Notes under the pieces: model-generated | Databases searched by the model: none | What the model saw: only the letters and a program-made list of their open reading frames with translations | What the model was told of the DNA's origin: nothing | Shown: positions 1 through 64,000 of the stretch, piece by piece | Numbering within the stretch: the stretch's first letter is position 1 | How the letters are laid out: every line of letters starts with the position of its first letter | Made by a program: the position numbers and the translations under genes | Assembly (NCBI RefSeq): GCF_900116425.1 | Contig: NZ_FPAS01000001.1 | Location: forward strand, 1,250,085-1,314,084 | Direction: 5' to 3' | DNA length: 64,000 nucleotides | Source: Lishizhenia tianjinensis | GTDB lineage: Bacteria > Bacteroidota > Bacteroidia > Flavobacteriales_D > Crocinitomicaceae

Positions 1-2
1 AA

Positions 3-320
3 TCTATCATGGTCGATTTTGATTTGGAAGGTAAATTCATTCAAGATTTTTCATTCGCCGAAAATATTAATCCTCTAAACAACGATTACAGTTTAGATTT
101 ACGTTTCGAAATAGATGGTGAAACATGGATAAGTAACATTCCTGAAAACGACAGTTTATTTGTTGAAATTAGCAAATACGAAAAGTACAAAGAGAATGTT
201 GATGGTATTCCTGTTTCTATAGCCAATGGCTTGATCAATTGTAAACTTAAACGTTTATCAGATGGCATGATTAGAGATGCTGAGTTGGATTTAACTTTTG
301 GGTTCCCTCAAAACTTTTAA
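3..320 (+). CDS. C-terminal end of an unrecognised protein (cut by window edge)
   Basis: The reading frame is open to the left edge, so this is probably the 3' part of a longer gene and not a complete 103-residue protein starting at the ATG at 9. The visible residues are polar and acidic with alternating hydrophobics (for example DYSLDLRFEIDG and AELDLTFGFPQNF), which suggests a beta-rich domain. No motif of a known family was recognised. The stop at 318-320 lies 3 bases before the start of the next gene, so the two genes are probably co-transcribed, and a secreted or surface role like that of its T9SS-sorted neighbour is possible but only inferred. Confidence 0.6.
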   Translation, partial: SIMVDFDLEGKFIQDFSFAENINPLNNDYSLDLRFEIDGETWISNIPENDSLFVEISKYEKYKENVDGIPVSIANGLINCKLKRLSDGMIRDAELDLTFGFPQNF

Positions 321-323
321 AAA

Positions 324-1400
324 ATGAAATCTACGCTAACTCTACTTGGCATACTTTTTATAAGCGGAGTTAGTTCCGCTCAGATTTCATTAACATCTTC
401 AGATTTTCAGTCTTCACCGGGTGCAGAATATTACTCGAGTGCAAATACAAATGTTGACTTCACTTCAACTGGAGCCAACTATACTTGGGATTTCAGTAAT
501 TTAAACGAGGTGAGTCAAGATACTATCAATTACAACTCCCTTACTCAAGCAAGCTTATTCATTCAAGCCGCGTATGGTATTTTTGCTCCACCAGCATATC
601 AAGCAAATTACTTTCAGGAAAATACAGATTTTACCTTGAGCAATATACCTTCAACTGTACTTCCTATAAACATTGATAGGGTTGATAACTTTATAAAGGT
701 AGAAAACACTCAAATTGCAAAGGTAGGTTACGGAATAAGTGTGCAAGGACAAGCCATTCCTTTTCCTTCAGATACTATTGAAAGGCTTTATAAACTTCCG
801 TTAAATTATGGGGATGTGGATTCTTCAAGAGCTTACACCTCCTTTGATTTAAATCCTATTTACGACGCTCAACTTAGGCAATACATACAACATTACTCCG
901 AAGTTGACGGATATGGCAACATTAGCACACCCTATGGTAGCTTTCCCTGTTTGCGCATTCATCATAGAATTGTAGAACTTGATTCTGTTTATATATCTCT
1001 AAATGGAGCGGCAGGGGCATGGTATGAACTTCCATTACCCACCAAACACATTTATGAATGGTGGACCAACAACGAAGACATCGCAATCTTAAGAATAGAA
1101 ACCACCGAAAACTTTGGGATACAAACCGTTTCTAAAACTGAATACAAAGACAATATATCTGTAGGCACGGAGGAGGCCTCACCTTTTACTGAGTTTTACA
1201 TTTATCCCAATCCTACTAGAGATGGGTTATTCTTCTCACATCAAGTGCGACATTTAACGCTGAGAAATACAGCTGGTCAAATTGTACTGACCAAAGATTT
1301 CACGACATACTTGAATGTTTCTAAACTTCCTACTGGCGCGTATCTATTAGAGGTTGAAATCGACGGTGAAACGAAACAAGAACGTCTCCTTATTCAATAA
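324..1400 (+). CDS. Secreted protein with T9SS type A sorting domain
   Basis: A 358-residue protein with an N-terminal signal peptide (MKSTLTLLGILFISGVSSAQ, cleavage after about residue 20). The C-terminal 70 residues have the layout of the type A sorting domain of the type IX secretion system: a YPNPT motif near residue 294, a middle LTLRNTAGQIV strand, then LPTGAYLLEVEIDGETKQERLLIQ in parts at the end. The protein should therefore be moved by Sec to the periplasm and by T9SS to the surface or medium. The central 270 residues look beta-rich and match no enzyme family I recognise, so the cargo function is unknown. It follows the upstream gene by 3 bases and precedes rnpB. Confidence 0.85.
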   Translation: MKSTLTLLGILFISGVSSAQISLTSSDFQSSPGAEYYSSANTNVDFTSTGANYTWDFSNLNEVSQDTINYNSLTQASLFIQAAYGIFAPPAYQANYFQENTDFTLSNIPSTVLPINIDRVDNFIKVENTQIAKVGYGISVQGQAIPFPSDTIERLYKLPLNYGDVDSSRAYTSFDLNPIYDAQLRQYIQHYSEVDGYGNISTPYGSFPCLRIHHRIVELDSVYISLNGAAGAWYELPLPTKHIYEWWTNNEDIAILRIETTENFGIQTVSKTEYKDNISVGTEEASPFTEFYIYPNPTRDGLFFSHQVRHLTLRNTAGQIVLTKDFTTYLNVSKLPTGAYLLEVEIDGETKQERLLIQ

Positions 1401-1423
1401 GCACAATTATTCACTTAAGTTCT

Positions 1424-1431
1424 TATCTTTG
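1424..1431 (+). promoter_or_regulatory. -7 promoter motif TATCTTTG for rnpB
   Basis: TATCTTTG matches the Bacteroidota -7 consensus TAnnTTTG exactly and ends 5 bases before the first base of the rnpB P1 helix. No clear -33 TTG was seen at the usual distance. Confidence 0.75.
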
Positions 1432-1435
1432 CCCC

Positions 1436-1804
1436 AAAGGCAAACTAGTCTATCGCTGTTCCAAATGGAAGAGAGGAAAGTCTGGGCAGTAAAGAGCACC
1501 GTACTTCCTAACGGGAAGGGTTCGTTTTAACGAATACAGAAAGTGCCGCAGAAAATAAACTACCTCGTTTACGAGGAAAAGGTGAAAAGGCGAGGTAAGA
1601 GCTCACCGCGCTTGTGGCGACATGAGTGGCAGGGTAAACCTTACGGACTGAAAGATCATGTATACCGAGGCGCACAGAAATGTGCTAAGAATTGCTCGTT
1701 CGACTCGGAGGGTAGATCGATAGATGCTAAAGGTGACTTTAGTACTGGATAAATGATAGACACCTTTTTAAGGACACAGAACCCGGCTTATGGTTTGCCT
1801 TTTT
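1436..1804 (+). ncRNA. rnpB: RNase P RNA (bacterial class A)
   Basis: The catalytic RNA of RNase P, which removes 5' leaders from pre-tRNAs. Conserved blocks are visible in order: GAGAGGAAAGTC with GGGC (CR-I, about 1470-1488), GTGCCGCAGAAAATAAACT near 1543, AAAGGTGAAAAGGCGAGGTAAGAGC near 1580 in parts, and GATAAATGATAGACACC followed by ACAGAACCCGGCTTA near the 3' end. The 5' end (AAGGCAAAC, 1437-1445) pairs perfectly with GTTTGCCTT (1793-1801), forming helix P1. A run of T at 1800-1807 directly after P1 serves as terminator. Length (about 370 nt) is normal. The exact 5' and 3' ends are inferred from P1 and the promoter. Confidence 0.95.
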
Positions 1805-1805
1805 T

Positions 1806-2711
1806 TTACTCTACATCCATTATAGATCCTAATTCAACACGCGTTTTAGCAATGACATTTATAAATTCCTTTGGATTTGCAACAGCTTGTAAAGTAATAA
1901 AGTAATCGCCTTTGTAGAAACTACATTTCACAACTTTATAGCCCCCCATCTCATTCTCTCGAATCTTCGTATCGCTTGGACGAACGAGTTTTCCATTTAT
2001 TACATTGATTCCGCCTGTTAAATCTCCTACATATTCATTGATAGGCTGCTTGTAAATATTTTCAGGAGTATCAAATTGTACAATCTCCCCTTTTTGAAGG
2101 ATGGCTATCTTGTCTGCCATTTCCATAGCATCATCCGGATCGTGGGTAACAAGAATAGATGGAATATTCTGTCTTCTTAATATGGTTGAAATTTCACTTC
2201 TTACTTTTCTTTTTAGGGATTGATCTAAACTAGAAAAAGGTTCATCAAGTAACAATAAATCAGGATTAACTATAATACTTCTCGCTATAGCCACACGTTG
2301 TTGTTGTCCTCCCGACAGTTGATGCGGTCTTTTCTTTGCATGATCTTCCAACTCAAAAATGCGCAAGAAATCTTGTAGTATACGCTCATTTTTATCCGTC
2401 AAACCGTAAGCTATATTTTGCTTTACATTTAGATGAGGGAACAATGCATAGTCTTGAAATATCACCCCTATATTTCGGTGTTCTGTCTTCAAAAAGGTTG
2501 AAGCATCCTGCATGATTTTATCGTTCACTACTACCTTCCCAGAATTTGCAAACTCGAGTCCAGCAATTATGCGCAACAAGGTCGTCTTACCCGAACCACT
2601 CTCACCTAAAAGAGCAACAATTTCGTTTTGGGCTATGGCAAAACTCACCTCCTTCAATACTTGAGATTTACCGAATGATTTGGTAATATTTTCTAATTTA
2701 AGATAACTCAT
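1806..2711 (-). CDS. Ferric-iron type ABC transporter, ATP-binding protein
   Basis: A 301-residue cytoplasmic ATPase that would power the permease encoded just upstream. Visible ABC motifs: Walker A GESGSGKTT (36-44), Q-loop FQDY with Q86, signature LSGGQQQ (132-138), Walker B LLLLDEP ending at E157, and H-loop VTHD with H190. The C-terminal 70 residues after the nucleotide-binding domain resemble the short regulatory extension of FbpC/PotA-type ATPases. Its start overlaps the permease stop by 4 bases (ATGA-type), which indicates translational coupling. The specific substrate is inferred from the operon, where the binding protein has a YY pair as in FbpA. Sulfate, spermidine and phosphonate importers use closely related ATPases. 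Confidence 0.88.
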   Translation of the reverse strand: MSYLKLENITKSFGKSQVLKEVSFAIAQNEIVALLGESGSGKTTLLRIIAGLEFANSGKVVVNDKIMQDASTFLKTEHRNIGVIFQDYALFPHLNVKQNIAYGLTDKNERILQDFLRIFELEDHAKKRPHQLSGGQQQRVAIARSIIVNPDLLLLDEPFSSLDQSLKRKVRSEISTILRRQNIPSILVTHDPDDAMEMADKIAILQKGEIVQFDTPENIYKQPINEYVGDLTGGINVINGKLVRPSDTKIRENEMGGYKVVKCSFYKGDYFITLQAVANPKEFINVIAKTRVELGSIMDVE

Positions 2712-4306
2712 TTCGAAGATTTATTGGAACGCATCAATACTAAAGAAACCACAACACCTAATGCAATTAACAATAAGGCATAGGGCGCTGCATCTGTAAC
2801 GCTTTCCGCTACTTTTGCCTTTTTATACGCTTTAGTGGCCAAAGTTTCAAAGTTGAAAGGTTGTAATATCAAAGTTAAAGGCAAGTCCTTTAATACATCA
2901 ATAATCACAACAGCAAAAGTGGTGAAAATTCCAAATTTCAAAATAGGGAAATTCACTTTTAAAAAGGTCACAAAACTCGACTTGCCTAAAACTCTAGAAG
3001 CATCGGGTAAAGCATCCGGTAAACGCGCATAGTTAGACTCTAAGGTATTATAGCCCACCGCCATAAAACGGATAACATAAGCCATGCTCAAGAGAAACAA
3101 ACTCTCAATTCCCCAAGCATAAAAATCACCATCTTTTTGCATAAAGAAAGCAAAACCTAAAACGGCTACACCTATTACAGCTCCCGGAATGGCATATCCC
3201 AAGGTGGAAAGATTGGCAATTAAACTCGATTTCCATCCTTTATTTAGGTACTTATTGTACAAGAGTAACAGAGTGATGACAACGATGATTACTGCAGGTA
3301 AAATAGCCACTCTAAACGATTCTAAGGTTGTACTTATTAACTCTTCATCAATTAGCGATTTTGGAGTGAAGAAAGACAAGTAAATTAATTGCGCTACAGG
3401 CACTACAAAACCTAAAAAGAAAGGAAGAAAAGCCAGGAAAGAAAAGAGCATAGCCTTCGGACCTTTCAAAGGTTTTAACTGAAAATCGTTACTGTTCTTC
3501 TTATCGGAAACACGCTTCATGTTTCTATAGACAAAGAGACTTCCAAAAATCAGAGAAATCAGTACAAAAGCTAGTGCACTCAAATAGAGGGATCCAGAAA
3601 AGTCCATCTGCTTGGCTTGAAAGATTCCGGCTGAAAAAGTTTTCACATTGAAATAGCTTACCGCACCATAATCATTGATGACCTCCATTACTACCAATAC
3701 GGTTCCACCTAAAATGGAAGGTATTGCCAAGGGTAAGATCAAGGTAAAAAAGCGTTTCATACTTGATACCCCTAAGGTAGAAGCAGCCTCAGTTATGGCT
3801 TTATTCTTACTTGAGAAGTGCAACAAGCTAGAAGAATACACATAAGGATAGAGCGCAAAGCCTAAAAAGACCATTAACCAGCCCTCTGTAAGAACATTAA
3901 CATCCCACGCAAAGATTTCTTTGGGTGAAAAAAAGAGCATGGACAACTTCGTGAAACTTCCAGTAAAAGAAAAAATACTTGCATAAACAAAGCCCATGAT
4001 ATACGTGGGGATAGTTAGTGGAAGTACATTGGCCTTTTCTAAAAAGCTACGCAAAGGAAAGTTGAAGTTGGCAACAAAATAGGCCGTGGGAACAGCTAAA
4101 AGTATACTTACCGCACTCACGCCAAGTATCATGCGAAGAGTCGTGTAAATTAAATCGGGTAACACATACTCTTGGATGTGTTGAATGTTTTCATTTGTAC
4201 CATCGGCAAAACCCTCTAATACAAAAAGGAGAGGAATAAAAATTATTCCTCCCACAATTGCGGAGACGATGCTCCAAGTTCTATATTTCTTACTCTTGAA
4301 ATTCAA
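2708..4306 (-). CDS. Ferric-iron type ABC transporter permease (fused double permease)
   Basis: A 532-residue inner-membrane protein with about 12 predicted membrane segments made of two binding-protein-dependent permease halves in one chain, as in FbpB/SfuB iron(III) permeases. The cytoplasmic EAA loop of the first half is clear (EAASTLGVSSMKRFFTLILP, near residue 172), and the second half has a weaker version (DASRVLGKSSFVTFLKVNFP, near 440). The gene lies immediately downstream of the binding-protein gene with no spacing (4306/4307) and overlaps the ATPase gene by 4 bases, so all three form one transcription unit. Ferric iron is the likely substrate by family resemblance. I found no TonB receptor next to it. 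Confidence 0.88.
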   Translation of the reverse strand: MNFKSKKYRTWSIVSAIVGGIIFIPLLFVLEGFADGTNENIQHIQEYVLPDLIYTTLRMILGVSAVSILLAVPTAYFVANFNFPLRSFLEKANVLPLTIPTYIMGFVYASIFSFTGSFTKLSMLFFSPKEIFAWDVNVLTEGWLMVFLGFALYPYVYSSSLLHFSSKNKAITEAASTLGVSSMKRFFTLILPLAIPSILGGTVLVVMEVINDYGAVSYFNVKTFSAGIFQAKQMDFSGSLYLSALAFVLISLIFGSLFVYRNMKRVSDKKNSNDFQLKPLKGPKAMLFSFLAFLPFFLGFVVPVAQLIYLSFFTPKSLIDEELISTTLESFRVAILPAVIIVVITLLLLYNKYLNKGWKSSLIANLSTLGYAIPGAVIGVAVLGFAFFMQKDGDFYAWGIESLFLLSMAYVIRFMAVGYNTLESNYARLPDALPDASRVLGKSSFVTFLKVNFPILKFGIFTTFAVVIIDVLKDLPLTLILQPFNFETLATKAYKKAKVAESVTDAAPYALLLIALGVVVSLVLMRSNKSSK

Positions 4307-5374
4307 TTACTTCCAACCTGCTTTATCAAACATTTGAATTGCAGTCGCATTCAATGCTCCAATTTTCTGCAAAGATAAAGTGTCTTCTTTGAAGGTTCCC
4401 CAAGACTGCACTAAATCACTAGCGGGCACATTTTTATTCACTGGAAATTCGTAATTCGCTTGTGCCAATTGCTCTTGTGCTTTTTCTTGTGCTAAGAACT
4501 CAATTAACTTCAAAGCATTCTCAGCATGCTTGGCTCCATTTAATATTCCTAAACCACTGATGTTAATGTGTGTACCTCTACCCTTTTGGTTTGGGAAGAA
4601 AATATTTACAGACTCACCTGCTTCTTTTTCCAAAGCATCTTCTGAATTCAATAATTTACCCACGTAATAGGTATTAACTATAGCAACATCTGCTTTTTCT
4701 GCGAATACTGCTTTTACCTGATCTCTATCATTTCCTGATGGTTCTTGGTACATGTTCTTCACTACAGCTGTAGCCCAAGCTAATGCTGCTTCCTCTCCAT
4801 CATTTGCAATGATAGAAGCTAATAATGATTGGTTATATACGTTGTTTGCTGCTCTTACGGCAATCTTTCCTTGCCATTTTTCGTTGGCCAAATCTTCGTA
4901 AGTAGACAACATTGAAGTATCAACTCTATCCTTAGCATAGGCAATGATACGTGCTCTCTTTGTTAAACCATACCATTTACCATTCTCTTCTCTTAAGTAA
5001 GATGGAATGATAGAATCTAAAACTGCAGAAGAAGAATTCTGGAAGAAACCAGCCTCTTGCGCTTGGTATAAACGCGCTACGTCAGCCGTGAAGTAAATAT
5101 CAGCAAAACCTCTATCCCCTTCATTTTTCATTCGAGACAACAACTCTTCTGAGTTACCAGGAAGGATGTTCACTTTAATTCCTGTTTCCGCCTCGAACAA
5201 ATCATATAAAACTCTATCTACTTCGTAGTGACGGTCTGTATAAATGTTTAATTCTTCTTGAACTGCTTCTACTTCTTGATCAGAAGCTGTAGTCTCTTCT
5301 TGAGAACCACCACAAGACCCTAAAACAAATGCAGATGCAAATGCAAGTGTCAACGTGCTAAATTTAATCTTCAT
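4307..5374 (-). CDS. Iron(III) ABC transporter substrate-binding lipoprotein
   Basis: The periplasmic binding component of the importer, 355 residues from the ATG at 5374. It begins with a lipoprotein signal (MKIKFSTLTLAFASAFVLGS then C21, lipobox LGSC), so it should be lipid-anchored. The mature part follows the FbpA/AfuA (extracellular binding protein family 1) pattern: LNIYTDRHYEVD at its N-terminus, LLSRMKNEGD, GLTKRARIIAYAKD, and NTYYVGKLL, where the YY pair corresponds to the iron-coordinating tyrosines of FbpA. An upstream in-frame GTG at 5416 lies inside the -7 promoter motif, so it cannot be the start. First gene of the operon. Confidence 0.9.
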   Translation of the reverse strand: MKIKFSTLTLAFASAFVLGSCGGSQEETTASDQEVEAVQEELNIYTDRHYEVDRVLYDLFEAETGIKVNILPGNSEELLSRMKNEGDRGFADIYFTADVARLYQAQEAGFFQNSSSAVLDSIIPSYLREENGKWYGLTKRARIIAYAKDRVDTSMLSTYEDLANEKWQGKIAVRAANNVYNQSLLASIIANDGEEAALAWATAVVKNMYQEPSGNDRDQVKAVFAEKADVAIVNTYYVGKLLNSEDALEKEAGESVNIFFPNQKGRGTHINISGLGILNGAKHAENALKLIEFLAQEKAQEQLAQANYEFPVNKNVPASDLVQSWGTFKEDTLSLQKIGALNATAIQMFDKAGWK

Positions 5375-5415
5375 TATACGCTTTGTTTTCTTTAGTATTT
5401 CTAACAATTTGTCCA

Positions 5416-5423
5416 CAAATATA
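5416..5423 (-). promoter_or_regulatory. -7 promoter motif TATATTTG for the iron ABC operon
   Basis: Reading the minus strand, TATATTTG matches TAnnTTTG exactly and lies about 42 bases upstream of the chosen ATG at 5374. It rules out longer starts for the binding-protein gene. Confidence 0.7.
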
Positions 5424-5472
5424 AGCTTTTGAATTAAGGTTGAGCCTACCTTTTTTATGGTAATATATTCAT

Positions 5473-5480
5473 TAACTTTG
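5473..5480 (+). promoter_or_regulatory. -7 promoter motif TAACTTTG
   Basis: Exact match to TAnnTTTG, 16 bases before the GTG start at 5497. It is divergent to the iron ABC promoter. The 50 bases between the two hold a short inverted repeat (AAGGT...ACCTT, about 5436-5453) that could be an operator, but this is weak. Confidence 0.7.
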
Positions 5481-5496
5481 CAGAAAATTCAGCATA

Positions 5497-6066
5497 GTGA
5501 GTCAAGAAGAACAAAACAAAAAAGCGGAAAAAGAAGCATTGAAAGTAAAACAATTGCTTATTCAATTGAATACAGGTGATAGTGACCAACAAATCAAGGC
5601 TTTGAAATCTTTACAAGTTCACGGTCAACCCAAAATCATTGAGGCTTTGGTACGTAAACTTGATGGAGAAATTGAGCAAAAAGTAGAGAAAGAGATCATA
5701 GAGTTTTTATGTTCTTTAAAAGATACGGGGGTTGTTCCTTTCATCATGGCCATCATCAATGAAAATCAATACCCTAACCAACGTCAGAAATTACTCAATA
5801 CCCTTTGGAATTCGAAGGTGGACTACTCAGAGCATTTACAAGACTTTGTAAACATTGCCGTGAATGGTGATTTCATGGATGCTTTAGAGGCGATTACCAT
5901 TATTGAAAACTTGGAAGGTCCGTTTGAAGAAGAACAGGTGTTAGAATCGCAATTACATTTAACGCGTTACATAGAAAACGGAAAAACTCAAGATGAACAA
6001 AAGGCGTATTTAATCAGTGAAATTACGGTTAAGTTACAAGAAATAGAAAGAGGATTGGGGGCTTAA
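5497..6066 (+). CDS. HEAT-like helical repeat protein, function unknown
   Basis: A 189-residue protein of almost only amphipathic helices. The N-terminal 25 residues are a charged coiled coil (MSQEEQNKKAEKEALKVKQL), followed by paired helices such as DQQIKALKSLQVHGQPKIIE and VEKEIIEFLCSLKDTGVVPF that resemble HEAT repeats used for protein binding. There is no signal peptide, so it should be cytoplasmic. It starts with GTG, fixed by the promoter 16 bases upstream. It is transcribed away from the iron ABC operon, and its stop overlaps the stop of the convergent DUF1573 gene by 4 bases. A scaffold or adaptor role is possible, but no specific function can be given. Confidence 0.75.
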   Translation: MSQEEQNKKAEKEALKVKQLLIQLNTGDSDQQIKALKSLQVHGQPKIIEALVRKLDGEIEQKVEKEIIEFLCSLKDTGVVPFIMAIINENQYPNQRQKLLNTLWNSKVDYSEHLQDFVNIAVNGDFMDALEAITIIENLEGPFEEEQVLESQLHLTRYIENGKTQDEQKAYLISEITVKLQEIERGLGA

Positions 6067-6452
6067 TGGCCTTCTTCCTCTTTTGGAATTACATACAATT
6101 TAATGCGCAACTTCTCCTTCTTTTTCGCATTAGAACTGATCAATATTTCCCTATCCTGCCAGTAGTATTTCCCATTCGTATCAAAGGTAACTTCAAAAAA
6201 TGAAGTATCTCCCGGTGCTATAGGCGTGGAGGTGAATTTTGTTTTGGTACAACTACAGCTTACATCTGCAGCATAAATTAGAAGTGGGGCATCCCCGCTG
6301 TTTACAAAATAGAATTTGTGTTTTGCCGTCTCCCCTTCTTTGAAGTCACCCAACTTCACAGTTGTTTTCTCCAAAAAATGAAACTCCGCCTCCTGGCCGA
6401 GACCAAGGGCGGAGTTCAAAGCTATAAATATGATCGCGAAATATAGCCTCAT
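6063..6452 (-). CDS. DUF1573 family exported protein (second copy)
   Basis: 129 residues from the ATG at 6452, with a signal peptide (MRLYFAIIFIALNSALGLGQ). The rest is a single DUF1573 immunoglobulin-like fold: KLGDFKEGETAKHKFYFVNS, the cysteine signature DVSCSCTKT, then PIAPGDTSFFEVTFDTNGK. The longer reading frame from 6500 would overlap the upstream gene and place 16 charged residues before the signal peptide, so the internal ATG is preferred. It follows the other DUF1573 gene by 7 bases, so both come from one transcript. DUF1573 proteins are very common in Bacteroidota. Their job is unknown, with some resemblance to ASH/MSP-type domains. Confidence 0.82.
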   Translation of the reverse strand: MRLYFAIIFIALNSALGLGQEAEFHFLEKTTVKLGDFKEGETAKHKFYFVNSGDAPLLIYAADVSCSCTKTKFTSTPIAPGDTSFFEVTFDTNGKYYWQDREILISSNAKKKEKLRIKLYVIPKEEEGH

Positions 6453-6459
6453 CAATATC

Positions 6460-6903
6460 TTAGTTTGCTGGTGCTCCAGTTCCGTTAGCTGGTGCTCCAC
6501 CTTGTGCTGGAGACTTCACTACACCTTTAATTCTAATTACCATAGTTGGAGAATTCACTGCGTTAGAAGTTAAAGTAACGCTTTTAGAGAACTGTCCAGC
6601 TCTTTTCGTATCATATTTTACTTTAATCACTCCAGTTGCTCCTGGTGCGATTGGCTCCTTTGGCCACTCAGGAACTGTACATCCGCAAGATCCTTTTGCG
6701 TTAGAAATCATCAAAGGCTGGTTTCCTGTGTTCGTGAAAACGAATTCATAAACTCCATTTCCTCCGTGCTCAATTGTTCCGTAGTCGTGTAAAGTCTTTT
6801 CAAATTCAATTTTCGCTCCATCAACAATCTCTTGAGCTACTACTGTGTTAACAGCGAAGATAGCTGCTATTGCAAGTGACAAAGTAAATAATGCCTTTTT
6901 CAT
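6460..6903 (-). CDS. DUF1573 family exported protein (first copy)
   Basis: 147 residues from the ATG at 6903. A classic signal peptide (MKKALFTLSLAIAAIFAVNT then VVAQ) is followed by one DUF1573 domain: FEKTLHDYGTIEHGGNGVYE, FTNTGNQPLMISNAKGSCGC, PIAPGATGVIKVKYDTKRAG and FSKSVTLTSNA. The last 15 residues are a low-complexity tail rich in Gly, Ala, Pro and Asn. Upstream in-frame codons reach 6960 but lie across the promoter, so they are excluded. It pairs with the next gene, a second DUF1573 protein that has diverged and lacks the tail. Extracytoplasmic localisation is well supported, while molecular function is not known. Confidence 0.88.
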   Translation of the reverse strand: MKKALFTLSLAIAAIFAVNTVVAQEIVDGAKIEFEKTLHDYGTIEHGGNGVYEFVFTNTGNQPLMISNAKGSCGCTVPEWPKEPIAPGATGVIKVKYDTKRAGQFSKSVTLTSNAVNSPTMVIRIKGVVKSPAQGGAPANGTGAPAN

Positions 6904-6933
6904 AATTATTTGTTTTTTTGATTTTCTTACTTT

Positions 6934-6958
6934 CAAATATACGCACAGAACTCTGTGC
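6934..6958 (-). promoter_or_regulatory. Promoter with embedded palindrome for the DUF1573 pair
   Basis: On the minus strand the -7 motif TATATTTG (6934-6941) is preceded by a palindrome with 7-bp arms and a 2-base centre, GCACAGAACTCTGTGC on the plus strand (6943-6958). It fills the spacer between the -7 motif and a TTG in -33-like position. A repressor bound there would block polymerase. Which regulator is unknown. Confidence 0.6.
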
Positions 6959-6999
6959 AAGTTGCTTTTTTAACACAACGTTAACAGAAAGAAATTCGA

Positions 7000-7572
7000 C
7001 TAGTTTGCATTCATTTTTTTCGTCAATTCATCAAAGCTCAAGTTGATATTTTCTAATCTAGACTTCAACATTTCGACTTGCTCGGTTGCCATATTTGTAG
7101 AATCTACCAAAGCCAAACGTATTAGTTCTTCCGCTTTTTTAGGCTGTACATCATCTATGGTATAATACACAATTTGCATGTCGTAAATTCTGTGTATGTC
7201 TTTGTATGCAGGATATTCTTTGATTAAAGTTGATCTCCATTTCGCAGCTTCTTCTTCTAAGCGCAATTGCATAAATAACATTTGTGCCTTGTCTAAGGAT
7301 GCTGCTGCCGCTTCGTCTTCGGGGAAGTTTTTATACAAACTCAAATGTCTGTTGATAGCTTCTAATACTGCTTTACGGTCGAGCTGACCATCATTCTCCA
7401 TGATGTTTTTGTAAATCACCTCTAGAGAATCATCCATTACTTTAATTCCTTCTTTAATGCTTTCTGCTGTAATTTCTACAGGAGCTGCTTGGTCATTTAC
7501 CACAGTTTCTTCCTTAGAAGAACACGCCAATAATAGTGCTCCGCAACCCGCGAGTAAAAAGATTTTCTTCAT
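7000..7572 (-). CDS. Lipoprotein with TPR-like helices
   Basis: A 190-residue protein with a lipoprotein signal: MKKIFLLAGCGALLLACSSK, lipobox LLAC, modified cysteine at 17. The mature part is helical, with stretches such as VLEAINRHLSLYKNFPEDEA and AASLDKAQMLFMQLRLEEEA that recall tetratricopeptide repeats. It may act as a periplasmic scaffold or assembly factor, but no named family was recognised. A terminator lies between it and the peptide deformylase gene upstream, so it probably has its own promoter. A near-match TACATTCG on the minus strand about 20-30 bases before the start is a candidate. Confidence 0.75.
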   Translation of the reverse strand: MKKIFLLAGCGALLLACSSKEETVVNDQAAPVEITAESIKEGIKVMDDSLEVIYKNIMENDGQLDRKAVLEAINRHLSLYKNFPEDEAAAASLDKAQMLFMQLRLEEEAAKWRSTLIKEYPAYKDIHRIYDMQIVYYTIDDVQPKKAEELIRLALVDSTNMATEQVEMLKSRLENINLSFDELTKKMNAN

Positions 7573-7602
7573 GATTTATTTTTTTAACGAATGTAATAAG
7601 AA

Positions 7603-7637
7603 AACAAAAAGAGCCAGCATAAATAATGCTAGCTCTT
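7603..7637 (-). terminator. Intrinsic terminator of def
   Basis: On the minus strand a 12-bp stem AAGAGCTAGCAT / ATGCTGGCTCTT (one G-T pair, 5-base loop) is followed by TTTTTG. It lies 17 bases past the def stop. Confidence 0.85.
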
Positions 7638-7653
7638 CAGTTTATTGAGTAAT

Positions 7654-8244
7654 CTATTTTCTTCCTTTTTTCTGAAGTGGAAATTTCATTCTGTAGTCTA
7701 TATCTACTTCCCCTTTAGAAATGTTTGTCAATTTCTTCGTAATCATTCTTTTCTTCAAGGGAGAAAGGTGATCTGTAAACAACACCCCATCTACATGATC
7801 ATATTCGTGTTGAATCACACGAGCCGCGTAACCAGAATAAGTTTCTTCGTGGAACTCCCAATTTTCATCAAAGTACGTGATTACGATTGTCTCCTTACGG
7901 TATACATCTTCTCTAACCTTAGGAATAGACAAACAACCTTCTTGAAAAGCCCATTCTTCTCCGCTCTCTTCTTCTATGATAGGATTAATGAAAACCTTTT
8001 TGAAATCTTTCAACCCTTTAGCTCGTGGATCCTCATCCTCATCTTCTGCAAAAGGTGAAGCATCTACAACAAACAAACGAATAGATTTTCCTATTTGAGG
8101 AGCCGCCAAACCAACACCGTGGGCTGCATACATGGTTTCCCACATATCTGCAATCAACTTGTCTAATTCAGGGTAATCTTTATCGATTTCTTCTCCTTCT
8201 TTTTTCAACACCGGATCTCCGTATGCTACAACAGGTAATATCAT
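7654..8244 (-). CDS. def: Peptide deformylase
   Basis: Removes the formyl group from the N-terminal methionine of new proteins, using a metal (usually Fe2+) in the cytoplasm. All three family motifs are intact in the 196-residue protein: GVGLAAPQ (43-50), EGCLS (102-106, metal ligand C104) and QHEYDH (145-150, ligands H146 and H150, catalytic E147). The region DEDEDPRAKGLKD between motifs 1 and 2 is an acidic insertion of the kind seen in Bacteroidota enzymes. The start is the ATG at 8244. A TTG three codons earlier is possible, but the promoter 20 bases upstream favours the ATG. Single gene with its own terminator. Confidence 0.97.
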   Translation of the reverse strand: MILPVVAYGDPVLKKEGEEIDKDYPELDKLIADMWETMYAAHGVGLAAPQIGKSIRLFVVDASPFAEDEDEDPRAKGLKDFKKVFINPIIEEESGEEWAFQEGCLSIPKVREDVYRKETIVITYFDENWEFHEETYSGYAARVIQHEYDHVDGVLFTDHLSPLKKRMITKKLTNISKGEVDIDYRMKFPLQKKGRK

Positions 8245-8263
8245 TCTTTTCAATTTTGAGCTA

Positions 8264-8271
8264 CAAAATTA
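8264..8271 (-). promoter_or_regulatory. -7 promoter motif TAATTTTG for def
   Basis: Minus-strand TAATTTTG matches TAnnTTTG and lies 19 bases upstream of the def ATG, giving a leader of about 15 bases. Confidence 0.7.
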
Positions 8272-8321
8272 ACAAATCTACCTTCAACCTAAAACTTAGA
8301 AGTACAGAAACTCTTCTTTTG

Positions 8322-9527
8322 TTACTTTTTAATCACCTTTTGGTAGTTCGTGTGTATTCCATCCGTCATTTCTAACAGGTAAACACCACTTTGTAAGAAA
8401 TCTAAACTATGCTCCCCTCCCGACTTCATCGTGTGTACTAAATTCCCTTGTACATCATATAAACGAAACAAGGCGTCTTTGTTTTCTGTTTCTAGATTCA
8501 AGTTACTTTCAAAAGGATTGGGATAAACCTTAAAGTTCATTTCTATAGGGTTTGACACGCCTAAAAGGGAAGCATTCTTTGTATACCTCAATTCATTTCC
8601 TACCAATGCTATGGCGTGTTCTTCATCAGCGAAATCTATACTGTAAATGGGAGCATCTACTCCTATGTTATACTCCGTCCATTGGGTAGCATTGGTGTTC
8701 AAACAAATAAAGTATTTTCCATAGTAACTCGAGGCGATGAGTTTTCCAAATTGTTGATCTAAATCGATAACAGGTAACACATTAAAACCATCCAAGTTTA
8801 AATCGTGTACAAAACCAGAGCTGGCTTGTATACGCTGAGAGGGTCCTGTACCACCAAACTGTCTGTAGTTAACAGCCAAAGCAGAATTCACCATATCCAA
8901 TCTTCCCCCACCTGTTACTTCTTGAAAATTTTGGGTGTAAACCGTATCAACACTTACAAAACCATCTGTGGAGTAATAGTATTTTTCAGGATTCGTAGGG
9001 TCTAAAATTACTCCATAAGTATCTTCCCATAGGTCTAAGGCAAGAATGTAACTGGTAAATGGAAGTACAACCAAATCGGTCCAGTTATCCCCCAAATCTG
9101 CTGAACGAATAATTTGCATGGAGTCGTTGACTTGGTAATAGGCATAGAGATAATCATCTCCTATCACCAAATCATTAAAAGGCAAACCTGTTTGGTTGAT
9201 CCAATCTGCACTTATGGTATCCCAAGTTGCTCCCGCATCCATGGTACGATAAACTCCTCCATTTGCATTTACAAAACCTATTTTACCATTGATGAATTGT
9301 GGTTTATATAAAGATGAGAAACCTCCAAATTCTTGAATATTGGTCCAAGTTTCTCCACCATCCAATGTTTGGTATAATTCACCTATCGTTCCTGTAATAT
9401 AGGCAGTATCTATAGCGGGATAACTCAACTCGCCGTAAAAACTTTGATTACTTGCAGGTGCTTGCCATTGTCCGAAAGTGAAGACACTCAAAACCAAACA
9501 ACCCAGCGTATATTTTAACTTTTTCAT
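8322..9527 (-). CDS. Secreted BNR/YCF48-like beta-propeller protein with T9SS type A sorting domain
   Basis: 401 residues from the ATG at 9527 (MKKLKYTLGCLVLSVFTFGQ is a signal peptide). The body shows repeated blades of the sort LYQTLDGGETWTNI, VYRTMDAGATWDTI and IIRSADLGDNWTDL, which are Asp-box/BNR or YCF48-like repeats expected to form a beta-propeller. The C-terminus is a T9SS type A sorting signal: VYPNPFESNLNLE, then LFRLYDVQGNLVHTM and LQSGVYLLEMTDG. The protein should be exported by Sec and then T9SS. Such proteins often bind ligands or glycans, but no catalytic residues could be assigned. It stands alone between def and the AraC regulator. Confidence 0.85.
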   Translation of the reverse strand: MKKLKYTLGCLVLSVFTFGQWQAPASNQSFYGELSYPAIDTAYITGTIGELYQTLDGGETWTNIQEFGGFSSLYKPQFINGKIGFVNANGGVYRTMDAGATWDTISADWINQTGLPFNDLVIGDDYLYAYYQVNDSMQIIRSADLGDNWTDLVVLPFTSYILALDLWEDTYGVILDPTNPEKYYYSTDGFVSVDTVYTQNFQEVTGGGRLDMVNSALAVNYRQFGGTGPSQRIQASSGFVHDLNLDGFNVLPVIDLDQQFGKLIASSYYGKYFICLNTNATQWTEYNIGVDAPIYSIDFADEEHAIALVGNELRYTKNASLLGVSNPIEMNFKVYPNPFESNLNLETENKDALFRLYDVQGNLVHTMKSGGEHSLDFLQSGVYLLEMTDGIHTNYQKVIKK

Positions 9528-9592
9528 GGTGTACATTTTATGTTTATTACGAAGTTCGGTGATTTTTAAGCTTTATCCTTGTAGATTATCTT

Positions 9593-10420
9593 CTATTCCT
9601 TGTAAATTTCTGCCTGCTTGAATTCTGTTGGCGTTAGACCCGTATGTTGCTTGAAAAATTTAGAAAAATGAGCTTCGTCAAAGAAGTTGACCGATACTGC
9701 AATTTGAGCAATATTTAAATCATCTTCCAAAAGAAGTTGTTTGGCTTTGGCCAGAATTCTTTCGTTTTGCATGTCGTGCAAGGTTTTTCCAAAATTCTTC
9801 TTTACCATCTTGCTCAATTTCGATTCACTCACCCCCAAAGCTTCAGCATAGAAACTTAAATTTGGTTTTTGATGATAGGAAGTGTTGAGCAAACGCATAA
9901 ATTCTAACACAAAAACCCCGTCTACCTCATCATGCTGGTTGAGGTTACCTGAAAGTTTCAATAAAATATGGGCCGCTAAATTTAGTCGTAACGACTCATC
10001 GGTTCTATGACTAAAAAGTTCCTTAAAGTAAAAATTAAACACTTCAAACTCTTCTGAAGAAGCTGTATAGGTCACCGGACTCGCGATCAAATTAAAGAGC
10101 TTGGTTTCTTTGTGAAAGACTTGTAATTGTTCCAAGAAATGATTGGAGAAAGCCAAGGTAAATCCTTTGGAATCAGTAGATCGTTTTAATTTATGGGGAA
10201 AAGATGCCGGTAAAATGTGAAAGCTCCCTTTTTGAGCCTGGTACATTTTTCCAAACATCACATGCTCTCCTCCTCCTTCTAAAAAAATGAAAATTTCGTT
10301 GTAGGTATGTGCGTGCATTTCTTCGAAATTGTAAAAGCTTTTTTCTTCCCAAGGAAAGACCTCTACCAACTTCTCAGGTTTACCACTGTCCGCGAAAGAA
10401 TAAGAAGGAATATGTTGCAT
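9593..10420 (-). CDS. AraC family transcriptional regulator
   Basis: A 275-residue regulator. The N-terminal half is a cupin-like sensor (MHAHTYNEIFIFLEGGGEHV near 36-55, with HAH and a later PASFPHKLKR). The C-terminal 95 residues form the double helix-turn-helix of AraC/XylS proteins: LSFYAEALGVSESKLSKMVK for the first, then LNIAQIAVSVNFFDEAHFSK FFKQHTGLTPTEFK for the second. The effector and the target genes are not evident, because neither neighbour is an obvious catabolic gene. It has its own -7 motif at 10448-10455, and the leader is about 23 bases. Confidence 0.92.
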   Translation of the reverse strand: MQHIPSYSFADSGKPEKLVEVFPWEEKSFYNFEEMHAHTYNEIFIFLEGGGEHVMFGKMYQAQKGSFHILPASFPHKLKRSTDSKGFTLAFSNHFLEQLQVFHKETKLFNLIASPVTYTASSEEFEVFNFYFKELFSHRTDESLRLNLAAHILLKLSGNLNQHDEVDGVFVLEFMRLLNTSYHQKPNLSFYAEALGVSESKLSKMVKKNFGKTLHDMQNERILAKAKQLLLEDDLNIAQIAVSVNFFDEAHFSKFFKQHTGLTPTEFKQAEIYKE

Positions 10421-10447
10421 GTAGTAATAGTATTAGACCCTATACTA

Positions 10448-10455
10448 CAAACGTA
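10448..10455 (-). promoter_or_regulatory. -7 promoter motif TACGTTTG for the AraC regulator
   Basis: Exact TAnnTTTG match on the minus strand, 27 bases upstream of the regulator ATG. Confidence 0.6.
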
Positions 10456-10486
10456 AGAATAATTTCAGGAGTTGTCTTTAGAGAAC

Positions 10487-10903
10487 TTACATCCCCATTT
10501 GCTGCATGTAAGATTGTAAAATCAAGGTGGCGCTAATCTCATCTACCATGGCTTTGTTTTTACGCTGTTTCTTTTTTAAACCACTGTCTATCATGGTTTG
10601 AAATGCCATTTTAGAAGTAAACCTTTCGTCTACCATTACAATTTTTTGAAGCGGAAAGTTTTTCTCCAAGGCTTCTCTCAATAAACGAACGTTTTCAGAA
10701 CTGTGTGTGTCTTCGTTGTTCAAACGTTTGGGTTCTCCTAAAACGATAGTTCCCACACCTAGTTTAGGAATTTCAGCTTGTAAAAAGTTCATCAAATCAC
10801 GAGAATCTACGGTAGTTAAACCCGAAGCAATGATGTTCATTTCATCGGTAATTGCCACACCTGTTCTACGCAAACCAAAGTCTAAAGCTAAAATTCTGTT
10901 CAT
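10487..10903 (-). CDS. ruvX: Putative pre-16S rRNA nuclease / Holliday junction resolvase-like RuvX (YqgF)
   Basis: A 138-residue RNase H-fold protein. The YqgF signature is present: LALDFGLRRTGVAITD (6-21, first catalytic D8), a central VLGEPKRLNNE, MVDERFTSKMAF with the acidic D and E, and KKKQRKNKAMVDEISATLIL near the end with the last acidic residue. Family members act in 16S rRNA 5'-end maturation in E. coli, and the Holliday-junction role is debated. Length is normal. A -7 motif ends only 4 bases before the ATG, so the transcript is probably leaderless. Confidence 0.93.
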   Translation of the reverse strand: MNRILALDFGLRRTGVAITDEMNIIASGLTTVDSRDLMNFLQAEIPKLGVGTIVLGEPKRLNNEDTHSSENVRLLREALEKNFPLQKIVMVDERFTSKMAFQTMIDSGLKKKQRKNKAMVDEISATLILQSYMQQMGM

Positions 10904-10907
10904 GGTG

Positions 10908-10915
10908 CAAAAGTA
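10908..10915 (-). promoter_or_regulatory. -7 promoter motif TACTTTTG abutting the ruvX start
   Basis: Exact TAnnTTTG match on the minus strand. Its last base is 5 bases from the A of the ruvX ATG, which puts transcription start at or very near the start codon. Confidence 0.65.
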
Positions 10916-10916
10916 G

Positions 10917-11060
10917 GAATTTAGACTTTTAGACGGTTAGATTTTTAGAGTTTTAGATGGGGGGATGGTATTTAAAAATTTAAGAAAGAGCTGACGTTCG
11001 TGATTTAAAGATTTAAGACATGAGATTTTTAAATGTTTAAAGGTTTATTTATTAAAAGAA
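10917..11060. repeat. Low-complexity intergenic tract with TTTAGA and GATTTAAAGATTTAAG units
   Basis: Between ruvX and the next gene lie short degenerate repeats: TTTAGACTTTTAGACGG-like units (10920-10955), then ATTTAAAAATTTAAG and GATTTAAAGATTTAAG (10971-11017). Related units occur near 16310, 16405 and 24090-24195. No gene is supported here. Confidence 0.55.
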
Positions 11061-11116
11061 ATCTAAATACGGTGTTATCTTTCTTGATTACAGCATTTAT
11101 ACCCTAAATACAGACT

Positions 11117-11719
11117 ATGAAAATAATCTTCTTAAGCACCTTATTTCTATTGGGTTCTGCACTATCAGCATGTAAAAAAAACGGAGTAGAACAAACTCCC
11201 CCTCCTTCAAACATATCGAGTTTACAAGCTATTAAAAACATTGTTAGCAAAAATATAATCTCGAAAAAAGACTATACTTTACCTCAAGGATCGTTTGTTT
11301 TAGAGGAAACTGCAAACTCTTTTTATTTATGTGAGCTAGCACTTTTTTGTTTGGGAGAAGTCAAAGTGGACAATTCTTGCAGAAGTAGAAGGTTTGGACC
11401 CAATGAAAAATTCCCATACATAAAAGAAATAGAATACACGGAAGAATACTTAGACATTAGCATAGGGGTGATTGAAAAATGTGGAAGCGATTTTATTTGT
11501 GATGCCGCCTTTGAGGAAAACAACCTTAATCTAATTTATCACCAATATAGTTCCTTGGCTTTCTGTAACTGTGAACACACGATTCATTATTGCTTTTACA
11601 TTGACAATCAAAATCGCCTCGGCGACGAACCGGAAATTGAGAGTATTTCAGTGAATGGAGAACCACTGATGGTAGATTTACAACATATTAAACAAAAAGG
11701 AAAGAACATCGGAAATTGA
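11117..11719 (+). CDS. Cysteine-rich lipoprotein, function unknown
   Basis: A 200-residue protein with a lipoprotein signal (MKIIFLSTLFLLGSALSACK, lipobox LSAC, cysteine 19) followed by a Pro/Gln spacer. The mature part has many cysteines (YLCELALFCLGEV, VDNSCRSRRFG, EKCGSDFICDAAF, FCNCEHTIHYCFY), which suggests a disulfide-stabilised periplasmic or surface domain. No family was recognised. It opens a patch of small unrelated genes (NTF2-like protein, toxin-antitoxin) between two housekeeping blocks, and it follows a stretch of low-complexity intergenic repeats, so it may have been acquired. No typical -7 motif was seen. Confidence 0.7.
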   Translation: MKIIFLSTLFLLGSALSACKKNGVEQTPPPSNISSLQAIKNIVSKNIISKKDYTLPQGSFVLEETANSFYLCELALFCLGEVKVDNSCRSRRFGPNEKFPYIKEIEYTEEYLDISIGVIEKCGSDFICDAAFEENNLNLIYHQYSSLAFCNCEHTIHYCFYIDNQNRLGDEPEIESISVNGEPLMVDLQHIKQKGKNIGN

Positions 11720-11768
11720 TTTTTCAAACATTCGGTTTAATTTTAAAGTCCAACGATTTAATTCAACA

Positions 11769-12146
11769 ATGAAACTCTCCATCCCCAAAGGGTGCGACAA
11801 TGCACCGAAAAAAGATTTTTTGGTTACTATCAATATTGCCTATGCACGTAGAGACTTGGATGCCTTGCTTGAAGCTTTTACAGACAAATTCACTTGGCAT
11901 TGGGTAGAGACACAAAAAACAGTGTCGAAAGCCGATCTCAACACAAGTGTTTTTCTAGAATATCCAATTACAGCACTCAGCTTAGAAAAAGTCCTTACCC
12001 ACGGACGAGAAGGTGCCGTAATGGGCAAAATGACATGCGAAAATGGAACTATTTATGCCTTCTCTGACTTCTATGCATTCAGCGGCGCCAAGGGAGATAA
12101 GGTGAAAAGTATTACGCGGTTTATAATACCTTTAAATCATGAATAA
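11769..12146 (+). CDS. NTF2-like (SnoaL-type) small protein
   Basis: A 125-residue soluble protein. FLVTINIAYARRDLDALLEA with FTDKFTWHWVETQKTVSKAD, followed by GTIYAFSDFYAFSGAKGDKV and ITRFIIP, is the pattern of NTF2/SnoaL-like folds: an N-terminal helix, then a curved sheet. Such proteins act as small isomerases or hydrolases or as ligand-binding domains. Catalytic residues cannot be assigned. There is no signal peptide. It lies 49 bases downstream of the lipoprotein gene on the same strand. The start is the ATG at 11769, where MKLSIPKGCDNAPKK precedes the first helix. Confidence 0.65.
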   Translation: MKLSIPKGCDNAPKKDFLVTINIAYARRDLDALLEAFTDKFTWHWVETQKTVSKADLNTSVFLEYPITALSLEKVLTHGREGAVMGKMTCENGTIYAFSDFYAFSGAKGDKVKSITRFIIPLNHE

Positions 12147-12210
12147 AACTATATTCGAAAAAATTACATTCAACTAACCGGAGCTATATAATCAATAACT
12201 CAACTTATTT

Positions 12211-12513
12211 CTACTCTACTAAGTTTCTATTTTCAGGGTCTCTCCGAGTATCAAAAACTGTAATTATTTCTATTTCCTCTTGTTCTTTATCCACTCGGTA
12301 AAAGAAGGTCGTTTGTTTTGTGACGACACATTTAAACAGATTTCCAAATTCTTTCGATTCAGGACAGCTATAGGGATGCTTAGATATTTGCTTTATTTTG
12401 AGGTCTAATTTGGTCAAGAAATTATCACGCACTTTTACACCCCATTTATAAATAAGATAATCTAAAAGGTCTAATAATTGTGATTCGGCTAGTTCGGATA
12501 GGTAGGTTTTCAT
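12211..12513 (-). CDS. RelE/ParE family toxin
   Basis: A 100-residue protein with the ParE-type fold: the N-terminal LSELAESQLLDLLDYLIYKW helix pair, the KVRDNFLTKLDLKIKQISKH helix, the HPYSCPESKEFGNLFKCVVT segment, the FFYRVDKEQEEIEIITVFDT strand and a terminal RRDPENRNL. ParE toxins inhibit gyrase and RelE toxins cleave mRNA on ribosomes. The dyad of two long helices followed by YRVD and VFDTRRDP favours the ParE branch. It begins 3 bases after the stop of the antitoxin gene, the usual antitoxin-first order. Activity cannot be judged from sequence. Confidence 0.85.
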   Translation of the reverse strand: MKTYLSELAESQLLDLLDYLIYKWGVKVRDNFLTKLDLKIKQISKHPYSCPESKEFGNLFKCVVTKQTTFFYRVDKEQEEIEIITVFDTRRDPENRNLVE

Positions 12514-12516
12514 AGG

Positions 12517-12735
12517 CTAAGAAATTTTCTTTAAAAAGGAGTCGTATTCGATTCTTTTCCCTTTATCTAGCTCCTCTATACCTTGAATTATATGCTTTTG
12601 CTCAACCTCAGATAAGTCATTCCAAAAGTCGCCTTCCTCTTTCCGGATAAACTCTGCAAGTCGCGCGATGAAGTCAGAATTATCATTTTCCAAAATAAAC
12701 TTCAGCAATTTTAACTTTGTAGCTTGTACATCCAT
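12517..12735 (-). CDS. Antitoxin of the ParE-type toxin-antitoxin pair
   Basis: A 72-residue acidic protein, MDVQATKLKLLKFILENDNS at the start, then FIARLAEFIRKEEGDFWNDL and a helical tail ELDKGKRIEYDSFLKK. This size and organisation are common for Bacteroidota antitoxins paired with ParE/RelE toxins, where the N-terminus dimerises and the C-terminal helix wraps the toxin. The DNA-binding fold is not obvious, and there is no clear ribbon-helix-helix. The gene is first in the operon behind a TAAATTTG motif, and autoregulation is likely by analogy only. Confidence 0.8.
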   Translation of the reverse strand: MDVQATKLKLLKFILENDNSDFIARLAEFIRKEEGDFWNDLSEVEQKHIIQGIEELDKGKRIEYDSFLKKIS

Positions 12736-13034
12736 TACACAACTTGTTTTCCTACAAATTTACGAAAAGCAAAGCAAATGAGCCACTTGTGTGAATTCAA
12801 AATTACTCCGTAAGCTTGTCTTTACTCACAATAGAACTTCGCTCGGCTCGATAACCTCTAGATCTTGCTTTCAAGTTGAAATTTTCTCAATACTCACACT
12901 CCAACTCACACTGCAAATCCTCTAGCTCCCTACTCACACTCAAAACTGACTTCCTTCATCTCAACAAAAATTGGGAAAAATGTAAAAAATCTGTTTTCTG
13001 TGCGCTTAGGCATGGCTAATCTCGGATAAGACTC
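12736..13034. other. Intergenic region upstream of dapD with ACTCACACT repeats
   Basis: About 300 bases without a gene. They hold the toxin-antitoxin promoter at the left and three copies of ACTCACACT (12892-12900, 12904-12912, 12932-12940) in a CT-rich stretch. No structured RNA or conserved reading frame was recognised. The right end carries the dapD promoter. Confidence 0.5.
12755..12762 (-). promoter_or_regulatory. -7 promoter motif TAAATTTG for the toxin-antitoxin operon
   Basis: Exact TAnnTTTG match on the minus strand, 20 bases upstream of the antitoxin ATG. Confidence 0.65.
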
Positions 13035-13042
13035 TAATTTTG
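13035..13042 (+). promoter_or_regulatory. -7 promoter motif TAATTTTG for dapD
   Basis: Exact TAnnTTTG match, 20 bases before the ATG at 13063. It contains the first base of an upstream in-frame GTG (13042), which is therefore excluded as start. Confidence 0.75.
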
Positions 13043-13062
13043 TGACTTCAAGTAGAAAAGTT

Positions 13063-13872
13063 ATGCAAGAAATCATAGAAAAAGCATGGGAAGACAGAAG
13101 TCTTTTAAACGATGCGCAAACGATAGAGACGATTAACCAAGTAATCGAGGAAATTGACAAAGGTAGATTACGTGTGGCTGAGCCAGATGGTAACGGTGGA
13201 TGGAAAGTGAACGAGTGGGTAAAGAAGGCAGTGGTATTGTACTTCCCTATTCGTAAAATGGAAACAATTGAGGTGGGTCCATTCGAATTCCACGACAAAA
13301 TGGCCTTGAAAACGAACTACAAAGAATTGGGTGTACGTGTTGTACCTCACGCTGTAGCACGTTACGGAGCTTACATTTCTGCTGGGGTAATTATGATGCC
13401 TTCTTACATAAACATTGGTGCTTACGTTGATGCCGGTACTATGGTTGATACCTGGGCAACAGTAGGATCTTGTGCGCAAATCGGTAAAGACGTTCACTTG
13501 AGTGGTGGTGTTGGAATTGGTGGTGTATTGGAGCCTCTACAAGCTGCGCCAGTAATCATAGAAGACGGTGCTTTCCTTGGATCTAGATGTATCGTTGTGG
13601 AAGGTGTACGTGTAGAAAAAGAAGCTGTTTTGGGAGCTAACGTAGTATTGACAAAATCTACAAAAATCATCGACGTTACTGGAGACGAGCCGGTTGAAAT
13701 GAAAGGTGTAGTTCCTGCACGTTCAGTTGTAATCCCTGGTTCTTACACCAAAGAATTCCCAGCTGGATCTTACCAAGTTCCTTGTGCTTTGATCATCGGG
13801 AAACGTAAAGCAAGTACAGATTTAAAAACTTCTTTGAACGACGCATTGAGAGAGCACAATGTTGCTGTCTAG
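13063..13872 (+). CDS. dapD: 2,3,4,5-tetrahydropyridine-2,6-dicarboxylate N-succinyltransferase
   Basis: Catalyses the succinyl-CoA-dependent step of the succinylase branch of diaminopimelate/lysine synthesis, needed for peptidoglycan and lysine. The 269-residue protein has the family's N-terminal helical domain (MQEIIEKAWEDRSLLN, then INQVIEEIDKGRLRVAE) and a left-handed beta-helix of hexapeptide repeats (MMPSYINIGAYVDAGTMVDT, then SCAQIGKDVHLSGGVGIGGV and FLGSRCIVVEGVRVEKEAVL). The C-terminal part VVIPGSYTKEFPAGSYQVPC is also typical. The ATG at 13063 is chosen because the -7 motif ends at 13042. Other dap genes are not adjacent. Confidence 0.96.
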   Translation: MQEIIEKAWEDRSLLNDAQTIETINQVIEEIDKGRLRVAEPDGNGGWKVNEWVKKAVVLYFPIRKMETIEVGPFEFHDKMALKTNYKELGVRVVPHAVARYGAYISAGVIMMPSYINIGAYVDAGTMVDTWATVGSCAQIGKDVHLSGGVGIGGVLEPLQAAPVIIEDGAFLGSRCIVVEGVRVEKEAVLGANVVLTKSTKIIDVTGDEPVEMKGVVPARSVVIPGSYTKEFPAGSYQVPCALIIGKRKASTDLKTSLNDALREHNVAV

Positions 13873-13965
13873 TTAGGAGTTGAGAAATTATGAGTTAAGA
13901 GTTTGTGGGGAGTGATAAGTGAAGAGTGATAAGTCAAAAGCGACTTAATTCTTAACGATAGATAG

Positions 13966-14002
13966 AAAAGGGATATGATCTTAGGGTTGTGTCCCTTTTT
14001 TA
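13966..14002 (+). terminator. Probable terminator of dapD
   Basis: AAAAGGGA (13966-13973) pairs with TCCCTTTT (13992-13999) across an 18-base loop and is followed by TTT. The loop is long, so efficiency is uncertain. Confidence 0.55.
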
Positions 14003-14040
14003 ATGCTGTAATTAAAGGCTCTCGAGCGATAGCCGAGAGA

Positions 14041-14080
14041 TGAATTTTTGAATTCCCCAAAGGAGTGTTCCTTTTTAGTG
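14041..14080. repeat. 40-bp direct repeat, left copy
   Basis: A 40-base unit beginning TGAATTTTTGAATTCCCC and continuing AAAGGAGTGTTCCTTTTT then AGTG. It contains a 6-bp hairpin (AAAGGA, loop GTGT, TCCTTT). A second copy with one substitution and one extra T lies at 14925-14965. The two copies bracket the membrane-protein gene at 14087-14881. Confidence 0.75.
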
Positions 14081-14086
14081 TATACA

Positions 14087-14881
14087 TCAATACAAATTCT
14101 TGATGTAAAAATCATACTCATGTTTCATAAATACGTCCTCATGCTTTCTGATAACACCCTCAAATACTGATTGACTAATTCTCTCCTCTCTTAAATTAAT
14201 TTTAAGTAAATCCTTTACCACGTCTATACTTCTAAAGAAAAATCTGTAGTAATAATAATTACGGATAACCTTATTGTCATGTAGTTTATAAAAATCAACG
14301 TTGTTAACATTATTCTTTTTGAATTCCTCCGCCAATAATCTTGTTGCAATTAATTCAGAATTTCTAACTGTACTAAATTCATGAGAATTTTTCTCTATTC
14401 TACTCATAACATCTGGAGGAAAAACATTATGAATAGTTGATCTTATAAATATAATCCCTTGAACCAATTGAGTCCCATTTTCAACAAATCCTAATTCAAT
14501 CCACCTTTGGATTACATCCAGATCATTGTAGACCCTTTTTAAAACTGATAAAGTTTCTCTTTTTTCATCTGGAGTATAAAGTAGCTCACTTATTTTAATA
14601 GTTAAATCATATTCATTCGATTTTATTCTATCCGTTTTTTGTTTGGAATAAACCCAATAAATTAAAAACAAATTGGCAGTTCCTACCAATATAGAAGCTA
14701 CTATACCACTCGTCCCTGAAAAGTAACTACCTAATTCTCCCCAATATTGTATTCGCTCTCCATTCATGCCTTCTGGAGATGAAGAAGCTCCTAAAAAAAT
14801 AAAAAATGGTGCTAAAACTAGAATTAAACAAACTACCAAGATGGTAATGATAATTCCTTTGATAAATGGATCTTTAATCAT
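14087..14881 (-). CDS. Two-helix membrane protein, function unknown
   Basis: A 264-residue protein with two N-terminal membrane segments (IIITILVVCLILVLAPFFIF, about 10-31, and IVASILVGTANLFLIYWVYS, about 60-79) joined by a short loop, followed by a 180-residue cytoplasmic domain rich in charged helices (KISELLYTPDEKRETLSVLK, IRKHEDVFMKHEYDFYIKNL). Proteins with two TM helices and a helical tail of this size occur among phage-defence accessory genes and as unknown membrane proteins, but I see no catalytic motif. It is the only gene between two near-identical 40-bp repeats, is on the opposite strand to dapD and meaB, and is AT-rich, so it may be an insertion. Confidence 0.7.
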   Translation of the reverse strand: MIKDPFIKGIIITILVVCLILVLAPFFIFLGASSSPEGMNGERIQYWGELGSYFSGTSGIVASILVGTANLFLIYWVYSKQKTDRIKSNEYDLTIKISELLYTPDEKRETLSVLKRVYNDLDVIQRWIELGFVENGTQLVQGIIFIRSTIHNVFPPDVMSRIEKNSHEFSTVRNSELIATRLLAEEFKKNNVNNVDFYKLHDNKVIRNYYYYRFFFRSIDVVKDLLKINLREERISQSVFEGVIRKHEDVFMKHEYDFYIKNLY

Positions 14882-14924
14882 CAGTTAAGTTTCAACGAAA
14901 ATAATACTTAAATTTTTGAATCCT

Positions 14925-14965
14925 TGAATTTTTGAATTCCCTAAAGGAGTGTTCCTTTTTTAGTG
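14925..14965. repeat. 40-bp direct repeat, right copy
   Basis: Same unit as 14041-14080 (TGAATTTTTGAATTCCCT, then AAAGGAGTGTTCCTTTTTT and AGTG), differing at one base and by one added T. It directly precedes the meaB promoter motif. Confidence 0.75.
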
Positions 14966-14976
14966 GTTAGAAATTC

Positions 14977-14984
14977 TATCTTTG
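14977..14984 (+). promoter_or_regulatory. -7 promoter motif TATCTTTG for meaB
   Basis: Exact TAnnTTTG match, 67 bases upstream of the meaB ATG. Transcription would start near 14990, giving a leader of about 60 bases. Confidence 0.6.
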
Positions 14985-15051
14985 AAAACAAGGCATTTTC
15001 CCACAGAAAGTCCCCTTTTTGAATTTTGATTTTTAAATTTTGAATTGTACC

Positions 15052-16086
15052 ATGAATGACGAGCAGTTAAAGCGATGGATGGAGAAAAGAAAGCAACGTA
15101 AAGAAGCTTTGACCAAAGACAATTTGATGGAAGGTATACTTGCGGGTAACCTAACGGCTTTGAGTTCTGCCATTACTTTGTTGGAAAGCAATTTGCCGCA
15201 AGACAAGGTAACTGCCAAAGAATTGGTAAGCGCCTGTTTGCCTCATGCTGGAAATTCTATACGTGTTGGAATCACTGGAGTTCCTGGTGTAGGAAAAAGT
15301 ACCTTTATCGAGTCTTTTGGTATGCACTTGCTCCAAGAGAATAAAAAGGTGGCGGTACTGGCCATAGACCCTTCTTCGGAGAAAAGTGGTGGGAGTATAT
15401 TGGGCGACAAGACACGTATGCAAGAGCTTTCGCAACAAAGCAACGTTTTTATTCGTCCGTCCGCTGCAGGTGATTCTTTAGGAGGTGTGGCCCGTAAAAC
15501 CAGAGAAGCCATTTTCTTGTGCGAAGCGGCTGGATTTGAAATTATTTTGATAGAAACCGTTGGTGTGGGACAATCAGAAACTGTTGTGCACTCCATGGTT
15601 GATTTCTTCTTATTGTTGATGCTGGCGGGTGCCGGAGATGAATTGCAAGGTATCAAACGTGGTATTATGGAAATGGCCGATGCTTTAGTGATAACTAAAG
15701 CAGATGGAGACAACATCAAAAAGGCCAACTTGGCGCGTAGAGAATACCAAAACGCCATGCACCTTTTTCCACCCAATAAAAACGAGTGGATACCCAAAGC
15801 GCTTACCGCAAGTTCTTTGACCAATACGAACATAGACAAGGTGTGGCAAACCATACTTTCTTTTCAAAACCAAACTAAAATCAACGGATGGTTTAAACAG
15901 AAAAGGCAATCGCAAGATAAATACTGGATGAATGAAAGTTTGAAAGAATTGCTCATGGCAGATTTCTTCTTAAATTCGGCCGTTAAAGACAGACTTAAAG
16001 CAGAAGAAGCGGCAGTTTTAAAGGGTGAAAAATCATCTTTCCAAAGTGCTGATGACTTGTTCGAATTTTACAAACAAAACAGATAA
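15052..16086 (+). CDS. meaB: Methylmalonyl-CoA mutase-associated GTPase MeaB (ArgK family)
   Basis: A 344-residue G3E-type GTPase that chaperones B12 loading and protects methylmalonyl-CoA mutase or related B12 mutases. Visible motifs are the P-loop GVPGVGKST (76-84), DPSSEKSGGSILGDKTRM (Mg2+ and base-recognition region), RPSAAGDSLGGVARKTRE, ETVGVGQSE (G3) and ITKADGDN (G4). The ATG at 15052 gives the normal family N-terminus MNDEQLKRW. An upstream in-frame codon at 15040 is not a good start. The mutase genes themselves are not in this window. The stop overlaps the next start by one base (TAATG). Confidence 0.95.
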   Translation: MNDEQLKRWMEKRKQRKEALTKDNLMEGILAGNLTALSSAITLLESNLPQDKVTAKELVSACLPHAGNSIRVGITGVPGVGKSTFIESFGMHLLQENKKVAVLAIDPSSEKSGGSILGDKTRMQELSQQSNVFIRPSAAGDSLGGVARKTREAIFLCEAAGFEIILIETVGVGQSETVVHSMVDFFLLLMLAGAGDELQGIKRGIMEMADALVITKADGDNIKKANLARREYQNAMHLFPPNKNEWIPKALTASSLTNTNIDKVWQTILSFQNQTKINGWFKQKRQSQDKYWMNESLKELLMADFFLNSAVKDRLKAEEAAVLKGEKSSFQSADDLFEFYKQNR

Positions 16087-16301
16087 TGCAAACGATAGAA
16101 TTTTTACTCGAAGGAGAATACATAGAGCTTTTAAAATTGTTGAAAGCCGTAAACATTGCCCAAACGGGTGGTCACGCCAAAATGATTGTTGACGATGAGT
16201 TAGTAGTTAGAAACGGTGAAGTTGAAACGCGCCGTAGAGCTAAGCTTGTGAAAGGTGATGTTTTGGTGATAGACGAGGAAATTGAAATTACCATCGTATA
16301 A
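16086..16301 (+). CDS. Small S4-domain RNA-binding protein
   Basis: A 71-residue protein of the YbcJ/YaaA-type S4 family: FLLEGEYIELLKLLKAVNIA, GGHAKMIVDDELVVRNGEVE and TRRRAKLVKGDVLVID match the alpha-L RNA-binding motif. Proteins like this bind structured RNA, often rRNA, in the cytoplasm. Its ATG overlaps the meaB stop by one base, so the two are translationally coupled, an association with no obvious functional logic. Function beyond RNA binding is unknown. Confidence 0.88.
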   Translation: MQTIEFLLEGEYIELLKLLKAVNIAQTGGHAKMIVDDELVVRNGEVETRRRAKLVKGDVLVIDEEIEITIV

Positions 16302-16361
16302 CACAGGTATTTAAAAATTTAATGATTTAACAATTTAAAGAATTGTATTTCATCTTTAAAT

Positions 16362-16401
16362 AACCAGAAAGGGGGATGTTTCAACATCCCCCTTTCTGGT
16401 T
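16362..16401. terminator. Strong bidirectional terminator
   Basis: A perfect 19-bp inverted repeat (left arm from AACCAGAAAGGGGGATGTT, right arm its exact complement) with a 2-base centre, between the convergent S4 gene and the minus-strand gene at 16433. It is flanked by A-rich and T-rich bases and can stop transcription from both sides. Confidence 0.85.
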
Positions 16402-16432
16402 TAAATTCTTAAATCTTTAAATCCTCCATTGC

Positions 16433-17548
16433 CTACTCTTCATCAAAGCGATTGAGCCAAAGCTCTATTAACTCATCTATGGTTGGTGCACTGCCTTTCA
16501 CGAGTAAATCACCTGTTTGTCCATCGTAGAGTTGCCAAGCGTTGTTTGACTTCACAGCTACACCGTACATATAATCTAAGAACACGACTTCAAAACCGTC
16601 AAAAGATTGCTCCTCAAAAAGGTTTTCGTATCCCATATTGTAAACAAACACTTTTCCTTCCAACCAAAGCTCAAAGCAAGATGCGTCCTCGTGGTATTTT
16701 ACACTATCGTAAATGGGCGCTATTAACTCAAAGGTACCTTCACCTCCAAACACTCCCCATTGATGAGTTTTGGCCGACCTACCGTAGCAATAAACAGCAT
16801 GTCCATCATAAGACTCAATGAGATCCAATTTATGCTCCTTTTGCATTTGCGCCATAAAATCAAGTGCTGTTAGCGAAAGAAATGTGGGGCGGGATAAATC
16901 TTCTTTGTTTGTGCAACCGAGTCCGCTTACAAATTCTAATATATCCGGACCTTCAGAACGTAATTCTATGCGGTACCACTTTCCGTCCTTTTTACCAGCA
17001 ACTTCCAGGTAGTCGAGTAAATTTGCTTCTCCCCCATACCTTGCATAAGGCGAAAAATTATCAATTTCCCAAGACTCAAAGTCTTGCGACGGAAGGGCTA
17101 GTAAGGAATCGATTTTACGAAAATCACTATCCAATTCGGCTAAATTTTCAAAAACTATCTCCTCCCAAATTACAGGTGGAATAAACTCAGAGTAAAAAGA
17201 AATCACCCCCTTTTTATCCTGGTAATTCACAACGGTAAAATTGAGTTCCTCTTGGGCAGGAGTAGGAAACTCCACACTCATTTTATTGAGTTTTTGAGGA
17301 TGAGCAAAAAGTAAATTCCCTGTGGTTTTGTCGTACAATTGCCAATTCCCCTTGGCGTTTTTGAGTCTACATGGAAAATTAGAATAAATATTGGTATTCC
17401 ACTGGAGTTCTGAAGCTTTAAATTGTCGGATAAAACCCTCTAATTCCGCCGCAGAACTTTTCGGTGTCAACTCCTTTTCTTTCCAAAAAAAAGATTGCGC
17501 ATACAGATTCATGCTCCACAAAAAAAGAGGTAAAACAAGCCATTTCAT
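16433..17548 (-). CDS. Secreted WG-repeat-like protein, function unknown
   Basis: A 371-residue protein with a signal peptide (MKWLVLPLFLWSMNLYAQ). The mature protein contains repeated segments of the WG-repeat type: GNWQLYDKTTGNLLFAHP, KDGKWYRIELRSEG, HQWGVFGGEGTFELIAPIYD and NNAWQLYDGQTGDLLV. WG repeats occur in bacterial extracytoplasmic proteins as beta-rich binding modules. No T9SS sorting domain is present, so it probably stays in the periplasm. It stands alone and ends at a shared bidirectional terminator. Confidence 0.7.
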   Translation of the reverse strand: MKWLVLPLFLWSMNLYAQSFFWKEKELTPKSSAAELEGFIRQFKASELQWNTNIYSNFPCRLKNAKGNWQLYDKTTGNLLFAHPQKLNKMSVEFPTPAQEELNFTVVNYQDKKGVISFYSEFIPPVIWEEIVFENLAELDSDFRKIDSLLALPSQDFESWEIDNFSPYARYGGEANLLDYLEVAGKKDGKWYRIELRSEGPDILEFVSGLGCTNKEDLSRPTFLSLTALDFMAQMQKEHKLDLIESYDGHAVYCYGRSAKTHQWGVFGGEGTFELIAPIYDSVKYHEDASCFELWLEGKVFVYNMGYENLFEEQSFDGFEVVFLDYMYGVAVKSNNAWQLYDGQTGDLLVKGSAPTIDELIELWLNRFDEE

Positions 17549-17681
17549 AACAGTGTGGTTTAATTTGTAGACAAGATAAGAAATAAAGTTCAGACTATTT
17601 TTCTCACCTCAAAAGCCAAGCTCTAGCAAATGAAAACACTGAGCATTTAGAAATCTTTTAACAAAATATTAGCACTCGAAT

Positions 17682-17713
17682 TTTGCATCCTCTCTGAAGG
17701 CGTATTACATTTG
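17682..17713 (+). promoter_or_regulatory. Complete promoter, TTTG-N20-TACATTTG
   Basis: A -33 TTTG (17682-17685) and a -7 TACATTTG (17706-17713) are separated by 20 bases, fitting the Bacteroidota promoter layout. It drives the gene at 17723 and perhaps the RND operon behind it. The reading frame that begins at 17711 is inside the -7 motif, so the start must be the ATG at 17723. Confidence 0.75.
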
Positions 17714-17722
17714 CGTCCAGAA

Positions 17723-18145
17723 ATGAATACACTTTTCAGATATATCATCGCACTGAGCGTACTATTGCTAATCGGTTTTAACCAAACCATTGGTCGCGCC
17801 TTTGCTGAAATTTCTGGAGTTGAACTCCTACAAGGAAGTTCGCAACAGGAAGATGATACAGCGTATTCCATTCATGGGACCCACTCCCACTACCTCAGTG
17901 CCATTCCTGAAAATGGTCATCATTTATTCGGTGTTGAAACTTCTGAAGGCGGAGCTGAGGAAGACGAGGATAGATCGCACAAAAAATTCTCCGATTTTGG
18001 AGTTTTCTTAAAAACCCTTTTTGTTTTACAGAAGGCGGTAATATCTACAGACATTCACGAGGAGGAAGAAATATTCCACGCTCACGAATTCAAAGCATCA
18101 TCATTCAAATCACTATTTCTAGTTCTAGAAGTATTTAGACTGTGA
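17723..18145 (+). CDS. Small membrane-anchored protein rich in His and acidic residues
   Basis: 140 residues from the ATG at 17723. The N-terminus is a signal or anchor (MNTLFRYIIALSVLLLIGFN). The rest has clusters of histidine (HGTHSHYL, ENGHHLFG, EEIFHAHEF) and acidic runs (EGGAEEDEDRSHKK, DIHEEEEIFHAH). Such composition is compatible with binding metal ions or cations, but no family was recognised. The gene is on the same strand as and 146 bases before an RND efflux operon and has a clear promoter, so it may be the first gene of the operon or its accessory factor. Function unknown. Confidence 0.6.
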   Translation: MNTLFRYIIALSVLLLIGFNQTIGRAFAEISGVELLQGSSQQEDDTAYSIHGTHSHYLSAIPENGHHLFGVETSEGGAEEDEDRSHKKFSDFGVFLKTLFVLQKAVISTDIHEEEEIFHAHEFKASSFKSLFLVLEVFRL

Positions 18146-18290
18146 TTAACATCTTCTTTCATCTGCTCGCTTAGAAATATCATTTAAGTGCAGATACCCC
18201 ATGGCAAAACTTGGAATTCTTCCAAGCGGGACTTGCCGTATCATCAATTTTTATTTCCAAACAATTTAATGCTTTAAAAGCAAAATTATT

Positions 18291-19376
18291 ATGAGAAGAA
18301 TGTGCATAATGGTGGGTTTGTGTGCCTTAATTTTTAACACAAGCTGTACATCAAAAAAACATGAAGAAAAGGAGTTAGAAACGCACTTTATTGCCACTAA
18401 CCCAGTGAGAATGGACACCTCGATTACCGTAGATTATGTTTCGCAAATCCATGCGATTCAACACATTGAAATTAGAGCCCAAGAAAGAGGTTATTTAGAG
18501 AAGATTTATGTAGACGAAGGTCAGCACGTTAAAAAGGGCCAATTGTTATTTCAAATTATGCCGCGTTTGTATGAGGCTGAAATGCAAAAAGCAAAAGCCG
18601 AAGCTGAATTTGCAAACATAGAATATTTGAACACCAAACAACTGGCCGATAGCGAGGTGGTTTCCATGAATGAATTGGCCTTGGCAAAAGCAAAATTAGA
18701 CAAAGCAAACGCTGAATTAGCTCTGCGCAAAGTTCACTTAGACTTCACAGAAATAAGAGCTCCTTACGATGGAATTATAGACAAATTCCATGTTCGTTTG
18801 GGAAGCTTAATAGACGAAGGAGATTTGTTGACTTACCTCTCAGACAACAGTAAAATGTGGGTGTATTTCAACGTTCCAGAAGCCGTTTATTTGGATTATC
18901 AAACCAATATGGACAAAGACAGTTTCTTAGAAGTTGGATTGAAAATGGCCAACAATAAATTCTTCCCTCACAAAGGGATAGTTGAGACCATAGAAGCCGA
19001 CTTTAACAACGAAACAGGTAACATTCCGTTTAGAGCTACTTTCCCCAATCCAACCGGACTTTTACGTCACGGAGAAACCGGAAACATAGAAGTAAAAGAG
19101 CAGTATAACCAAGCCATTATCATCCCGCAAAAGGCAACCTTTGAAGTCTTGGATCAGAAGTATGTTTACGTGATAGATGCCAACAATGAGTTACAATCTA
19201 GAAAAATTGAAATCGAAGCAGAAATGCCTGATTTATATGTGGTAAAATCAGGGTTAGAGACTTCAGAAAAAATTCTTTTAGAAGGATTAAGAAACGTACG
19301 TGAACACGACAAAATTGAATATGAACTGCACGATCCTATGGCGGTTCTTTCTACCCTAAGATTACATGCAGAATAA
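18291..19376 (+). CDS. RND efflux periplasmic adaptor (membrane fusion protein)
   Basis: 361 residues. It links the inner-membrane pump to the outer-membrane channel. Family marks: the lipoyl half-motif GYLEKIYVDEGQHVKKGQLLF (residues about 62-82, shown in part as DEGQHVKKGQLLF), the coiled-coil hairpin AEMQKAKAEAEFANIEYLNT, the second lipoyl motif HLDFTEIRAPYDGIIDKFHV, and the barrel and membrane-proximal region with VIIPQKATFEVLDQKYVYVI (TIIPQKA-like). The N-terminus MRRMCIMVGLCALIFNTSC suggests lipidation at C19, although the lipobox is atypical. First gene of a three-gene efflux operon, 26 bases before the pump gene. Confidence 0.92.
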   Translation: MRRMCIMVGLCALIFNTSCTSKKHEEKELETHFIATNPVRMDTSITVDYVSQIHAIQHIEIRAQERGYLEKIYVDEGQHVKKGQLLFQIMPRLYEAEMQKAKAEAEFANIEYLNTKQLADSEVVSMNELALAKAKLDKANAELALRKVHLDFTEIRAPYDGIIDKFHVRLGSLIDEGDLLTYLSDNSKMWVYFNVPEAVYLDYQTNMDKDSFLEVGLKMANNKFFPHKGIVETIEADFNNETGNIPFRATFPNPTGLLRHGETGNIEVKEQYNQAIIIPQKATFEVLDQKYVYVIDANNELQSRKIEIEAEMPDLYVVKSGLETSEKILLEGLRNVREHDKIEYELHDPMAVLSTLRLHAE

Positions 19377-19402
19377 GAGTCATAAAAAAAAATAAAAATA
19401 CA

Positions 19403-22400
19403 ATGTTTAGTAAATTCATAAAAAGACCAGTACTGGCTATTGTGTTGTCTTTGGTGATTGTATTCGTAGGTACTTTATCTATCAATACGCTACCAAAATC
19501 ACAATTCCCAGATATTGCTCCTCCCATGGTAGTGGTTTACCTCTCTTACCCCGGAGCGAGTTCAACTGTACTTACCAATTCTGTATTAATTCCTTTGGAA
19601 CAAGCCATCAATGGTGTACCGGGAATGAAATACATGTTCTCTACCGCAGCCAGTTCAGGTGAGGCCAATATCCAAATCGTTTTCGAAAAAGGAAGTGACC
19701 CCAACCAAGCGGTGGTAAACATCAACAACAGGGTGCAGCAAATGAAAAACCGTTTACCGGCCATCGTTCAGTTGGAAGGATTAAGGGTGCAGCGTTTAAT
19801 GCCCAATATGTTGATGTATGTGAACCTGTATGGTACAGACACTGCAAATACAGATATGAAGTTCATCTTCAACTACGCCTACATCAACTTATTGCCAGAA
19901 CTACAACGTATCAACGGTGTGGGGAGAGCGCAAATTGTAGGGAGTAGACAGTACGCCATGCGTGTTTGGTTGAACCCAGACAGAATGCGTGCTTACGACA
20001 TCTCTACAGAAGAGGTGATGAAGGCTTTAGGTGAGCAAAGTATCATTGGTTCTCCAGGTCGTTTAGGTAGAGCAGATAGTAAACGTTCAGAATCTATAGA
20101 ATATGTGTTGACCTATCCGGGTCGTTACAACGAGGATGAAGAATACGAAAACGTGATTATACGTGCCAATGCAGAGGGTGAAGTCTTGAAATTAAAAGAT
20201 ATTGCCAAAGTTGAATTAGGATCAGAATACTACGATATCTACTCCAACAAAGATGAATTCCCATCTGCTGCCATAACGTTAAATCAAGCTTACGGTAGTA
20301 ACGCCATAGACGTCATTGAAAAAGTAAAAACAAAGTTGGAAGAAATGAAAGACGACTTCCCTCCAGGCGTTGAATACGAAATTTCTTACGACGTTTCTAA
20401 CTTCTTAGATGCATCCATTACAGAGGTATTACACACCTTAAGAGACGCCTTTATCTTGGTATCTTTGGTGGTATTTGTATTCTTGGGGGATTGGAGATCT
20501 ACATTGATTCCTGTACTCGCCGTTCCGGTATCCTTAATTGGTGCCTTCTTCGTAATTCAAGCCTTTGGATTAACCATCAACTTGATTACATTGTTTGCTT
20601 TGGTTTTGGCCATAGGTATTGTGGTAGATGATGCCATAGTGGTGGTAGAAGCGGTTCACGCCAAGATGGAAGAAAACCCACACCTCTCTCCTACCCAAGC
20701 TGTGAAATTGGTATTGAAAGAAATCTCTGGTGCCATCATCGCCATTACCTTGTTGATGACTTCTGTATTCGTTCCGGTCGCCTTTATGTCAGGACCTGTA
20801 GGTATCTTCTACCGTCAGTTCTCCATTACCATGGCCTCCTCTATTGTTATCTCTGGTTTGGTAGCCTTAACACTTACACCTGTATTGAGTGCCATGATTT
20901 TGAAAAACACGCATGGTCAAGAACGCAAAAGAAACCTATTAAATAGAGGTTTGGATGCTTTCAACAGAGGCTTCGATAAAATGACAGGAAGATATACTGG
21001 TATTCTTAAAAAGATTGTCAACCGTAAGGCAGTTACTTGGGGATTGTTATTGATCTTCGCTGTGGGTACGGTCGGTATTTCTAGAGTTCTTCCTTCTGGA
21101 TTTGTGCCATCGGAAGACCAAGGTATGATTTACGCGGTATTGCAAACTCCTCCAGGATCTACTTTGGAAAGAACCTACGCTATCTCAAGAGAATTACAAG
21201 AGGCTGCGGAAGAAATAGATGGTGTTCAATCTGTATCTGCTTTGGCTGGATATGAAATCTTGACACAAGGTCGTGGGTCGAACTCAGGTACCTGTATCAT
21301 CAACTTAAAACCTTGGGATAAAAGACACCACACGGTTCCTGAAATCATAGAGGAACTGGAAGAAAAAGTAAAAAACATCCCTGGGGCGAAAGTTGAATTC
21401 TTTGGTCCGCCCGCTGTACCGGGTTACGGTGCTGCCGGAGGTATTGCCTTGCAGTTATTGGACAAAAACTCGAGCATAGATTACAACCGTTTAAATGGGG
21501 TGACCCAAAAATTCATGGATGAATTGGAAAAGAGACCAGAAATTACAGGACTCTTCACCTTCTACAGAACGGATTATCCTCAATATGAACTAGAAATAGA
21601 CAACCAATTGGCCATGCAGAAAGGAGTTTCCATTGGTAAAGCCATGGACAACTTATCCATCTTGGTGGGAAGTACCTACGAACAAGGTTTCATTAAATAC
21701 GGACGTTTCTTTAAACTCTTCGTACAAGCCGATCCTTCGTTTAGAAAGTTACCTACAGATATCTTGAATTTCTATGTGAAAAACGACAAAGATGAAATGG
21801 TTCCTTACTCTGCTTTCATGAAAGTGAAAAAGACACAAGGTATCTATGAAATTAACAGATATAACATGTATACAACGGCTCCAATTCGTTGTAACCCAGC
21901 TCCGGGATATTCTTCAGGTGAAGTCATTGACGTAATTAAGGAAGTTGCAGCAGAAACTCTACCGAAAGGATATGATATAGACTGGGCTGGTTTATCGAAA
22001 GATGAATCTCGAAGAGGAAATGAAGCAGTATATATTTTCATCGTGGTATTGATCTTCGTTTACTTTGTATTGGCAGCGCAGTACGAGAGTTTCATTATTC
22101 CGTTCTCTGTAATTCTGTCCTTACCTGCAGGTATTTTCGGTTCCTTCCTTTTCATTAAAATGATGGGAGTTGCCAACGATATTTACGCTCAGGTTGCCCT
22201 GGTAATGTTGGTCGGCTTACTCGGTAAAAATGCCGTGTTAATTGTAGAATTTGCCATCCAGAAAAAACGCGAAGGTTACAGTGTATTTGATGCAGCCATA
22301 GCAGGTGCAAAAGAAAGGTTTAGACCTATTTTGATGACCTCTTTTGCCTTCATCGCCGGGTTAATTCCCTTGATTTTAGCCCATGGTCCGGGTGCAATTG

Positions 22401-22609
22401 GTAACATGACTATTGGAGCTTCTGCACTTGGAGGTATGTTGTTCGGTACTGTATTCGGTGTAATTATCGTACCTGGATTGTACTACATATTTGGAAAACT
22501 AGCAGAAAACAAAACTTTGATTAAAGACGAAGAAGACAATCCTTTATCTGAAGGATTTGTTGAATTCCAAAATCAATTTAACAACGACAGTAATGATGAA
22601 AACAAATAA
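19403..22609 (+). CDS. RND efflux pump, HAE1 (AcrB-like) family
   Basis: A 1068-residue inner-membrane proton antiporter that exports hydrophobic and amphiphilic compounds. The order of elements is as in AcrB: TM1 (FIKRPVLAIVLSLVIVFVGT), a large periplasmic porter domain, the TM4 relay GIVVDDAIVVVEAVHAKMEE with the two aspartates needed for proton transfer, then a repeat of the whole unit with a second TM block (VYIFIVVLIFVYFVLAAQYE, then GLLGKNAVLIVEFA with the lysine partner). Length equals the family norm. The stop overlaps the next gene's start by 14-17 bases. The drug range cannot be predicted. Confidence 0.95.
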   Translation: MFSKFIKRPVLAIVLSLVIVFVGTLSINTLPKSQFPDIAPPMVVVYLSYPGASSTVLTNSVLIPLEQAINGVPGMKYMFSTAASSGEANIQIVFEKGSDPNQAVVNINNRVQQMKNRLPAIVQLEGLRVQRLMPNMLMYVNLYGTDTANTDMKFIFNYAYINLLPELQRINGVGRAQIVGSRQYAMRVWLNPDRMRAYDISTEEVMKALGEQSIIGSPGRLGRADSKRSESIEYVLTYPGRYNEDEEYENVIIRANAEGEVLKLKDIAKVELGSEYYDIYSNKDEFPSAAITLNQAYGSNAIDVIEKVKTKLEEMKDDFPPGVEYEISYDVSNFLDASITEVLHTLRDAFILVSLVVFVFLGDWRSTLIPVLAVPVSLIGAFFVIQAFGLTINLITLFALVLAIGIVVDDAIVVVEAVHAKMEENPHLSPTQAVKLVLKEISGAIIAITLLMTSVFVPVAFMSGPVGIFYRQFSITMASSIVISGLVALTLTPVLSAMILKNTHGQERKRNLLNRGLDAFNRGFDKMTGRYTGILKKIVNRKAVTWGLLLIFAVGTVGISRVLPSGFVPSEDQGMIYAVLQTPPGSTLERTYAISRELQEAAEEIDGVQSVSALAGYEILTQGRGSNSGTCIINLKPWDKRHHTVPEIIEELEEKVKNIPGAKVEFFGPPAVPGYGAAGGIALQLLDKNSSIDYNRLNGVTQKFMDELEKRPEITGLFTFYRTDYPQYELEIDNQLAMQKGVSIGKAMDNLSILVGSTYEQGFIKYGRFFKLFVQADPSFRKLPTDILNFYVKNDKDEMVPYSAFMKVKKTQGIYEINRYNMYTTAPIRCNPAPGYSSGEVIDVIKEVAAETLPKGYDIDWAGLSKDESRRGNEAVYIFIVVLIFVYFVLAAQYESFIIPFSVILSLPAGIFGSFLFIKMMGVANDIYAQVALVMLVGLLGKNAVLIVEFAIQKKREGYSVFDAAIAGAKERFRPILMTSFAFIAGLIPLILAHGPGAIGNMTIGASALGGMLFGTVFGVIIVPGLYYIFGKLAENKTLIKDEEDNPLSEGFVEFQNQFNNDSNDENK

Positions 22610-24029
22610 AATTAAAATGCTAGTGGGAATAAGTCTTGTAGCGCTCCCTTTGGGAGCCTGCAAGACCCCAACCCTAGTAGAAAAAGAACTGAGAGAAGAT
22701 TTACCGCAAGAATTCGCTATGTCCAAAGACACCTTGAATTCTGGCACCATGAATTGGAAAGAATACTTTACAGATCCTTACTTGAACGCATTAATAGACA
22801 CAGCACTTCAAAACAACCAGGAGTTGAACATCATCTTGCAAGAAATACAGATGGCCAACAACGAAGTGAGTGCTAAAAAAGGAGAATACCTTCCTTCTGT
22901 TTCTTTAGGTGTAGGAGCCGCTGGTGAAAAAGTGGGACGTTACACCGTGCAAGGTGCATCTGAGGCTACAACTGATATAAAACCCGGAAGAGAAACACCT
23001 GAGGTAGTACCTGATTTTATGGTAGGTGGTTTCATGAATTGGGAAGTAGATATTTGGCACAAGTTGCGCAATGCTAAAAAAGCGCAAGTGATGCGTTACC
23101 TTTCTTCTATTGAAGGAAAGAATTTCATGGTAACGCACTTGATTGCTGAAATCGCAGATGCTTATTACGAGTTAATGGCCTTAGATAATCAATTGACCTT
23201 GATTCAACAAAACATTGCTATTCAGTCGGATGCCCTAGAAGTGGTTCGCCTACAAAAAAAGGCAGCCCGCGTTACAGAATTGGCTGTGCGTAGGTTTGAA
23301 GCTCAGGTAATGAAAACCAAAAGTTTGCAATATGATGTACAGCAGCAAATCATAGAAAAGGAGAACGAAATCAATTATTTGTTGGGACGTTACCCACAGC
23401 CTATTGCTAGAAATTCTGTCAACTTTAACACGCTTGTACCAGATACCATACATGCAGGTATCCCTTCTCAATTGATGGCTAACAGACCAGACATTCGACA
23501 AGCAGAGTTGGAACTTGAGGCCGCGAACTTAGATGTAAAAGTAGCACGGGCCAATTTTTATCCTTCGCTCACCTTGAGGGCAGGATTAGGTTTACAATCC
23601 TTCAACCCTGCTTACTTGATTTCTACGCCAGAGTCTATGCTTTTTAATTTGATAGGAGATGCCAGTGCGCCCTTGATTAACAGAAAGGCAATTGCGGCTA
23701 CCTACAAAAATGCAAATGCTAAACAAATCCAAGCGATTTACAAGTACGAGCAAACGGTTTTGAAGGCCTATTTACAGGTAGTGAATCAACTTTCTAGTTT
23801 ACACAATTTAGAAATGAGTTATGCCTTGCAAGCCAACCGTGTAGATGCTTTAACACAGTCTATTCAAATCTCCAATGATTTGTTTAAATCCGCCAGAGCC
23901 GATTACATGGAAGTATTGTTAACGCAAAGAGATGCGTTGGAATCTAAATTCGAATTGATAGAAACTAAGAAAAATCAATTGCATGCCTTTGTACAAATTT
24001 ACAAAGCCCTCGGTGGAGGTTGGAATTAG
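22596..24029 (+). CDS. Outer-membrane efflux channel (TolC/OprM family lipoprotein)
   Basis: 477 residues from the ATG at 22596, with the ATG at 22593 equally possible. It has a lipoprotein signal (MKTNKIKMLVGISLVALPLGAC, lipobox LGAC), then the duplicated OEP repeat: NWKEYFTDPYLNALIDTALQ, NNQELNIILQEIQMANNEVS, PDFMVGGFMNWEVDIWHKLR and, in the second half, MANRPDIRQAELELEAANLD and VARANFYPSLTLRAG. This is the NodT/OprM pattern of channels paired with RND pumps. The start lies inside the end of the pump gene (14-base overlap), so translation is coupled. A terminator follows the stop. Confidence 0.93.
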   Translation: MKTNKIKMLVGISLVALPLGACKTPTLVEKELREDLPQEFAMSKDTLNSGTMNWKEYFTDPYLNALIDTALQNNQELNIILQEIQMANNEVSAKKGEYLPSVSLGVGAAGEKVGRYTVQGASEATTDIKPGRETPEVVPDFMVGGFMNWEVDIWHKLRNAKKAQVMRYLSSIEGKNFMVTHLIAEIADAYYELMALDNQLTLIQQNIAIQSDALEVVRLQKKAARVTELAVRRFEAQVMKTKSLQYDVQQQIIEKENEINYLLGRYPQPIARNSVNFNTLVPDTIHAGIPSQLMANRPDIRQAELELEAANLDVKVARANFYPSLTLRAGLGLQSFNPAYLISTPESMLFNLIGDASAPLINRKAIAATYKNANAKQIQAIYKYEQTVLKAYLQVVNQLSSLHNLEMSYALQANRVDALTQSIQISNDLFKSARADYMEVLLTQRDALESKFELIETKKNQLHAFVQIYKALGGGWN

Positions 24030-24054
24030 GAACAGTTAAACAATCATAGCAGCT

Positions 24055-24090
24055 AAAGTCGTCTTGTCTCCGGATGGGGCGGCTTTTTTT
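24055..24090 (+). terminator. Terminator of the RND operon
   Basis: AAGTCGTC (24056-24063) pairs with GGCGGCTT (24078-24085, three G-T pairs) and is followed by a run of seven T. Confidence 0.75.
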
Positions 24091-24336
24091 ATTTAAAGAT
24101 TTAATATACGCTGCGCGAATGATTTAAAAATTTAAGGAGGAAGATTTGAGGGATTTGATTTTCGCTGCGCGAATGATTTGAAAGATTTAAGAAGGTGAGG
24201 TGGTTTGCATTCGTTGGGTTCATGAATGAAATCCCCCTAAAAAACTATACATTATTTCGTCTCATTTTTCACAGATCGCAGCTTTCATCTCTCTGGCTTT
24301 ATCCCTACTTTTGGAAACTCGAAAAGAAGGTTATTC
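24091..24336. repeat. Intergenic region with two copies of CGCTGCGCGAATGATTT
   Basis: No gene is supported here. CGCTGCGCGAATGATTT followed by AAAAATTTAAGGAGG occurs at 24109-24140, and the same core followed by GAAAGATTTAAGAAGG at 24163-24195, 54 bases apart. A weaker relative (ACGTTCGTGATTTAAAG) lies near 10994. A 111-codon frame across this region has no family resemblance and overlaps rarA. Confidence 0.6.
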
Positions 24337-25614
24337 ATGATAAAACCCAGCACTCCCTTAGCAGAAAGAATGCGTCCAACCAACTTGGACGAATACATTG
24401 GTCAAACACACATTATAGCCAAAGATGCAAGCTTGCGTCGTGCGTTAGATTCTGGCGTTTTACCTTCGTTAATTTTGTGGGGACCACCGGGAGTGGGGAA
24501 AACAACTTTGGCCCATTTAATTGCCAATAAACTCAAACGACCTTTCTATACTTTGTCGGCCATTTCTTCTGGCGTTAAAGACGTAAGAGAAGTGATACAC
24601 AAAGTAGAAAATGCGGGAATGTTTCAACAAGATGGCGCCATACTTTTCATCGATGAAATTCACCGTTTTTCCAAGGCGCAACAAGATTCACTTTTAGGTG
24701 CAGTAGAAAAAGGAACGGTAACATTAATTGGAGCAACAACAGAAAATCCATCCTTTGAGGTGATCTCTGCCTTACTTTCAAGATGTCAAGTCTACGTTTT
24801 AGAATCTTTAAGCAAAGAACAACTGATGAGTTTGTTGCATTCTGCCATGGAAAAAGATGCATGGTTAAAGAGCAAGAACATTACGATCGAAGAAGAAGGA
24901 GCATTGCTTCGAATTTCTGGAGGAGACGCTCGTAAACTCTTGAATGTTTTTGAATTGGTGGTAGGTGCAATGAACAGCAATGACATCGTTTTAAACAACG
25001 AAAACGTACAAGCCATCGCGCAACAAAGTTTGGCCAATTACGACAAAGACGGCGAACAACATTACGATATCATTTCAGCTTTTATCAAATCCATTCGTGG
25101 TTCAGACCCAAACGCAGCCGTGTACTGGTTGGCAAGAATGATAGAAGGTGGCGAAGAAGCAAAATACATTGCCCGAAGATTGGTGATTTTAGCTTCGGAA
25201 GATATAGGCTTGGCAAATCCTACCGCATTGATTATGGCCAACAATACTTTCCAAGCCGTAAATACCGTGGGATGGCCGGAATCTAGAATTATTTTGGCAC
25301 AATGTGTTATTTATATGGCCACTTCTCCCAAAGGAAATGCGGCCTACATGGCCATTAATCAAGCTCAAGAAGCAGTAAAAAGAACCGGAAATTTACCTGT
25401 ACCTCTTCCTTTGAGAAATGCCCCTACCCGCTTGATGAAAGATTTGGGTTATGGAGATGGCTATAAATACTCACACGATTATCCTGGTAATTTTGTGCAA
25501 CAAGAATTCATGCCAGAGCAAATGAGCAATACGAATTTCTTCACGCCAGGTAGCAGTAAGCGCGAACAAGACATTGCTGAGTTGATAGAAAAAATGTGGG
25601 GAAAAAAGTATTAA
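24337..25614 (+). CDS. rarA: Replication-associated recombination protein A (RarA/MgsA AAA ATPase)
   Basis: A 425-residue clamp-loader-like ATPase that acts at stalled replication forks. The N-terminus PLAERMRPTNLDEYIGQTHI is diagnostic for the RarA/WRNIP1 family. Walker A is GPPGVGKTT (49-57), Walker B AILFIDEIHR (D106, E107), sensor 1 LIGATTENPSF, arginine finger region ALLSRCQVY. The C-terminal MgsA tetramer domain has GSDPNAAVYWLARMIEGGEE and SEDIGLANPTALIM. Length fits. The stop overlaps the stop of the convergent small gene by 4 bases. Confidence 0.96.
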   Translation: MIKPSTPLAERMRPTNLDEYIGQTHIIAKDASLRRALDSGVLPSLILWGPPGVGKTTLAHLIANKLKRPFYTLSAISSGVKDVREVIHKVENAGMFQQDGAILFIDEIHRFSKAQQDSLLGAVEKGTVTLIGATTENPSFEVISALLSRCQVYVLESLSKEQLMSLLHSAMEKDAWLKSKNITIEEEGALLRISGGDARKLLNVFELVVGAMNSNDIVLNNENVQAIAQQSLANYDKDGEQHYDIISAFIKSIRGSDPNAAVYWLARMIEGGEEAKYIARRLVILASEDIGLANPTALIMANNTFQAVNTVGWPESRIILAQCVIYMATSPKGNAAYMAINQAQEAVKRTGNLPVPLPLRNAPTRLMKDLGYGDGYKYSHDYPGNFVQQEFMPEQMSNTNFFTPGSSKREQDIAELIEKMWGKKY

Positions 25615-25850
25615 AACTTTCTTTGAATTACAGGGACACTATCCATGTGTTTAAGTAAGATGCGTATGCTATCTCGAGTAGTTAATAAGTCGTAACGCGC
25701 AATGTCCAAATCACCTTCTCTTGCATTGAATTTAATTTGCATTTCTTCACGTTCTTGAACTACGCGTTTGTTTTCATTCACCAAATAAACATTCCAAACC
25801 AATAAAGTTAGAATGATCAATACGCCTAAAAACAAAACTCCCCTTTTCAT
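25611..25850 (-). CDS. Small TM/coiled-coil protein, function unknown
   Basis: 79 residues: one membrane segment (GVLFLGVLIILTLLVWNVYL, 4-23) then a coiled coil (NENKRVVQEREEMQIKF and LLTTRDSIRILLKHMD). Single-span proteins with short periplasmic coils sometimes act as division or envelope scaffolds (the FtsL/FtsB shape), but no specific match is claimed. It lies 8 bases downstream of the polytopic protein gene on the same strand, probably in one transcript. Confidence 0.6.
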   Translation of the reverse strand: MKRGVLFLGVLIILTLLVWNVYLVNENKRVVQEREEMQIKFNAREGDLDIARYDLLTTRDSIRILLKHMDSVPVIQRKF

Positions 25851-25858
25851 ACTTTTTC

Positions 25859-26911
25859 CTATTTGAAAACTTTTCGCAAAGATGGGTTTTTATCGTTTGC
25901 CTTCCAAATTATGCCATCTGCGAAATAATGCCAAATTTGCGGCAAGGCAAGTAAGGCAAAAAACAAGGCTCTCAAAGCAGGTGACTGATCTGTTTCTAGT
26001 TTCCATGCTTCACCAAAGAGTTCAGGTTTTTCAGCAAAAAGCAGGGTGTCCCAAAAATACTCCTCCACAAAAGCGAATAAAAGCACCGTAAAAAATATGA
26101 TGCTTAACCATTTTAAAAAATTGTACTTCTGGGTTCGCTCAGCAACTTTTGATTTATAAAAAGCCATCAAAACAAAATAAGGAACACCATGGGCCACTAC
26201 ATTGGTAGTGGTAAAAATAAAATCTGAATTTAAAAAGACGATGGCTCCATACCAATTGAGTATGGTGAATATCACCCATAGTAATAATCCAACCCGAAGC
26301 GAATGGGCTTTAAGGTTGAGGTAAATCCAATAGAAAAAATAAAGAAAGTAGATAGATGAAAAAATCATCACCAACACTTGATAAAGCTCCTTACTTACCT
26401 TTAAATTGATAAAATCTCCTTCTACAAACCAAGCTAAACGTGTTTCAGGATTGAGATGCCAAAGTAAAACGGGTAAAACTGTTGCACCATAAATCACCAA
26501 TTTATCTTGCCATTTTTTAATTCCGTTTTTAAACGTTTTTGTCCTATATCTATACAAGGCTAAAAAACCATATTGTTGCTTGATAAAATGAAAAACCGCA
26601 ACATAAGCTAACACACTCCAAAACAAAGATATAGAAATATAAACAAGCAAAAACACCACCGTAATTATTAGTAGAGGACTCCACAACAAAAAGCGCTTGT
26701 GCCGCGCAAACTCTTGCTTATCAAAATAGGTCCTAAATAAAGTTGACCAAACATGAGAAACATCTATGCCCAATACAAAAATCACCCAAACGGCTAAATT
26801 TAATTCCCCATCAATAATTTTTTCAGGAAGTATGAAAAAACTACCCCAAAGTAGAGTTAACGGGAGATAGAGGAATATTAAATCGATGTTTCTGCTAAAT
26901 AAATATTGCAT
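25859..26911 (-). CDS. Polytopic membrane protein with intramembrane histidines, function unknown
   Basis: A 350-residue integral membrane protein with about nine hydrophobic segments. Histidines recur at or near the membrane face: GIDVSHVWSTLFRTYFDKQE, AVFHFIKQQYGFLALYRYRT, TTNVVAHGVPYFVLMAFYKS and LPQIWHYFADGIIWK. An H-x-x-KQ and WHY-x-x-DG pattern recalls membrane di-metal enzymes or Brp/Blh-type oxygenases in style only, and I cannot assign a family. First gene of a two-gene unit with the coiled-coil protein, divergent from the giant surface-protein gene. Confidence 0.65.
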   Translation of the reverse strand: MQYLFSRNIDLIFLYLPLTLLWGSFFILPEKIIDGELNLAVWVIFVLGIDVSHVWSTLFRTYFDKQEFARHKRFLLWSPLLIITVVFLLVYISISLFWSVLAYVAVFHFIKQQYGFLALYRYRTKTFKNGIKKWQDKLVIYGATVLPVLLWHLNPETRLAWFVEGDFINLKVSKELYQVLVMIFSSIYFLYFFYWIYLNLKAHSLRVGLLLWVIFTILNWYGAIVFLNSDFIFTTTNVVAHGVPYFVLMAFYKSKVAERTQKYNFLKWLSIIFFTVLLFAFVEEYFWDTLLFAEKPELFGEAWKLETDQSPALRALFFALLALPQIWHYFADGIIWKANDKNPSLRKVFK

Positions 26912-26978
26912 TAAAAAAAGAATTAAAACCTTTTATTTTTTTCTGCGTAACAAAAGTTACTTAGATTTGACAGTACAT

Positions 26979-26986
26979 TACTTTTG
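26979..26986 (+). promoter_or_regulatory. -7 promoter motif TACTTTTG for the giant surface protein gene
   Basis: Exact TAnnTTTG match, 51 bases upstream of the ATG at 27038. A short palindrome GTAACAAAAGTTAC (26947-26960) lies 18 bases upstream of the motif, in the -33 area, and could be an operator. The reading frame that opens at 26984 begins inside the motif. Confidence 0.65.
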
Positions 26987-27037
26987 ACAAATTTAACTAG
27001 TCTACAACTACAGCTATTCCTTAAATATGCGTTATAT

Positions 27038-30000
27038 ATGAGGAATAATTACAAATTTATTATTGTTTTTATTTTATTAGGTTTTCTTGGTTTAGGTGCT
27101 AGAGCACAATCTACTTGTGATAGTGTAGTACCTAGTTTCAGCGTGGACTTGACATCTTCACCAACAGCTACATGGACCAGCCCCTCTGTTGTCAGAGCGG
27201 GAACATGTTGTGGAACATCTAATAATTGTATTGAATTTATTTTGTACCTGCACCCAAATGCAGTGTCAATTAACTTCACCATTCCGGTGGGAGCGGTGGC
27301 GAGTGGTTCTATGTTTTATCAATTAAACTGTAGTCCCGAAGTCCCCGTCGGTGAACCCATTTGTATTGATGGTCCAGGGCCTCACATAATTACATTTTGT
27401 AAGCCCGGGGATAATCAAAACACTTATGCGATTGAATCGATATCGGCTCCAATTATTGGACCTGATATAACGGTCGCTTCGGGTTGTATCGATTACTTGC
27501 ATGCTCAGTATTACGACGAGTCAACTGTAACCTGGACCTCTTTGGCTCCGGGTGCCTCTGGTGATTACGATACCTTACTGAGTTGTAATGCAGGTTGTGA
27601 TACTACGTATTTAACTTCTTCAAATGTGAATAATCCAAATGTCATAGATTATTACGTTTGTGGATATGATGCCGCGGGATGTATTGATTCCGCCATCTGT
27701 GATACCATCACGGCCACACTTTTGGATTTACACGATGTAAGTATTTCGGCTGCAGACACCATTTTGTGTTCCTATGAGCCAAGCACAACTTTAACCGTAA
27801 ACAGTTCTGGAGGAACTGGTAACTTCACCTATCTATGGTCCACCGGAGATACCACTACAAGTATAACCGTTGGGCCTGGAATTTATTACGTAGATGTTTT
27901 GGACACCTCAGGCTGTTCAACAAATTCGGACACCCTGGAGATTATTCAACTTCCCGAAGTTGTCGTCACAGCCGGACCGGATGTAGACATATGTAATCAA
28001 TTTCAAGCCAATATACCCTTAACCAGTTCCGTTCTAAACGCAACTGGTGTTTCTTGGTCTGGAGGTAACGGTAGTTTCCCTTTAGGTAATACCATTTTGA
28101 ACGCTGCGTATTTACCAACACCTGGAGAATTACTTCTCAACGAAATAGAGCTATACGTAGCCTCTACAGGAAATCAAGGTTGTAATGCAGATGTGGATAC
28201 TTTAACTATTAACCTCTTCCCTTTTCAGGACGCTGTTAGTATAAGTACAACAGATGTTAATTGTTACAACGGTACGGATGGAACTTCTACAACCAGTGTT
28301 ACAGGAACTCAGTCACCTTGGAATTTTAATTTAAACAATAGTCTTTCCAACTCAACAGGATTATTCACCAACCTTGGGGCTGGAAACTATTTGATATCTG
28401 TTGTTGACAATCTAGGATGTACCTTGGATACGAGTTTTATTATAGAACAACCTGATACTTTAATCATGCTGGTGAGTAACCAAACCAATGTAAATTGTTT
28501 CGGTAACACTACAGGTACCGCCACCGCTACTGTAACTGGAGGAACAGCTCCTTACACGTATTCATGGAACACATCTCCTGTACAAACTTCCTCAACAGCT
28601 TTAGGTTTAGCCGCAGGAACGTATACATGTACAGTAACAGATGCTAACAATTGTACAGAAACCATAGATGTAACCATCACCCAACCTGCAGCTCCTTTGG
28701 CTGTTTCTATAGCTTCCATTTCAAATGTAAATTGTTTTGGAGATGCTACAGGTTCTGCTACGGTGAATGCACAAGGAGGTACTGCACCGTACAGTTATTC
28801 TTGGAATACTACTCCGGCACAAACAACTGCCACAGCTTCTGGTTTAACCGCAGGATCTTATACTTGTATAGTTACGGATGCAAACGGATGTATAGCTGTA
28901 ATTTCTACAACTATAACTCAACCTTCGGCACCCTTAAATGCAAGTATTTCCAATACGGTACCTGTAGATTGTTTTGGAGCACTAACTGGATCTGCTACCG
29001 CTACTGCTCAAGGAGGAACACCTAACTACAGTTACACATGGAATACCTCTCCAACGCAAAATACGGCTACAGCAACGGGTCTACCAGCAGGAACTTACAC
29101 TTGTACAATTACCGATGAAAACGGTTGTACAGATACAACAATGGTTACCATTACCCAACCCGCTGCTGCGTTAACAGCATCTATTGCCAGTTCAACTAAT
29201 GTAAATTGTTTTGGAGATGCCACAGGCTCTGCCACCGCAAGTGCTCAAAATGGAACTCCAGGTTACTCCTACTCTTGGAGTACAAGCCCTGTACAGACTA
29301 CAGCTACAGCGAGTGGATTAACAGCAGGGACTTATACATGTACTGTAACAGATGCCAACGGATGTACCGCAATGGTTAATGCTGTAATTTCTCAACCTAC
29401 TGCACCTTTGGCATTAAACTTAAGTTCATTGGTAGATGTTAATTGTTTTGGTGAGGCAACAGGATCTGCAACAGTGGTTGCGTCCAACGGAACACCAGGT
29501 TACACTTATTCATGGAATACTATCCCCGTTCAGACCACGGCAATGGCTACCAATTTAACTGCGGGAACTTATACTTGTACCGTAACCGATAACAATGGTT
29601 GTACAGAAACAATAGACGCAACTATTTTACAACCTTCAGCGGCATTAGCCGTGAATATTAATGCACAAACCAATGTAAATTGTTTCGGGGATGCGTCAGG
29701 TTCAGCTACAGCTGTTGCTTCATTTGGAACACCAGGATATAGTTATTCTTGGAACACCTCCCCTATTCAAACATCGGCTACAGCTTCAGGATTGGTTGCA
29801 GGAACCTACACGTGTACAGTAACCGACGCCTTTGGATGTACAGAAAGTGCCTCAGTTACCATCACACAACCTGCTGCGCCTTTAGATGCAAGTGTTGCAT
29901 CTTATATACCTGTTGGTTGTTTTGGTGATGCTACAGGTTCAGCTACAACTACAGTTCAAGGAGGTACACCAGGTTATTCATATTCATGGAATACGTCTCC

Positions 30001-33000
30001 GGTTCAAAATTCAATTACGGCAACAAGTTTAGCTGCGGGATCATACGTATGTACCGTAACAGACAACTTAGGTTGTATTGATACAGCTAAGGTTACCATC
30101 ACACAACCGATGGCAGCCTTGTCTTTAAATCTAAGTTCAACAACAAACGTTAACTGTTTTGGTGATGCAACTGGATCAGCTACTGTAGTTGCTCAGAATG
30201 GTACTCCCGGATATAGTTACGCATGGAATACAACACCTGTTCAAACATCGGCTACTGCCACTGGTTTAGTTGCGGGTACCTATACATGTACCGTGACGGA
30301 TGCCAATGGATGTACAGAAGATATTAATGTAAACATTACTCAACCTGCTGCGCCATTGAGTTTAACGGTAAACAGTACGACCAACGTTAGTTGTTATGGA
30401 AATGCTACGGGATCAGCTACTATTGCGGTAACAGGTGGAACACCAGGTTATGCCTATGCATGGAACACAGTACCCGTACAAAATTCGGCAACGGCAAATG
30501 GTCTAGCTGCCGGAACTTATACTTGCACAGTTACAGATGTAAGGGGTTGTTCGGCAACGATTTCAGTTACTATCACCCAGCCTACAGCAGCATTGGCTGC
30601 TAGTATTACATCTACCACTCCTGTAGATTGTTTTGGAGCGGCAACAGGTTCTGCAACGGCTTCTGCTCAATACGGCACACCCGGCTATGCATATACATGG
30701 AATACATCTCCAGTTCAAAATACGGCTACAGCTGATAATCTATTGGCTGGAAATTATATTTGTACAGTTACAGACATTTTAGGTTGTATAGATACGGTTC
30801 ACGTTACTATTACACAACCTGCAGCTCCACTTGCTCTTTCAATAGCAAGTTCAACCGATATCGCTTGTTACGGTGACGCCAATGGAAGTATAACGGTTGC
30901 TGCAGCAAATGGTACACCAGGTTACACCTATTCATGGAACACAACCCCTGTTCAAACCTCCGCAACAGCTGTCAACCTAACAGCGGGAACATATTCTTGT
31001 ACCGTAACAGATGCCAACGGATGTGTAAGTAGTATTAACGCTACCCTTTCACAACCAACCGCTCCTTTACAAGTAAACTTAAACACTGTAAACGATGTGA
31101 ATTGTTATGGTGATGCTACAGGTTCAATTGCTGTGATTGCAAGTAATGGTACACCAGGGTACAACTACTCATGGAATACCTCTCCTGTTCAAACTTCCGC
31201 TACAGCAACAGGTTTAACGGCGGGTACATATACGTGTACAGTGACAGATGCCAACGGATGTACAACCAGTATTTCAGCAACTGTTACTCAGCCTTCAGGT
31301 GCATTAACTGCAAACATCTCTTCAATTTCTAATGTAAATTGTTTTGGTGATGCAACAGGTTCTGCAACTGTAACGGCTTCTTTCGGAACACCAGGTTACA
31401 CTTATTCTTGGAACACTACTCCGGTTCAAACCAATGCCACAGCAACTGGTTTAGCTGCGGGTTCATACACCTGTACAGTAACAGATGCCTTGGGTTGTAC
31501 TACAACAACATCAGTTACCATTACTCAACCACTTGCTCCTATTAGTTTATCCCTTGTTTCTACAACAGCAGTTGGATGTTACGGTGATGCTACTGGATCT
31601 GCAACCATAGCAAGTACTGGAGGAACTCCAACCTATAGCTATGCTTGGAACACGACTCCAGTTCAGACATCAGCTACAGCTACTGGTTTAGCTGCAGGAA
31701 CTTATACCTGTACAGTAACAGATAACTTAGGTTGTACAGCAACAATTACCGTTACTATTACCCAACCCGCGGCTCCTTTAGGAGTTTCAATAGCATCTAT
31801 TTCTGATGTTAATTGTTTTGGTGATGCAACAGGGTCTGCAACCGTAAATGCTTTTGACGGAACGCCAGGATACACGTATTCTTGGAACACCACTCCAGTA
31901 CAAACTTCAGCTACGGCTACTGGTTTGGCTGCTGGGACTTACACATGTACAGTAACAGATGCAAATGGTTGTACGGCCTCAGTGAGCGCAACAGTTACGC
32001 AACCAGCTGCTCCTATTGCTTTAAGTATTAGTGCCAACACACCCGTTTCTTGTTATGGATTTGCCAATGGATCGGCAACCGTTGCGAGTTCAGGTGGTAC
32101 ACCAGGGTACACTTATGCGTGGAACACAACTCCAGTTCAAACATCAGCTACGGCTTCTGGTTTAGCTGCGGGAACTTATACGTGTACGGTAACTGACATC
32201 TTAGGTTGTTCAGAAACGATCTCTGTTACCATTACTCAACCCGCTGCAGCTTTATCATTAACAGTAAACCCACAAATTAACGTGGCATGTTATGGTGATG
32301 CGACAGGTGCGGCAAATGTTGTGGCTTCAAATGGTACACCAGGATATACCTATGCTTGGAACACTACCCCTATTCAAACTACGGCAAATGCAACTGGTTT
32401 GACAGCGGGAACATATACATGTACAGTAACGGATGCCAACGGATGTGTGGAAACAATTTCAGTTACCATCACTCAACCTGCAGCTCCTTTAACCCTATCA
32501 GTATTTGCAACGTCAAATGTTGACTGTTATGGAGACGCAACAGGTGCGGCAACCATTCAAGCTTCGAATGGTACACCAGGTTACACTTATTCATGGAATA
32601 CTACCCCTGTACAAACTTCAGCTACAGCTTCTGGTTTAGCTGCAGGAACTTATACCTGTACAGTAACAGATGCCAATGGTTGTGTGGAAGATATCAACGT
32701 AAACATCACTCAGCCTGCTGCTCCTATTAGTTTGAGTATAGGTGCTATTTCTAATGTAGATTGTTACGGAGATGCAACGGGTTCTGCTTCAGTAATTGCC
32801 AATGATGGTACTCCTGGGTATACTTACTCTTGGAATACTACACCTGTCCAAACTTCAGCTACAGCTACAAACTTAGCGGCTGGGACTTACACGTGTACGG
32901 TAACAGATGCACTTGGTTGTGTTGAAACGATAACAGCTACAGTCACTCAACCAGCTGGTGCTTTAACGGCAAGCGTTGCTTCCATCTCTAATGTAAATTG

Positions 33001-36000
33001 TTTTGGTGATGCAACAGGTTCTGCAACTGTAACGGCTTCTTTCGGAACACCAGGTTACACTTATTCTTGGAACACTACCCCTGTTCAAACCAATGCCACA
33101 GCAACTGGTTTAGCTGCAGGTACATATACATGTACAGTAACGGATGCTTTAGGATGTACAACAACGACTACTGCGAATGTTACTCAACCCTCTGCTCCAT
33201 TATCACTTTCTATAGCTTCAACAACAAATGTTGGATGTTATGGTGATGCAACGGGTGCTGCTACCATTTCAGCTTCAGGAGGTACTCCAGCTTACACTTA
33301 TTCCTGGAACACAACTCCAGTTCAAACTGGGGCTACGGCGACAGGTTTAGCAGCTGGAAATTATATTTGTACAGTAACAGATAACTTAGGTTGTACAGCA
33401 ACAATTACCGTTACTATTGCGCAACCCGCGGCTCCTTTAGGAGTTTCAATAGCATCTATTTCTGATGTTAATTGTTTTGGTGATGCAACAGGGTCTGCAA
33501 CCGTAAGTGCTTTTGACGGAACGCCAGGATACACATATTCTTGGAACACCACTCCAGTACAAACTTCAGCTACGGCTACAGGATTGGCTGCTGGGACTTA
33601 CACATGTACAGTAACGGATGCAAATGGTTGTACGGCCTCAGTGAGCGCAACAGTTACACAACCAGCTGCTCCGATTGCTTTAAGCATTAGTGCCAACACA
33701 CCCGTTTCTTGTTATGGATTTGCCAATGGATCGGCAACCGTTGCGAGTACAGGTGGTACACCAGGGTACACTTATGCGTGGAACACTACTCCAGTTCAAA
33801 CAACAGCTACGGCTTCTGGTTTAGCTGCGGGAACTTATACGTGTACGGTAACTGACATCTTAGGATGTTCTGAAACGATCTCAGTTACGATTACTCAACC
33901 CGCTGCAGCTTTATCTTTAACAGTTAACCCACAAATTAACGTGGCATGTTATGGTGATGCGACAGGTGCGGCAAATGTTGTAGCTTCAAATGGTACACCA
34001 GGATATACCTATGCTTGGAACACTACCCCTATTCAAACTACGGCAAATGCAACTGGTTTGGCAGCGGGAACATATACTTGTACAGTAACGGATGCCAACG
34101 GATGTGTGGAAACAATTTCAGTTACCATCACTCAACCTGCAGCCCCTTTAACCCTGTCAGTATTTGCAACATCAAATGTTGACTGTTATGGAGACGCAAC
34201 AGGTGCGGCAACTATTCAAGCTTCGAATGGTACACCAGGTTACACTTATTCATGGAACACTACCCCTGTACAAACTTCAGCCACAGCTTCTGGTTTAGCT
34301 GCAGGAACTTATACCTGTACAGTAACTGATGCCAATGGTTGTGTGGAAGATATCAACGTAAACATCACTCAGCCTGCTGCACCATTAGCAGTGAGTATTA
34401 GTTCTGTAACACCCGTTAATTGTTATGGAGACGCTACTGGCTCAGCTTCGGTTCAGGCATCAAATGGAACTCCGGGTTACACTTACTCATGGAATACTTC
34501 TCCAGCTCAATATACAGCTACAGCAACAGGTTTGCCTGCTGGAATTTATACTTGTACAGTAACCGATGCATTAGGTTGTTCGGAAGCCATAATGGTAAGT
34601 ATTACTCAACCAACTGCCCCTTTAAATATCACTTTAGCTTCCAAAACGAATGTTGATTGTTATGGAAACATGACAGGTGCAGCTAGTGTAAACGTAACAG
34701 GTGGAACTGCTGGTTACAGTTATTCATGGAACACAACTCCCGTTCAAACTACGGCAACAGCTACAGGTTTGGCTGCAGGGTCATATACATGTACGGTTAC
34801 AGACGCTGTAGGATGTACAGCAACTTTCAGTGTTACCATCAATGAACCTTCTGCTCCCCTAGCCTTGAACATTATCGCAAGCTCAGATATCTTGTGTTAT
34901 GGTGATGCATCAGGTGCAGCTACAGTTCAAGCTTCCTTTGGAACGCCAGGTTATACCTATTCATGGAATACCACTCCAATACAAACTACATCTACAGCTT
35001 CTGGATTAACTGCAGGAACTTATACGTGTACAGTTACGGATGCGAACGGATGTACAGAATTTATCAATGTAAATCTGTCTCAACCTGCAGCTCCATTAGC
35101 TGTAAGTATTAGTGGAATTACACATATTGATTGTTACGGTGATGCTACCGGTTCAGCTTCTGTAACGGCCTTTGACGGTACACCTGGATACACTTATTCA
35201 TGGAATACTTCACCAGTTCAAACTACAGCAACCGCTACAGGTTTAACTGCCGGAACCTACACTTGTACAGTAATTGATGCCAATGGTTGTTCTGAAACCG
35301 TAGACGTAACTATCACTCAACCTGCAGCACCTTTGAATGTAATCATAGCTGGGAAAACAAATGTTTTATGTTATGGTGATGCAACGGGTACTGCTACCCT
35401 ATTGGTACAAGGTGGAACTCCAAACTATACTTATGCATGGAATACCTCTCCTGTTCAAACTACGGCTACAGCTACAGGATTGACTGCGGGAACATACACA
35501 TGTACTATCACAGATGCCAATGGATGTACGACTACGCGCACGGTGATTATTCAACAACCAAATGCACCGATGAACTTCCAAATAGACACCACAGTAGCTG
35601 TATTGTGTTACGATGGTAATAATGGTTCTATAAGCGTTACAGGTAATGGTGGGGTTCCACCCTACAGTTACCATTGGTCGCACAATCCTAACTTAAATAC
35701 AGGATATGCTACCAACCTCACAGCAGGTAATTATGAATGTATCGTTGAGGATAATAATGGATGTACAGTTACACTACAAACCATTGTTCAACAACCAAAC
35801 GCTCCACTTACTGCAAGCATTGACACGGTAAGTGATGTAAATTGTTACGGAGGTTTTGATGGATGGGCAACTGTACAAGCAACGGGTGGAACGGCAGGTT
35901 ATACCTATGTTTGGAATACCATTCCTCAACAATATGGAAATACAGCCGTTAATTTAGCGGAAGGTATTTACACGTGTACCGTAACAGACGCCAATGGATG

Positions 36001-38953
36001 TTCAACTGGAATTGAAGTTACAGTTAACCAACCCAACTCGGCATTAAACGTATCAATTTCTAATATCGTTAATGTTTACTGTTTTAACGATACAACTGGT
36101 AGTGCCACTGTTTCGGTAGAAGGAGGAACTCCTAACTATACCTATGCATGGAATACTTCTCCTGTTCAAACTACTGCAACAGCAGTAAACCTGGCCATAG
36201 GAACTTATACATGTGTGGTTACGGATGCCAATGGATGTACAGATTCTATCATGGTTACCATTTCACAACCCATAAATGCCTTAAACGCAAACATCTTGGT
36301 AAAAACGGATGTAAGTTGTTACGGAGGTAATAATGGATCTGCAACAGTAATGGGAACGGGTGGTACGCCTGGCTATACTTATGAATGGAATACAACACCT
36401 GTTCAATATTCAAATACAGCTACAGGTTTAACTGCGGGTACTTACAGCTGCACAGTTACCGATGCCAGTGGTTGTACCTTCCTGAAGGAGGTTACTATTA
36501 CAGAACCATCACAAGCTTTAAACGTGGCAACTTTGAACATAGTAGATGTTAGTTGTTTCAATGGATCTGATGGTAGTATCATGTTAAATGCAACAGGTGG
36601 AACACCAGGATACAGTTATTTCTGGAACACGAACCCTGTACAAAATAGTAACATCGCAGTTAACTTAAGTGCAGGAACCTATACTTGTACAGTTACAGAT
36701 AATAACGGTTGTCAAACACTTGTTACGGAAACTATAGTTGAGCCTTCCGCTCCCCTTTCACTTTCAATTAACGATTTTAACGATGTGAATTGTTTTGGAG
36801 ACCAAACAGGTTCTGCTATCGCTATTGCAGCTGGAGGTACACCAAATTACAGTTACAGTTGGACCACAGCTCCCGTACAAAATTCTGATTCAGCTACGAA
36901 TTTAGGAGCAGGTACCTACACTTGTAATGTATATGATGCACAAGGATGTTTCGCATCAGCTTCAGTTACTATTTCACAGCCAACTCAAGCCATCGCATTG
37001 AGTATAGATACAATTGTGAATGTAGCATGTTATGGAGATAATACGGGAAGTGCGAGTATCAACGCTATAGGTGGAACGCCAGGTTACACGTATGCATGGA
37101 ACACAGCTCCAGTGCAAACTACAGCTACAGCTTCAGGGTTAGCTGCAGGAACTTATACTTGCACGGTTACAGATAGTTTAGGTTGTTCTGAAACCATTAG
37201 CGTAACCATCGAACAACCGCAACAAGCACTCGGAATTAATTTAATTACGCAACAAGACGTTAACTGTTTTGGTGATGCAAGTGGATCTCTTCAAGTAAAC
37301 GCTTTTGGAGGTACACCGAACTATACATGTATTTGGGATAATGACAGTACACAAATGGCTCCATCCTACACGAATCTTCCTGTAGGTACGTATCAAGTAT
37401 TGGTTACAGATGCGAATGGATGTATCGATTCTACGAGTTATACAATTACACAACCCGCAGCACCTTTAGCGCTAAACTTGGTGCAAGTTGATCCTATATT
37501 GTGTAATGGAGATGCGAACGGATCTATTACTGTAGATGCCGTTGGAGGAACTCCAATTTACGCTTACACATGGTTAAACAGTTCGAGTTTAGTTGGTGCT
37601 AACATCAGTGGATTAGATGCACAGAACTACATAGGAATTGTAACTGACGTAAACGGATGTACAGATACCTTAGAAGTTCCTTTAGATGATCCTGAATTGT
37701 TAGAAGCTACCATAACTGCCGATACAGCTCTTTGTTTTGGAGCTGCGATCGATGTGGTTGTTGCACCTGTTGGTGGTACAGGAAATTACAACTATTCATG
37801 GACACCTAACTTATCAACTGGTAGTCTCTTGAATGATGTTCCTCAAGCCGACCAAGTATACACATGTACAGTAACAGATGCAAACAACTGTAATGTAACG
37901 GTTGCCACAACGGTAATTGTTCATTATACAGACCCAGATGACATTACGGCAATTTCCGATCAATTAACGATTTGTGAATTTGACAGTGTGATGTTGAGCT
38001 ACAGTTTTGCCTCAAGTACAATAGGTTTAGACATTGAGTGGGAGCACTGCCCTACTTGTGATCCAGATCAACCTGTATTTGCACAAATTGTAAGCGATAC
38101 TATGTTTGTGATCTCAGCAACTAACCAATGTAGTCAAACAGTATACGATACCGTTTATGTAAACTACCATGAATTACCAGTGGTTGATATTGCTTTAAAC
38201 AGTGATACTATCTGTGAGTTTAACACAGTTTCATTTATTAACTATGGAGACAATAACCCATCTTGGGATTACGCATGGGATTTCGGAGACGGAAACACTT
38301 CTACAGATCCTTCTCCTGAAAACTTCTATGATTACAATGGTTCTTACAATGTGAGTTTACTTGTAACCAATGAATTCGGATGTACAAGTTTAGACACAGC
38401 CTCTGCAACGATAGTGGTAAATCCACAAGCCATAGCAAGCTTTATTATAGATCCGGGATCTGTAACAACGATGGATGATCCCGTATTTAACTTTACGAAT
38501 ACAGCTATACATGCTAATGAATTCATTTGGATATTTGGTGATGGAGACTACTCTTTCCAAGAACATCCAACGCACATGTACGAATACTATGGTGAGTACA
38601 ACGTGCTACAGATTGCTAACAATGAGTTCAATTGTCCAGACACACTTGCCAAACCAATAACCATAAAACCATCACATGGTGTGTATGTTCCAAATGCATT
38701 TACTCCAGATGGGGATAAGTACAACAATACCTTCTTCCCAGAAACTTACGGATTGGCAAAAGATGGTTACCACATGCAAATCTTTAACCGATGGGGTGAA
38801 GTGATTTTTGAATCTTTCGAAGAACAAATTGGTTGGGATGGTAAATACCAAGAAACTCCTGTAAAAGAAGGTGTTTACACTTGGGTGATTTACTACAAAA
38901 CACTCGATAATCAGGTACATAAAATTGTTGGCCATGTATCTGTATTGAGATAA
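27038..38953 (+). CDS. Giant SprB-repeat surface protein with gliding-motility type C-terminal domain
   Basis: 3971 residues from the ATG at 27038. Order: signal peptide (MRNNYKFIIVFILLGFLGLG then ARAQ); a cysteine-rich N-terminal domain (to about 200); an Ig-like region (to about 400); about 40 SprB-type units of 79 residues; a degenerate unit; two PKD domains (WDFGDGNTSTDPSPENFYDY and WIFGDGDYSFQEHPTHMYEY); and a T9SS type B domain VYVPNAFTPDGDKYNNTFFP to the end, as in gliding-motility-associated proteins. Each unit begins with VNCFGDATGSATV-like sequence and ends with TCTVTDANGCT, so there are about three cysteines per unit. By family it is a filamentous adhesin exported by T9SS, moved by the gliding machinery or fixed on the surface. 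No sprF/sprC/sprD-type partner is adjacent. It has its own promoter. Confidence 0.93.
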   Translation: MRNNYKFIIVFILLGFLGLGARAQSTCDSVVPSFSVDLTSSPTATWTSPSVVRAGTCCGTSNNCIEFILYLHPNAVSINFTIPVGAVASGSMFYQLNCSPEVPVGEPICIDGPGPHIITFCKPGDNQNTYAIESISAPIIGPDITVASGCIDYLHAQYYDESTVTWTSLAPGASGDYDTLLSCNAGCDTTYLTSSNVNNPNVIDYYVCGYDAAGCIDSAICDTITATLLDLHDVSISAADTILCSYEPSTTLTVNSSGGTGNFTYLWSTGDTTTSITVGPGIYYVDVLDTSGCSTNSDTLEIIQLPEVVVTAGPDVDICNQFQANIPLTSSVLNATGVSWSGGNGSFPLGNTILNAAYLPTPGELLLNEIELYVASTGNQGCNADVDTLTINLFPFQDAVSISTTDVNCYNGTDGTSTTSVTGTQSPWNFNLNNSLSNSTGLFTNLGAGNYLISVVDNLGCTLDTSFIIEQPDTLIMLVSNQTNVNCFGNTTGTATATVTGGTAPYTYSWNTSPVQTSSTALGLAAGTYTCTVTDANNCTETIDVTITQPAAPLAVSIASISNVNCFGDATGSATVNAQGGTAPYSYSWNTTPAQTTATASGLTAGSYTCIVTDANGCIAVISTTITQPSAPLNASISNTVPVDCFGALTGSATATAQGGTPNYSYTWNTSPTQNTATATGLPAGTYTCTITDENGCTDTTMVTITQPAAALTASIASSTNVNCFGDATGSATASAQNGTPGYSYSWSTSPVQTTATASGLTAGTYTCTVTDANGCTAMVNAVISQPTAPLALNLSSLVDVNCFGEATGSATVVASNGTPGYTYSWNTIPVQTTAMATNLTAGTYTCTVTDNNGCTETIDATILQPSAALAVNINAQTNVNCFGDASGSATAVASFGTPGYSYSWNTSPIQTSATASGLVAGTYTCTVTDAFGCTESASVTITQPAAPLDASVASYIPVGCFGDATGSATTTVQGGTPGYSYSWNTSPVQNSITATSLAAGSYVCTVTDNLGCIDTAKVTITQPMAALSLNLSSTTNVNCFGDATGSATVVAQNGTPGYSYAWNTTPVQTSATATGLVAGTYTCTVTDANGCTEDINVNITQPAAPLSLTVNSTTNVSCYGNATGSATIAVTGGTPGYAYAWNTVPVQNSATANGLAAGTYTCTVTDVRGCSATISVTITQPTAALAASITSTTPVDCFGAATGSATASAQYGTPGYAYTWNTSPVQNTATADNLLAGNYICTVTDILGCIDTVHVTITQPAAPLALSIASSTDIACYGDANGSITVAAANGTPGYTYSWNTTPVQTSATAVNLTAGTYSCTVTDANGCVSSINATLSQPTAPLQVNLNTVNDVNCYGDATGSIAVIASNGTPGYNYSWNTSPVQTSATATGLTAGTYTCTVTDANGCTTSISATVTQPSGALTANISSISNVNCFGDATGSATVTASFGTPGYTYSWNTTPVQTNATATGLAAGSYTCTVTDALGCTTTTSVTITQPLAPISLSLVSTTAVGCYGDATGSATIASTGGTPTYSYAWNTTPVQTSATATGLAAGTYTCTVTDNLGCTATITVTITQPAAPLGVSIASISDVNCFGDATGSATVNAFDGTPGYTYSWNTTPVQTSATATGLAAGTYTCTVTDANGCTASVSATVTQPAAPIALSISANTPVSCYGFANGSATVASSGGTPGYTYAWNTTPVQTSATASGLAAGTYTCTVTDILGCSETISVTITQPAAALSLTVNPQINVACYGDATGAANVVASNGTPGYTYAWNTTPIQTTANATGLTAGTYTCTVTDANGCVETISVTITQPAAPLTLSVFATSNVDCYGDATGAATIQASNGTPGYTYSWNTTPVQTSATASGLAAGTYTCTVTDANGCVEDINVNITQPAAPISLSIGAISNVDCYGDATGSASVIANDGTPGYTYSWNTTPVQTSATATNLAAGTYTCTVTDALGCVETITATVTQPAGALTASVASISNVNCFGDATGSATVTASFGTPGYTYSWNTTPVQTNATATGLAAGTYTCTVTDALGCTTTTTANVTQPSAPLSLSIASTTNVGCYGDATGAATISASGGTPAYTYSWNTTPVQTGATATGLAAGNYICTVTDNLGCTATITVTIAQPAAPLGVSIASISDVNCFGDATGSATVSAFDGTPGYTYSWNTTPVQTSATATGLAAGTYTCTVTDANGCTASVSATVTQPAAPIALSISANTPVSCYGFANGSATVASTGGTPGYTYAWNTTPVQTTATASGLAAGTYTCTVTDILGCSETISVTITQPAAALSLTVNPQINVACYGDATGAANVVASNGTPGYTYAWNTTPIQTTANATGLAAGTYTCTVTDANGCVETISVTITQPAAPLTLSVFATSNVDCYGDATGAATIQASNGTPGYTYSWNTTPVQTSATASGLAAGTYTCTVTDANGCVEDINVNITQPAAPLAVSISSVTPVNCYGDATGSASVQASNGTPGYTYSWNTSPAQYTATATGLPAGIYTCTVTDALGCSEAIMVSITQPTAPLNITLASKTNVDCYGNMTGAASVNVTGGTAGYSYSWNTTPVQTTATATGLAAGSYTCTVTDAVGCTATFSVTINEPSAPLALNIIASSDILCYGDASGAATVQASFGTPGYTYSWNTTPIQTTSTASGLTAGTYTCTVTDANGCTEFINVNLSQPAAPLAVSISGITHIDCYGDATGSASVTAFDGTPGYTYSWNTSPVQTTATATGLTAGTYTCTVIDANGCSETVDVTITQPAAPLNVIIAGKTNVLCYGDATGTATLLVQGGTPNYTYAWNTSPVQTTATATGLTAGTYTCTITDANGCTTTRTVIIQQPNAPMNFQIDTTVAVLCYDGNNGSISVTGNGGVPPYSYHWSHNPNLNTGYATNLTAGNYECIVEDNNGCTVTLQTIVQQPNAPLTASIDTVSDVNCYGGFDGWATVQATGGTAGYTYVWNTIPQQYGNTAVNLAEGIYTCTVTDANGCSTGIEVTVNQPNSALNVSISNIVNVYCFNDTTGSATVSVEGGTPNYTYAWNTSPVQTTATAVNLAIGTYTCVVTDANGCTDSIMVTISQPINALNANILVKTDVSCYGGNNGSATVMGTGGTPGYTYEWNTTPVQYSNTATGLTAGTYSCTVTDASGCTFLKEVTITEPSQALNVATLNIVDVSCFNGSDGSIMLNATGGTPGYSYFWNTNPVQNSNIAVNLSAGTYTCTVTDNNGCQTLVTETIVEPSAPLSLSINDFNDVNCFGDQTGSAIAIAAGGTPNYSYSWTTAPVQNSDSATNLGAGTYTCNVYDAQGCFASASVTISQPTQAIALSIDTIVNVACYGDNTGSASINAIGGTPGYTYAWNTAPVQTTATASGLAAGTYTCTVTDSLGCSETISVTIEQPQQALGINLITQQDVNCFGDASGSLQVNAFGGTPNYTCIWDNDSTQMAPSYTNLPVGTYQVLVTDANGCIDSTSYTITQPAAPLALNLVQVDPILCNGDANGSITVDAVGGTPIYAYTWLNSSSLVGANISGLDAQNYIGIVTDVNGCTDTLEVPLDDPELLEATITADTALCFGAAIDVVVAPVGGTGNYNYSWTPNLSTGSLLNDVPQADQVYTCTVTDANNCNVTVATTVIVHYTDPDDITAISDQLTICEFDSVMLSYSFASSTIGLDIEWEHCPTCDPDQPVFAQIVSDTMFVISATNQCSQTVYDTVYVNYHELPVVDIALNSDTICEFNTVSFINYGDNNPSWDYAWDFGDGNTSTDPSPENFYDYNGSYNVSLLVTNEFGCTSLDTASATIVVNPQAIASFIIDPGSVTTMDDPVFNFTNTAIHANEFIWIFGDGDYSFQEHPTHMYEYYGEYNVLQIANNEFNCPDTLAKPITIKPSHGVYVPNAFTPDGDKYNNTFFPETYGLAKDGYHMQIFNRWGEVIFESFEEQIGWDGKYQETPVKEGVYTWVIYYKTLDNQVHKIVGHVSVLR
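31709..32721 (+). repeat. Duplicated 1-kb block within the SprB array, left copy
   Basis: Matches 33368-34380 at an offset of exactly 1659 bases (seven units) with about 30 base differences counted by eye. Covers units beginning with ISDVNCFGD, NTPVSCYGF, QINVACYGD and TSNVDCYGD in the same order in both copies. Confidence 0.85.
33368..34380 (+). repeat. Duplicated 1-kb block within the SprB array, right copy
   Basis: Second copy of 31709-32721. A further shorter match, 31325-31470 against 32984-33129, has the same 1659-base offset, which shows that the duplicated tract was originally longer. Confidence 0.85.
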
Positions 38954-38979
38954 ATGAATTATTTGACTATTTTTTCTGC

Positions 38980-40074
38980 ATGAAAATTAAGGAAGTCAGT
39001 AATTTTTTAGAAGAAATAGCTCCACTAGGGTCGCAAGAGTCGTATGACAATTGCGGCCTTTTAGTTGGAGACCCTAACACGGAAGTAACCGGAGCTTTAT
39101 TAACTTTAGATTGTATAGAAGCCACTGTTGATGAAGCCATCGCGTTAGGATACAACCTTATCATTGCCCACCACCCTATCATCTTTGGTGGATTAAAAAA
39201 ACTCAACGGCAAGAATTATATAGAACGCACAGTTCTCAAAGCCATTAAAAATGACATTGCCATTTATGCCATTCACACCAATTTGGATAATTATAATTTA
39301 GGTGTGAACTATGAAATTGGTCAACGTCTCGGTTTAGAAAATCTTAAAGTCTTATCCCCTAAAAAGGATGTACTCAACAAACTTGTAGTTTTCGTTCCTA
39401 AGAATTATACAGAGGAAGTAAAAAAAGCTTTATACGAAGCAGGTGCTGGTCACATAGGAAACTATGCAGAATGTTCTTTCCAAACAGAAGGAACGGGTAC
39501 TTTCACCCCTCTCGAAGATGCTGATCCATTTATGGGAACTACCAACGAAAATGAGAAAGTTGAAGAAAGCAAGGTTGAGGTAATAGTAGACAACTACAAA
39601 CTAGGAAAAGTAATTGCTGCCATGTTGCAAGCTCACCCCTATGAAGAAGTTGCTTACGATGTTTATGCCTTGAAAAACCAACACCAAGAATTAGGTTCTG
39701 GAATGGTAGGTGAATTACCTATTGAGATGGATACCAAAGAGTTTTTACAAAGGGTAAAAAACAACTTTAATTGTGGTGTAATTAGACATACCAACATCCA
39801 TAAAGAACATGTCAAAAAAATTGCTTTTTGTGGTGGTTCAGGAAGCTTTCTATTGGGCCAAGCCAGAGCAGTTGGAGCCGACATTTACATCACGGGAGAT
39901 TTCAAGTATCACGAATTTTTTGATGCTGAAAACCAAATTATTATTGCCGACATCGGACATTTTGAAAGTGAACAATATACTCCTCACCTTTTAGAGCGTA
40001 TTTTGAAGAAAAAATTTATTAACTTTGCAGTTCGTTTAACAGGAGTAAATACAAATCCTATAAATTATTTTTAG
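38980..40074 (+). CDS. Nif3-like dinuclear metal centre protein
   Basis: A 364-residue protein of the NIF3/YbgI/YqfO family (GTP cyclohydrolase I type 2 homologue), a toroidal hexamer with two metals. Metal-site sequence: ESYDNCGLLVGDP at the N-terminus, YNLIIAHHPIIFGGLKKL with the HH pair, YAIHTNLDNYNLGVNYEI, and near the end YITGDFKYHEFFDAENQI and DIGHFESEQYTPHLL. The long form has an inserted PII-like domain (about 125-235), as in YqfO. Biochemical role is unsettled. It starts 26 bases after the giant gene and precedes the zinc-ribbon gene by 6 bases. Confidence 0.93.
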   Translation: MKIKEVSNFLEEIAPLGSQESYDNCGLLVGDPNTEVTGALLTLDCIEATVDEAIALGYNLIIAHHPIIFGGLKKLNGKNYIERTVLKAIKNDIAIYAIHTNLDNYNLGVNYEIGQRLGLENLKVLSPKKDVLNKLVVFVPKNYTEEVKKALYEAGAGHIGNYAECSFQTEGTGTFTPLEDADPFMGTTNENEKVEESKVEVIVDNYKLGKVIAAMLQAHPYEEVAYDVYALKNQHQELGSGMVGELPIEMDTKEFLQRVKNNFNCGVIRHTNIHKEHVKKIAFCGGSGSFLLGQARAVGADIYITGDFKYHEFFDAENQIIIADIGHFESEQYTPHLLERILKKKFINFAVRLTGVNTNPINYF

Positions 40075-40080
40075 CGCGAT

Positions 40081-40821
40081 ATGGCTACAAAAACTAAGGA
40101 AGTTTCGACTATAGCAGAAAAACTGGATGCTCTTATCAATCTACAGAGCATTGATTCAGAAATAGATAGAATACGTACAATACGTGGAGAATTGCCTTTA
40201 GAGGTTCAAGATCTTGAAGATGAATTGGAAGGTTTAGAGACAAGAATTAACAAGATGAAGGATGAGCTGAAAGATCTGGAAACAGAGATTACAGACCGTA
40301 AAAATGCTCAGAAAGATTCTCAAACAGCTATTGCTGCTTACAAAACGAAGCAAGATAACGTTAGAAATAATAGAGAGTTCGAATCTTTAAGTAAAGAAAT
40401 TGAATTCCAGGAATTGGAAATCAAATTAAACGACAAAAAGATCAAGGAAGCGAAAGCGCGCATCGAAAACAAAAAAGAAGTTTTAGCTGAAGCTACTGAG
40501 CGTTTCGATGGAAGAAAGAAAGACTTAGACGCTAAGAAAAGTGAACTTGAAGCTATCATCGCAGAAACTCAAAAAGATGAGGAGAAGTTGATGAAGAATT
40601 CTGAGAAAGCTCAAAAATCTATTGACGATAGATTGGTGAAAGCTTACAACAGATTAAGACAAAACGCGAAAAACGGTTTAGCCGTAGTTCCTGTAGATAG
40701 AGATTCTTGTGGAGGATGTTTCAACAGAATACCACCACAAAGACAAATGGATATTCAAACGAAACGTAAGATTATCGTTTGTGAGCACTGTGGAAGAATC
40801 TTAGTACCAGGAGAAGAATAA
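40081..40821 (+). CDS. Coiled-coil protein with C-terminal C4 zinc ribbon
   Basis: A 246-residue cytoplasmic protein. Residues about 10-180 form a long antiparallel coiled coil (LEDELEGLETRINKMKDELK, IEFQELEIKLNDKKIKEAKA), followed by a zinc ribbon with two CxxC knuckles: SCGGCFNRIPPQRQ and VCEHCGRILVPGEE. This is the zf-RING_7/C4-type family that commonly follows nif3 genes in Bacteroidota, a conserved pair whose role is unclear. It likely binds nucleic acid or ribosomal components by analogy with similar zinc-ribbon coils. Followed by a terminator. Confidence 0.92.
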   Translation: MATKTKEVSTIAEKLDALINLQSIDSEIDRIRTIRGELPLEVQDLEDELEGLETRINKMKDELKDLETEITDRKNAQKDSQTAIAAYKTKQDNVRNNREFESLSKEIEFQELEIKLNDKKIKEAKARIENKKEVLAEATERFDGRKKDLDAKKSELEAIIAETQKDEEKLMKNSEKAQKSIDDRLVKAYNRLRQNAKNGLAVVPVDRDSCGGCFNRIPPQRQMDIQTKRKIIVCEHCGRILVPGEE

Positions 40822-40835
40822 AAATAATTTGTATG

Positions 40836-40870
40836 AAAGAAGGTTGTCAGTTTTGGCAACCTTCTTTTTT
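40836..40870 (+). terminator. Terminator after the zinc-ribbon gene
   Basis: AAGAAGGTTG (40837-40846) pairs with CAACCTTCTT (40857-40866) around a 10-base loop, ending in a run of T. Confidence 0.9.
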
Positions 40871-40900
40871 ATCCCTACTTCACCACCTCGAAAAAATCAA

Positions 40901-40937
40901 ACAAAAAAAAGACTGTCACCAAATGGAAACAGTCTTT
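40901..40937 (-). terminator. Terminator of the bioD-bioA operon
   Basis: On the minus strand AAAGACTGT and ACAGTCTTT form a 9-bp stem with a 12-base loop, followed by TTTTT, about 20 bases past the bioA stop. Confidence 0.85.
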
Positions 40938-40956
40938 CAATTTTATCTCTTCAATT

Positions 40957-42231
40957 TTATACCTTCTCTACAAACTCCATGATCTTGTCATAACAGTATT
41001 GCAACTCTTCATTGGTTGTACAATACGGAGGGTTTAAAAACATGATATTCCCTAAAGGTCTTAACAGCATTCCATTTTCTAAAAAGAAGTTATAAGCTTC
41101 ATCTCTAATGTTAGAAAAATAAGTATTCCCCTCCCCTGTTTCAATTTCAAGGGCCATGATAGTTCCTGTTATTCTAATTTCATTCACTTTATCATGCTTA
41201 TCATTTGCCGCTTTAAATGCTTCATGACTCGCTGTGATACGCGCCAAATTTTCTTTCAATTCGGGTTTTTCAAACAAGTCAAGATTTGCACAAGCCACGG
41301 CACAGGTTACTGGGTTTCCTGTATAACTATGTCCGTGTAACAAGGCTTTCACCTTATCATCATCCAAGAAACCTTCATACAAACGTTCTGTAGCCACTGT
41401 TAGCCCCATAGCCAAAGCTCCAGCTGTTAATCCTTTCGAAAGACAAACTATGTCTGGTTTCGCATCTATATGATCCATAGAGAACATCTTTCCTGTTCTT
41501 CCCCAACCTGTCATTACCTCATCAAAAATCACCAATGCATCGTGTTCTTGAGCAAGTAAGGTAAGTTTATTTAAAAACTCAGGACTGTACATACGCATAC
41601 CTCCAGAACCTTGAACGAGTGGCTCTACAATGATTCCTGCAAACTCTCCCGTTTTCAAAAACGCTTCAGCTTGTTGTAAGACTTCCTCTTCTTTGTTCTT
41701 AAAAGGAAAATCTAGATAGTCTACATCAAAGAAAAAGTGCTCAAATGGGGCATTAAAATACGAACGCTGTCCAACAGACATTGCTCCAAATGTATCACCA
41801 TGATAGGCTCCATCTAACGCCAATATTCTTTTCTTGTCTACGCCTTTGTTGTACCAAAACTGGAAGACCATTTTCAATGCAACTTCTATGGCCGTTGAAC
41901 CATTATCTGAGAAGAAAACTTTGGTAAACTTCTCTGGCAAAATTCCAACAATACGCTCTGCTAATTCTACCGCCTTTGGATGGGTTACACCTGCCAATAA
42001 AGTATGATCCAATGTTTTGAATTGTTCTGCTAAAGCTTGTTGTATGTGAGGGTGACCATGTCCGTGAACATTTACCCACCAAGAAGAATTACAATCGATG
42101 TAGCTCTTTCCGTTTTCGTCGTATAAATAACTTCCTTCGGCGCGTACGATGGGCAAAGCATCTCCGGCCGTTTTCATTTGAGTAAATGGATGCCAAACGT
42201 ATTTTCTATCTCTTTCTAATAGTTCGCTCAT
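40957..42231 (-). CDS. bioA: Adenosylmethionine-8-amino-7-oxononanoate aminotransferase
   Basis: Transfers the amino group of S-adenosylmethionine to 8-amino-7-oxononanoate, giving 7,8-diaminononanoate in biotin synthesis. The 424-residue class III aminotransferase has the BioA N-terminus RKYVWHPFTQMK, the substrate region SSWWVNVHGHGHPHIQQALA, LDGAYHGDTFGAMSVGQRSY, the PLP-aspartate region VIFDEVMTGWGRTGKMF and the Schiff-base lysine in CLSKGLTAGALAMGLTV. Length fits. Its start overlaps the bioD stop by one base, so the two steps are made from one transcript. bioB and bioF are not in the window. Confidence 0.96.
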   Translation of the reverse strand: MSELLERDRKYVWHPFTQMKTAGDALPIVRAEGSYLYDENGKSYIDCNSSWWVNVHGHGHPHIQQALAEQFKTLDHTLLAGVTHPKAVELAERIVGILPEKFTKVFFSDNGSTAIEVALKMVFQFWYNKGVDKKRILALDGAYHGDTFGAMSVGQRSYFNAPFEHFFFDVDYLDFPFKNKEEEVLQQAEAFLKTGEFAGIIVEPLVQGSGGMRMYSPEFLNKLTLLAQEHDALVIFDEVMTGWGRTGKMFSMDHIDAKPDIVCLSKGLTAGALAMGLTVATERLYEGFLDDDKVKALLHGHSYTGNPVTCAVACANLDLFEKPELKENLARITASHEAFKAANDKHDKVNEIRITGTIMALEIETGEGNTYFSNIRDEAYNFFLENGMLLRPLGNIMFLNPPYCTTNEELQYCYDKIMEFVEKV

Positions 42232-42854
42232 TACAATTTCTCTTTAATAATTTGTGCTTGTTCTTGAATAAAATTTGGTGTGATTTCTTTGGCCAATGGC
42301 ACTCTATATATAACAGGTAAACCATACTTCTTTGCTATGATATCCTCTGTTGTTTTATGTTCGTCTCCTACATAGATGATACCTGCTATTTCTATGCCTT
42401 CGCGTTGCATCAATTCTATGGTCATCATGGTATGATTAATACTACCCAAATAGTGACGAGAAACAATAATGGTAGGAAGATTAAGGTGTTTAAAAAGATC
42501 CAAATAAGTTTCGGCCTTTGCATTAAATGGAACCATCAATCCTCCTGCTCCTTCTACGATTAAATTGGCTTCAACCTCTGGAATTTTAAAATCGGATAAA
42601 GCAATGTTTATCCCATCGATTTCTGCAGCTGCGTGGGGCGACATAGGTTCTGTTAAAGCATAACGCTCTTGCATTACTCTTACCTTATTAGAACAATACT
42701 TTTGCACTTTTTTCGTATCTGAGAAATTCAAATCTCCCGCTTGCACTGGTTTCCAATAGTGAGCTTCTAAAGCTTCACTTAAAATGGCACTCACAACAGT
42801 TTTACCTACATCTGTTCCTATTCCTGTAACTGCGTATTTTTTAAACTCTTTCAC
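42231..42854 (-). CDS. bioD: Dethiobiotin synthetase
   Basis: An ATP-dependent enzyme that closes the ureido ring of 7,8-diaminononanoate to dethiobiotin. The 207-residue P-loop protein starts MKEFKKYAVTGIGTDVGKTV with the BioD P-loop GTDVGKT, followed by the biotin-pathway motif AHYWKPVQAGD, LIVEGAGGLMVPFN (Mg2+ and substrate) and LPTIIVSRHYLGSINHTMMT. First gene of the bioD-bioA unit. No classical TAnnTTTG motif was found just upstream, and no riboswitch was recognised. The pheT terminator separates it from pheT. Confidence 0.94.
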   Translation of the reverse strand: MKEFKKYAVTGIGTDVGKTVVSAILSEALEAHYWKPVQAGDLNFSDTKKVQKYCSNKVRVMQERYALTEPMSPHAAAEIDGINIALSDFKIPEVEANLIVEGAGGLMVPFNAKAETYLDLFKHLNLPTIIVSRHYLGSINHTMMTIELMQREGIEIAGIIYVGDEHKTTEDIIAKKYGLPVIYRVPLAKEITPNFIQEQAQIIKEKL

Positions 42855-42893
42855 GGTCTGTACTTTTCTAATCTATTCTTGTAATTTCTATTC

Positions 42894-42927
42894 CCTAAAA
42901 AAAGTCCAACCTTTTCGGCTGGACTTT
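42894..42927 (-). terminator. Terminator of pheT
   Basis: On the minus strand AAAGTCCAGCC and GGTTGGACTTT form an 11-bp stem (one G-T pair, 5-base loop), followed by seven T. Confidence 0.9.
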
Positions 42928-42935
42928 CTCTTGTT

Positions 42936-45374
42936 TTATGATCTTAATTCTGCTTTCAAGTCTTTTTCGAGTAATCCTCTGATTTTCTCCATGACCGTAT
43001 CCACTTGATTATCTTTCAAAGTTTTCTCGGCATCTTGGAAGGTAAAGCTTACCGCATAAGACTTCTTACCTTCTTCTAGTTTATCACCTTCATACACATC
43101 AAACAAATTGATGTCTTTCAAGATCTTTTTATCTGCCTTGCGTGCTAAATTAACGATCTCTGCAAATGTCACTTCCTTGTTCAATAACAAAGAGAAGTCA
43201 CGTCGCACAGCAAACGTTTTAGGCAATTCTGTAAATTTAACCTTGTTCATTTTAAAGGCATCAACAATAGCATCCCAGTCTAAATCTGCGATGAATACAT
43301 CTTGCTTAATACCAAAGTGTTTTTTCATTTTTGGTGAAATCCATCCGATCTCTCCTACTTTGAATTTCAACACATTCAATTGCACTCCATCTACCAAAAT
43401 AGATTTCTTCAATTCTTTTTGCTGCAACATTCCTGTTAAACCTAAACGTGTAAAGATGGCCTCTACATGCGCTTTCAAGGTATAGAAATCAACTTTAGCT
43501 TTACCTGCGTTCCATTGTTCCTTTTCCTTCAATCCAGTTAATGCAAATACCAAACGCGTATTCTCGTTGTACTCTGCATCAAACTTTCTGTATACTTTAC
43601 CAAATTCATATAATTTCAAATCTGGATTTTGTCTGTTTTGATTGTGCGCTACACTTTCTAAAGCTCCAAAAATCAATGATTGACGCATTACATCCAAATC
43701 TTGACTCAAAGGATTTAACATAGCTACATTGCGCTCTGGAGTCAATACTTCACCACCCAATTTTTCAACGTAAGTACTTTGCGTTAAGGAGTTGTTCATC
43801 ATTTCTGAGGCTCCTAAAGAAGTTAATAACTCAGCAACTGTATGTTGTAATTTTTCTCTATCTACTTTTGGTCGTGCAGACAAAGAAGTGTTCAATTTTG
43901 TTGGTAAAGGAATGTTATTGAATCCGAAAATTCTTAAAACCTCTTCAATTACATCCGCTTCTCTGGTAACATCAACACGGTAAGCTGGAATTTCTAATTG
44001 AGCAATTCCATTATTCTTACTCAATACTTTAATGTCTAAGTTTTCTAATATTGCGTCCACTTTATTTTCGGCAATTTCAGTTCCGATTAAGCGGTTACAT
44101 CTATCGTAAGAAAACTCAACAATTGCATTTTCTATTGGGTTTGGGTAAAGATCTGTCACTTCAGAGCTAATCACTCCACCCGCTACTTCTTTAATCAACA
44201 AGGCAGCTCTTTTCAAAGCATAGCCTGTCATGTTAGGATCAACACCTCTTTCAAAACGGAAAGACGAATCTGTATTTAAACCATGTGCCTTAGCTGTAGT
44301 TCTCACAGAAACGGGGTTGAAGTAAGCAGATTCCAAGAAAATAGCTGTCGTATCCTCTTTCACTCCTGATTCCAATCCTCCAAAAACACCTGCAATACAC
44401 ATGTTTTCGTTACCGTTGGTAATCATTAATTGATCCGCGGCTAAAGTTCTTTCCTCCTCATCTAAAGTTGTAAACTTAGCTCCTTCTGTGGCTGTTTTCA
44501 CAACCACATTTCCGTTCACCGTTCTCAAGTCGAACGCATGTAAAGGAGAACCTAATTCATGCATCACATAGTTTGTAACATCAACAATATTGTTAATCGG
44601 AGATAAACCGATTACGCGTAAAGCATTTTGTAACCACTCTGGAGACGGAGCAACTTTTACATTACTTATTGTAACTCCAGCATATCGCGGACAAAGCTCT
44701 TCGTTTTCAACACTTACACTAACATTTTGAGAAGTTTCATCTACCTTAAAAGATGCTACTGAAGGCATATCTATAGTTAAGTTAGCTCCTTCATGAACGT
44801 TCAGGTAAGCAACCAAATCTCTGGCTACACCTACGTGCCCCATAGCGTCAGAACGGTTAGGTGTTAAACCTATTTCCATTAAATAATCATCTTCTAAATT
44901 GAAGTAAGCCGCAGCGGGCATTCCCACCTCTGTATCTTCTGGCAATACCAGAATACCTGCATGAGATTGACCCAAGCCTAATTCATCTTCGGCACATAAC
45001 ATACCTACAGACTCCACACCTCTGATCTTAGATTTCTTGATCTTAAATGGCTCTTCTGGAGTTGGGTAAAGGGTACAACCAACAGTTGCTACAACTACTT
45101 TTTGTCCGGCAGCAACATTGGGGGCTCCACAAACAATTTGAAGATCTTCACCGTTGTTGACGCTAACAGTAGTCACCTTTAACTTATCTGCGTTTTCGTG
45201 TGGAACACAAGTTAAAACTTCACCAATTACAACACCTTTTAATCCACCTTTTACACTTTCAACTTTTTCAAGACCTTCAACTTCTAGTCCTGTATCGGTT
45301 AAAGTTTTAGAAATTTCTTCTGGTGTTTTATCTGTATTAACGTAGCGTTTTAGCCACTTGTATGATATTTTCAT
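42936..45374 (-). CDS. pheT: Phenylalanine--tRNA ligase beta subunit
   Basis: 812 residues from the ATG at 45374, which is preceded by a GGAG ribosome-binding site 5 bases upstream. An in-frame upstream start at 45419 is less likely. Domain order is that of the bacterial beta chain: N-terminal MKISYKWLKRYVNTDKTPEE, the tRNA-binding EMAP domain (GVVIGEVLTCVPHENADKLK), B3/4 editing domain (RYAGVTISNVKVAPSPEWLQ), B5 domain (FSYDRCNRLIGTEIAENKVD), the catalytic-core-like domain (MNNSLTQSTYVEKLG, LKLYEFGKVYRKF) and the C-terminal FDX-ACB anticodon-binding domain (FAVRRDFSLLLNKEVTFAEI). The alpha-subunit gene is not here. It is the second gene after the kinase-like gene on this strand. Confidence 0.96.
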   Translation of the reverse strand: MKISYKWLKRYVNTDKTPEEISKTLTDTGLEVEGLEKVESVKGGLKGVVIGEVLTCVPHENADKLKVTTVSVNNGEDLQIVCGAPNVAAGQKVVVATVGCTLYPTPEEPFKIKKSKIRGVESVGMLCAEDELGLGQSHAGILVLPEDTEVGMPAAAYFNLEDDYLMEIGLTPNRSDAMGHVGVARDLVAYLNVHEGANLTIDMPSVASFKVDETSQNVSVSVENEELCPRYAGVTISNVKVAPSPEWLQNALRVIGLSPINNIVDVTNYVMHELGSPLHAFDLRTVNGNVVVKTATEGAKFTTLDEEERTLAADQLMITNGNENMCIAGVFGGLESGVKEDTTAIFLESAYFNPVSVRTTAKAHGLNTDSSFRFERGVDPNMTGYALKRAALLIKEVAGGVISSEVTDLYPNPIENAIVEFSYDRCNRLIGTEIAENKVDAILENLDIKVLSKNNGIAQLEIPAYRVDVTREADVIEEVLRIFGFNNIPLPTKLNTSLSARPKVDREKLQHTVAELLTSLGASEMMNNSLTQSTYVEKLGGEVLTPERNVAMLNPLSQDLDVMRQSLIFGALESVAHNQNRQNPDLKLYEFGKVYRKFDAEYNENTRLVFALTGLKEKEQWNAGKAKVDFYTLKAHVEAIFTRLGLTGMLQQKELKKSILVDGVQLNVLKFKVGEIGWISPKMKKHFGIKQDVFIADLDWDAIVDAFKMNKVKFTELPKTFAVRRDFSLLLNKEVTFAEIVNLARKADKKILKDINLFDVYEGDKLEEGKKSYAVSFTFQDAEKTLKDNQVDTVMEKIRGLLEKDLKAELRS

Positions 45375-45505
45375 TTCTCCTTTTTTGAGCTTAATCGCAA
45401 AGAAATATTTCGAAAACAAATTTCAAAGTTCCTTGCTTTTTCAATCGCCCCCAAAAGTAAAAAAATTGTTCTGATTTTAAAGGAGAACCTACCGCTAAAA
45501 AGCCC

Positions 45506-46573
45506 TTAAACTTTATAGGTTGCTAACACATCTGGCTTTTTGGGTTTGGGTTTTCCAAGCATTAAATCAAGGTGAAGGCGCAAGACCTGTCCCATGGTTT
45601 CACAATTGCTAAATTTATCGGTAAGGTGATACTCATTCAATTCTTTCTTCAGACTGTCTCTTTTCGCATCGGTAGAGAGGACATCATCGTGCATGGAATT
45701 CAACAAGTTCGTTAAACGCGTACGTGCCACATGGTACCTTTTTTTCATCAACGTTCTCTCCTCATGTTGGTATTGAAAAACAGTTTCTGGCGTAAGGGTT
45801 TCCATGCAGAATTGCACAATTTTCATATTCTCCTTGTAGAACTGAGGCTTGTAGAAATTCTTTCTTCCCTCATAACAAAGTTGATCGAAGTCTATGGTTC
45901 TTGCTCTGTATTGCTCTTTGTCGAAATCGGGCGTTACATCCACCACATAGTTGTAAGAACGCATATCTCCGAGCAGCATGATAAAGCAACGTTCATTGAA
46001 TTTTACAAATTCCTTGGCCATACCAACTGGGTAGAAATTTGAGTTCTCCATATAGCTTTCCATAAAAACATCTCCAGGTATCCCTGCAATATGGTCTTCT
46101 ACCAAAGTATTTCCATCTACGATATAAGACATTCTATTTGGACTTAAAATATGCTCAAGTTCTAGTCCGTATACCCTACTCGCATCTGCTTTTTTGATAT
46201 AGAAATAATCATGATTATCATTAATCATATTCACGATTTTAATACGGAAAGGGTTAGAATTTCCAAACAAACAATATTCAATTCTAGAAATCTTTAAGTG
46301 ATTGATAATGCTAGTATCACCATCGGTTTTAAGGAGGGCATAGATTTCTCTTAGTCCGTTAAAAATTTCCTCTTGATCCATTTGAGGATACATTACAGAG
46401 CGCCAAAGTGTATCATTTCCATTGGCATCAATTACGGGCAAACTATCCGACCAACGCTTCATGTCTTCATAGGAAAGCGGTATAGACTCCTCTCTATCGT
46501 ATTCAATTAAATAAGCTCTTAAGGTATCACTAATCTTGAAGGCGGGCTTCTTTTTTGACATTTCCATATCCAT
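45506..46573 (-). CDS. Conserved-looking protein with kinase/APH-like motifs, function unknown
   Basis: 355 residues from the ATG at 46573. ATGs at 46663, 46567 and 46561 are also possible, and the longest form adds 30 basic residues with no domain character. No signal peptide. Motifs resemble the protein-kinase/aminoglycoside-phosphotransferase fold: YFYIKKADASRVYGLELEHI (K127/K128 as the beta-3 lysine, E138/E140 as the helix-C glutamate), a hinge EDHIAGIPGD, the catalytic-loop-like LLGDMRSYNYVVD (D203-x4-N208) and a DFG-like RTIDFDQ (D228). A helical C-terminal lobe follows. Enzymatic activity is inferred only. It lies 131 bases before pheT and is divergent from dinB. Confidence 0.6.
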   Translation of the reverse strand: MDMEMSKKKPAFKISDTLRAYLIEYDREESIPLSYEDMKRWSDSLPVIDANGNDTLWRSVMYPQMDQEEIFNGLREIYALLKTDGDTSIINHLKISRIEYCLFGNSNPFRIKIVNMINDNHDYFYIKKADASRVYGLELEHILSPNRMSYIVDGNTLVEDHIAGIPGDVFMESYMENSNFYPVGMAKEFVKFNERCFIMLLGDMRSYNYVVDVTPDFDKEQYRARTIDFDQLCYEGRKNFYKPQFYKENMKIVQFCMETLTPETVFQYQHEERTLMKKRYHVARTRLTNLLNSMHDDVLSTDAKRDSLKKELNEYHLTDKFSNCETMGQVLRLHLDLMLGKPKPKKPDVLATYKV

Positions 46574-46672
46574 GCTTCTAAGATAGAAAAATATAGGCTT
46601 TAAAGGTCGTAATTTTTCAATTCTCACCCGCTTAACTCCTATCAACTTCAAAAGAATTCGCATCTTTAAAGC

Positions 46673-47137
46673 ATGAATTCAACGATAATTCTTCAACACT
46701 TAAATGAGACGCGAAGAAGGAGTATTCTTCTTTGGAAGAGCGTCCCCGAAGAACATTTACTTTGGCGACCCGATACTGAGGCTATGAATTTCTTAGAAAT
46801 CGTAAGGCATGTTGTGGGAGCCGATCATGGGTGGTTAAAAATTTTACAAGGAGAGAATATGCGTAATTATTCATCTCCCTTTACAAATAGAGCCTTTAGC
46901 ACTGTTGAGGACGAGCTAAAATTCGCTGCTCCTTTCAGAGCCGAGTTTTTAGACTATATCCAAAACCTTCAAGGTCAAGAACTACTAAAAAAAGACCTAG
47001 CACATCCGGGTGTTGCTGAACTTAAAATAAGAGGAGAATACATTTTACGAACAGCCTACCATGAAGCCGTACATGCGGGACAGTTTTTAAATTACATGCG
47101 ACAATTAAATATAGATCGTCCAAATATTTGGGATTAA
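46673..47137 (+). CDS. DinB/YfiT-family protein
   Basis: A 154-residue four-helix-bundle protein of the DinB superfamily. The three metal-binding histidines are likely in VRHVVGADHGWLKIL (H near 50) and in YHEAVHAGQFLNYMRQLN, where HEAVHAGQ is the usual second site. Members act as metal-dependent thiol transferases or have unknown enzymatic roles. The stop is directly followed by the ATG of the Crp/Fnr gene with no gap, so the two are co-expressed. Confidence 0.85.
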   Translation: MNSTIILQHLNETRRRSILLWKSVPEEHLLWRPDTEAMNFLEIVRHVVGADHGWLKILQGENMRNYSSPFTNRAFSTVEDELKFAAPFRAEFLDYIQNLQGQELLKKDLAHPGVAELKIRGEYILRTAYHEAVHAGQFLNYMRQLNIDRPNIWD

Positions 47138-47713
47138 ATGGAAGAACAATTATTTCAAGTCTTTAATGCGTTTTCTATTCTCAGTGAAGAAGAAATTTCT
47201 AAAGTAATCGCGGATGGAAAAATTAAAAAGCTTCAAAAGGGTGAATTTTTCGCCAAAGAAGGAGAAGTTTGCAATCAGGTAGCTGTAGTTGTTGAAGGAA
47301 TGTTTCGATCCTTCTATTACAACTCAAATTCAGAAGAGATTACCTACTGTTTTAGAAGTGAAAATGATTTTCTTTCGGCCTATTCTTCCTTTCTAACTGG
47401 AGCACCAAGCACAGAAAGTTTTCAGGCCCTTACAGCTGCAACTTACCTTTGTTGGGACAAATCTTACATACAAGAATTGGAAAAAGCCAGCATCAATTGG
47501 GTACGCTTTTTTAAACGACTCACCGAGCTTGAATACATAGAAATGGAACAACGTATTTTTCTACTTCAGAAGGAAAATGCCGAGCAACGTTATTTGAAAT
47601 TAAGAGAACAAAACCCTCATTATTTACAACGTATACCCTTGAATTACCTGTCCTCATATCTAGGCATTACGCAACGTCATCTCAGTAGAATTCGGAAGGA
47701 AGTTTTGATTTAG
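47138..47713 (+). CDS. Crp/Fnr family transcriptional regulator
   Basis: A 191-residue regulator. Residues about 25-115 form a cyclic-nucleotide-like sensor barrel (LQKGEFFAKEGEVCNQVAVV, EGMFRSFYYNSNSEEITYCF, SFLTGAPSTESFQALTAATY), then a long dimer helix and a short C-terminal HTH (IPLNYLSSYLGITQRHLSRI). The HTH has the usual crp position, but residues specific for cAMP are not evident, so the effector is unknown. This short form is common in Bacteroidota. It starts 1 base after the dinB stop and probably regulates the next oxidoreductase gene or the whole cluster. Confidence 0.9.
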   Translation: MEEQLFQVFNAFSILSEEEISKVIADGKIKKLQKGEFFAKEGEVCNQVAVVVEGMFRSFYYNSNSEEITYCFRSENDFLSAYSSFLTGAPSTESFQALTAATYLCWDKSYIQELEKASINWVRFFKRLTELEYIEMEQRIFLLQKENAEQRYLKLREQNPHYLQRIPLNYLSSYLGITQRHLSRIRKEVLI

Positions 47714-47767
47714 ACATTTGTCCTATGCTCCCCCTAGTCAAGTACCTTTCTTTGCACAAAAAAAGAA

Positions 47768-48337
47768 ATGAAAATACTTGTTATCAATGGTCACCCCGAC
47801 CCAGAAAGCTATAACTATGCTTTGAGTGAAGCTTATTATAAAGGAGCCCAAGAAGAAGGCTTAGAAATTCAAATTCTACATTTAAAAGATTTGGAATTTA
47901 ACCCTAATTTAAAATTTGGCTACAGAAAAAGAAGCACACTAGAACCCGACCTAGAAAAAGCCATAAATCTTATGAATGAGGCCGATCATCTCGTATGGAT
48001 TTTCCCTGTTTGGTGGGCCAGTTTACCGGCATTACTGAAAGGTTTTATAGATAGAAGTTTTTTACCTGGAATAACTTATGCACCTCAAAAAGGGCTTCCG
48101 AAAAAACTTTGGAAAGGAAAAACTGCGCGACTCATTTTTACATCAGATTCTCCCAAATGGTATTTCAGACTCTACTTACATCGCCCCGTTCTACAACAAA
48201 TGAAAAAGGGAGTATTACAGTTTTGCGGTGTAGGAAAAGTGAAGTACACACATATTTCCATTGTGAAAAATTCCACTGATACTTTTAGAAATAAGTATCT
48301 AGAAAAAGTACTTTTACTCGGTAAAGGAGGTAAATGA
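47768..48337 (+). CDS. Flavodoxin-fold NAD(P)H oxidoreductase (quinone reductase type)
   Basis: A 189-residue member of the flavodoxin_2/MdaB-KefF family. The FMN-binding start MKILVINGHPDPESYNYALS, the loop VWIFPVWWASLPALLKGFID and RSFLPGITYAPQKGLPKKL are typical. It should reduce quinones or other electrophiles by two electrons using NAD(P)H in the cytoplasm. It starts 54 bases after the Crp/Fnr gene, and the upstream TTTCTTTG resembles but does not match the -7 consensus. The last 4 bases overlap the start of the MepB-family gene. Confidence 0.88.
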   Translation: MKILVINGHPDPESYNYALSEAYYKGAQEEGLEIQILHLKDLEFNPNLKFGYRKRSTLEPDLEKAINLMNEADHLVWIFPVWWASLPALLKGFIDRSFLPGITYAPQKGLPKKLWKGKTARLIFTSDSPKWYFRLYLHRPVLQQMKKGVLQFCGVGKVKYTHISIVKNSTDTFRNKYLEKVLLLGKGGK

Positions 48338-48750
48338 TTTCTTCATTCAAATTAATATTTAACAACCTTAACAACTATGTTGAGGAGACAGAAAGCAAGG
48401 AATATTGGAGTTCTAGGTTTGAGGTGAATCAGACCCATTTTTTAGGACGTAAATCAAAAAAGACTCCAACAAAAAAGGGTGAGTTTGTAACACTTTGGAA
48501 AAGAGTTCAGGGAAAAACTCATCCTTTTGAGCAAAAGGATAAGCTCGATTTCGTGGTAATACTCAACCAAGAAGAAAGTGGGTACTTCCTTTTCTCCAAA
48601 AGTGTTTTAACTGAAAAAGGAATTATTCAAAGTTCTGGTACCAAGGGAAAGTGTGGTTTTAGACTTTACTTCCCCCATGAAAAAGAACTCAACAAACAAG
48701 CATCTAAAACCCAACTCTGGCAAAAAGACTATTATCATTCCTTGCCTTAA
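48334..48750 (+). CDS. MepB-family protein
   Basis: A 138-residue protein fitting the MepB family (the third gene of the S. aureus mepRAB operon, function unknown). Family-like segments are KKGEFVTLWKRVQGKTHPFE, KLDFVVILNQEESGYFLFSK, the SGTKGKCGFRLYFPHE strand and the terminal ASKTQLWQKDYYHSL. It is translationally coupled to the quinone reductase gene (ATGA overlap 48334-48337), so a linked role in detoxification is plausible. No signal peptide. Confidence 0.8.
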   Translation: MISSFKLIFNNLNNYVEETESKEYWSSRFEVNQTHFLGRKSKKTPTKKGEFVTLWKRVQGKTHPFEQKDKLDFVVILNQEESGYFLFSKSVLTEKGIIQSSGTKGKCGFRLYFPHEKELNKQASKTQLWQKDYYHSLP

Positions 48751-48776
48751 TTGATGGCTAAAACAAGCGACTTTTC

Positions 48777-48784
48777 TATTTTTG
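48777..48784 (+). promoter_or_regulatory. -7 promoter motif TATTTTTG for the redoxin gene
   Basis: Exact TAnnTTTG match, 10 bases before the redoxin ATG at 48795. The resulting leader is only a few bases long. Confidence 0.65.
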
Positions 48785-48794
48785 AAAGAAAAAA

Positions 48795-49349
48795 ATGGCA
48801 CTGACAGCTTCTAACGATATGGCCAAAGGTACTTTGGCTCCTGATTTTCATCATATCGATACTATTTCTGAAGAAATGTTTTCTTTTTCGGATGTAAAAG
48901 GTGAAAAAGGTACGGTGGTTATGTTCATTTGTAATCATTGTCCGTATGTAATTCTCATCAATGATAAATTGGTTGAAATTGCTAACCATTATCAAAAACA
49001 AGGAATAGGCTTTGTTGCCATTTCTAGTAATGATGTGGAACGCTATCCTCAGGATTCTCCGGGCATGATGAAAATACATGCGGAGGAATTAGAATATTCT
49101 TTCCCTTATTTGTACGATGACACCCAAGCGACGGCCAAGGCCTATGATGCCGCTTGTACGCCTGATATTTTTGTTTTCGATAAGGAAGACAAACTTTATT
49201 TCCATGGGCAAATAGACGACGCACGACCGGGGAACGGAATTGAAGTTACAGGCGGAGACCTCACCCATGCTTTGGATTTACTAGTTAAGAATGAAAAATT
49301 TAGCGGTAAAGAAATGCCTTGCATGGGGTGCGGAATAAAATGGAAGTAA
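48795..49349 (+). CDS. Thioredoxin-fold redoxin (AhpC/TSA-like)
   Basis: A 184-residue redoxin. Residues 44-51 FICNHCPY hold the active CxxC pair (C46, C49), in the position of thioredoxin-like peroxiredoxins of the TlpA/AhpC-TSA group, and GFVAISSNDVERYPQDSPGM plus YLYDDTQATAKAYDAACTPD fit the fold. An unusual second CxxC lies at the very C-terminus (C176-MG-C179 in KEMPCMGCGIKWK), which could form a disulfide relay or bind metal. There is no signal peptide, so it should act in the cytoplasm. It has its own near-leaderless promoter. Confidence 0.85.
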   Translation: MALTASNDMAKGTLAPDFHHIDTISEEMFSFSDVKGEKGTVVMFICNHCPYVILINDKLVEIANHYQKQGIGFVAISSNDVERYPQDSPGMMKIHAEELEYSFPYLYDDTQATAKAYDAACTPDIFVFDKEDKLYFHGQIDDARPGNGIEVTGGDLTHALDLLVKNEKFSGKEMPCMGCGIKWK

Positions 49350-49383
49350 ATCATTACTTTTATCCAACACATAAAAACGCGCT

Positions 49384-50880
49384 ATGAAAATTTACAGTTT
49401 AGTCATCCTTCTTTTTACAACAACCCTTGTCTTTGGACAAACACAGAACGGAGCCTATACTGCAATTGGAAAAGGAGTTGCCACAACTTTTCTAAACGAT
49501 TATCAATCCTTGGGAGTCAATACTTCCATGCTGGGAACAGGCACGGGATACGAGGACAAAAAAATGACCTTTGGAACCTCGGAAATGGCTTTTAGCATTT
49601 ACAGTCCTGCTCTAACCAAGCAAAATTTCATTAACCTAAGAACTGCCATTAGTAATGAAATTACCGGAAATTCTGAAGAAGGATTTAACCTTACTGAACA
49701 AAAGGAAGCTGTTGCTAATTTTGCAGAAAAAGGGATAGCAATGAATGCCAATTTAAACTGGTTCGGATTTGCTTACCAAGGTGAAAAGTTTGGTGGAATA
49801 GCTGTTCAAGTACGAGAAAAATTCAACTGGTACTCACAATTGAATGAACAGACAACGGACATCATTTTCAGGGGGCAATTTGCTTCGATTTTCGATTCTT
49901 TAACTGTTGCATTTAACGGTGACACCACAAAAATTGCCAATCGTCCGGGAATATCTCAGGACACTTTGGCTGCAGCCATTTCTGGTCAAATTAGCTCCCC
50001 AATACTCATTAGTGAGCTAACCAATGGAACGAAGATTAAACAACGTTGGGACAGAGAGTGGAATATAGGATATGGTAGAAAAATATTCGGAAAACCAGAA
50101 ACATTTGCTTTGTACGGTGGAATTAGTGGTAGATACATACAATCAGTTGCTCATTTTGATTTCGAATCAAACGATGACGGGGTTAGTTTGTACTCTGCAT
50201 TGAGTCCGACCTTTGACATAGACTACGGTGCTATTGCCAACTCCAACCCCTCTGCAGTAATTGGAGATGCTTCACGAAAAATTCCTGAGATTGTGGGTAA
50301 CGGATATGGATTTGACCTTTCTGCCACAGTAAAAATGGCCAAAATTTTCACCTTTGGATTGGCCATTAACAACCTAGGAAGTGTTACCTACAATAAGAAT
50401 ATATACAAAGTTAGGGATACCTTAATAGGAAGTGTAAGCTTAAATGGTTTAAGCGATCCTAACGTTTTACAATCTGTGAACCGCTTCTTAGACAAGGATG
50501 GAATTCTTGAAATTGAAGGGCAAGAAAAATTAGTAGTTGCCAATTCGGCTACCATACGTTTGGGGGGTAGTATGGAGCTTTTTAAACGCATTAATTTTGG
50601 TGTAGACATTGTTGCTCCTTTCAACAAAGACAACCCAGGAAGTTTGGCCAACCCTATAATTTCTGCAGGAGGAGATTTCAAACTATTTAAATGGTTAACG
50701 CTATCAGCAGGATATTACGGCGGAGGTGTGTACAAATCGAACGTACCTTTAGGTGTGAACTTTATATTGCGTGGAGGTGCTTATGAATTTGGTATTTCTT
50801 CTACAGACATCTTGCGTTTTGTAAGTGAAAACACCAACAGTGTATCTACTGCCTTTGGATTTGCAAGAATTAGGTTCTAA
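49384..50880 (+). CDS. Outer-membrane beta-barrel protein (DUF5723-like)
   Basis: A 498-residue protein with a signal peptide (MKIYSLVILLFTTTLVFGQ) and many alternating hydrophobic strands with aromatic girdle residues, ending in the outer-membrane type FGFARIRF (terminal aromatic F). Segments such as LNWFGFAYQGEKFGGIAVQV, REWNIGYGRKIFGKPETFAL and FTFGLAINNLGSVTYNKNIY are strands of the DUF5723 type found in Bacteroidota. Role unknown, perhaps transport or porin-like. It starts 34 bases after the redoxin gene and is followed by a terminator. Confidence 0.78.
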   Translation: MKIYSLVILLFTTTLVFGQTQNGAYTAIGKGVATTFLNDYQSLGVNTSMLGTGTGYEDKKMTFGTSEMAFSIYSPALTKQNFINLRTAISNEITGNSEEGFNLTEQKEAVANFAEKGIAMNANLNWFGFAYQGEKFGGIAVQVREKFNWYSQLNEQTTDIIFRGQFASIFDSLTVAFNGDTTKIANRPGISQDTLAAAISGQISSPILISELTNGTKIKQRWDREWNIGYGRKIFGKPETFALYGGISGRYIQSVAHFDFESNDDGVSLYSALSPTFDIDYGAIANSNPSAVIGDASRKIPEIVGNGYGFDLSATVKMAKIFTFGLAINNLGSVTYNKNIYKVRDTLIGSVSLNGLSDPNVLQSVNRFLDKDGILEIEGQEKLVVANSATIRLGGSMELFKRINFGVDIVAPFNKDNPGSLANPIISAGGDFKLFKWLTLSAGYYGGGVYKSNVPLGVNFILRGGAYEFGISSTDILRFVSENTNSVSTAFGFARIRF

Positions 50881-50902
50881 GATGTACCAGAAATAATTTT
50901 TT

Positions 50903-50933
50903 AAAAGGCTCGGGTGATACTCGGGCCTTTTCC
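50903..50933 (+). terminator. Terminator of the barrel gene
   Basis: AAAAGGCTCGGG (50903-50914) pairs with CTCGGGCCTTTT (50920-50931, with two G-T pairs) around a 5-base loop, followed by T-rich sequence. Confidence 0.85.
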
Positions 50934-50934
50934 A

Positions 50935-51096
50935 TTAGGGGTAGTAGTGGTATAGCTGGCCAGCCAAAGCTATTTTGAACTTAGGCCTGGCTTAGCGACC
51001 ACAGGAAGCTAAATAGGCATTAGAGCAAAAAGATTTGGAAGGTGAGCTATAGGAACGGATGACCCGACCTACCCAAGTGGCTTGGGGAGGAATGGC
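50935..51096. other. GC-rich structured intergenic element
   Basis: About 160 bases richer in G and C than the surroundings, with several possible helices: GCTGGCCAGC palindrome (50954-50963), and CCTACCCAAG-TGG-CTTGGGGAGG (51068-51090), a hairpin with a 9-10 bp stem and one mismatch. Other blocks are AGGAACGGATGACCCGACCT (51051-51070) and AGCGACC near 50994. It codes no protein. It could be a structured RNA or an interspersed repeat element, and I do not recognise a named family. Confidence 0.5.
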
Positions 51097-51558
51097 CTAA
51101 TCCACTTTATTCAATCTTAATTTTCTTTTGTCTCCCTCAGAGGTGTAAATGATTAAGACCATTTTATTGGCATTAAAACAACGTACTCTGTATTTGAGGG
51201 CTTGCACAAACTCGTCTTCTGTGTTGTAGAACTTGAGTCGTTTACCCTTAGCCACAAACAAATGTTCTTGGGTTGAACCTAAGCTATCCGATGCTATTTT
51301 TTGGGCGGTATAAATAAAATGACCGTTCACATTTTTGATTTGCATGCGTTCAACGGGAAGCTCATGACCATATTTGTCGATCAAAGCCGCCACACCTTTT
51401 AAGGTATCGCCATGGAGGGTAAAAGTTTCTGAACCACTCCCCTTTTTGTACTCCCATTTGCCTACTAACTTTTCTGCTTTAGCGGGTAACTGGGCTTGGG
51501 TATGAAAAACGCTCATGACCAAAAGGATGAGCGTTAAATATTTTTGTATGCTATTCAT
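51097..51558 (-). CDS. Exported lipocalin-like protein, function unknown
   Basis: 153 residues from the ATG at 51558 (in-frame 51573 is upstream but weaker). A signal peptide is present (MNSIQKYLTLILLVMSVFHT then QAQ). The mature part has GKWEYKKGSGSETFTLHGDT and strands such as HLFVAKGKRLKFYNTEDEF and NKMVLIIYTSEGDKRKLRL, resembling lipocalin-like or DUF2147-type beta folds. No catalytic motif is visible. It starts 16 bases downstream of rlmB on the same strand, so it is probably co-transcribed. Confidence 0.65.
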   Translation of the reverse strand: MNSIQKYLTLILLVMSVFHTQAQLPAKAEKLVGKWEYKKGSGSETFTLHGDTLKGVAALIDKYGHELPVERMQIKNVNGHFIYTAQKIASDSLGSTQEHLFVAKGKRLKFYNTEDEFVQALKYRVRCFNANKMVLIIYTSEGDKRKLRLNKVD

Positions 51559-51574
51559 GGAATGAAGGTACAAA

Positions 51575-52330
51575 TTAGCTTGTAATTAACTGGCGCATTT
51601 TTTCATAAAGTATGATTCCTGTTGCCACACCTACGTTGTAAGACCCTATGGTTCCGAGTAAAGGAACTTTGGCTCTTTGGTGTGCTAAGTCTAACAACTC
51701 CTTAGAAATACCGTCTTCTTCTGACCCCATAATGATGGCTGATGGCTCGTTCAAAGTTACGTCAAACACAAAATTATCTGTCTTTTCAGTACACGCCACA
51801 ATGCGCAATCCAGACGACTTTAAGTAAGTAACCGTCTCGGTTAAATCTTCCACTTTACATACGGGAATTTTGTGCAAGGCTCCCGCACTTGTTTTGATGG
51901 CATCTCCGGTAACCAAAGCCGAATTTTTAGCCGGCACGATGATGGCGTGAACCCCGCTACACTCTGCAGTTCTTGCGATGGCTCCAAAATTTCTAACGTC
52001 GGTAATTCTATCGAGAACTAAGAAGTTGGGTTCGTCACCATTTTCAAAAATTTGTTGAAGAACATCCTCTACGTTTTGGTATTTAACGGGCGAAGTAAAG
52101 GCGATAACCCCTTGGTGATTTTTACGCGTTAAACGGTTCAACTTTTCTAGCGGGACAAATTGTAGGGTATAGTTTTTACCTGCAAGTTCTTCCTTTAATT
52201 CTTTAAAGAGGTCTTTTTGCATACCTCTTTGAATCATTATTTTGTTGATTTCCACTTCAGCTCTAACGGCTTCAATTACGGCACGTACACCGAATACTAA
52301 ATCAGAAATTTCTTCGCGGTTGTTTCTCAT
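51575..52330 (-). CDS. rlmB: TrmH/SpoU-family rRNA 2'-O-methyltransferase (RlmB-like)
   Basis: 251 residues from the ATG at 52330. The SPOUT knot enzyme transfers a methyl group from S-adenosylmethionine to a ribose 2'-OH, for RlmB on 23S rRNA at G2251. Family marks: N-terminal substrate-binding domain LVFGVRAVIEAVRAEVEINK, motif 1 FLVLDRITDVRNFGAIARTA (conserved N and R), motif 2 IIMGSEEDGISKELLDLAHQ and motif 3 RAKVPLLGTIGSYNVGVATG. The longer frame from 52420 would include the promoter and is rejected. A -7 motif ends 5 bases from the ATG, so the transcript is probably leaderless. The enzyme could act on another rRNA site. Confidence 0.92.
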   Translation of the reverse strand: MRNNREEISDLVFGVRAVIEAVRAEVEINKIMIQRGMQKDLFKELKEELAGKNYTLQFVPLEKLNRLTRKNHQGVIAFTSPVKYQNVEDVLQQIFENGDEPNFLVLDRITDVRNFGAIARTAECSGVHAIIVPAKNSALVTGDAIKTSAGALHKIPVCKVEDLTETVTYLKSSGLRIVACTEKTDNFVFDVTLNEPSAIIMGSEEDGISKELLDLAHQRAKVPLLGTIGSYNVGVATGIILYEKMRQLITS

Positions 52331-52335
52331 GGGGG

Positions 52336-52343
52336 CAAAGGTA
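52336..52343 (-). promoter_or_regulatory. -7 promoter motif TACCTTTG abutting the rlmB start
   Basis: Exact TAnnTTTG match on the minus strand, its last base 6 bases from the rlmB ATG. It lies between rlmB and the IS-like element and predicts a leaderless mRNA. Confidence 0.65.
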
Positions 52344-52384
52344 ATTGAAAAGTGATGAAGAATTCTAAACTTAAAAGATAAATT

Positions 52385-53219
52385 ATTGGGTATGCGCAAT
52401 TCTACCTGTACGAATTGCAATCTCTTGCATAAACAAATCTACCTTCCATTCTATACTATACCTTCGATTGTATTTAAAACAGTATTCATCCAGAATCAAT
52501 TGAAGGTTATACCATGCGACTTCATGATGAATTCCATCTAATAGTCGTATTAAATTACCCGTGATTTTATTCCTCCAATTTACCTTTATTTTCTGCCGCT
52601 GATAGTACTTCTGGTTCACTTCATTTATACCCTCATCCACCAACAACTTCGGAAATGAAAAGTTTGTCGAAAGCAAATTTCTCTTGAGGTTTCGAGCATA
52701 ACATCTATAATTATTATTCAAGAACAATCTTATTTCATCCCTTTTTCTATTTTCTGAAGGCTTATAACAAACAACTATTCTATCCGGAAAGTTAATTGAC
52801 TTTTTGCGGCTCCCTTCAAAGGAAATTTCTGAGATCTTAGAATATTTCGTTTTGGAATTTATCTTACCCAGTTCTAATTGAATTTTTCTAATCATATATA
52901 AAACTGTACCGTTCCTCTTTTGTTTGGATTGTCTCAATATTCCTTGAACAGAAATAGGTTTTTTATCGTTCATAACTAAATGTAAGATTTCCAGCCAATC
53001 GGAAAATGACTTATTACTATCTCTCATAAAACATATGGACTTCAAGGATATTTTCTTCGTACAGGAAGAACATTTCCATCCGCAAAAACTATTATTCCAT
53101 CGTAATTTATCTGAAGAACAATTTGTGCACGATTGCACTTTATAACTCAGGTGCTTTTTAAAATAATCTATACACTTTTCTTCTACAGAAAAAGCAGTGT
53201 AAAATTGTAAATTTTCCAT
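52385..53219 (-). CDS. IS1595/ISXO2-like transposase, probably catalytically degenerate
   Basis: 277 residues from the ATG at 53219 (the frame is open from 53297). The N-terminal zinc ribbon has C31-TN-C34 and C50-SS-C53, then the typical LKSICFMRDSNKSFSDWLEI helix region and the C-terminal IHHEVAWYNLQLILDEYCFKYNRR, similar to the EF-x-R-N-R tail of ISXO2-type transposases. The first catalytic motif (usually DE-x-Y-I-G) is replaced by SEISFEGSRKK, and the third region reads TGNLIRLLD, so the DDE/DDN triad looks damaged. LLVDEGINE may be the middle aspartate. It may be a decayed or a repurposed copy. Confidence 0.6.
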
Positions 53220-53302
53220 TTTTGTTAGGTTGTGATTTGATTTATATAAGTTACGACTTTCCAGGGATAAAAAAAATTCAGGTAGAATTGTGCACATTCA
53301 AT
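52385..53302. mobile_element. IS-like element with imperfect terminal inverted repeats
   Basis: The left end (52385-52408) and the complement of the right end (53279-53302) share ATTGnnTnTGCnCAATTC with TACCTG, identical at about 19-20 of 24 positions (the core AATTCTACCTG is identical). They frame a single transposase-like gene whose start and stop both fall at or in the repeats. Target-site duplications of 8 bases were looked for and not seen. The element is 918 bp. By protein content it belongs to the IS1595/ISXO2-like group, probably inactive. Confidence 0.65.
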
Positions 53303-53362
53303 AAATATCTCATGTAAGAAACTTTTCACCCCTTCCCTCCTCCACTTTCCTCAATCATTTAT

Positions 53363-53370
53363 TACATTTG
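53363..53370 (+). promoter_or_regulatory. -7 promoter motif TACATTTG for efp
   Basis: Exact TAnnTTTG match, 19 bases before the efp ATG at 53390. Confidence 0.75.
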
Positions 53371-53389
53371 CATTCTCAAACTATATAAT

Positions 53390-53956
53390 ATGGCAGATAC
53401 TTCAGATATAAAAAATGGACTTTGCATCGATTGGAATGGGAAACTTTGGTCTATCGTTGAATTCCAACACGTTAAACCAGGTAAAGGTCCTGCTTTCGTT
53501 CGTACTAAACTTAAAAACATCGAAACAGGTAAGGTGGTTGATAATACGTTCTCTGCTGGACACAAAATTTTCCCAGTTCGTATTGAGAGAAGAAATTACC
53601 AATACTTATACCCAGAAAATGATGGGTACCACTTCATGAATACAGAAGATTTTACCCAAGTATTCATTAACAAATCTTTGGTGGACAAGTCTGAATTCTT
53701 ATCTGAAGGAATGATTTGTGAAATCACTTTCCACGCTGAAGAAGAAGCTCCTTTGTTGGTAGATTTACCAATGTACATTGAGGCTGAAATTACTTACACA
53801 GAACCAGGTATTAAAGGTGATACTGCTACAAACAGTTTAAAACCTGCAACGATAGATACAGGTGCTGAAGTAAGAGTTCCACTATTCATTGACAATGGTG
53901 AGAAAATTAAAATTGATACAAGAACAGGTACTTACGTTGAAAGAGTAAAATCGTAA
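53390..53956 (+). CDS. efp: Elongation factor P
   Basis: A 188-residue tRNA-mimic that rescues ribosomes stalled at polyproline. The three beta-barrel domains are visible: domain I MADTSDIKNGLCIDWNGKLW through the tip loop FQHVKPGKGPAFVRTKLKNI (the modifiable position in KPGKG is a lysine), domain II FMNTEDFTQVFINKSLVDK and domain III YIEAEITYTEPGIKGDTATN ending in GAEVRVPLFIDNGEKIKIDT. The motif VPLFIDNGEKI is the EF-P signature. Length is normal. A modification enzyme is not in the window. It has its own promoter and terminator. Confidence 0.97.
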   Translation: MADTSDIKNGLCIDWNGKLWSIVEFQHVKPGKGPAFVRTKLKNIETGKVVDNTFSAGHKIFPVRIERRNYQYLYPENDGYHFMNTEDFTQVFINKSLVDKSEFLSEGMICEITFHAEEEAPLLVDLPMYIEAEITYTEPGIKGDTATNSLKPATIDTGAEVRVPLFIDNGEKIKIDTRTGTYVERVKS

Positions 53957-53973
53957 GCTGCTTTTTAATACTT

Positions 53974-54005
53974 TAAAGTCGATCAGGTTTTGGTCGACTT
54001 TTTTT
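53974..54005 (+). terminator. Terminator of efp
   Basis: AAAGTCGA (53974-53981) and TCGACTTT (53993-54000) form an 8-bp stem with an 11-base loop, followed by five T. Translation of the next gene must start after it. Confidence 0.9.
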
Positions 54006-54016
54006 ATGCCCAGAAT

Positions 54017-54787
54017 ATGCCTTTTGTTACGCTTAAAAACGACATACACATTCATTATCAACTGCTCCATTCCGAAATCCAAAGCGATACGGTTCTAGTT
54101 TTTCTGCACGAAGCTTTAGGTTCTATTGGTCAATGGAAGGACTTCCCTGAACGCCTGTGCGCAAGCCTAAACTTACCCGGAATAGTTTATGAGCGACAAG
54201 GATATGGTTTATCTTCCTCCTTAACTTCCCAAAGAGGAGCTGACTACTTAGAGCAATATGCTTTAACCGAACTTCCAGAATTTTTAGATCTGGTATTAAA
54301 AGAGCAGCAAAAAGCGATACTGGTTGGACATTCTGACGGAGGAACCATTGCTTTATTATACGCCAACGACTATAATCATCGCCTGCACGCAATAGTTACC
54401 ATGGCAGCCCATGTGATTAATGAACCTGAGACTTTAGCTGGTATAGAACCTGCAGTTAAAGCTTATGAAAAGGGAAAGTTGGATGGCTTAAAAAAATACC
54501 ATGGGGACAAAACAGAAGATCTCTTCTATGCGTGGGCTGATACTTGGAAAGCGCCCTTCTTTCGGGATTGGAACATTTGTAAGAAGATAGACAAAGTAAC
54601 AGTTGATGCGCTTATTTTACAGGGATGGGCAGATCAATACGGAACAGAACAACAAGTTGATTTAATTTTAGACCACATAAAAAGTAATAAGAAACAGAAG
54701 TTGATGTTAGAGCAGTGTGGACACCATCCTCACCTTGAACAAAAAGAAGCAGTTATTAAAGCCATCACAACATTCATAAAGGAATAA
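54017..54787 (+). CDS. Alpha/beta hydrolase
   Basis: 256 residues from the ATG at 54017, since the upstream TTG at 53990 lies in the efp terminator. The fold marks are VLVFLHEALGSIGQWKDFPE (oxyanion region), the nucleophile elbow VGHSDGG (S106), a late ILQGWADQYG with the catalytic Asp, and EQCGHHPHLEQK with the catalytic His. Substrate is unknown; it could be an esterase, lactonase or aryl-ester hydrolase. It is followed without gap (1-base overlap) by a second hydrolase. Confidence 0.88.
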   Translation: MPFVTLKNDIHIHYQLLHSEIQSDTVLVFLHEALGSIGQWKDFPERLCASLNLPGIVYERQGYGLSSSLTSQRGADYLEQYALTELPEFLDLVLKEQQKAILVGHSDGGTIALLYANDYNHRLHAIVTMAAHVINEPETLAGIEPAVKAYEKGKLDGLKKYHGDKTEDLFYAWADTWKAPFFRDWNICKKIDKVTVDALILQGWADQYGTEQQVDLILDHIKSNKKQKLMLEQCGHHPHLEQKEAVIKAITTFIKE

Positions 54788-55422
54788 TGGAAAATATATT
54801 ACGAACCCAAAAGAGCTATAGATACTACGTTGAAGGAAATCCTGAGACCGCAAAACATTTAGTTTTTGTTTTACATGGATATGGACAACTTTCTAAATTC
54901 TTCATTCGCAAGTTTAAAGATTTAGTGAATGAAGAAACAGCCATTATTGCGCCTGAAGGTATGCACCGTTTTTATTTAAAAGGCAGCAGTGGGCGTGTTG
55001 GCGCGAGTTGGATGACCAAAGAAGCAAGAGAAGATGATATCGCCGACAATATCCAATTCCTCAATGAAGTATTCCGTAATATAGAACCGAACACTGACCA
55101 AAAAAGAACACTTTTAGGTTTCTCACAAGGGGGAGCTACAGCAGCGCGCTGGCATCAACTAGGCGAAGTAAATTTTGACAATTTTGTGCTCTGGGCAAGC
55201 GTTTTTCCACCTGATTTAAAAGGCATAGAAAGTGATTCAGCCTTTATGCACTCCAATAATTTCTTCGTTGTGGGAGACCAAGATGAGTTTTTAGATGAAG
55301 AAAGAATACATGCTGCAGAAAAGGATTTTGCCGATAAACATTTAAATTTTACTTTTATTCGCTTTGAAGGTGACCACAACATTTATCCTTCCCCCTTAAA
55401 TGAATTAAATTCACAATTATGA
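54787..55422 (+). CDS. Serine esterase/carboxylesterase (alpha/beta hydrolase)
   Basis: A 211-residue hydrolase of the phospholipase/carboxylesterase type. Key residues: HLVFVLHGYGQLSKFFIRKF (oxyanion), the elbow GFSQGG with S113, FFVVGDQDEFLDEERI with the acid, and FEGDHNIYPSP with the histidine. The fold lacks a signal peptide, so it should be cytoplasmic. Its ATG shares a base with the previous stop, and its stop overlaps the start of the outer-membrane protein gene (ATGA), so three genes form one unit. Confidence 0.86.
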   Translation: MENILRTQKSYRYYVEGNPETAKHLVFVLHGYGQLSKFFIRKFKDLVNEETAIIAPEGMHRFYLKGSSGRVGASWMTKEAREDDIADNIQFLNEVFRNIEPNTDQKRTLLGFSQGGATAARWHQLGEVNFDNFVLWASVFPPDLKGIESDSAFMHSNNFFVVGDQDEFLDEERIHAAEKDFADKHLNFTFIRFEGDHNIYPSPLNELNSQL

Positions 55423-55982
55423 TACACCGTTTCCTATTAATTGCATGCACATTGTTATCCATGCATTTCGTGAATGCACAAGAAGATAGCAGACCAGAAA
55501 TTGGTTTTGACTTAGCCATGGGATTTTCTAAAAATGGCGGAAACATAGGTATAGGTCCAAAATTTAAATTTGCATCCTATAACCCAAATATTGCTTGGGG
55601 ACCCTCTGTGAGGTTCCAGCATGTGTGGGCAAACAATTTTTTAACAGGACAAAGCACCTCTTATTCCATTTATGGTGGAGGAGCCTTTTTACATTATAGA
55701 ATAGATAACATTGTTTATTTAGGAACGGAAGTTGAATTCCTACACACTCCCATCAACTATACGTTTGTCGACTCACCTTCATGGGTACCAACGGCATTTA
55801 TAGGAGGAGGATTATCCAAATCTTGGGATTTCTTTCGCATTAATGCAGGCTTGTTTTATGATGTGATTAACCACGACAATTCACCCTTTAGAAGTTCTTA
55901 CTTTTTGTCCAAAACTGATGGTTCTGGAAACAAAGCACTTCTCCCTTTAATATATAGGTTCTCCTTCTTTTTTGAATTGTAA
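55419..55982 (+). CDS. Outer-membrane beta-barrel-like protein, function unknown
   Basis: A 187-residue protein with a signal peptide (MIHRFLLIACTLLSMHFVNA). The mature part alternates small hydrophobic strands and turns (EIGFDLAMGFSKNGGNIGIG, WGPSVRFQHVWANNFLTGQS, VYLGTEVEFLHTPINYTFVD) and ends in a terminal LIYRFSFFFEL, compatible with an 8-stranded outer-membrane barrel. No family is assigned. It overlaps the upstream hydrolase stop by 4 bases and is followed by a bidirectional terminator. Confidence 0.68.
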   Translation: MIHRFLLIACTLLSMHFVNAQEDSRPEIGFDLAMGFSKNGGNIGIGPKFKFASYNPNIAWGPSVRFQHVWANNFLTGQSTSYSIYGGGAFLHYRIDNIVYLGTEVEFLHTPINYTFVDSPSWVPTAFIGGGLSKSWDFFRINAGLFYDVINHDNSPFRSSYFLSKTDGSGNKALLPLIYRFSFFFEL

Positions 55983-56000
55983 TTAATTATAACGACATAA

Positions 56001-56031
56001 AAAATCCCGATGTACATACACCGGGATTTTT
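56001..56031. terminator. Bidirectional terminator
   Basis: AAAATCCCG (56001-56009) and CGGGATTTT (56022-56030) form a 9-bp stem between the convergent outer-membrane gene and the M3 peptidase gene, flanked by A on the left and T on the right. Confidence 0.85.
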
Positions 56032-56048
56032 ATTTTCATTCATCTTTT

Positions 56049-57755
56049 TTACACAGCCTTCAATTCCTCTCCGACAAAATTTGCAATCTCAGATAAATAG
56101 TTATCCGAGAAATCAAACTTCACTCCTGCCGTTTTATAAATTTCAGGAATGCTCTTCGTGTAACCTAACTTCAAAGCCTCCTTGTAGTTATTCACGGCTG
56201 CTTTTAAATCCGTTTTACTGTTTTTCCACACGCCTAATGCCCCTAGCTGAGCAAATGCATATTCTATATAGTAGAAAGGAACTTCAAATAAATGCAATTG
56301 ACGTTGCCAACTTGTTGCTTTCACTTCTTCGTATCCTTCCCAGTTCACCTGACCCGTTCCATATTCTTTACTAATTCGTAACCATGCCTCTGCTCTTTCA
56401 TCAACAGAATGTGTTGGATTCTCATATATCCAATGTTGGTATTCATCTATAGTTGCAATCCAGGGTAATATTTTCAAAATGGTTTCGAGTTGATCTCGCT
56501 TGGCTCTTTTTAACTCGTCTTCGTCCTTGTAAAACTCATCCCAGTGTTCCATTGTTAACAACTCCATAGACATAGAGGCTAATTCTGCCACTTCTGAAGG
56601 CAAGCTTTTAAACCCTGTCAACTTCAAATCTCTACTTAAAAAAGAGTGAACTGCATGACCACCTTCATGGACCATCGTTACCAAGTCTCTTTGCGCTCCT
56701 ACGGCATTCATAAAGATGAATGGAACCCCAATTTCATACAAGGGATAATTGTACCCTCCTGGAGATTTTCCGGCTTTAGATTCTAAATCCAAATGTTTCA
56801 TCTCATCCATCGTAGCAATACAGTCTGCAAAATAAGGATCTATCTTCCCCATAGCAGCAATTGATTTTTGCAACAACTCTTCTCCTCCTTCAAAAGGTTT
56901 TAAAGCTTCTTTACCACTCGGATCTACCTCCGTATCATAGGGTCTGTAAACATCTACACCCAAATCATTCTTGTGTTTGGTTTGAATTTCCTTCACCAAA
57001 GGAACAATGTGCTTTTTGATGGAAGCATGGAAATCGAAACAATCTTCTTTGGTATAGTCAAAACGTCCCATGGCTTGGAATTTATAATCCCTAAAATTCT
57101 CAAACCCTGCATTCAAAGCTACTTGGTGTCTCTTCTCTATTAATTTGGTAAATAAATCATTCAAGGCTTCAACATCCTCAGCTCTGCGGGCAGTCATTAA
57201 TTCATAGACTTCCTTACGTACAGCTCTATCCTTATCTTTTAAATAGGTAGCCGCCTTTTGCATAGTCAAGGTTTCTCCTTTATATGCAATGGTTTGTGCA
57301 GCTGAAATACTACCAAACTGCTGACTCAATTCTGCAATTTCGGCCTGTAAAGCAACATTCTCCTCTCTGTACAACTCCAATGCTGTTTTCACAGAACGGA
57401 AGTAAATGTGGTAATCCTCTCCTTTAAATTCATCCACAAATTCTGAAGCCATCAATTTGCGGTTCAACTGATCTTCATAAGGTGCCAGTTGGGGCTGAAT
57501 TTGGGTAACAAAAACTTTATAGGCTTCACTTAACGCTTCGTCCCTTGTATCTATGGTCATTCTGATATAGCGCCATGCTGCATCTTCTTCTAAAACAGCA
57601 TCTAATTCAGATTTATCCTTCAACCATTGTTCTACATCTGCTTTGGTAGTTAATTCTCTTTGGGTTAAATCTTCGAAATAAGGTTTTACATCTTCCCAAG
57701 CATTGATTTTTAAATCTTCTTGTACAAAATGTCTTTTTGGTTTATGTATGTTCAT
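56049..57755 (-). CDS. pepF: M3-family oligoendopeptidase (PepF-like)
   Basis: A 568-residue zinc metallopeptidase of the thimet oligopeptidase/PepF clan that trims short peptides in the cytoplasm. The zinc site HEGGHAVH is at H363 (H363, E364, H367), preceded by RDLVTMV. The third metal ligand is likely in SEVAELASMSMELLTMEHWD. Other family segments: AWRYIRMTIDTRDEALSEAY, GFENFRDYKFQAMGRFDYTK and FYYIEYAFAQLGALGVWKNS. It is close to the usual 600 residues of oligoendopeptidase F. It has its own promoter and shares a terminator with the convergent gene. Confidence 0.93.
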   Translation of the reverse strand: MNIHKPKRHFVQEDLKINAWEDVKPYFEDLTQRELTTKADVEQWLKDKSELDAVLEEDAAWRYIRMTIDTRDEALSEAYKVFVTQIQPQLAPYEDQLNRKLMASEFVDEFKGEDYHIYFRSVKTALELYREENVALQAEIAELSQQFGSISAAQTIAYKGETLTMQKAATYLKDKDRAVRKEVYELMTARRAEDVEALNDLFTKLIEKRHQVALNAGFENFRDYKFQAMGRFDYTKEDCFDFHASIKKHIVPLVKEIQTKHKNDLGVDVYRPYDTEVDPSGKEALKPFEGGEELLQKSIAAMGKIDPYFADCIATMDEMKHLDLESKAGKSPGGYNYPLYEIGVPFIFMNAVGAQRDLVTMVHEGGHAVHSFLSRDLKLTGFKSLPSEVAELASMSMELLTMEHWDEFYKDEDELKRAKRDQLETILKILPWIATIDEYQHWIYENPTHSVDERAEAWLRISKEYGTGQVNWEGYEEVKATSWQRQLHLFEVPFYYIEYAFAQLGALGVWKNSKTDLKAAVNNYKEALKLGYTKSIPEIYKTAGVKFDFSDNYLSEIANFVGEELKAV

Positions 57756-57776
57756 GTGTATCGTAATTATCTATTT

Positions 57777-57784
57777 CAAAAATA
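57777..57784 (-). promoter_or_regulatory. -7 promoter motif TATTTTTG for the M3 peptidase gene
   Basis: Exact TAnnTTTG match on the minus strand, 21 bases upstream of the ATG at 57755. Confidence 0.65.
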
Positions 57785-57932
57785 GTAAACACGGGCAGAA
57801 AGAAAAGAACAAGCGCTCTTAGTAGTTCCTCTTCTATGAAAATTGACAAATGTTAACCTTTCACTACATTTTTATCCTTGTCCCTCTACCCCACTCAACT
57901 TACTATTGCAACAACAAAAGAAGTTAAAGAGT

Positions 57933-59162
57933 ATGACACATTTTTGGAATAAAAAATCGCGAGAGGAGATTAAGGAAATCATTTTTGGAGCTTTGAAGAA
58001 AAACACGAATTACGATAACACGGGTGTACTCGGTGTTCCTGCTTCCTACTTAGATGATGAAATTTTCAACCAAGATGCTTCCTTCTTGAAAGATGCTCCT
58101 TTTATGTCTGTTATGGTGAAAAACCCAAACCACATAGGTTGTCATACCCTAGGAAATTCTGAATCCTTCTTTGCGGGAACCCAAGAAATAGAGAAAGAAC
58201 TTATAGAAATCTGTGCGGTAGATATTTTAAAGGGAGAACCTTACCAACAAGATGGTTATGTAGCTTCTGGAGGAACCGAAGCCAACATTCAAGCAATTTG
58301 GGTGTACAGAAATTACTTTATTAAAGAATTCAATGCCAATAAGGAGGAAATTGTAATTGTGTGCAGTGAAGACAGTCACTACTCCATGGCCAAAGCGTCT
58401 AACTTACTAGGAATAGATATTTCCAAATTACCAGTGGATGAAAATACGAGGACTATAGATCTTTCAGCCTCAGAACTTATCTTTCAAAAACTCAAAGCGA
58501 AAGGAAAAAAATACATCATAGTGGTTTGTAACATGATGACCACCATGTATGGTTCTGTAGACGATATAGACGCTATCGTCTCCTTACTTTCACCCTTTAA
58601 TTTTGAATATAAAATTCATGTCGACGGTGCTTATGGTGGTTTTTATTATCCTTTTACAGATAAGAACAATTCTCTAAACTTTAGTAATCCTGCCGTAAGT
58701 TCAGTCACTTTAGACGCCCATAAAATGGCGCAATCCCCTTATGGAACAGGAATTTTTCTCATCAGAAAAGGATTGATTTCTTACGTCAACACAGCTGAAG
58801 CTAGTTACGTAGAGGGTGAAGATTTTACCCTCATCGGCAGTAGATCTGGTGCTAATGCTATTGCAGTTTGGATGATATTAAATAATTACGGTCCTTTTGG
58901 TTGGCAGGAAAAAATATTCATTCTTCAAAAAAGAACGGAGTGGTTTACAGCTCAACTGGATGAATTAGGCGTGGAATACTTTAGAAATCCTCATTCTAAC
59001 ATCATTACCATGAAAGCGCAATACATACCCGAAGAAATTGCTCATACCTACGGACTCGTACCGGACAATCATAAAAATCCTAAATGGTACAAGGTGGTTA
59101 TTATGGATCACGTGAGCATAGAGAAATTACTTCCTTTGATTAAAGATTTAACTCCTCAGTAA
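57933..59162 (+). CDS. Group II PLP-dependent decarboxylase
   Basis: 409 residues from the ATG at 57933; the longer frame from 57843 has a Pro-rich head not typical of the family. It decarboxylates an L-amino acid by PLP chemistry: GYVASGGTEANIQAIWVYRN holds the phosphate/ring contacts, KIHVDGAYGGFYYPF the aspartate pairing with the pyridine N, and TLDAHKMAQSPYG the Schiff-base lysine K264. SDTxN-like substrate specificity cannot be read, so glutamate, aspartate, histidine or aromatic amino acids are all possible. It is short for GadB (about 466) and closer to MfnA-type enzymes. A single gene upstream of the DUF4180 gene. Confidence 0.87.
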   Translation: MTHFWNKKSREEIKEIIFGALKKNTNYDNTGVLGVPASYLDDEIFNQDASFLKDAPFMSVMVKNPNHIGCHTLGNSESFFAGTQEIEKELIEICAVDILKGEPYQQDGYVASGGTEANIQAIWVYRNYFIKEFNANKEEIVIVCSEDSHYSMAKASNLLGIDISKLPVDENTRTIDLSASELIFQKLKAKGKKYIIVVCNMMTTMYGSVDDIDAIVSLLSPFNFEYKIHVDGAYGGFYYPFTDKNNSLNFSNPAVSSVTLDAHKMAQSPYGTGIFLIRKGLISYVNTAEASYVEGEDFTLIGSRSGANAIAVWMILNNYGPFGWQEKIFILQKRTEWFTAQLDELGVEYFRNPHSNIITMKAQYIPEEIAHTYGLVPDNHKNPKWYKVVIMDHVSIEKLLPLIKDLTPQ

Positions 59163-59297
59163 GTGAAATTTTCTGGAATACCTTATAAGCTATAGTATTT
59201 TCTTCCTAAAGAGTAATGCCCCCACATCCTTTTCGTAAATCATACGTTGATATAGTTAAGTGAGCTTACTTACTAGTTTTTAACTTAATACTAAACC

Positions 59298-59657
59298 ATG
59301 AAGTTCGAAGTGAAAATTGAGGAAATCAAAGGTCGAGAAGTCGGTGAAATACAAAGTCCAAATATCTTAGTAAACAACCTAGATGATGGTTTGGACCTTT
59401 TGGGGGACATTTATTATCAGGGCATAGAAGTTCTGATTATGCAGGAGAAAAACTTCCACCCTACTTTCTTCGATTTGTCTAATGGCACCGCAGGAGAAAT
59501 ACTTCAAAAGTTTTCCAATTTCCGCATGTGTCTCATCATTGTTTGCGATTTTTCCAACTTCACAAAAAAAAGCATGAAAGATTTCATCAGAGAAAGTAAC
59601 AAGGGTGATTTAATCAACTTTGTTCAAAGTTTAGAAGAGGCTGAACACCGTGTTTAA
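59298..59657 (+). CDS. DUF4180-family protein
   Basis: A 119-residue protein fitting DUF4180 over its whole length: REVGEIQSPNILVNNLDDGL, DLLGDIYYQGIEVLIMQEKN, FFDLSNGTAGEILQKFSNFR, CLIIVCDFSNFTKKSMKDFI and RESNKGDLINFVQSLEEAEH. These proteins occur widely in bacteria with unknown function, sometimes near stress genes, which fits the katG gene that follows. No signal peptide, so cytoplasmic. The upstream gap has no exact -7 motif. Confidence 0.85.
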   Translation: MKFEVKIEEIKGREVGEIQSPNILVNNLDDGLDLLGDIYYQGIEVLIMQEKNFHPTFFDLSNGTAGEILQKFSNFRMCLIIVCDFSNFTKKSMKDFIRESNKGDLINFVQSLEEAEHRV

Positions 59658-59774
59658 CTTCCCCGCCTTTTATTATTCTAACATAAGTTTCACACTATTC
59701 CTTCCTAAACTCCTTCATCAATTTTCGACACATCTCAAAAAACTTTCTACAGCATAAAGATTATCTATAGCTCC

Positions 59775-59802
59775 ATTGTTACATACAATGAAAACCATTG
59801 TA
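59775..59802. promoter_or_regulatory. Three alternating half-sites CATTGT/ACAATG upstream of katG
   Basis: CATTGT (59775-59780), ACAATG (59786-59791) and CATTGT (59797-59802) start exactly 11 bases apart, one helical turn, in alternating orientation, and about 110-140 bases before the katG ATG. That suits binding of a multimeric regulator on one DNA face. OxyR is a natural candidate, but the sequence does not prove it. Confidence 0.45.
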
Positions 59803-59840
59803 AATCTGGTATTAACTTTAGAAGAAACAAAAAATAAATA

Positions 59841-59885
59841 ATGAAAAAGGTAGTGCCATTAAGTACATTTTTTTCTAACTTTTAA
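59841..59885 (+). CDS. Possible 14-residue upstream peptide before katG
   Basis: A short frame MKKVVPLSTFFSNF with an ATG preceded by an A-rich stretch, ending 29 bases before the katG ATG. It may be a leader peptide or only chance, and no attenuator structure was recognised. Confidence 0.25.
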   Translation: MKKVVPLSTFFSNF

Positions 59886-59902
59886 AACAAATTCTAACGT
59901 AA

Positions 59903-62122
<2,220 letters not shown>

Positions 62123-62140
62123 AATAGTATAAAATAGTAC

Positions 62141-62173
62141 AAAAGAGACGGTGATTATGGCCGTCTCTTTTTT
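62141..62173 (+). terminator. Terminator of katG
   Basis: AAAAGAGACGG (62141-62151) and CCGTCTCTTTT (62161-62171) form an 11-bp stem with a 9-base loop, followed by more T. Confidence 0.92.
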
Positions 62174-62246
62174 GTATACATAAATAAATACAACAGATAA
62201 AGGTGATTTTTTAGTACTTTTCCCGAAACTAAAACACCCAATTTTA

Positions 62247-63872
62247 ATGCTTAATATTAGAAACTATATAATTCTATTATTTACATTTTTAACCCACCAA
62301 CTTTTTGCCGGTGAATTAACAGCAAAAGAAGGCGTTCAAAATCTTCAGTTAGAATTGCACGCAATTCCCAAAAAGGAAGTAAACGCTCACATCGAATCTT
62401 ATGCCAAGAAACACAGAGAAGATTTTTTTACCACGAAAAAAAATTACATTGAATTTCTTTCCAGTTTGGAAGACTTGTTAATTGTAGGTGGAGAAAATTA
62501 CCCACAGGTAACTTATTATTTAGGAAAGGAACTTCAACGTTATAGTGAATTTCAATTGGCCTACCCTTACATATATAAAACGGCCTTATACGTAGAAGAC
62601 AACCCTACCCTTCATCAAATACCCTGTGATTTCTATGAGGTATTGGGTATTTCTTACTTTTTCTTTGGAAGATATTCTGAAGCTGAAACAACCTTCAACA
62701 AGGGCTTAGCATGCGATGGGATATCAGATGCTTCTAAAATCAATATTTACAATACTATTGGTTTAATTTATTCCAATTTAAATCAATCAGAAGAAGCTAT
62801 TTCCAACTTTAAAAAGGCCATGGATATTGCTAAAAAAATCAACAACGCGGCTTGGTATGGTGTACTTTCTGGAAACATAGGTAACATTCTCTTCCTAGAA
62901 GGAGATATAGAAAAAGCATATGAATACATTGAGATAGATTACGTAAGTAGTATGGAACATTCCCAATTGGGAAGCGCTATGAACGCCCTAAGCTTATTGG
63001 CAAGAATTCAAGTTACCAAGGGAAACTACGCAAAAGCCATAGAATTATTAAGCATACATGATTCTCTACAAGAATTCCATAAAGGAAAGGGAAGTTATCT
63101 TGAGTATTACGAAACCAAAACAAAACTCTACGAGGAAACAGGAGATTACAAAAAGGCTTTTGAGAACTATAAGTTGTATAGAGAGTATAATGATTCTATC
63201 ACTAAATCTAAGGACCTCCTAACCATCAAAAACACTGAGTTCCAGATTAATTTTGAGAAAAAGCAGTCTGAAATTCAATTGCTACATGAAACACAAAAAA
63301 CAGATAGAGTTCGAATTATAAGTCTTTGGATTTTAACCTCTACCATCATTCTTGCTTCTGCTATTTTGATTTGGCAAATCATGAAGCGAAGAAAGAAAGA
63401 AAAAGAGTTAATGCAATTGAAAAACCAGCAAATGGAGGAAGATTTAAACCGATTAGAAAGCGAAATGAATCAGGTTTTGAATAATCTTATCCTTAAAAAT
63501 GAGCGTATTAACGAACTAAACGAAGAAATCAACAGTGTACAATCACGCAGCGAGAAAAAAGAAGAAATGAAGGCATTGACTGATAAGTTGCAGTCTTTCA
63601 CTTTCCTCACGGATGAAGATTGGGTGGAGTTTAAACGCCTCTTTGAAAAACGTCACAGAGGTTTCTTTGACTATTTCCAAGAAAATTATCCGCATGTTAC
63701 CAATGCAGAAATAAGGTTAGCGGCGTTGATAAAATTGAAATTAGAGAAATTGGAGATGTCCAAGGCTCTTGGAATTAGTCCTGAATCGGTTAGTAAAACC
63801 AATTTAAGATTGAGAAAAAAATTAAATATTAAGGACCAAAAAGAACTTCAAGCCCTTATTTTATCCATCTAG
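62247..63872 (+). CDS. TPR - membrane segment - coiled coil - HTH regulator
   Basis: A 541-residue regulator-like protein. Residues 1-22 are a signal or anchor (MLNIRNYIILLFTFLTHQLF). Residues about 60-340 are TPR-like helices (NIYNTIGLIYSNLNQSEEAI, NNAAWYGVLSGNIGNILFLE). A membrane span follows near 356-376 (IISLWILTSTIILASAILIW), then a coiled coil, and finally a LuxR/response-regulator-like HTH (LEMSKALGISPESVSKTNLR and LRKKLNIKDQKEL). This one-component layout, with an outside sensor and an inside HTH, is common in Bacteroidota. The ligand and targets are unknown. It lies downstream of katG but behind a terminator. Confidence 0.82.
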   Translation: MLNIRNYIILLFTFLTHQLFAGELTAKEGVQNLQLELHAIPKKEVNAHIESYAKKHREDFFTTKKNYIEFLSSLEDLLIVGGENYPQVTYYLGKELQRYSEFQLAYPYIYKTALYVEDNPTLHQIPCDFYEVLGISYFFFGRYSEAETTFNKGLACDGISDASKINIYNTIGLIYSNLNQSEEAISNFKKAMDIAKKINNAAWYGVLSGNIGNILFLEGDIEKAYEYIEIDYVSSMEHSQLGSAMNALSLLARIQVTKGNYAKAIELLSIHDSLQEFHKGKGSYLEYYETKTKLYEETGDYKKAFENYKLYREYNDSITKSKDLLTIKNTEFQINFEKKQSEIQLLHETQKTDRVRIISLWILTSTIILASAILIWQIMKRRKKEKELMQLKNQQMEEDLNRLESEMNQVLNNLILKNERINELNEEINSVQSRSEKKEEMKALTDKLQSFTFLTDEDWVEFKRLFEKRHRGFFDYFQENYPHVTNAEIRLAALIKLKLEKLEMSKALGISPESVSKTNLRLRKKLNIKDQKELQALILSI

Positions 63873-63939
63873 GAAGAAGTTGAGAAGACTTTGTCCTCTC
63901 TTTGTCCACCCTGTTTTTCAGTAACTTGAACAATTAATT

Positions 63940-63970
63940 ATGAGTTTTAGAATCAAATCAAAAAACTCAT
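63940..63970. repeat. 9-bp inverted repeat at the next gene start
   Basis: ATGAGTTTT (63940-63948) and AAAACTCAT (63962-63970) are perfect complements separated by 13 bases. The right arm contains the A and T of a possible start codon at 63969, so the hairpin might hide a start codon. Confidence 0.5.
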
Positions 63971-64000
63971 GCAAATTAAAACACTATTCAAAAATGGTGG
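63969..64000 (+). CDS. Start of a gene cut by the window edge
   Basis: From the ATG at 63969 the frame reads MQIKTLFKNG and stays open to the window end. An alternative frame from the ATG at 63940 is also open to the end, so the start is undecided. The protein cannot be identified from so few residues. Confidence 0.3.
   Translation, partial: MQIKTLFKNG

Follow-up and report, generated by a model that had tools for sequence, protein, structure and literature searches.

The gene at 27038–38953 of the window, i.e. of the whole 64,000-nucleotide stretch from Lishizhenia tianjinensis that was analysed, most probably encodes a T9SS-exported fibrillar adhesin, in which about 40 tandem SprB-type units form a stalk and selection has probably kept their length; with selection on unit length included, we put the probability of this reading at roughly 0.7. 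Its parts are as follows.

27038–38953, + strand: gene of a putative T9SS type B fibrillar adhesin, ~40 SprB/Ig-like units, 3971 aa from the ATG
27038–27106, + strand: probable signal peptide, the first 23 residues, read from the translation
27107–27712, + strand: cysteine-rich N-terminal domain of ~200 aa, delimited by an alignment of 14 sequences
28262–28495, + strand: array unit 1 (78 aa), placed by the spacing of the anchor cysteine
28496–37732, + strand: units 2–40, with anchor steps of 237 bp or 79 aa and a unit 40 of 77 aa
31700–32720, + strand: best-preserved part of the first copy of a block duplication (units 14–19)
33359–34379, + strand: best-preserved part of the second copy (units 21–26), at an offset of +1659
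37733–38686, + strand: diverged last Ig-like unit and PKD_4 domains (match to PF18911)
38687–38953, + strand: T9SS type B C-terminal sorting domain (CTD; CHU_C/TIGR04131, matches to PF13585 and TIGR04131)

A single open frame runs to 38953 on the + strand. Its alternative start is TTG 26984; ATG 27038 is a plausible start, since a signal-peptide-like stretch follows right after it. Judged by its profile matches, the product is a member of the SprB repeat family and a T9SS type B substrate. Thus, the Pfam search found SprB (PF13573) at 1086.8 bits against a cut-off of 28, in 40 stretches of the frame, so that there is no sign of the far fewer or absent units that would speak against an SprB array. 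PKD_4 (PF18911) scored 62.2 bits in two stretches, the best at residues 3731–3810, and the C-terminus matched both CHU_C (PF13585; 49.7 bits against a cut-off of 27, residues 3902–3978) and TIGR04131 of NCBIfam (44.5 bits against 35, residues 3902–3988). Two other Pfam matches, BiPBP_C and Poxvirus_B22R, were rejected as repeat-driven noise, because no single stretch passes alone. Upstream of the gene, 18291–24029 carries an RND efflux set consisting of an HlyD-type membrane fusion protein, an AcrB-type pump and an outer membrane efflux protein.

The sequence-only reading had counted 38 periods of 237 bases from 28496 to 37502, and this is borne out step by step and not just in sum. The anchor cysteine of units 2–40 lies at 28496 + 237n (n = 0–38), and each of the 38 steps equals 79 aa; the edges of the array are irregular, with 78 aa from unit 1 to unit 2 and 77 aa from unit 40 to the next, diverged cysteine. 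The accompanying statement that there is no net insertion or deletion within units is supported for units 2–39, where no sign of indels was seen. The 39 stretches of 79 aa align with no gap column; because they were cut at the period, their equal length carries no information, and what counts is the lack of gaps. For this reason, the anchors placed by the profile are the stronger evidence: internal segment lengths are identical in 39 of 39 units and the linker is constant in 38 of 39. Compensating indels left no trace in either the gap-free alignment or the profile anchors. The repeat finder recovered the array in part, as TRF covers only 31151–35518 (18.4 copies, 67% matches); with units 42–97% identical in DNA, it picks up only the central ~18 copies.

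Measured in 1120 units from other arrays, the core segments for the most part hardly vary in length, and length variation is mainly confined to two places. The loop W24–L38 has 12 residues in 534 of these units, 14 in 241 and 13 in 222, and the linker between P64 and the following C1 has 14 in 526, 15 in 477 and 16 in 79. In the window the loop measures 14 in all 39 units, and the linker 16 in 38 of the 39. Among the 59 arrays with at least eight measured units, five, including the window, hold both loop and linker at ≥95%, and two have 16 as the modal linker. A fixed linker would keep a constant step from domain to domain, and this step may be the reason for the fixation. Units 2–39 show no indels at W24–L38 or P64–C1next, and it is probably selection that has eliminated them there.

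To place the array within its family, SprB-type arrays were taken from the window, from 11 further stretches of the same genome, from 80 named loci and from 20 stretches belonging to relatives, which makes 112 sources in all. These gave 132 frames with SprB matches and 86 runs of at least six units; 66 arrays with at least nine anchors were tested, by relating parsimony changes of unit length to substitutions on a FastTree tree of the units. Outside the window the commonest of 1312 spacings are 76 (431), 77 (271) and 75 (213), with a range of 65–107, and 1250 of them are spread over 74–82 aa. A fixed pitch is thus no general need of SprB stalks, and an extra length constraint is not general within the family. 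The other 65 arrays, pooled, show 506 length changes in 47,952 substitutions. Untrimmed, the window array ranks 4 of 66: its 938 substitutions come with 2 changes, one at each end, where 9.9 would be expected (P = 0.003). When the end units are dropped from every array, it has 0 in 772 against 8.2 expected (P = 2.6e-4, rank 1 of 66). Compared with arrays of similar mean identity (0.50–0.75), P is 0.0098 untrimmed (11 arrays) and 0.001 with the ends dropped (10 arrays).

These values have to be read with the facts that a few genes contribute two arrays to the set of 66 and that the window array was chosen post hoc, for looking exact. Indeed, it is quite possible, if short of probable, that the strictness represents the tail of an ordinary distribution, brought to attention by the choice of this case in the sequence-only reading and without functional meaning. 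The untrimmed data agree with such a tail: the array ranks fourth, and correction for 66 arrays raises P from 0.003 to 0.20, or from 0.0098 to 0.65 against arrays of similar identity. Furthermore, four of the 66 arrays lie at ≤0.0025 changes per substitution, and one of them, L021, belongs to the same genome. The data with the ends dropped point the other way, for the array then ranks first and the corrected P is 0.017, or 0.07 against arrays of similar identity; the run of 38 identical spacings is, moreover, nearly double the next-longest among the 66 arrays (21). As for the claim of strong selection on unit length, what stands is a rate of change below that of the family (P between 2.6e-4 and 0.0098), and what does not stand is significance throughout after the 66-fold correction. 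Given these equal-treatment P values, and an array, L140, that is equally extreme (2 changes in 1195 substitutions untrimmed, P = 3.1e-4), an extra constraint is suggested but not secure. We regard a length constraint beyond the family norm as likely, though not proven, from the comparison of these sequences.

Several other arrays are strict as well, with 18 of 18 spacings at 76 aa in L021 (C9 of the same genome), 24 of 26 at 76 aa in L140 and 21 of 23 at 77 aa in L065. A further array of the genome, L022 on C3, is cut by the contig end and near-exact, with 8 of 9 spacings at 76 aa. The tails of L021 and L022 are near-identical and resemble type A sorting domains, judging by eye from their motif. 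L140, whose strict 76-aa array has 27 anchors, comes from a record that bears an alphaproteobacterial label, Rickettsiales bacterium NP5; a mislabelled record or a mixed bin seems likelier than transfer. In Solitalea longa (L139), Chryseobacterium balustinum (L087) and Luteirhabdus pelagi (L090), the regularity is of a higher order: successive units switch between 74 and 76 aa or between 75 and 76 aa, or the series of lengths recurs after six units. This is a sign of growth by blocks of at least two units.

A low indel rate of the genome as a whole is disfavoured as the cause of the strictness by a paralogue with the same N-terminal domain in the same genome (L023, C8:1-6500). Its spacings are loose, at 74–79 aa, and with only seven units it stood outside the 66 arrays. 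Most SprB-type arrays thus tolerate length changes in loop or linker and a few hardly do, and, with strict and loose arrays in one genome, whether the pitch of the stalk matters is a testable question. In the open-access literature, no paper was found on what sets SprB unit length or on length-regular SprB arrays.

Recent copying of a single unit, or gene conversion, could by itself also leave an exact period behind. Copying has certainly occurred, in the form of a seven-unit block duplication (1659 bp), in which units 14–19 match units 21–26 at 0.84–0.97 DNA identity and 0.72–0.90 identity at fourfold sites. The remainder of the array looks different. Mean pairwise identity of the units is 59% in protein and 61% in DNA (DNA range 42–97%), and outside the block duplication they are 42–77% identical in DNA. 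At fourfold sites, all unit pairs taken together have an identity of 0.40, where independent sites would give 0.35; leaving out the six block pairs lowers it to 0.39. The DNA identity of neighbours at offset 1 is 0.629 against 0.612 overall. With fourfold sites near saturation and neighbours barely closer than distant units, most of the array is old as judged by its synonymous sites, and it has kept its unit length. In addition, arrays of similar identity do show indels, 32 per 3562 substitutions. Recent copying is therefore a highly improbable source of the period. We propose instead that the stalk grew by gain of whole units, one seven-unit block duplication being still visible, and that most units would then have diverged to near-synonymous saturation.

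The expectation of about three cysteines per unit proved accurate, exactly three being present in each of 39 units. Two of them, C1 and C53, are family-wide, occurring together in 1440 of 1609 units outside the window, with a weak same-unit association (Fisher P 0.066). The third, C45 (column 42; motif TYTC), is present in 37 of the 40 window units, namely units 2–38; unit 39 has valine at this position and Y22 replaced by cysteine, and unit 40 has glycine there. Outside the window, 1334 of 1426 units have V, L, I or A at position 45 and 54 have cysteine, 27 of these in one array, L086 of Chitinophaga barathri. No regular partner of C45 within the unit was found, and in 53 of 66 cases it comes without another extra cysteine. 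Since it occupies a position where the residue is usually hydrophobic, C45 is probably a buried free thiol. In other units, cysteines at columns 4/36, 9/31 and 41/55 tend to co-occur, which suggests that extra cysteines in the SprB-unit fold often occur as pairs.

The other end of interest is the N-terminus. In an alignment with 13 other proteins, the ~200 residues after the probable signal peptide reach a mean column identity of 49%, and several cysteines are invariant. No match to this domain (27107–27712) was found in PDB sequences, in NCBIfam or, above noise, in Pfam, nor were homologues found in viral contigs; structure prediction with three sequences reached a pLDDT of 37.8 only. In a sample of 295 genomes from the class, its own among them, 42 carry the domain, and these cover 30 of 156 genera. 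For closer comparison, the earlier loci were joined by 20 of the matches listed, selected because their frames are complete. In these, 36 frames (35 distinct genes, as L119 and L197 appear to be one) have the domain N-terminally, ahead of 1–42 SprB matches, the window gene having the most. In seven of the 36, the locus ends within the frame. Among the other 29, 24 end in a type B-like tail by the motif N-x-W/Y-G, three (L201, L204, L210) have the variant D-R/H-W-G, L143 has neither, and L203 has ambiguous bases. Within the short flanks available, no synteny was seen to be conserved, since the NIF3, Zn-ribbon and aminotransferase genes and the upstream membrane ORF had no matches near the N-terminal homologues. 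The cysteine-rich domain is probably the distal, binding tip of the protein. It is a concrete candidate for the part by which a group of T9SS adhesins binds, a part for which Pfam and NCBIfam have no family.

How would such a protein reach the surface? Of the T9SS core, the genome encodes SprA (2452 bits) and GldK (552.9 bits), both above their cut-offs, and of the gliding track GldJ (506.2 bits, summed in frame, against 458.2). We infer a surface location: the protein would be exported by Sec, pass the T9SS led by its type B CTD, and be held at the outer membrane by a shuttle of the PorP/SprF type whose gene lies elsewhere, with the C-terminal PKD domains and CTD serving its carriage through the T9SS and its anchoring. 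No PorP_SprF gene was found within the window, the nearest on the contig being at C2:1226190-1227972; directly downstream of the adhesin gene are DUF34/NIF3 and then a zinc-ribbon gene. Since 35 type B CTD matches stand against 9 PorP/SprF matches in the genome, shuttles are likely to be shared. A precedent is given in an excerpt of PMC12618676, where three orphan type B substrates of Flavobacterium johnsoniae are served by one orphan shuttle. Among relatives with the N-terminal domain, 16 downstream ORFs were listed and 10 tested, of which eight are PorP_SprF and two PD40/TPR proteins; some relatives, including the closest (L142), have no such ORF in reach of the locus.

The same evidence bears on whether the protein could be a moving gliding adhesin, functionally an SprB that drags the cell along while travelling on a PorP/SprF protein linked to the GldK/GldJ track. 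It has the repeat and CTD type of SprB, and, with GldJ, GldK and SprA encoded, movement may be possible. Moreover, the excerpt of PMC12618676 on F. johnsoniae reports that a Fjoh_4750 fusion followed SprB-like helical tracks and that, with an SprB fusion to the Fjoh_1123 CTD, part of the foci did so. However, the excerpt also places sprF directly downstream of F. johnsoniae sprB, and at least eight relatives have a PorP_SprF gene in that position, unlike the window gene; and the imbalance of 35 type B CTDs to 9 PorP/SprF proteins means that many such proteins share shuttles or manage without. We thus consider a gliding role rather unlikely. The name SprB, which the sequence-only reading gave to this surface protein, is justified for the repeat family (PF13573) and does not extend to orthology to the gliding adhesin; with no adjoining sprF, the label stays with the repeats.

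The adhesin reading, in which the array is a stalk, finds a concrete shape in the predicted fold. A model of three consecutive units, made with 111 aligned triples (pLDDT 98, pTM 0.83), has six strands per unit. The sequence-only reading had thought of a solenoid or a filament whose pitch matters. The solenoid is rejected on the basis of the model, which consists of separate Ig-like domains of six strands each that match Ig/Fn3 chains; together with the PDB matches, it argues for a chain of Ig-like domains. An Ig domain is about 3.5–4.5 nm long, so 40 units would make a stalk of ~140–180 nm, which would hold the N-terminal domain away from the cell. Foldseek gave GhpA of Aureispira as the best PDB match of the three units (9flw, E 1.5e-8, TMq 0.51); most of the matches ranked after it are tandem Ig proteins from eukaryotes. 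In VIA-align, 9flw reached Z 11.2 over 223 residues at 5.6 Å and 9flx superposed at 3.8 Å over 219 residues, with other GhpA fragments at Z 8.1–9.6 (GhpA rmsd range 3.8–5.6 Å); unrelated Ig chains scored 10.1 (phage RB49 Hoc) and ~9 (NCAM, fibronectin, titin). On the predicted model, the nearness to GhpA in particular therefore appears modest.

These matches are relevant to an improbable but instructive alternative, namely a GhpA-like oligomeric hook or fibre, in which several chains assemble laterally and a fixed period would hold neighbouring chains in register, unit by unit. GhpA is the best structural match over three units in both programs, and a review describes grappling hooks as heptamers formed by a protein that the T9SS secretes. 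A constraint absent from most SprB arrays would also find an explanation in register. Nevertheless, the sequence similarity is weak (profile E 0.029), and a tandem Ig arrangement is no sign of oligomers, as the scores of Hoc, NCAM, fibronectin and titin illustrate. A stronger version is a long shot: it would have unit lengths locked by a register-dependent, multi-chain GhpA-like fibre that is tipped by an unnamed family of cysteine-rich binding domains, carried on SprB stalks of varied length in many Bacteroidia.

We return to the single-chain fibrillar adhesin as the preferred reading and compare it with known systems, for which further sources, each in excerpt, are PMC9870892, PMC7073777, PMC9210967, PMC11205867 and PMC8201768. 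Few surface proteins of Bacteroidota are longer than those of the SprB type. The F. johnsoniae SprB likewise has SprB repeats, as the family name says, and, according to PMC12618676, a type B CTD; it too is very long, with 6497 aa against ~3970 aa here, and is compared by its published description. The excerpt of PMC12635249 quotes ~200 nm for its length, near the ~140–180 nm predicted for the present stalk. GhpA of Aureispira sp. CCB-QB1 (deposited sequence 5898 aa) shares tandem Ig-like domains and a similar three-domain arrangement, one that is common to unrelated Ig chains, and the profile search showed weak sequence similarity in two stretches. As they are described in the excerpted sources, fibrillar adhesins and Periscope Proteins likewise combine a distal N-terminal domain, a stalk of repeated folded domains and a C-terminal anchor, and the length of the stalk differs between relatives here too, as it does in those proteins. 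Two differences emerge from the same descriptions. First, Periscope stalks consist of highly similar repeats, whereas the units here average 59% protein identity, adjacent ones 62%, and only the seven-unit block is close. Second, the anchor is a T9SS type B CTD, unlike that of Periscope Proteins. Thus, the kind of protein is already known, and what is unusual is its uniform unit length and an N-terminal domain absent from the family libraries searched.
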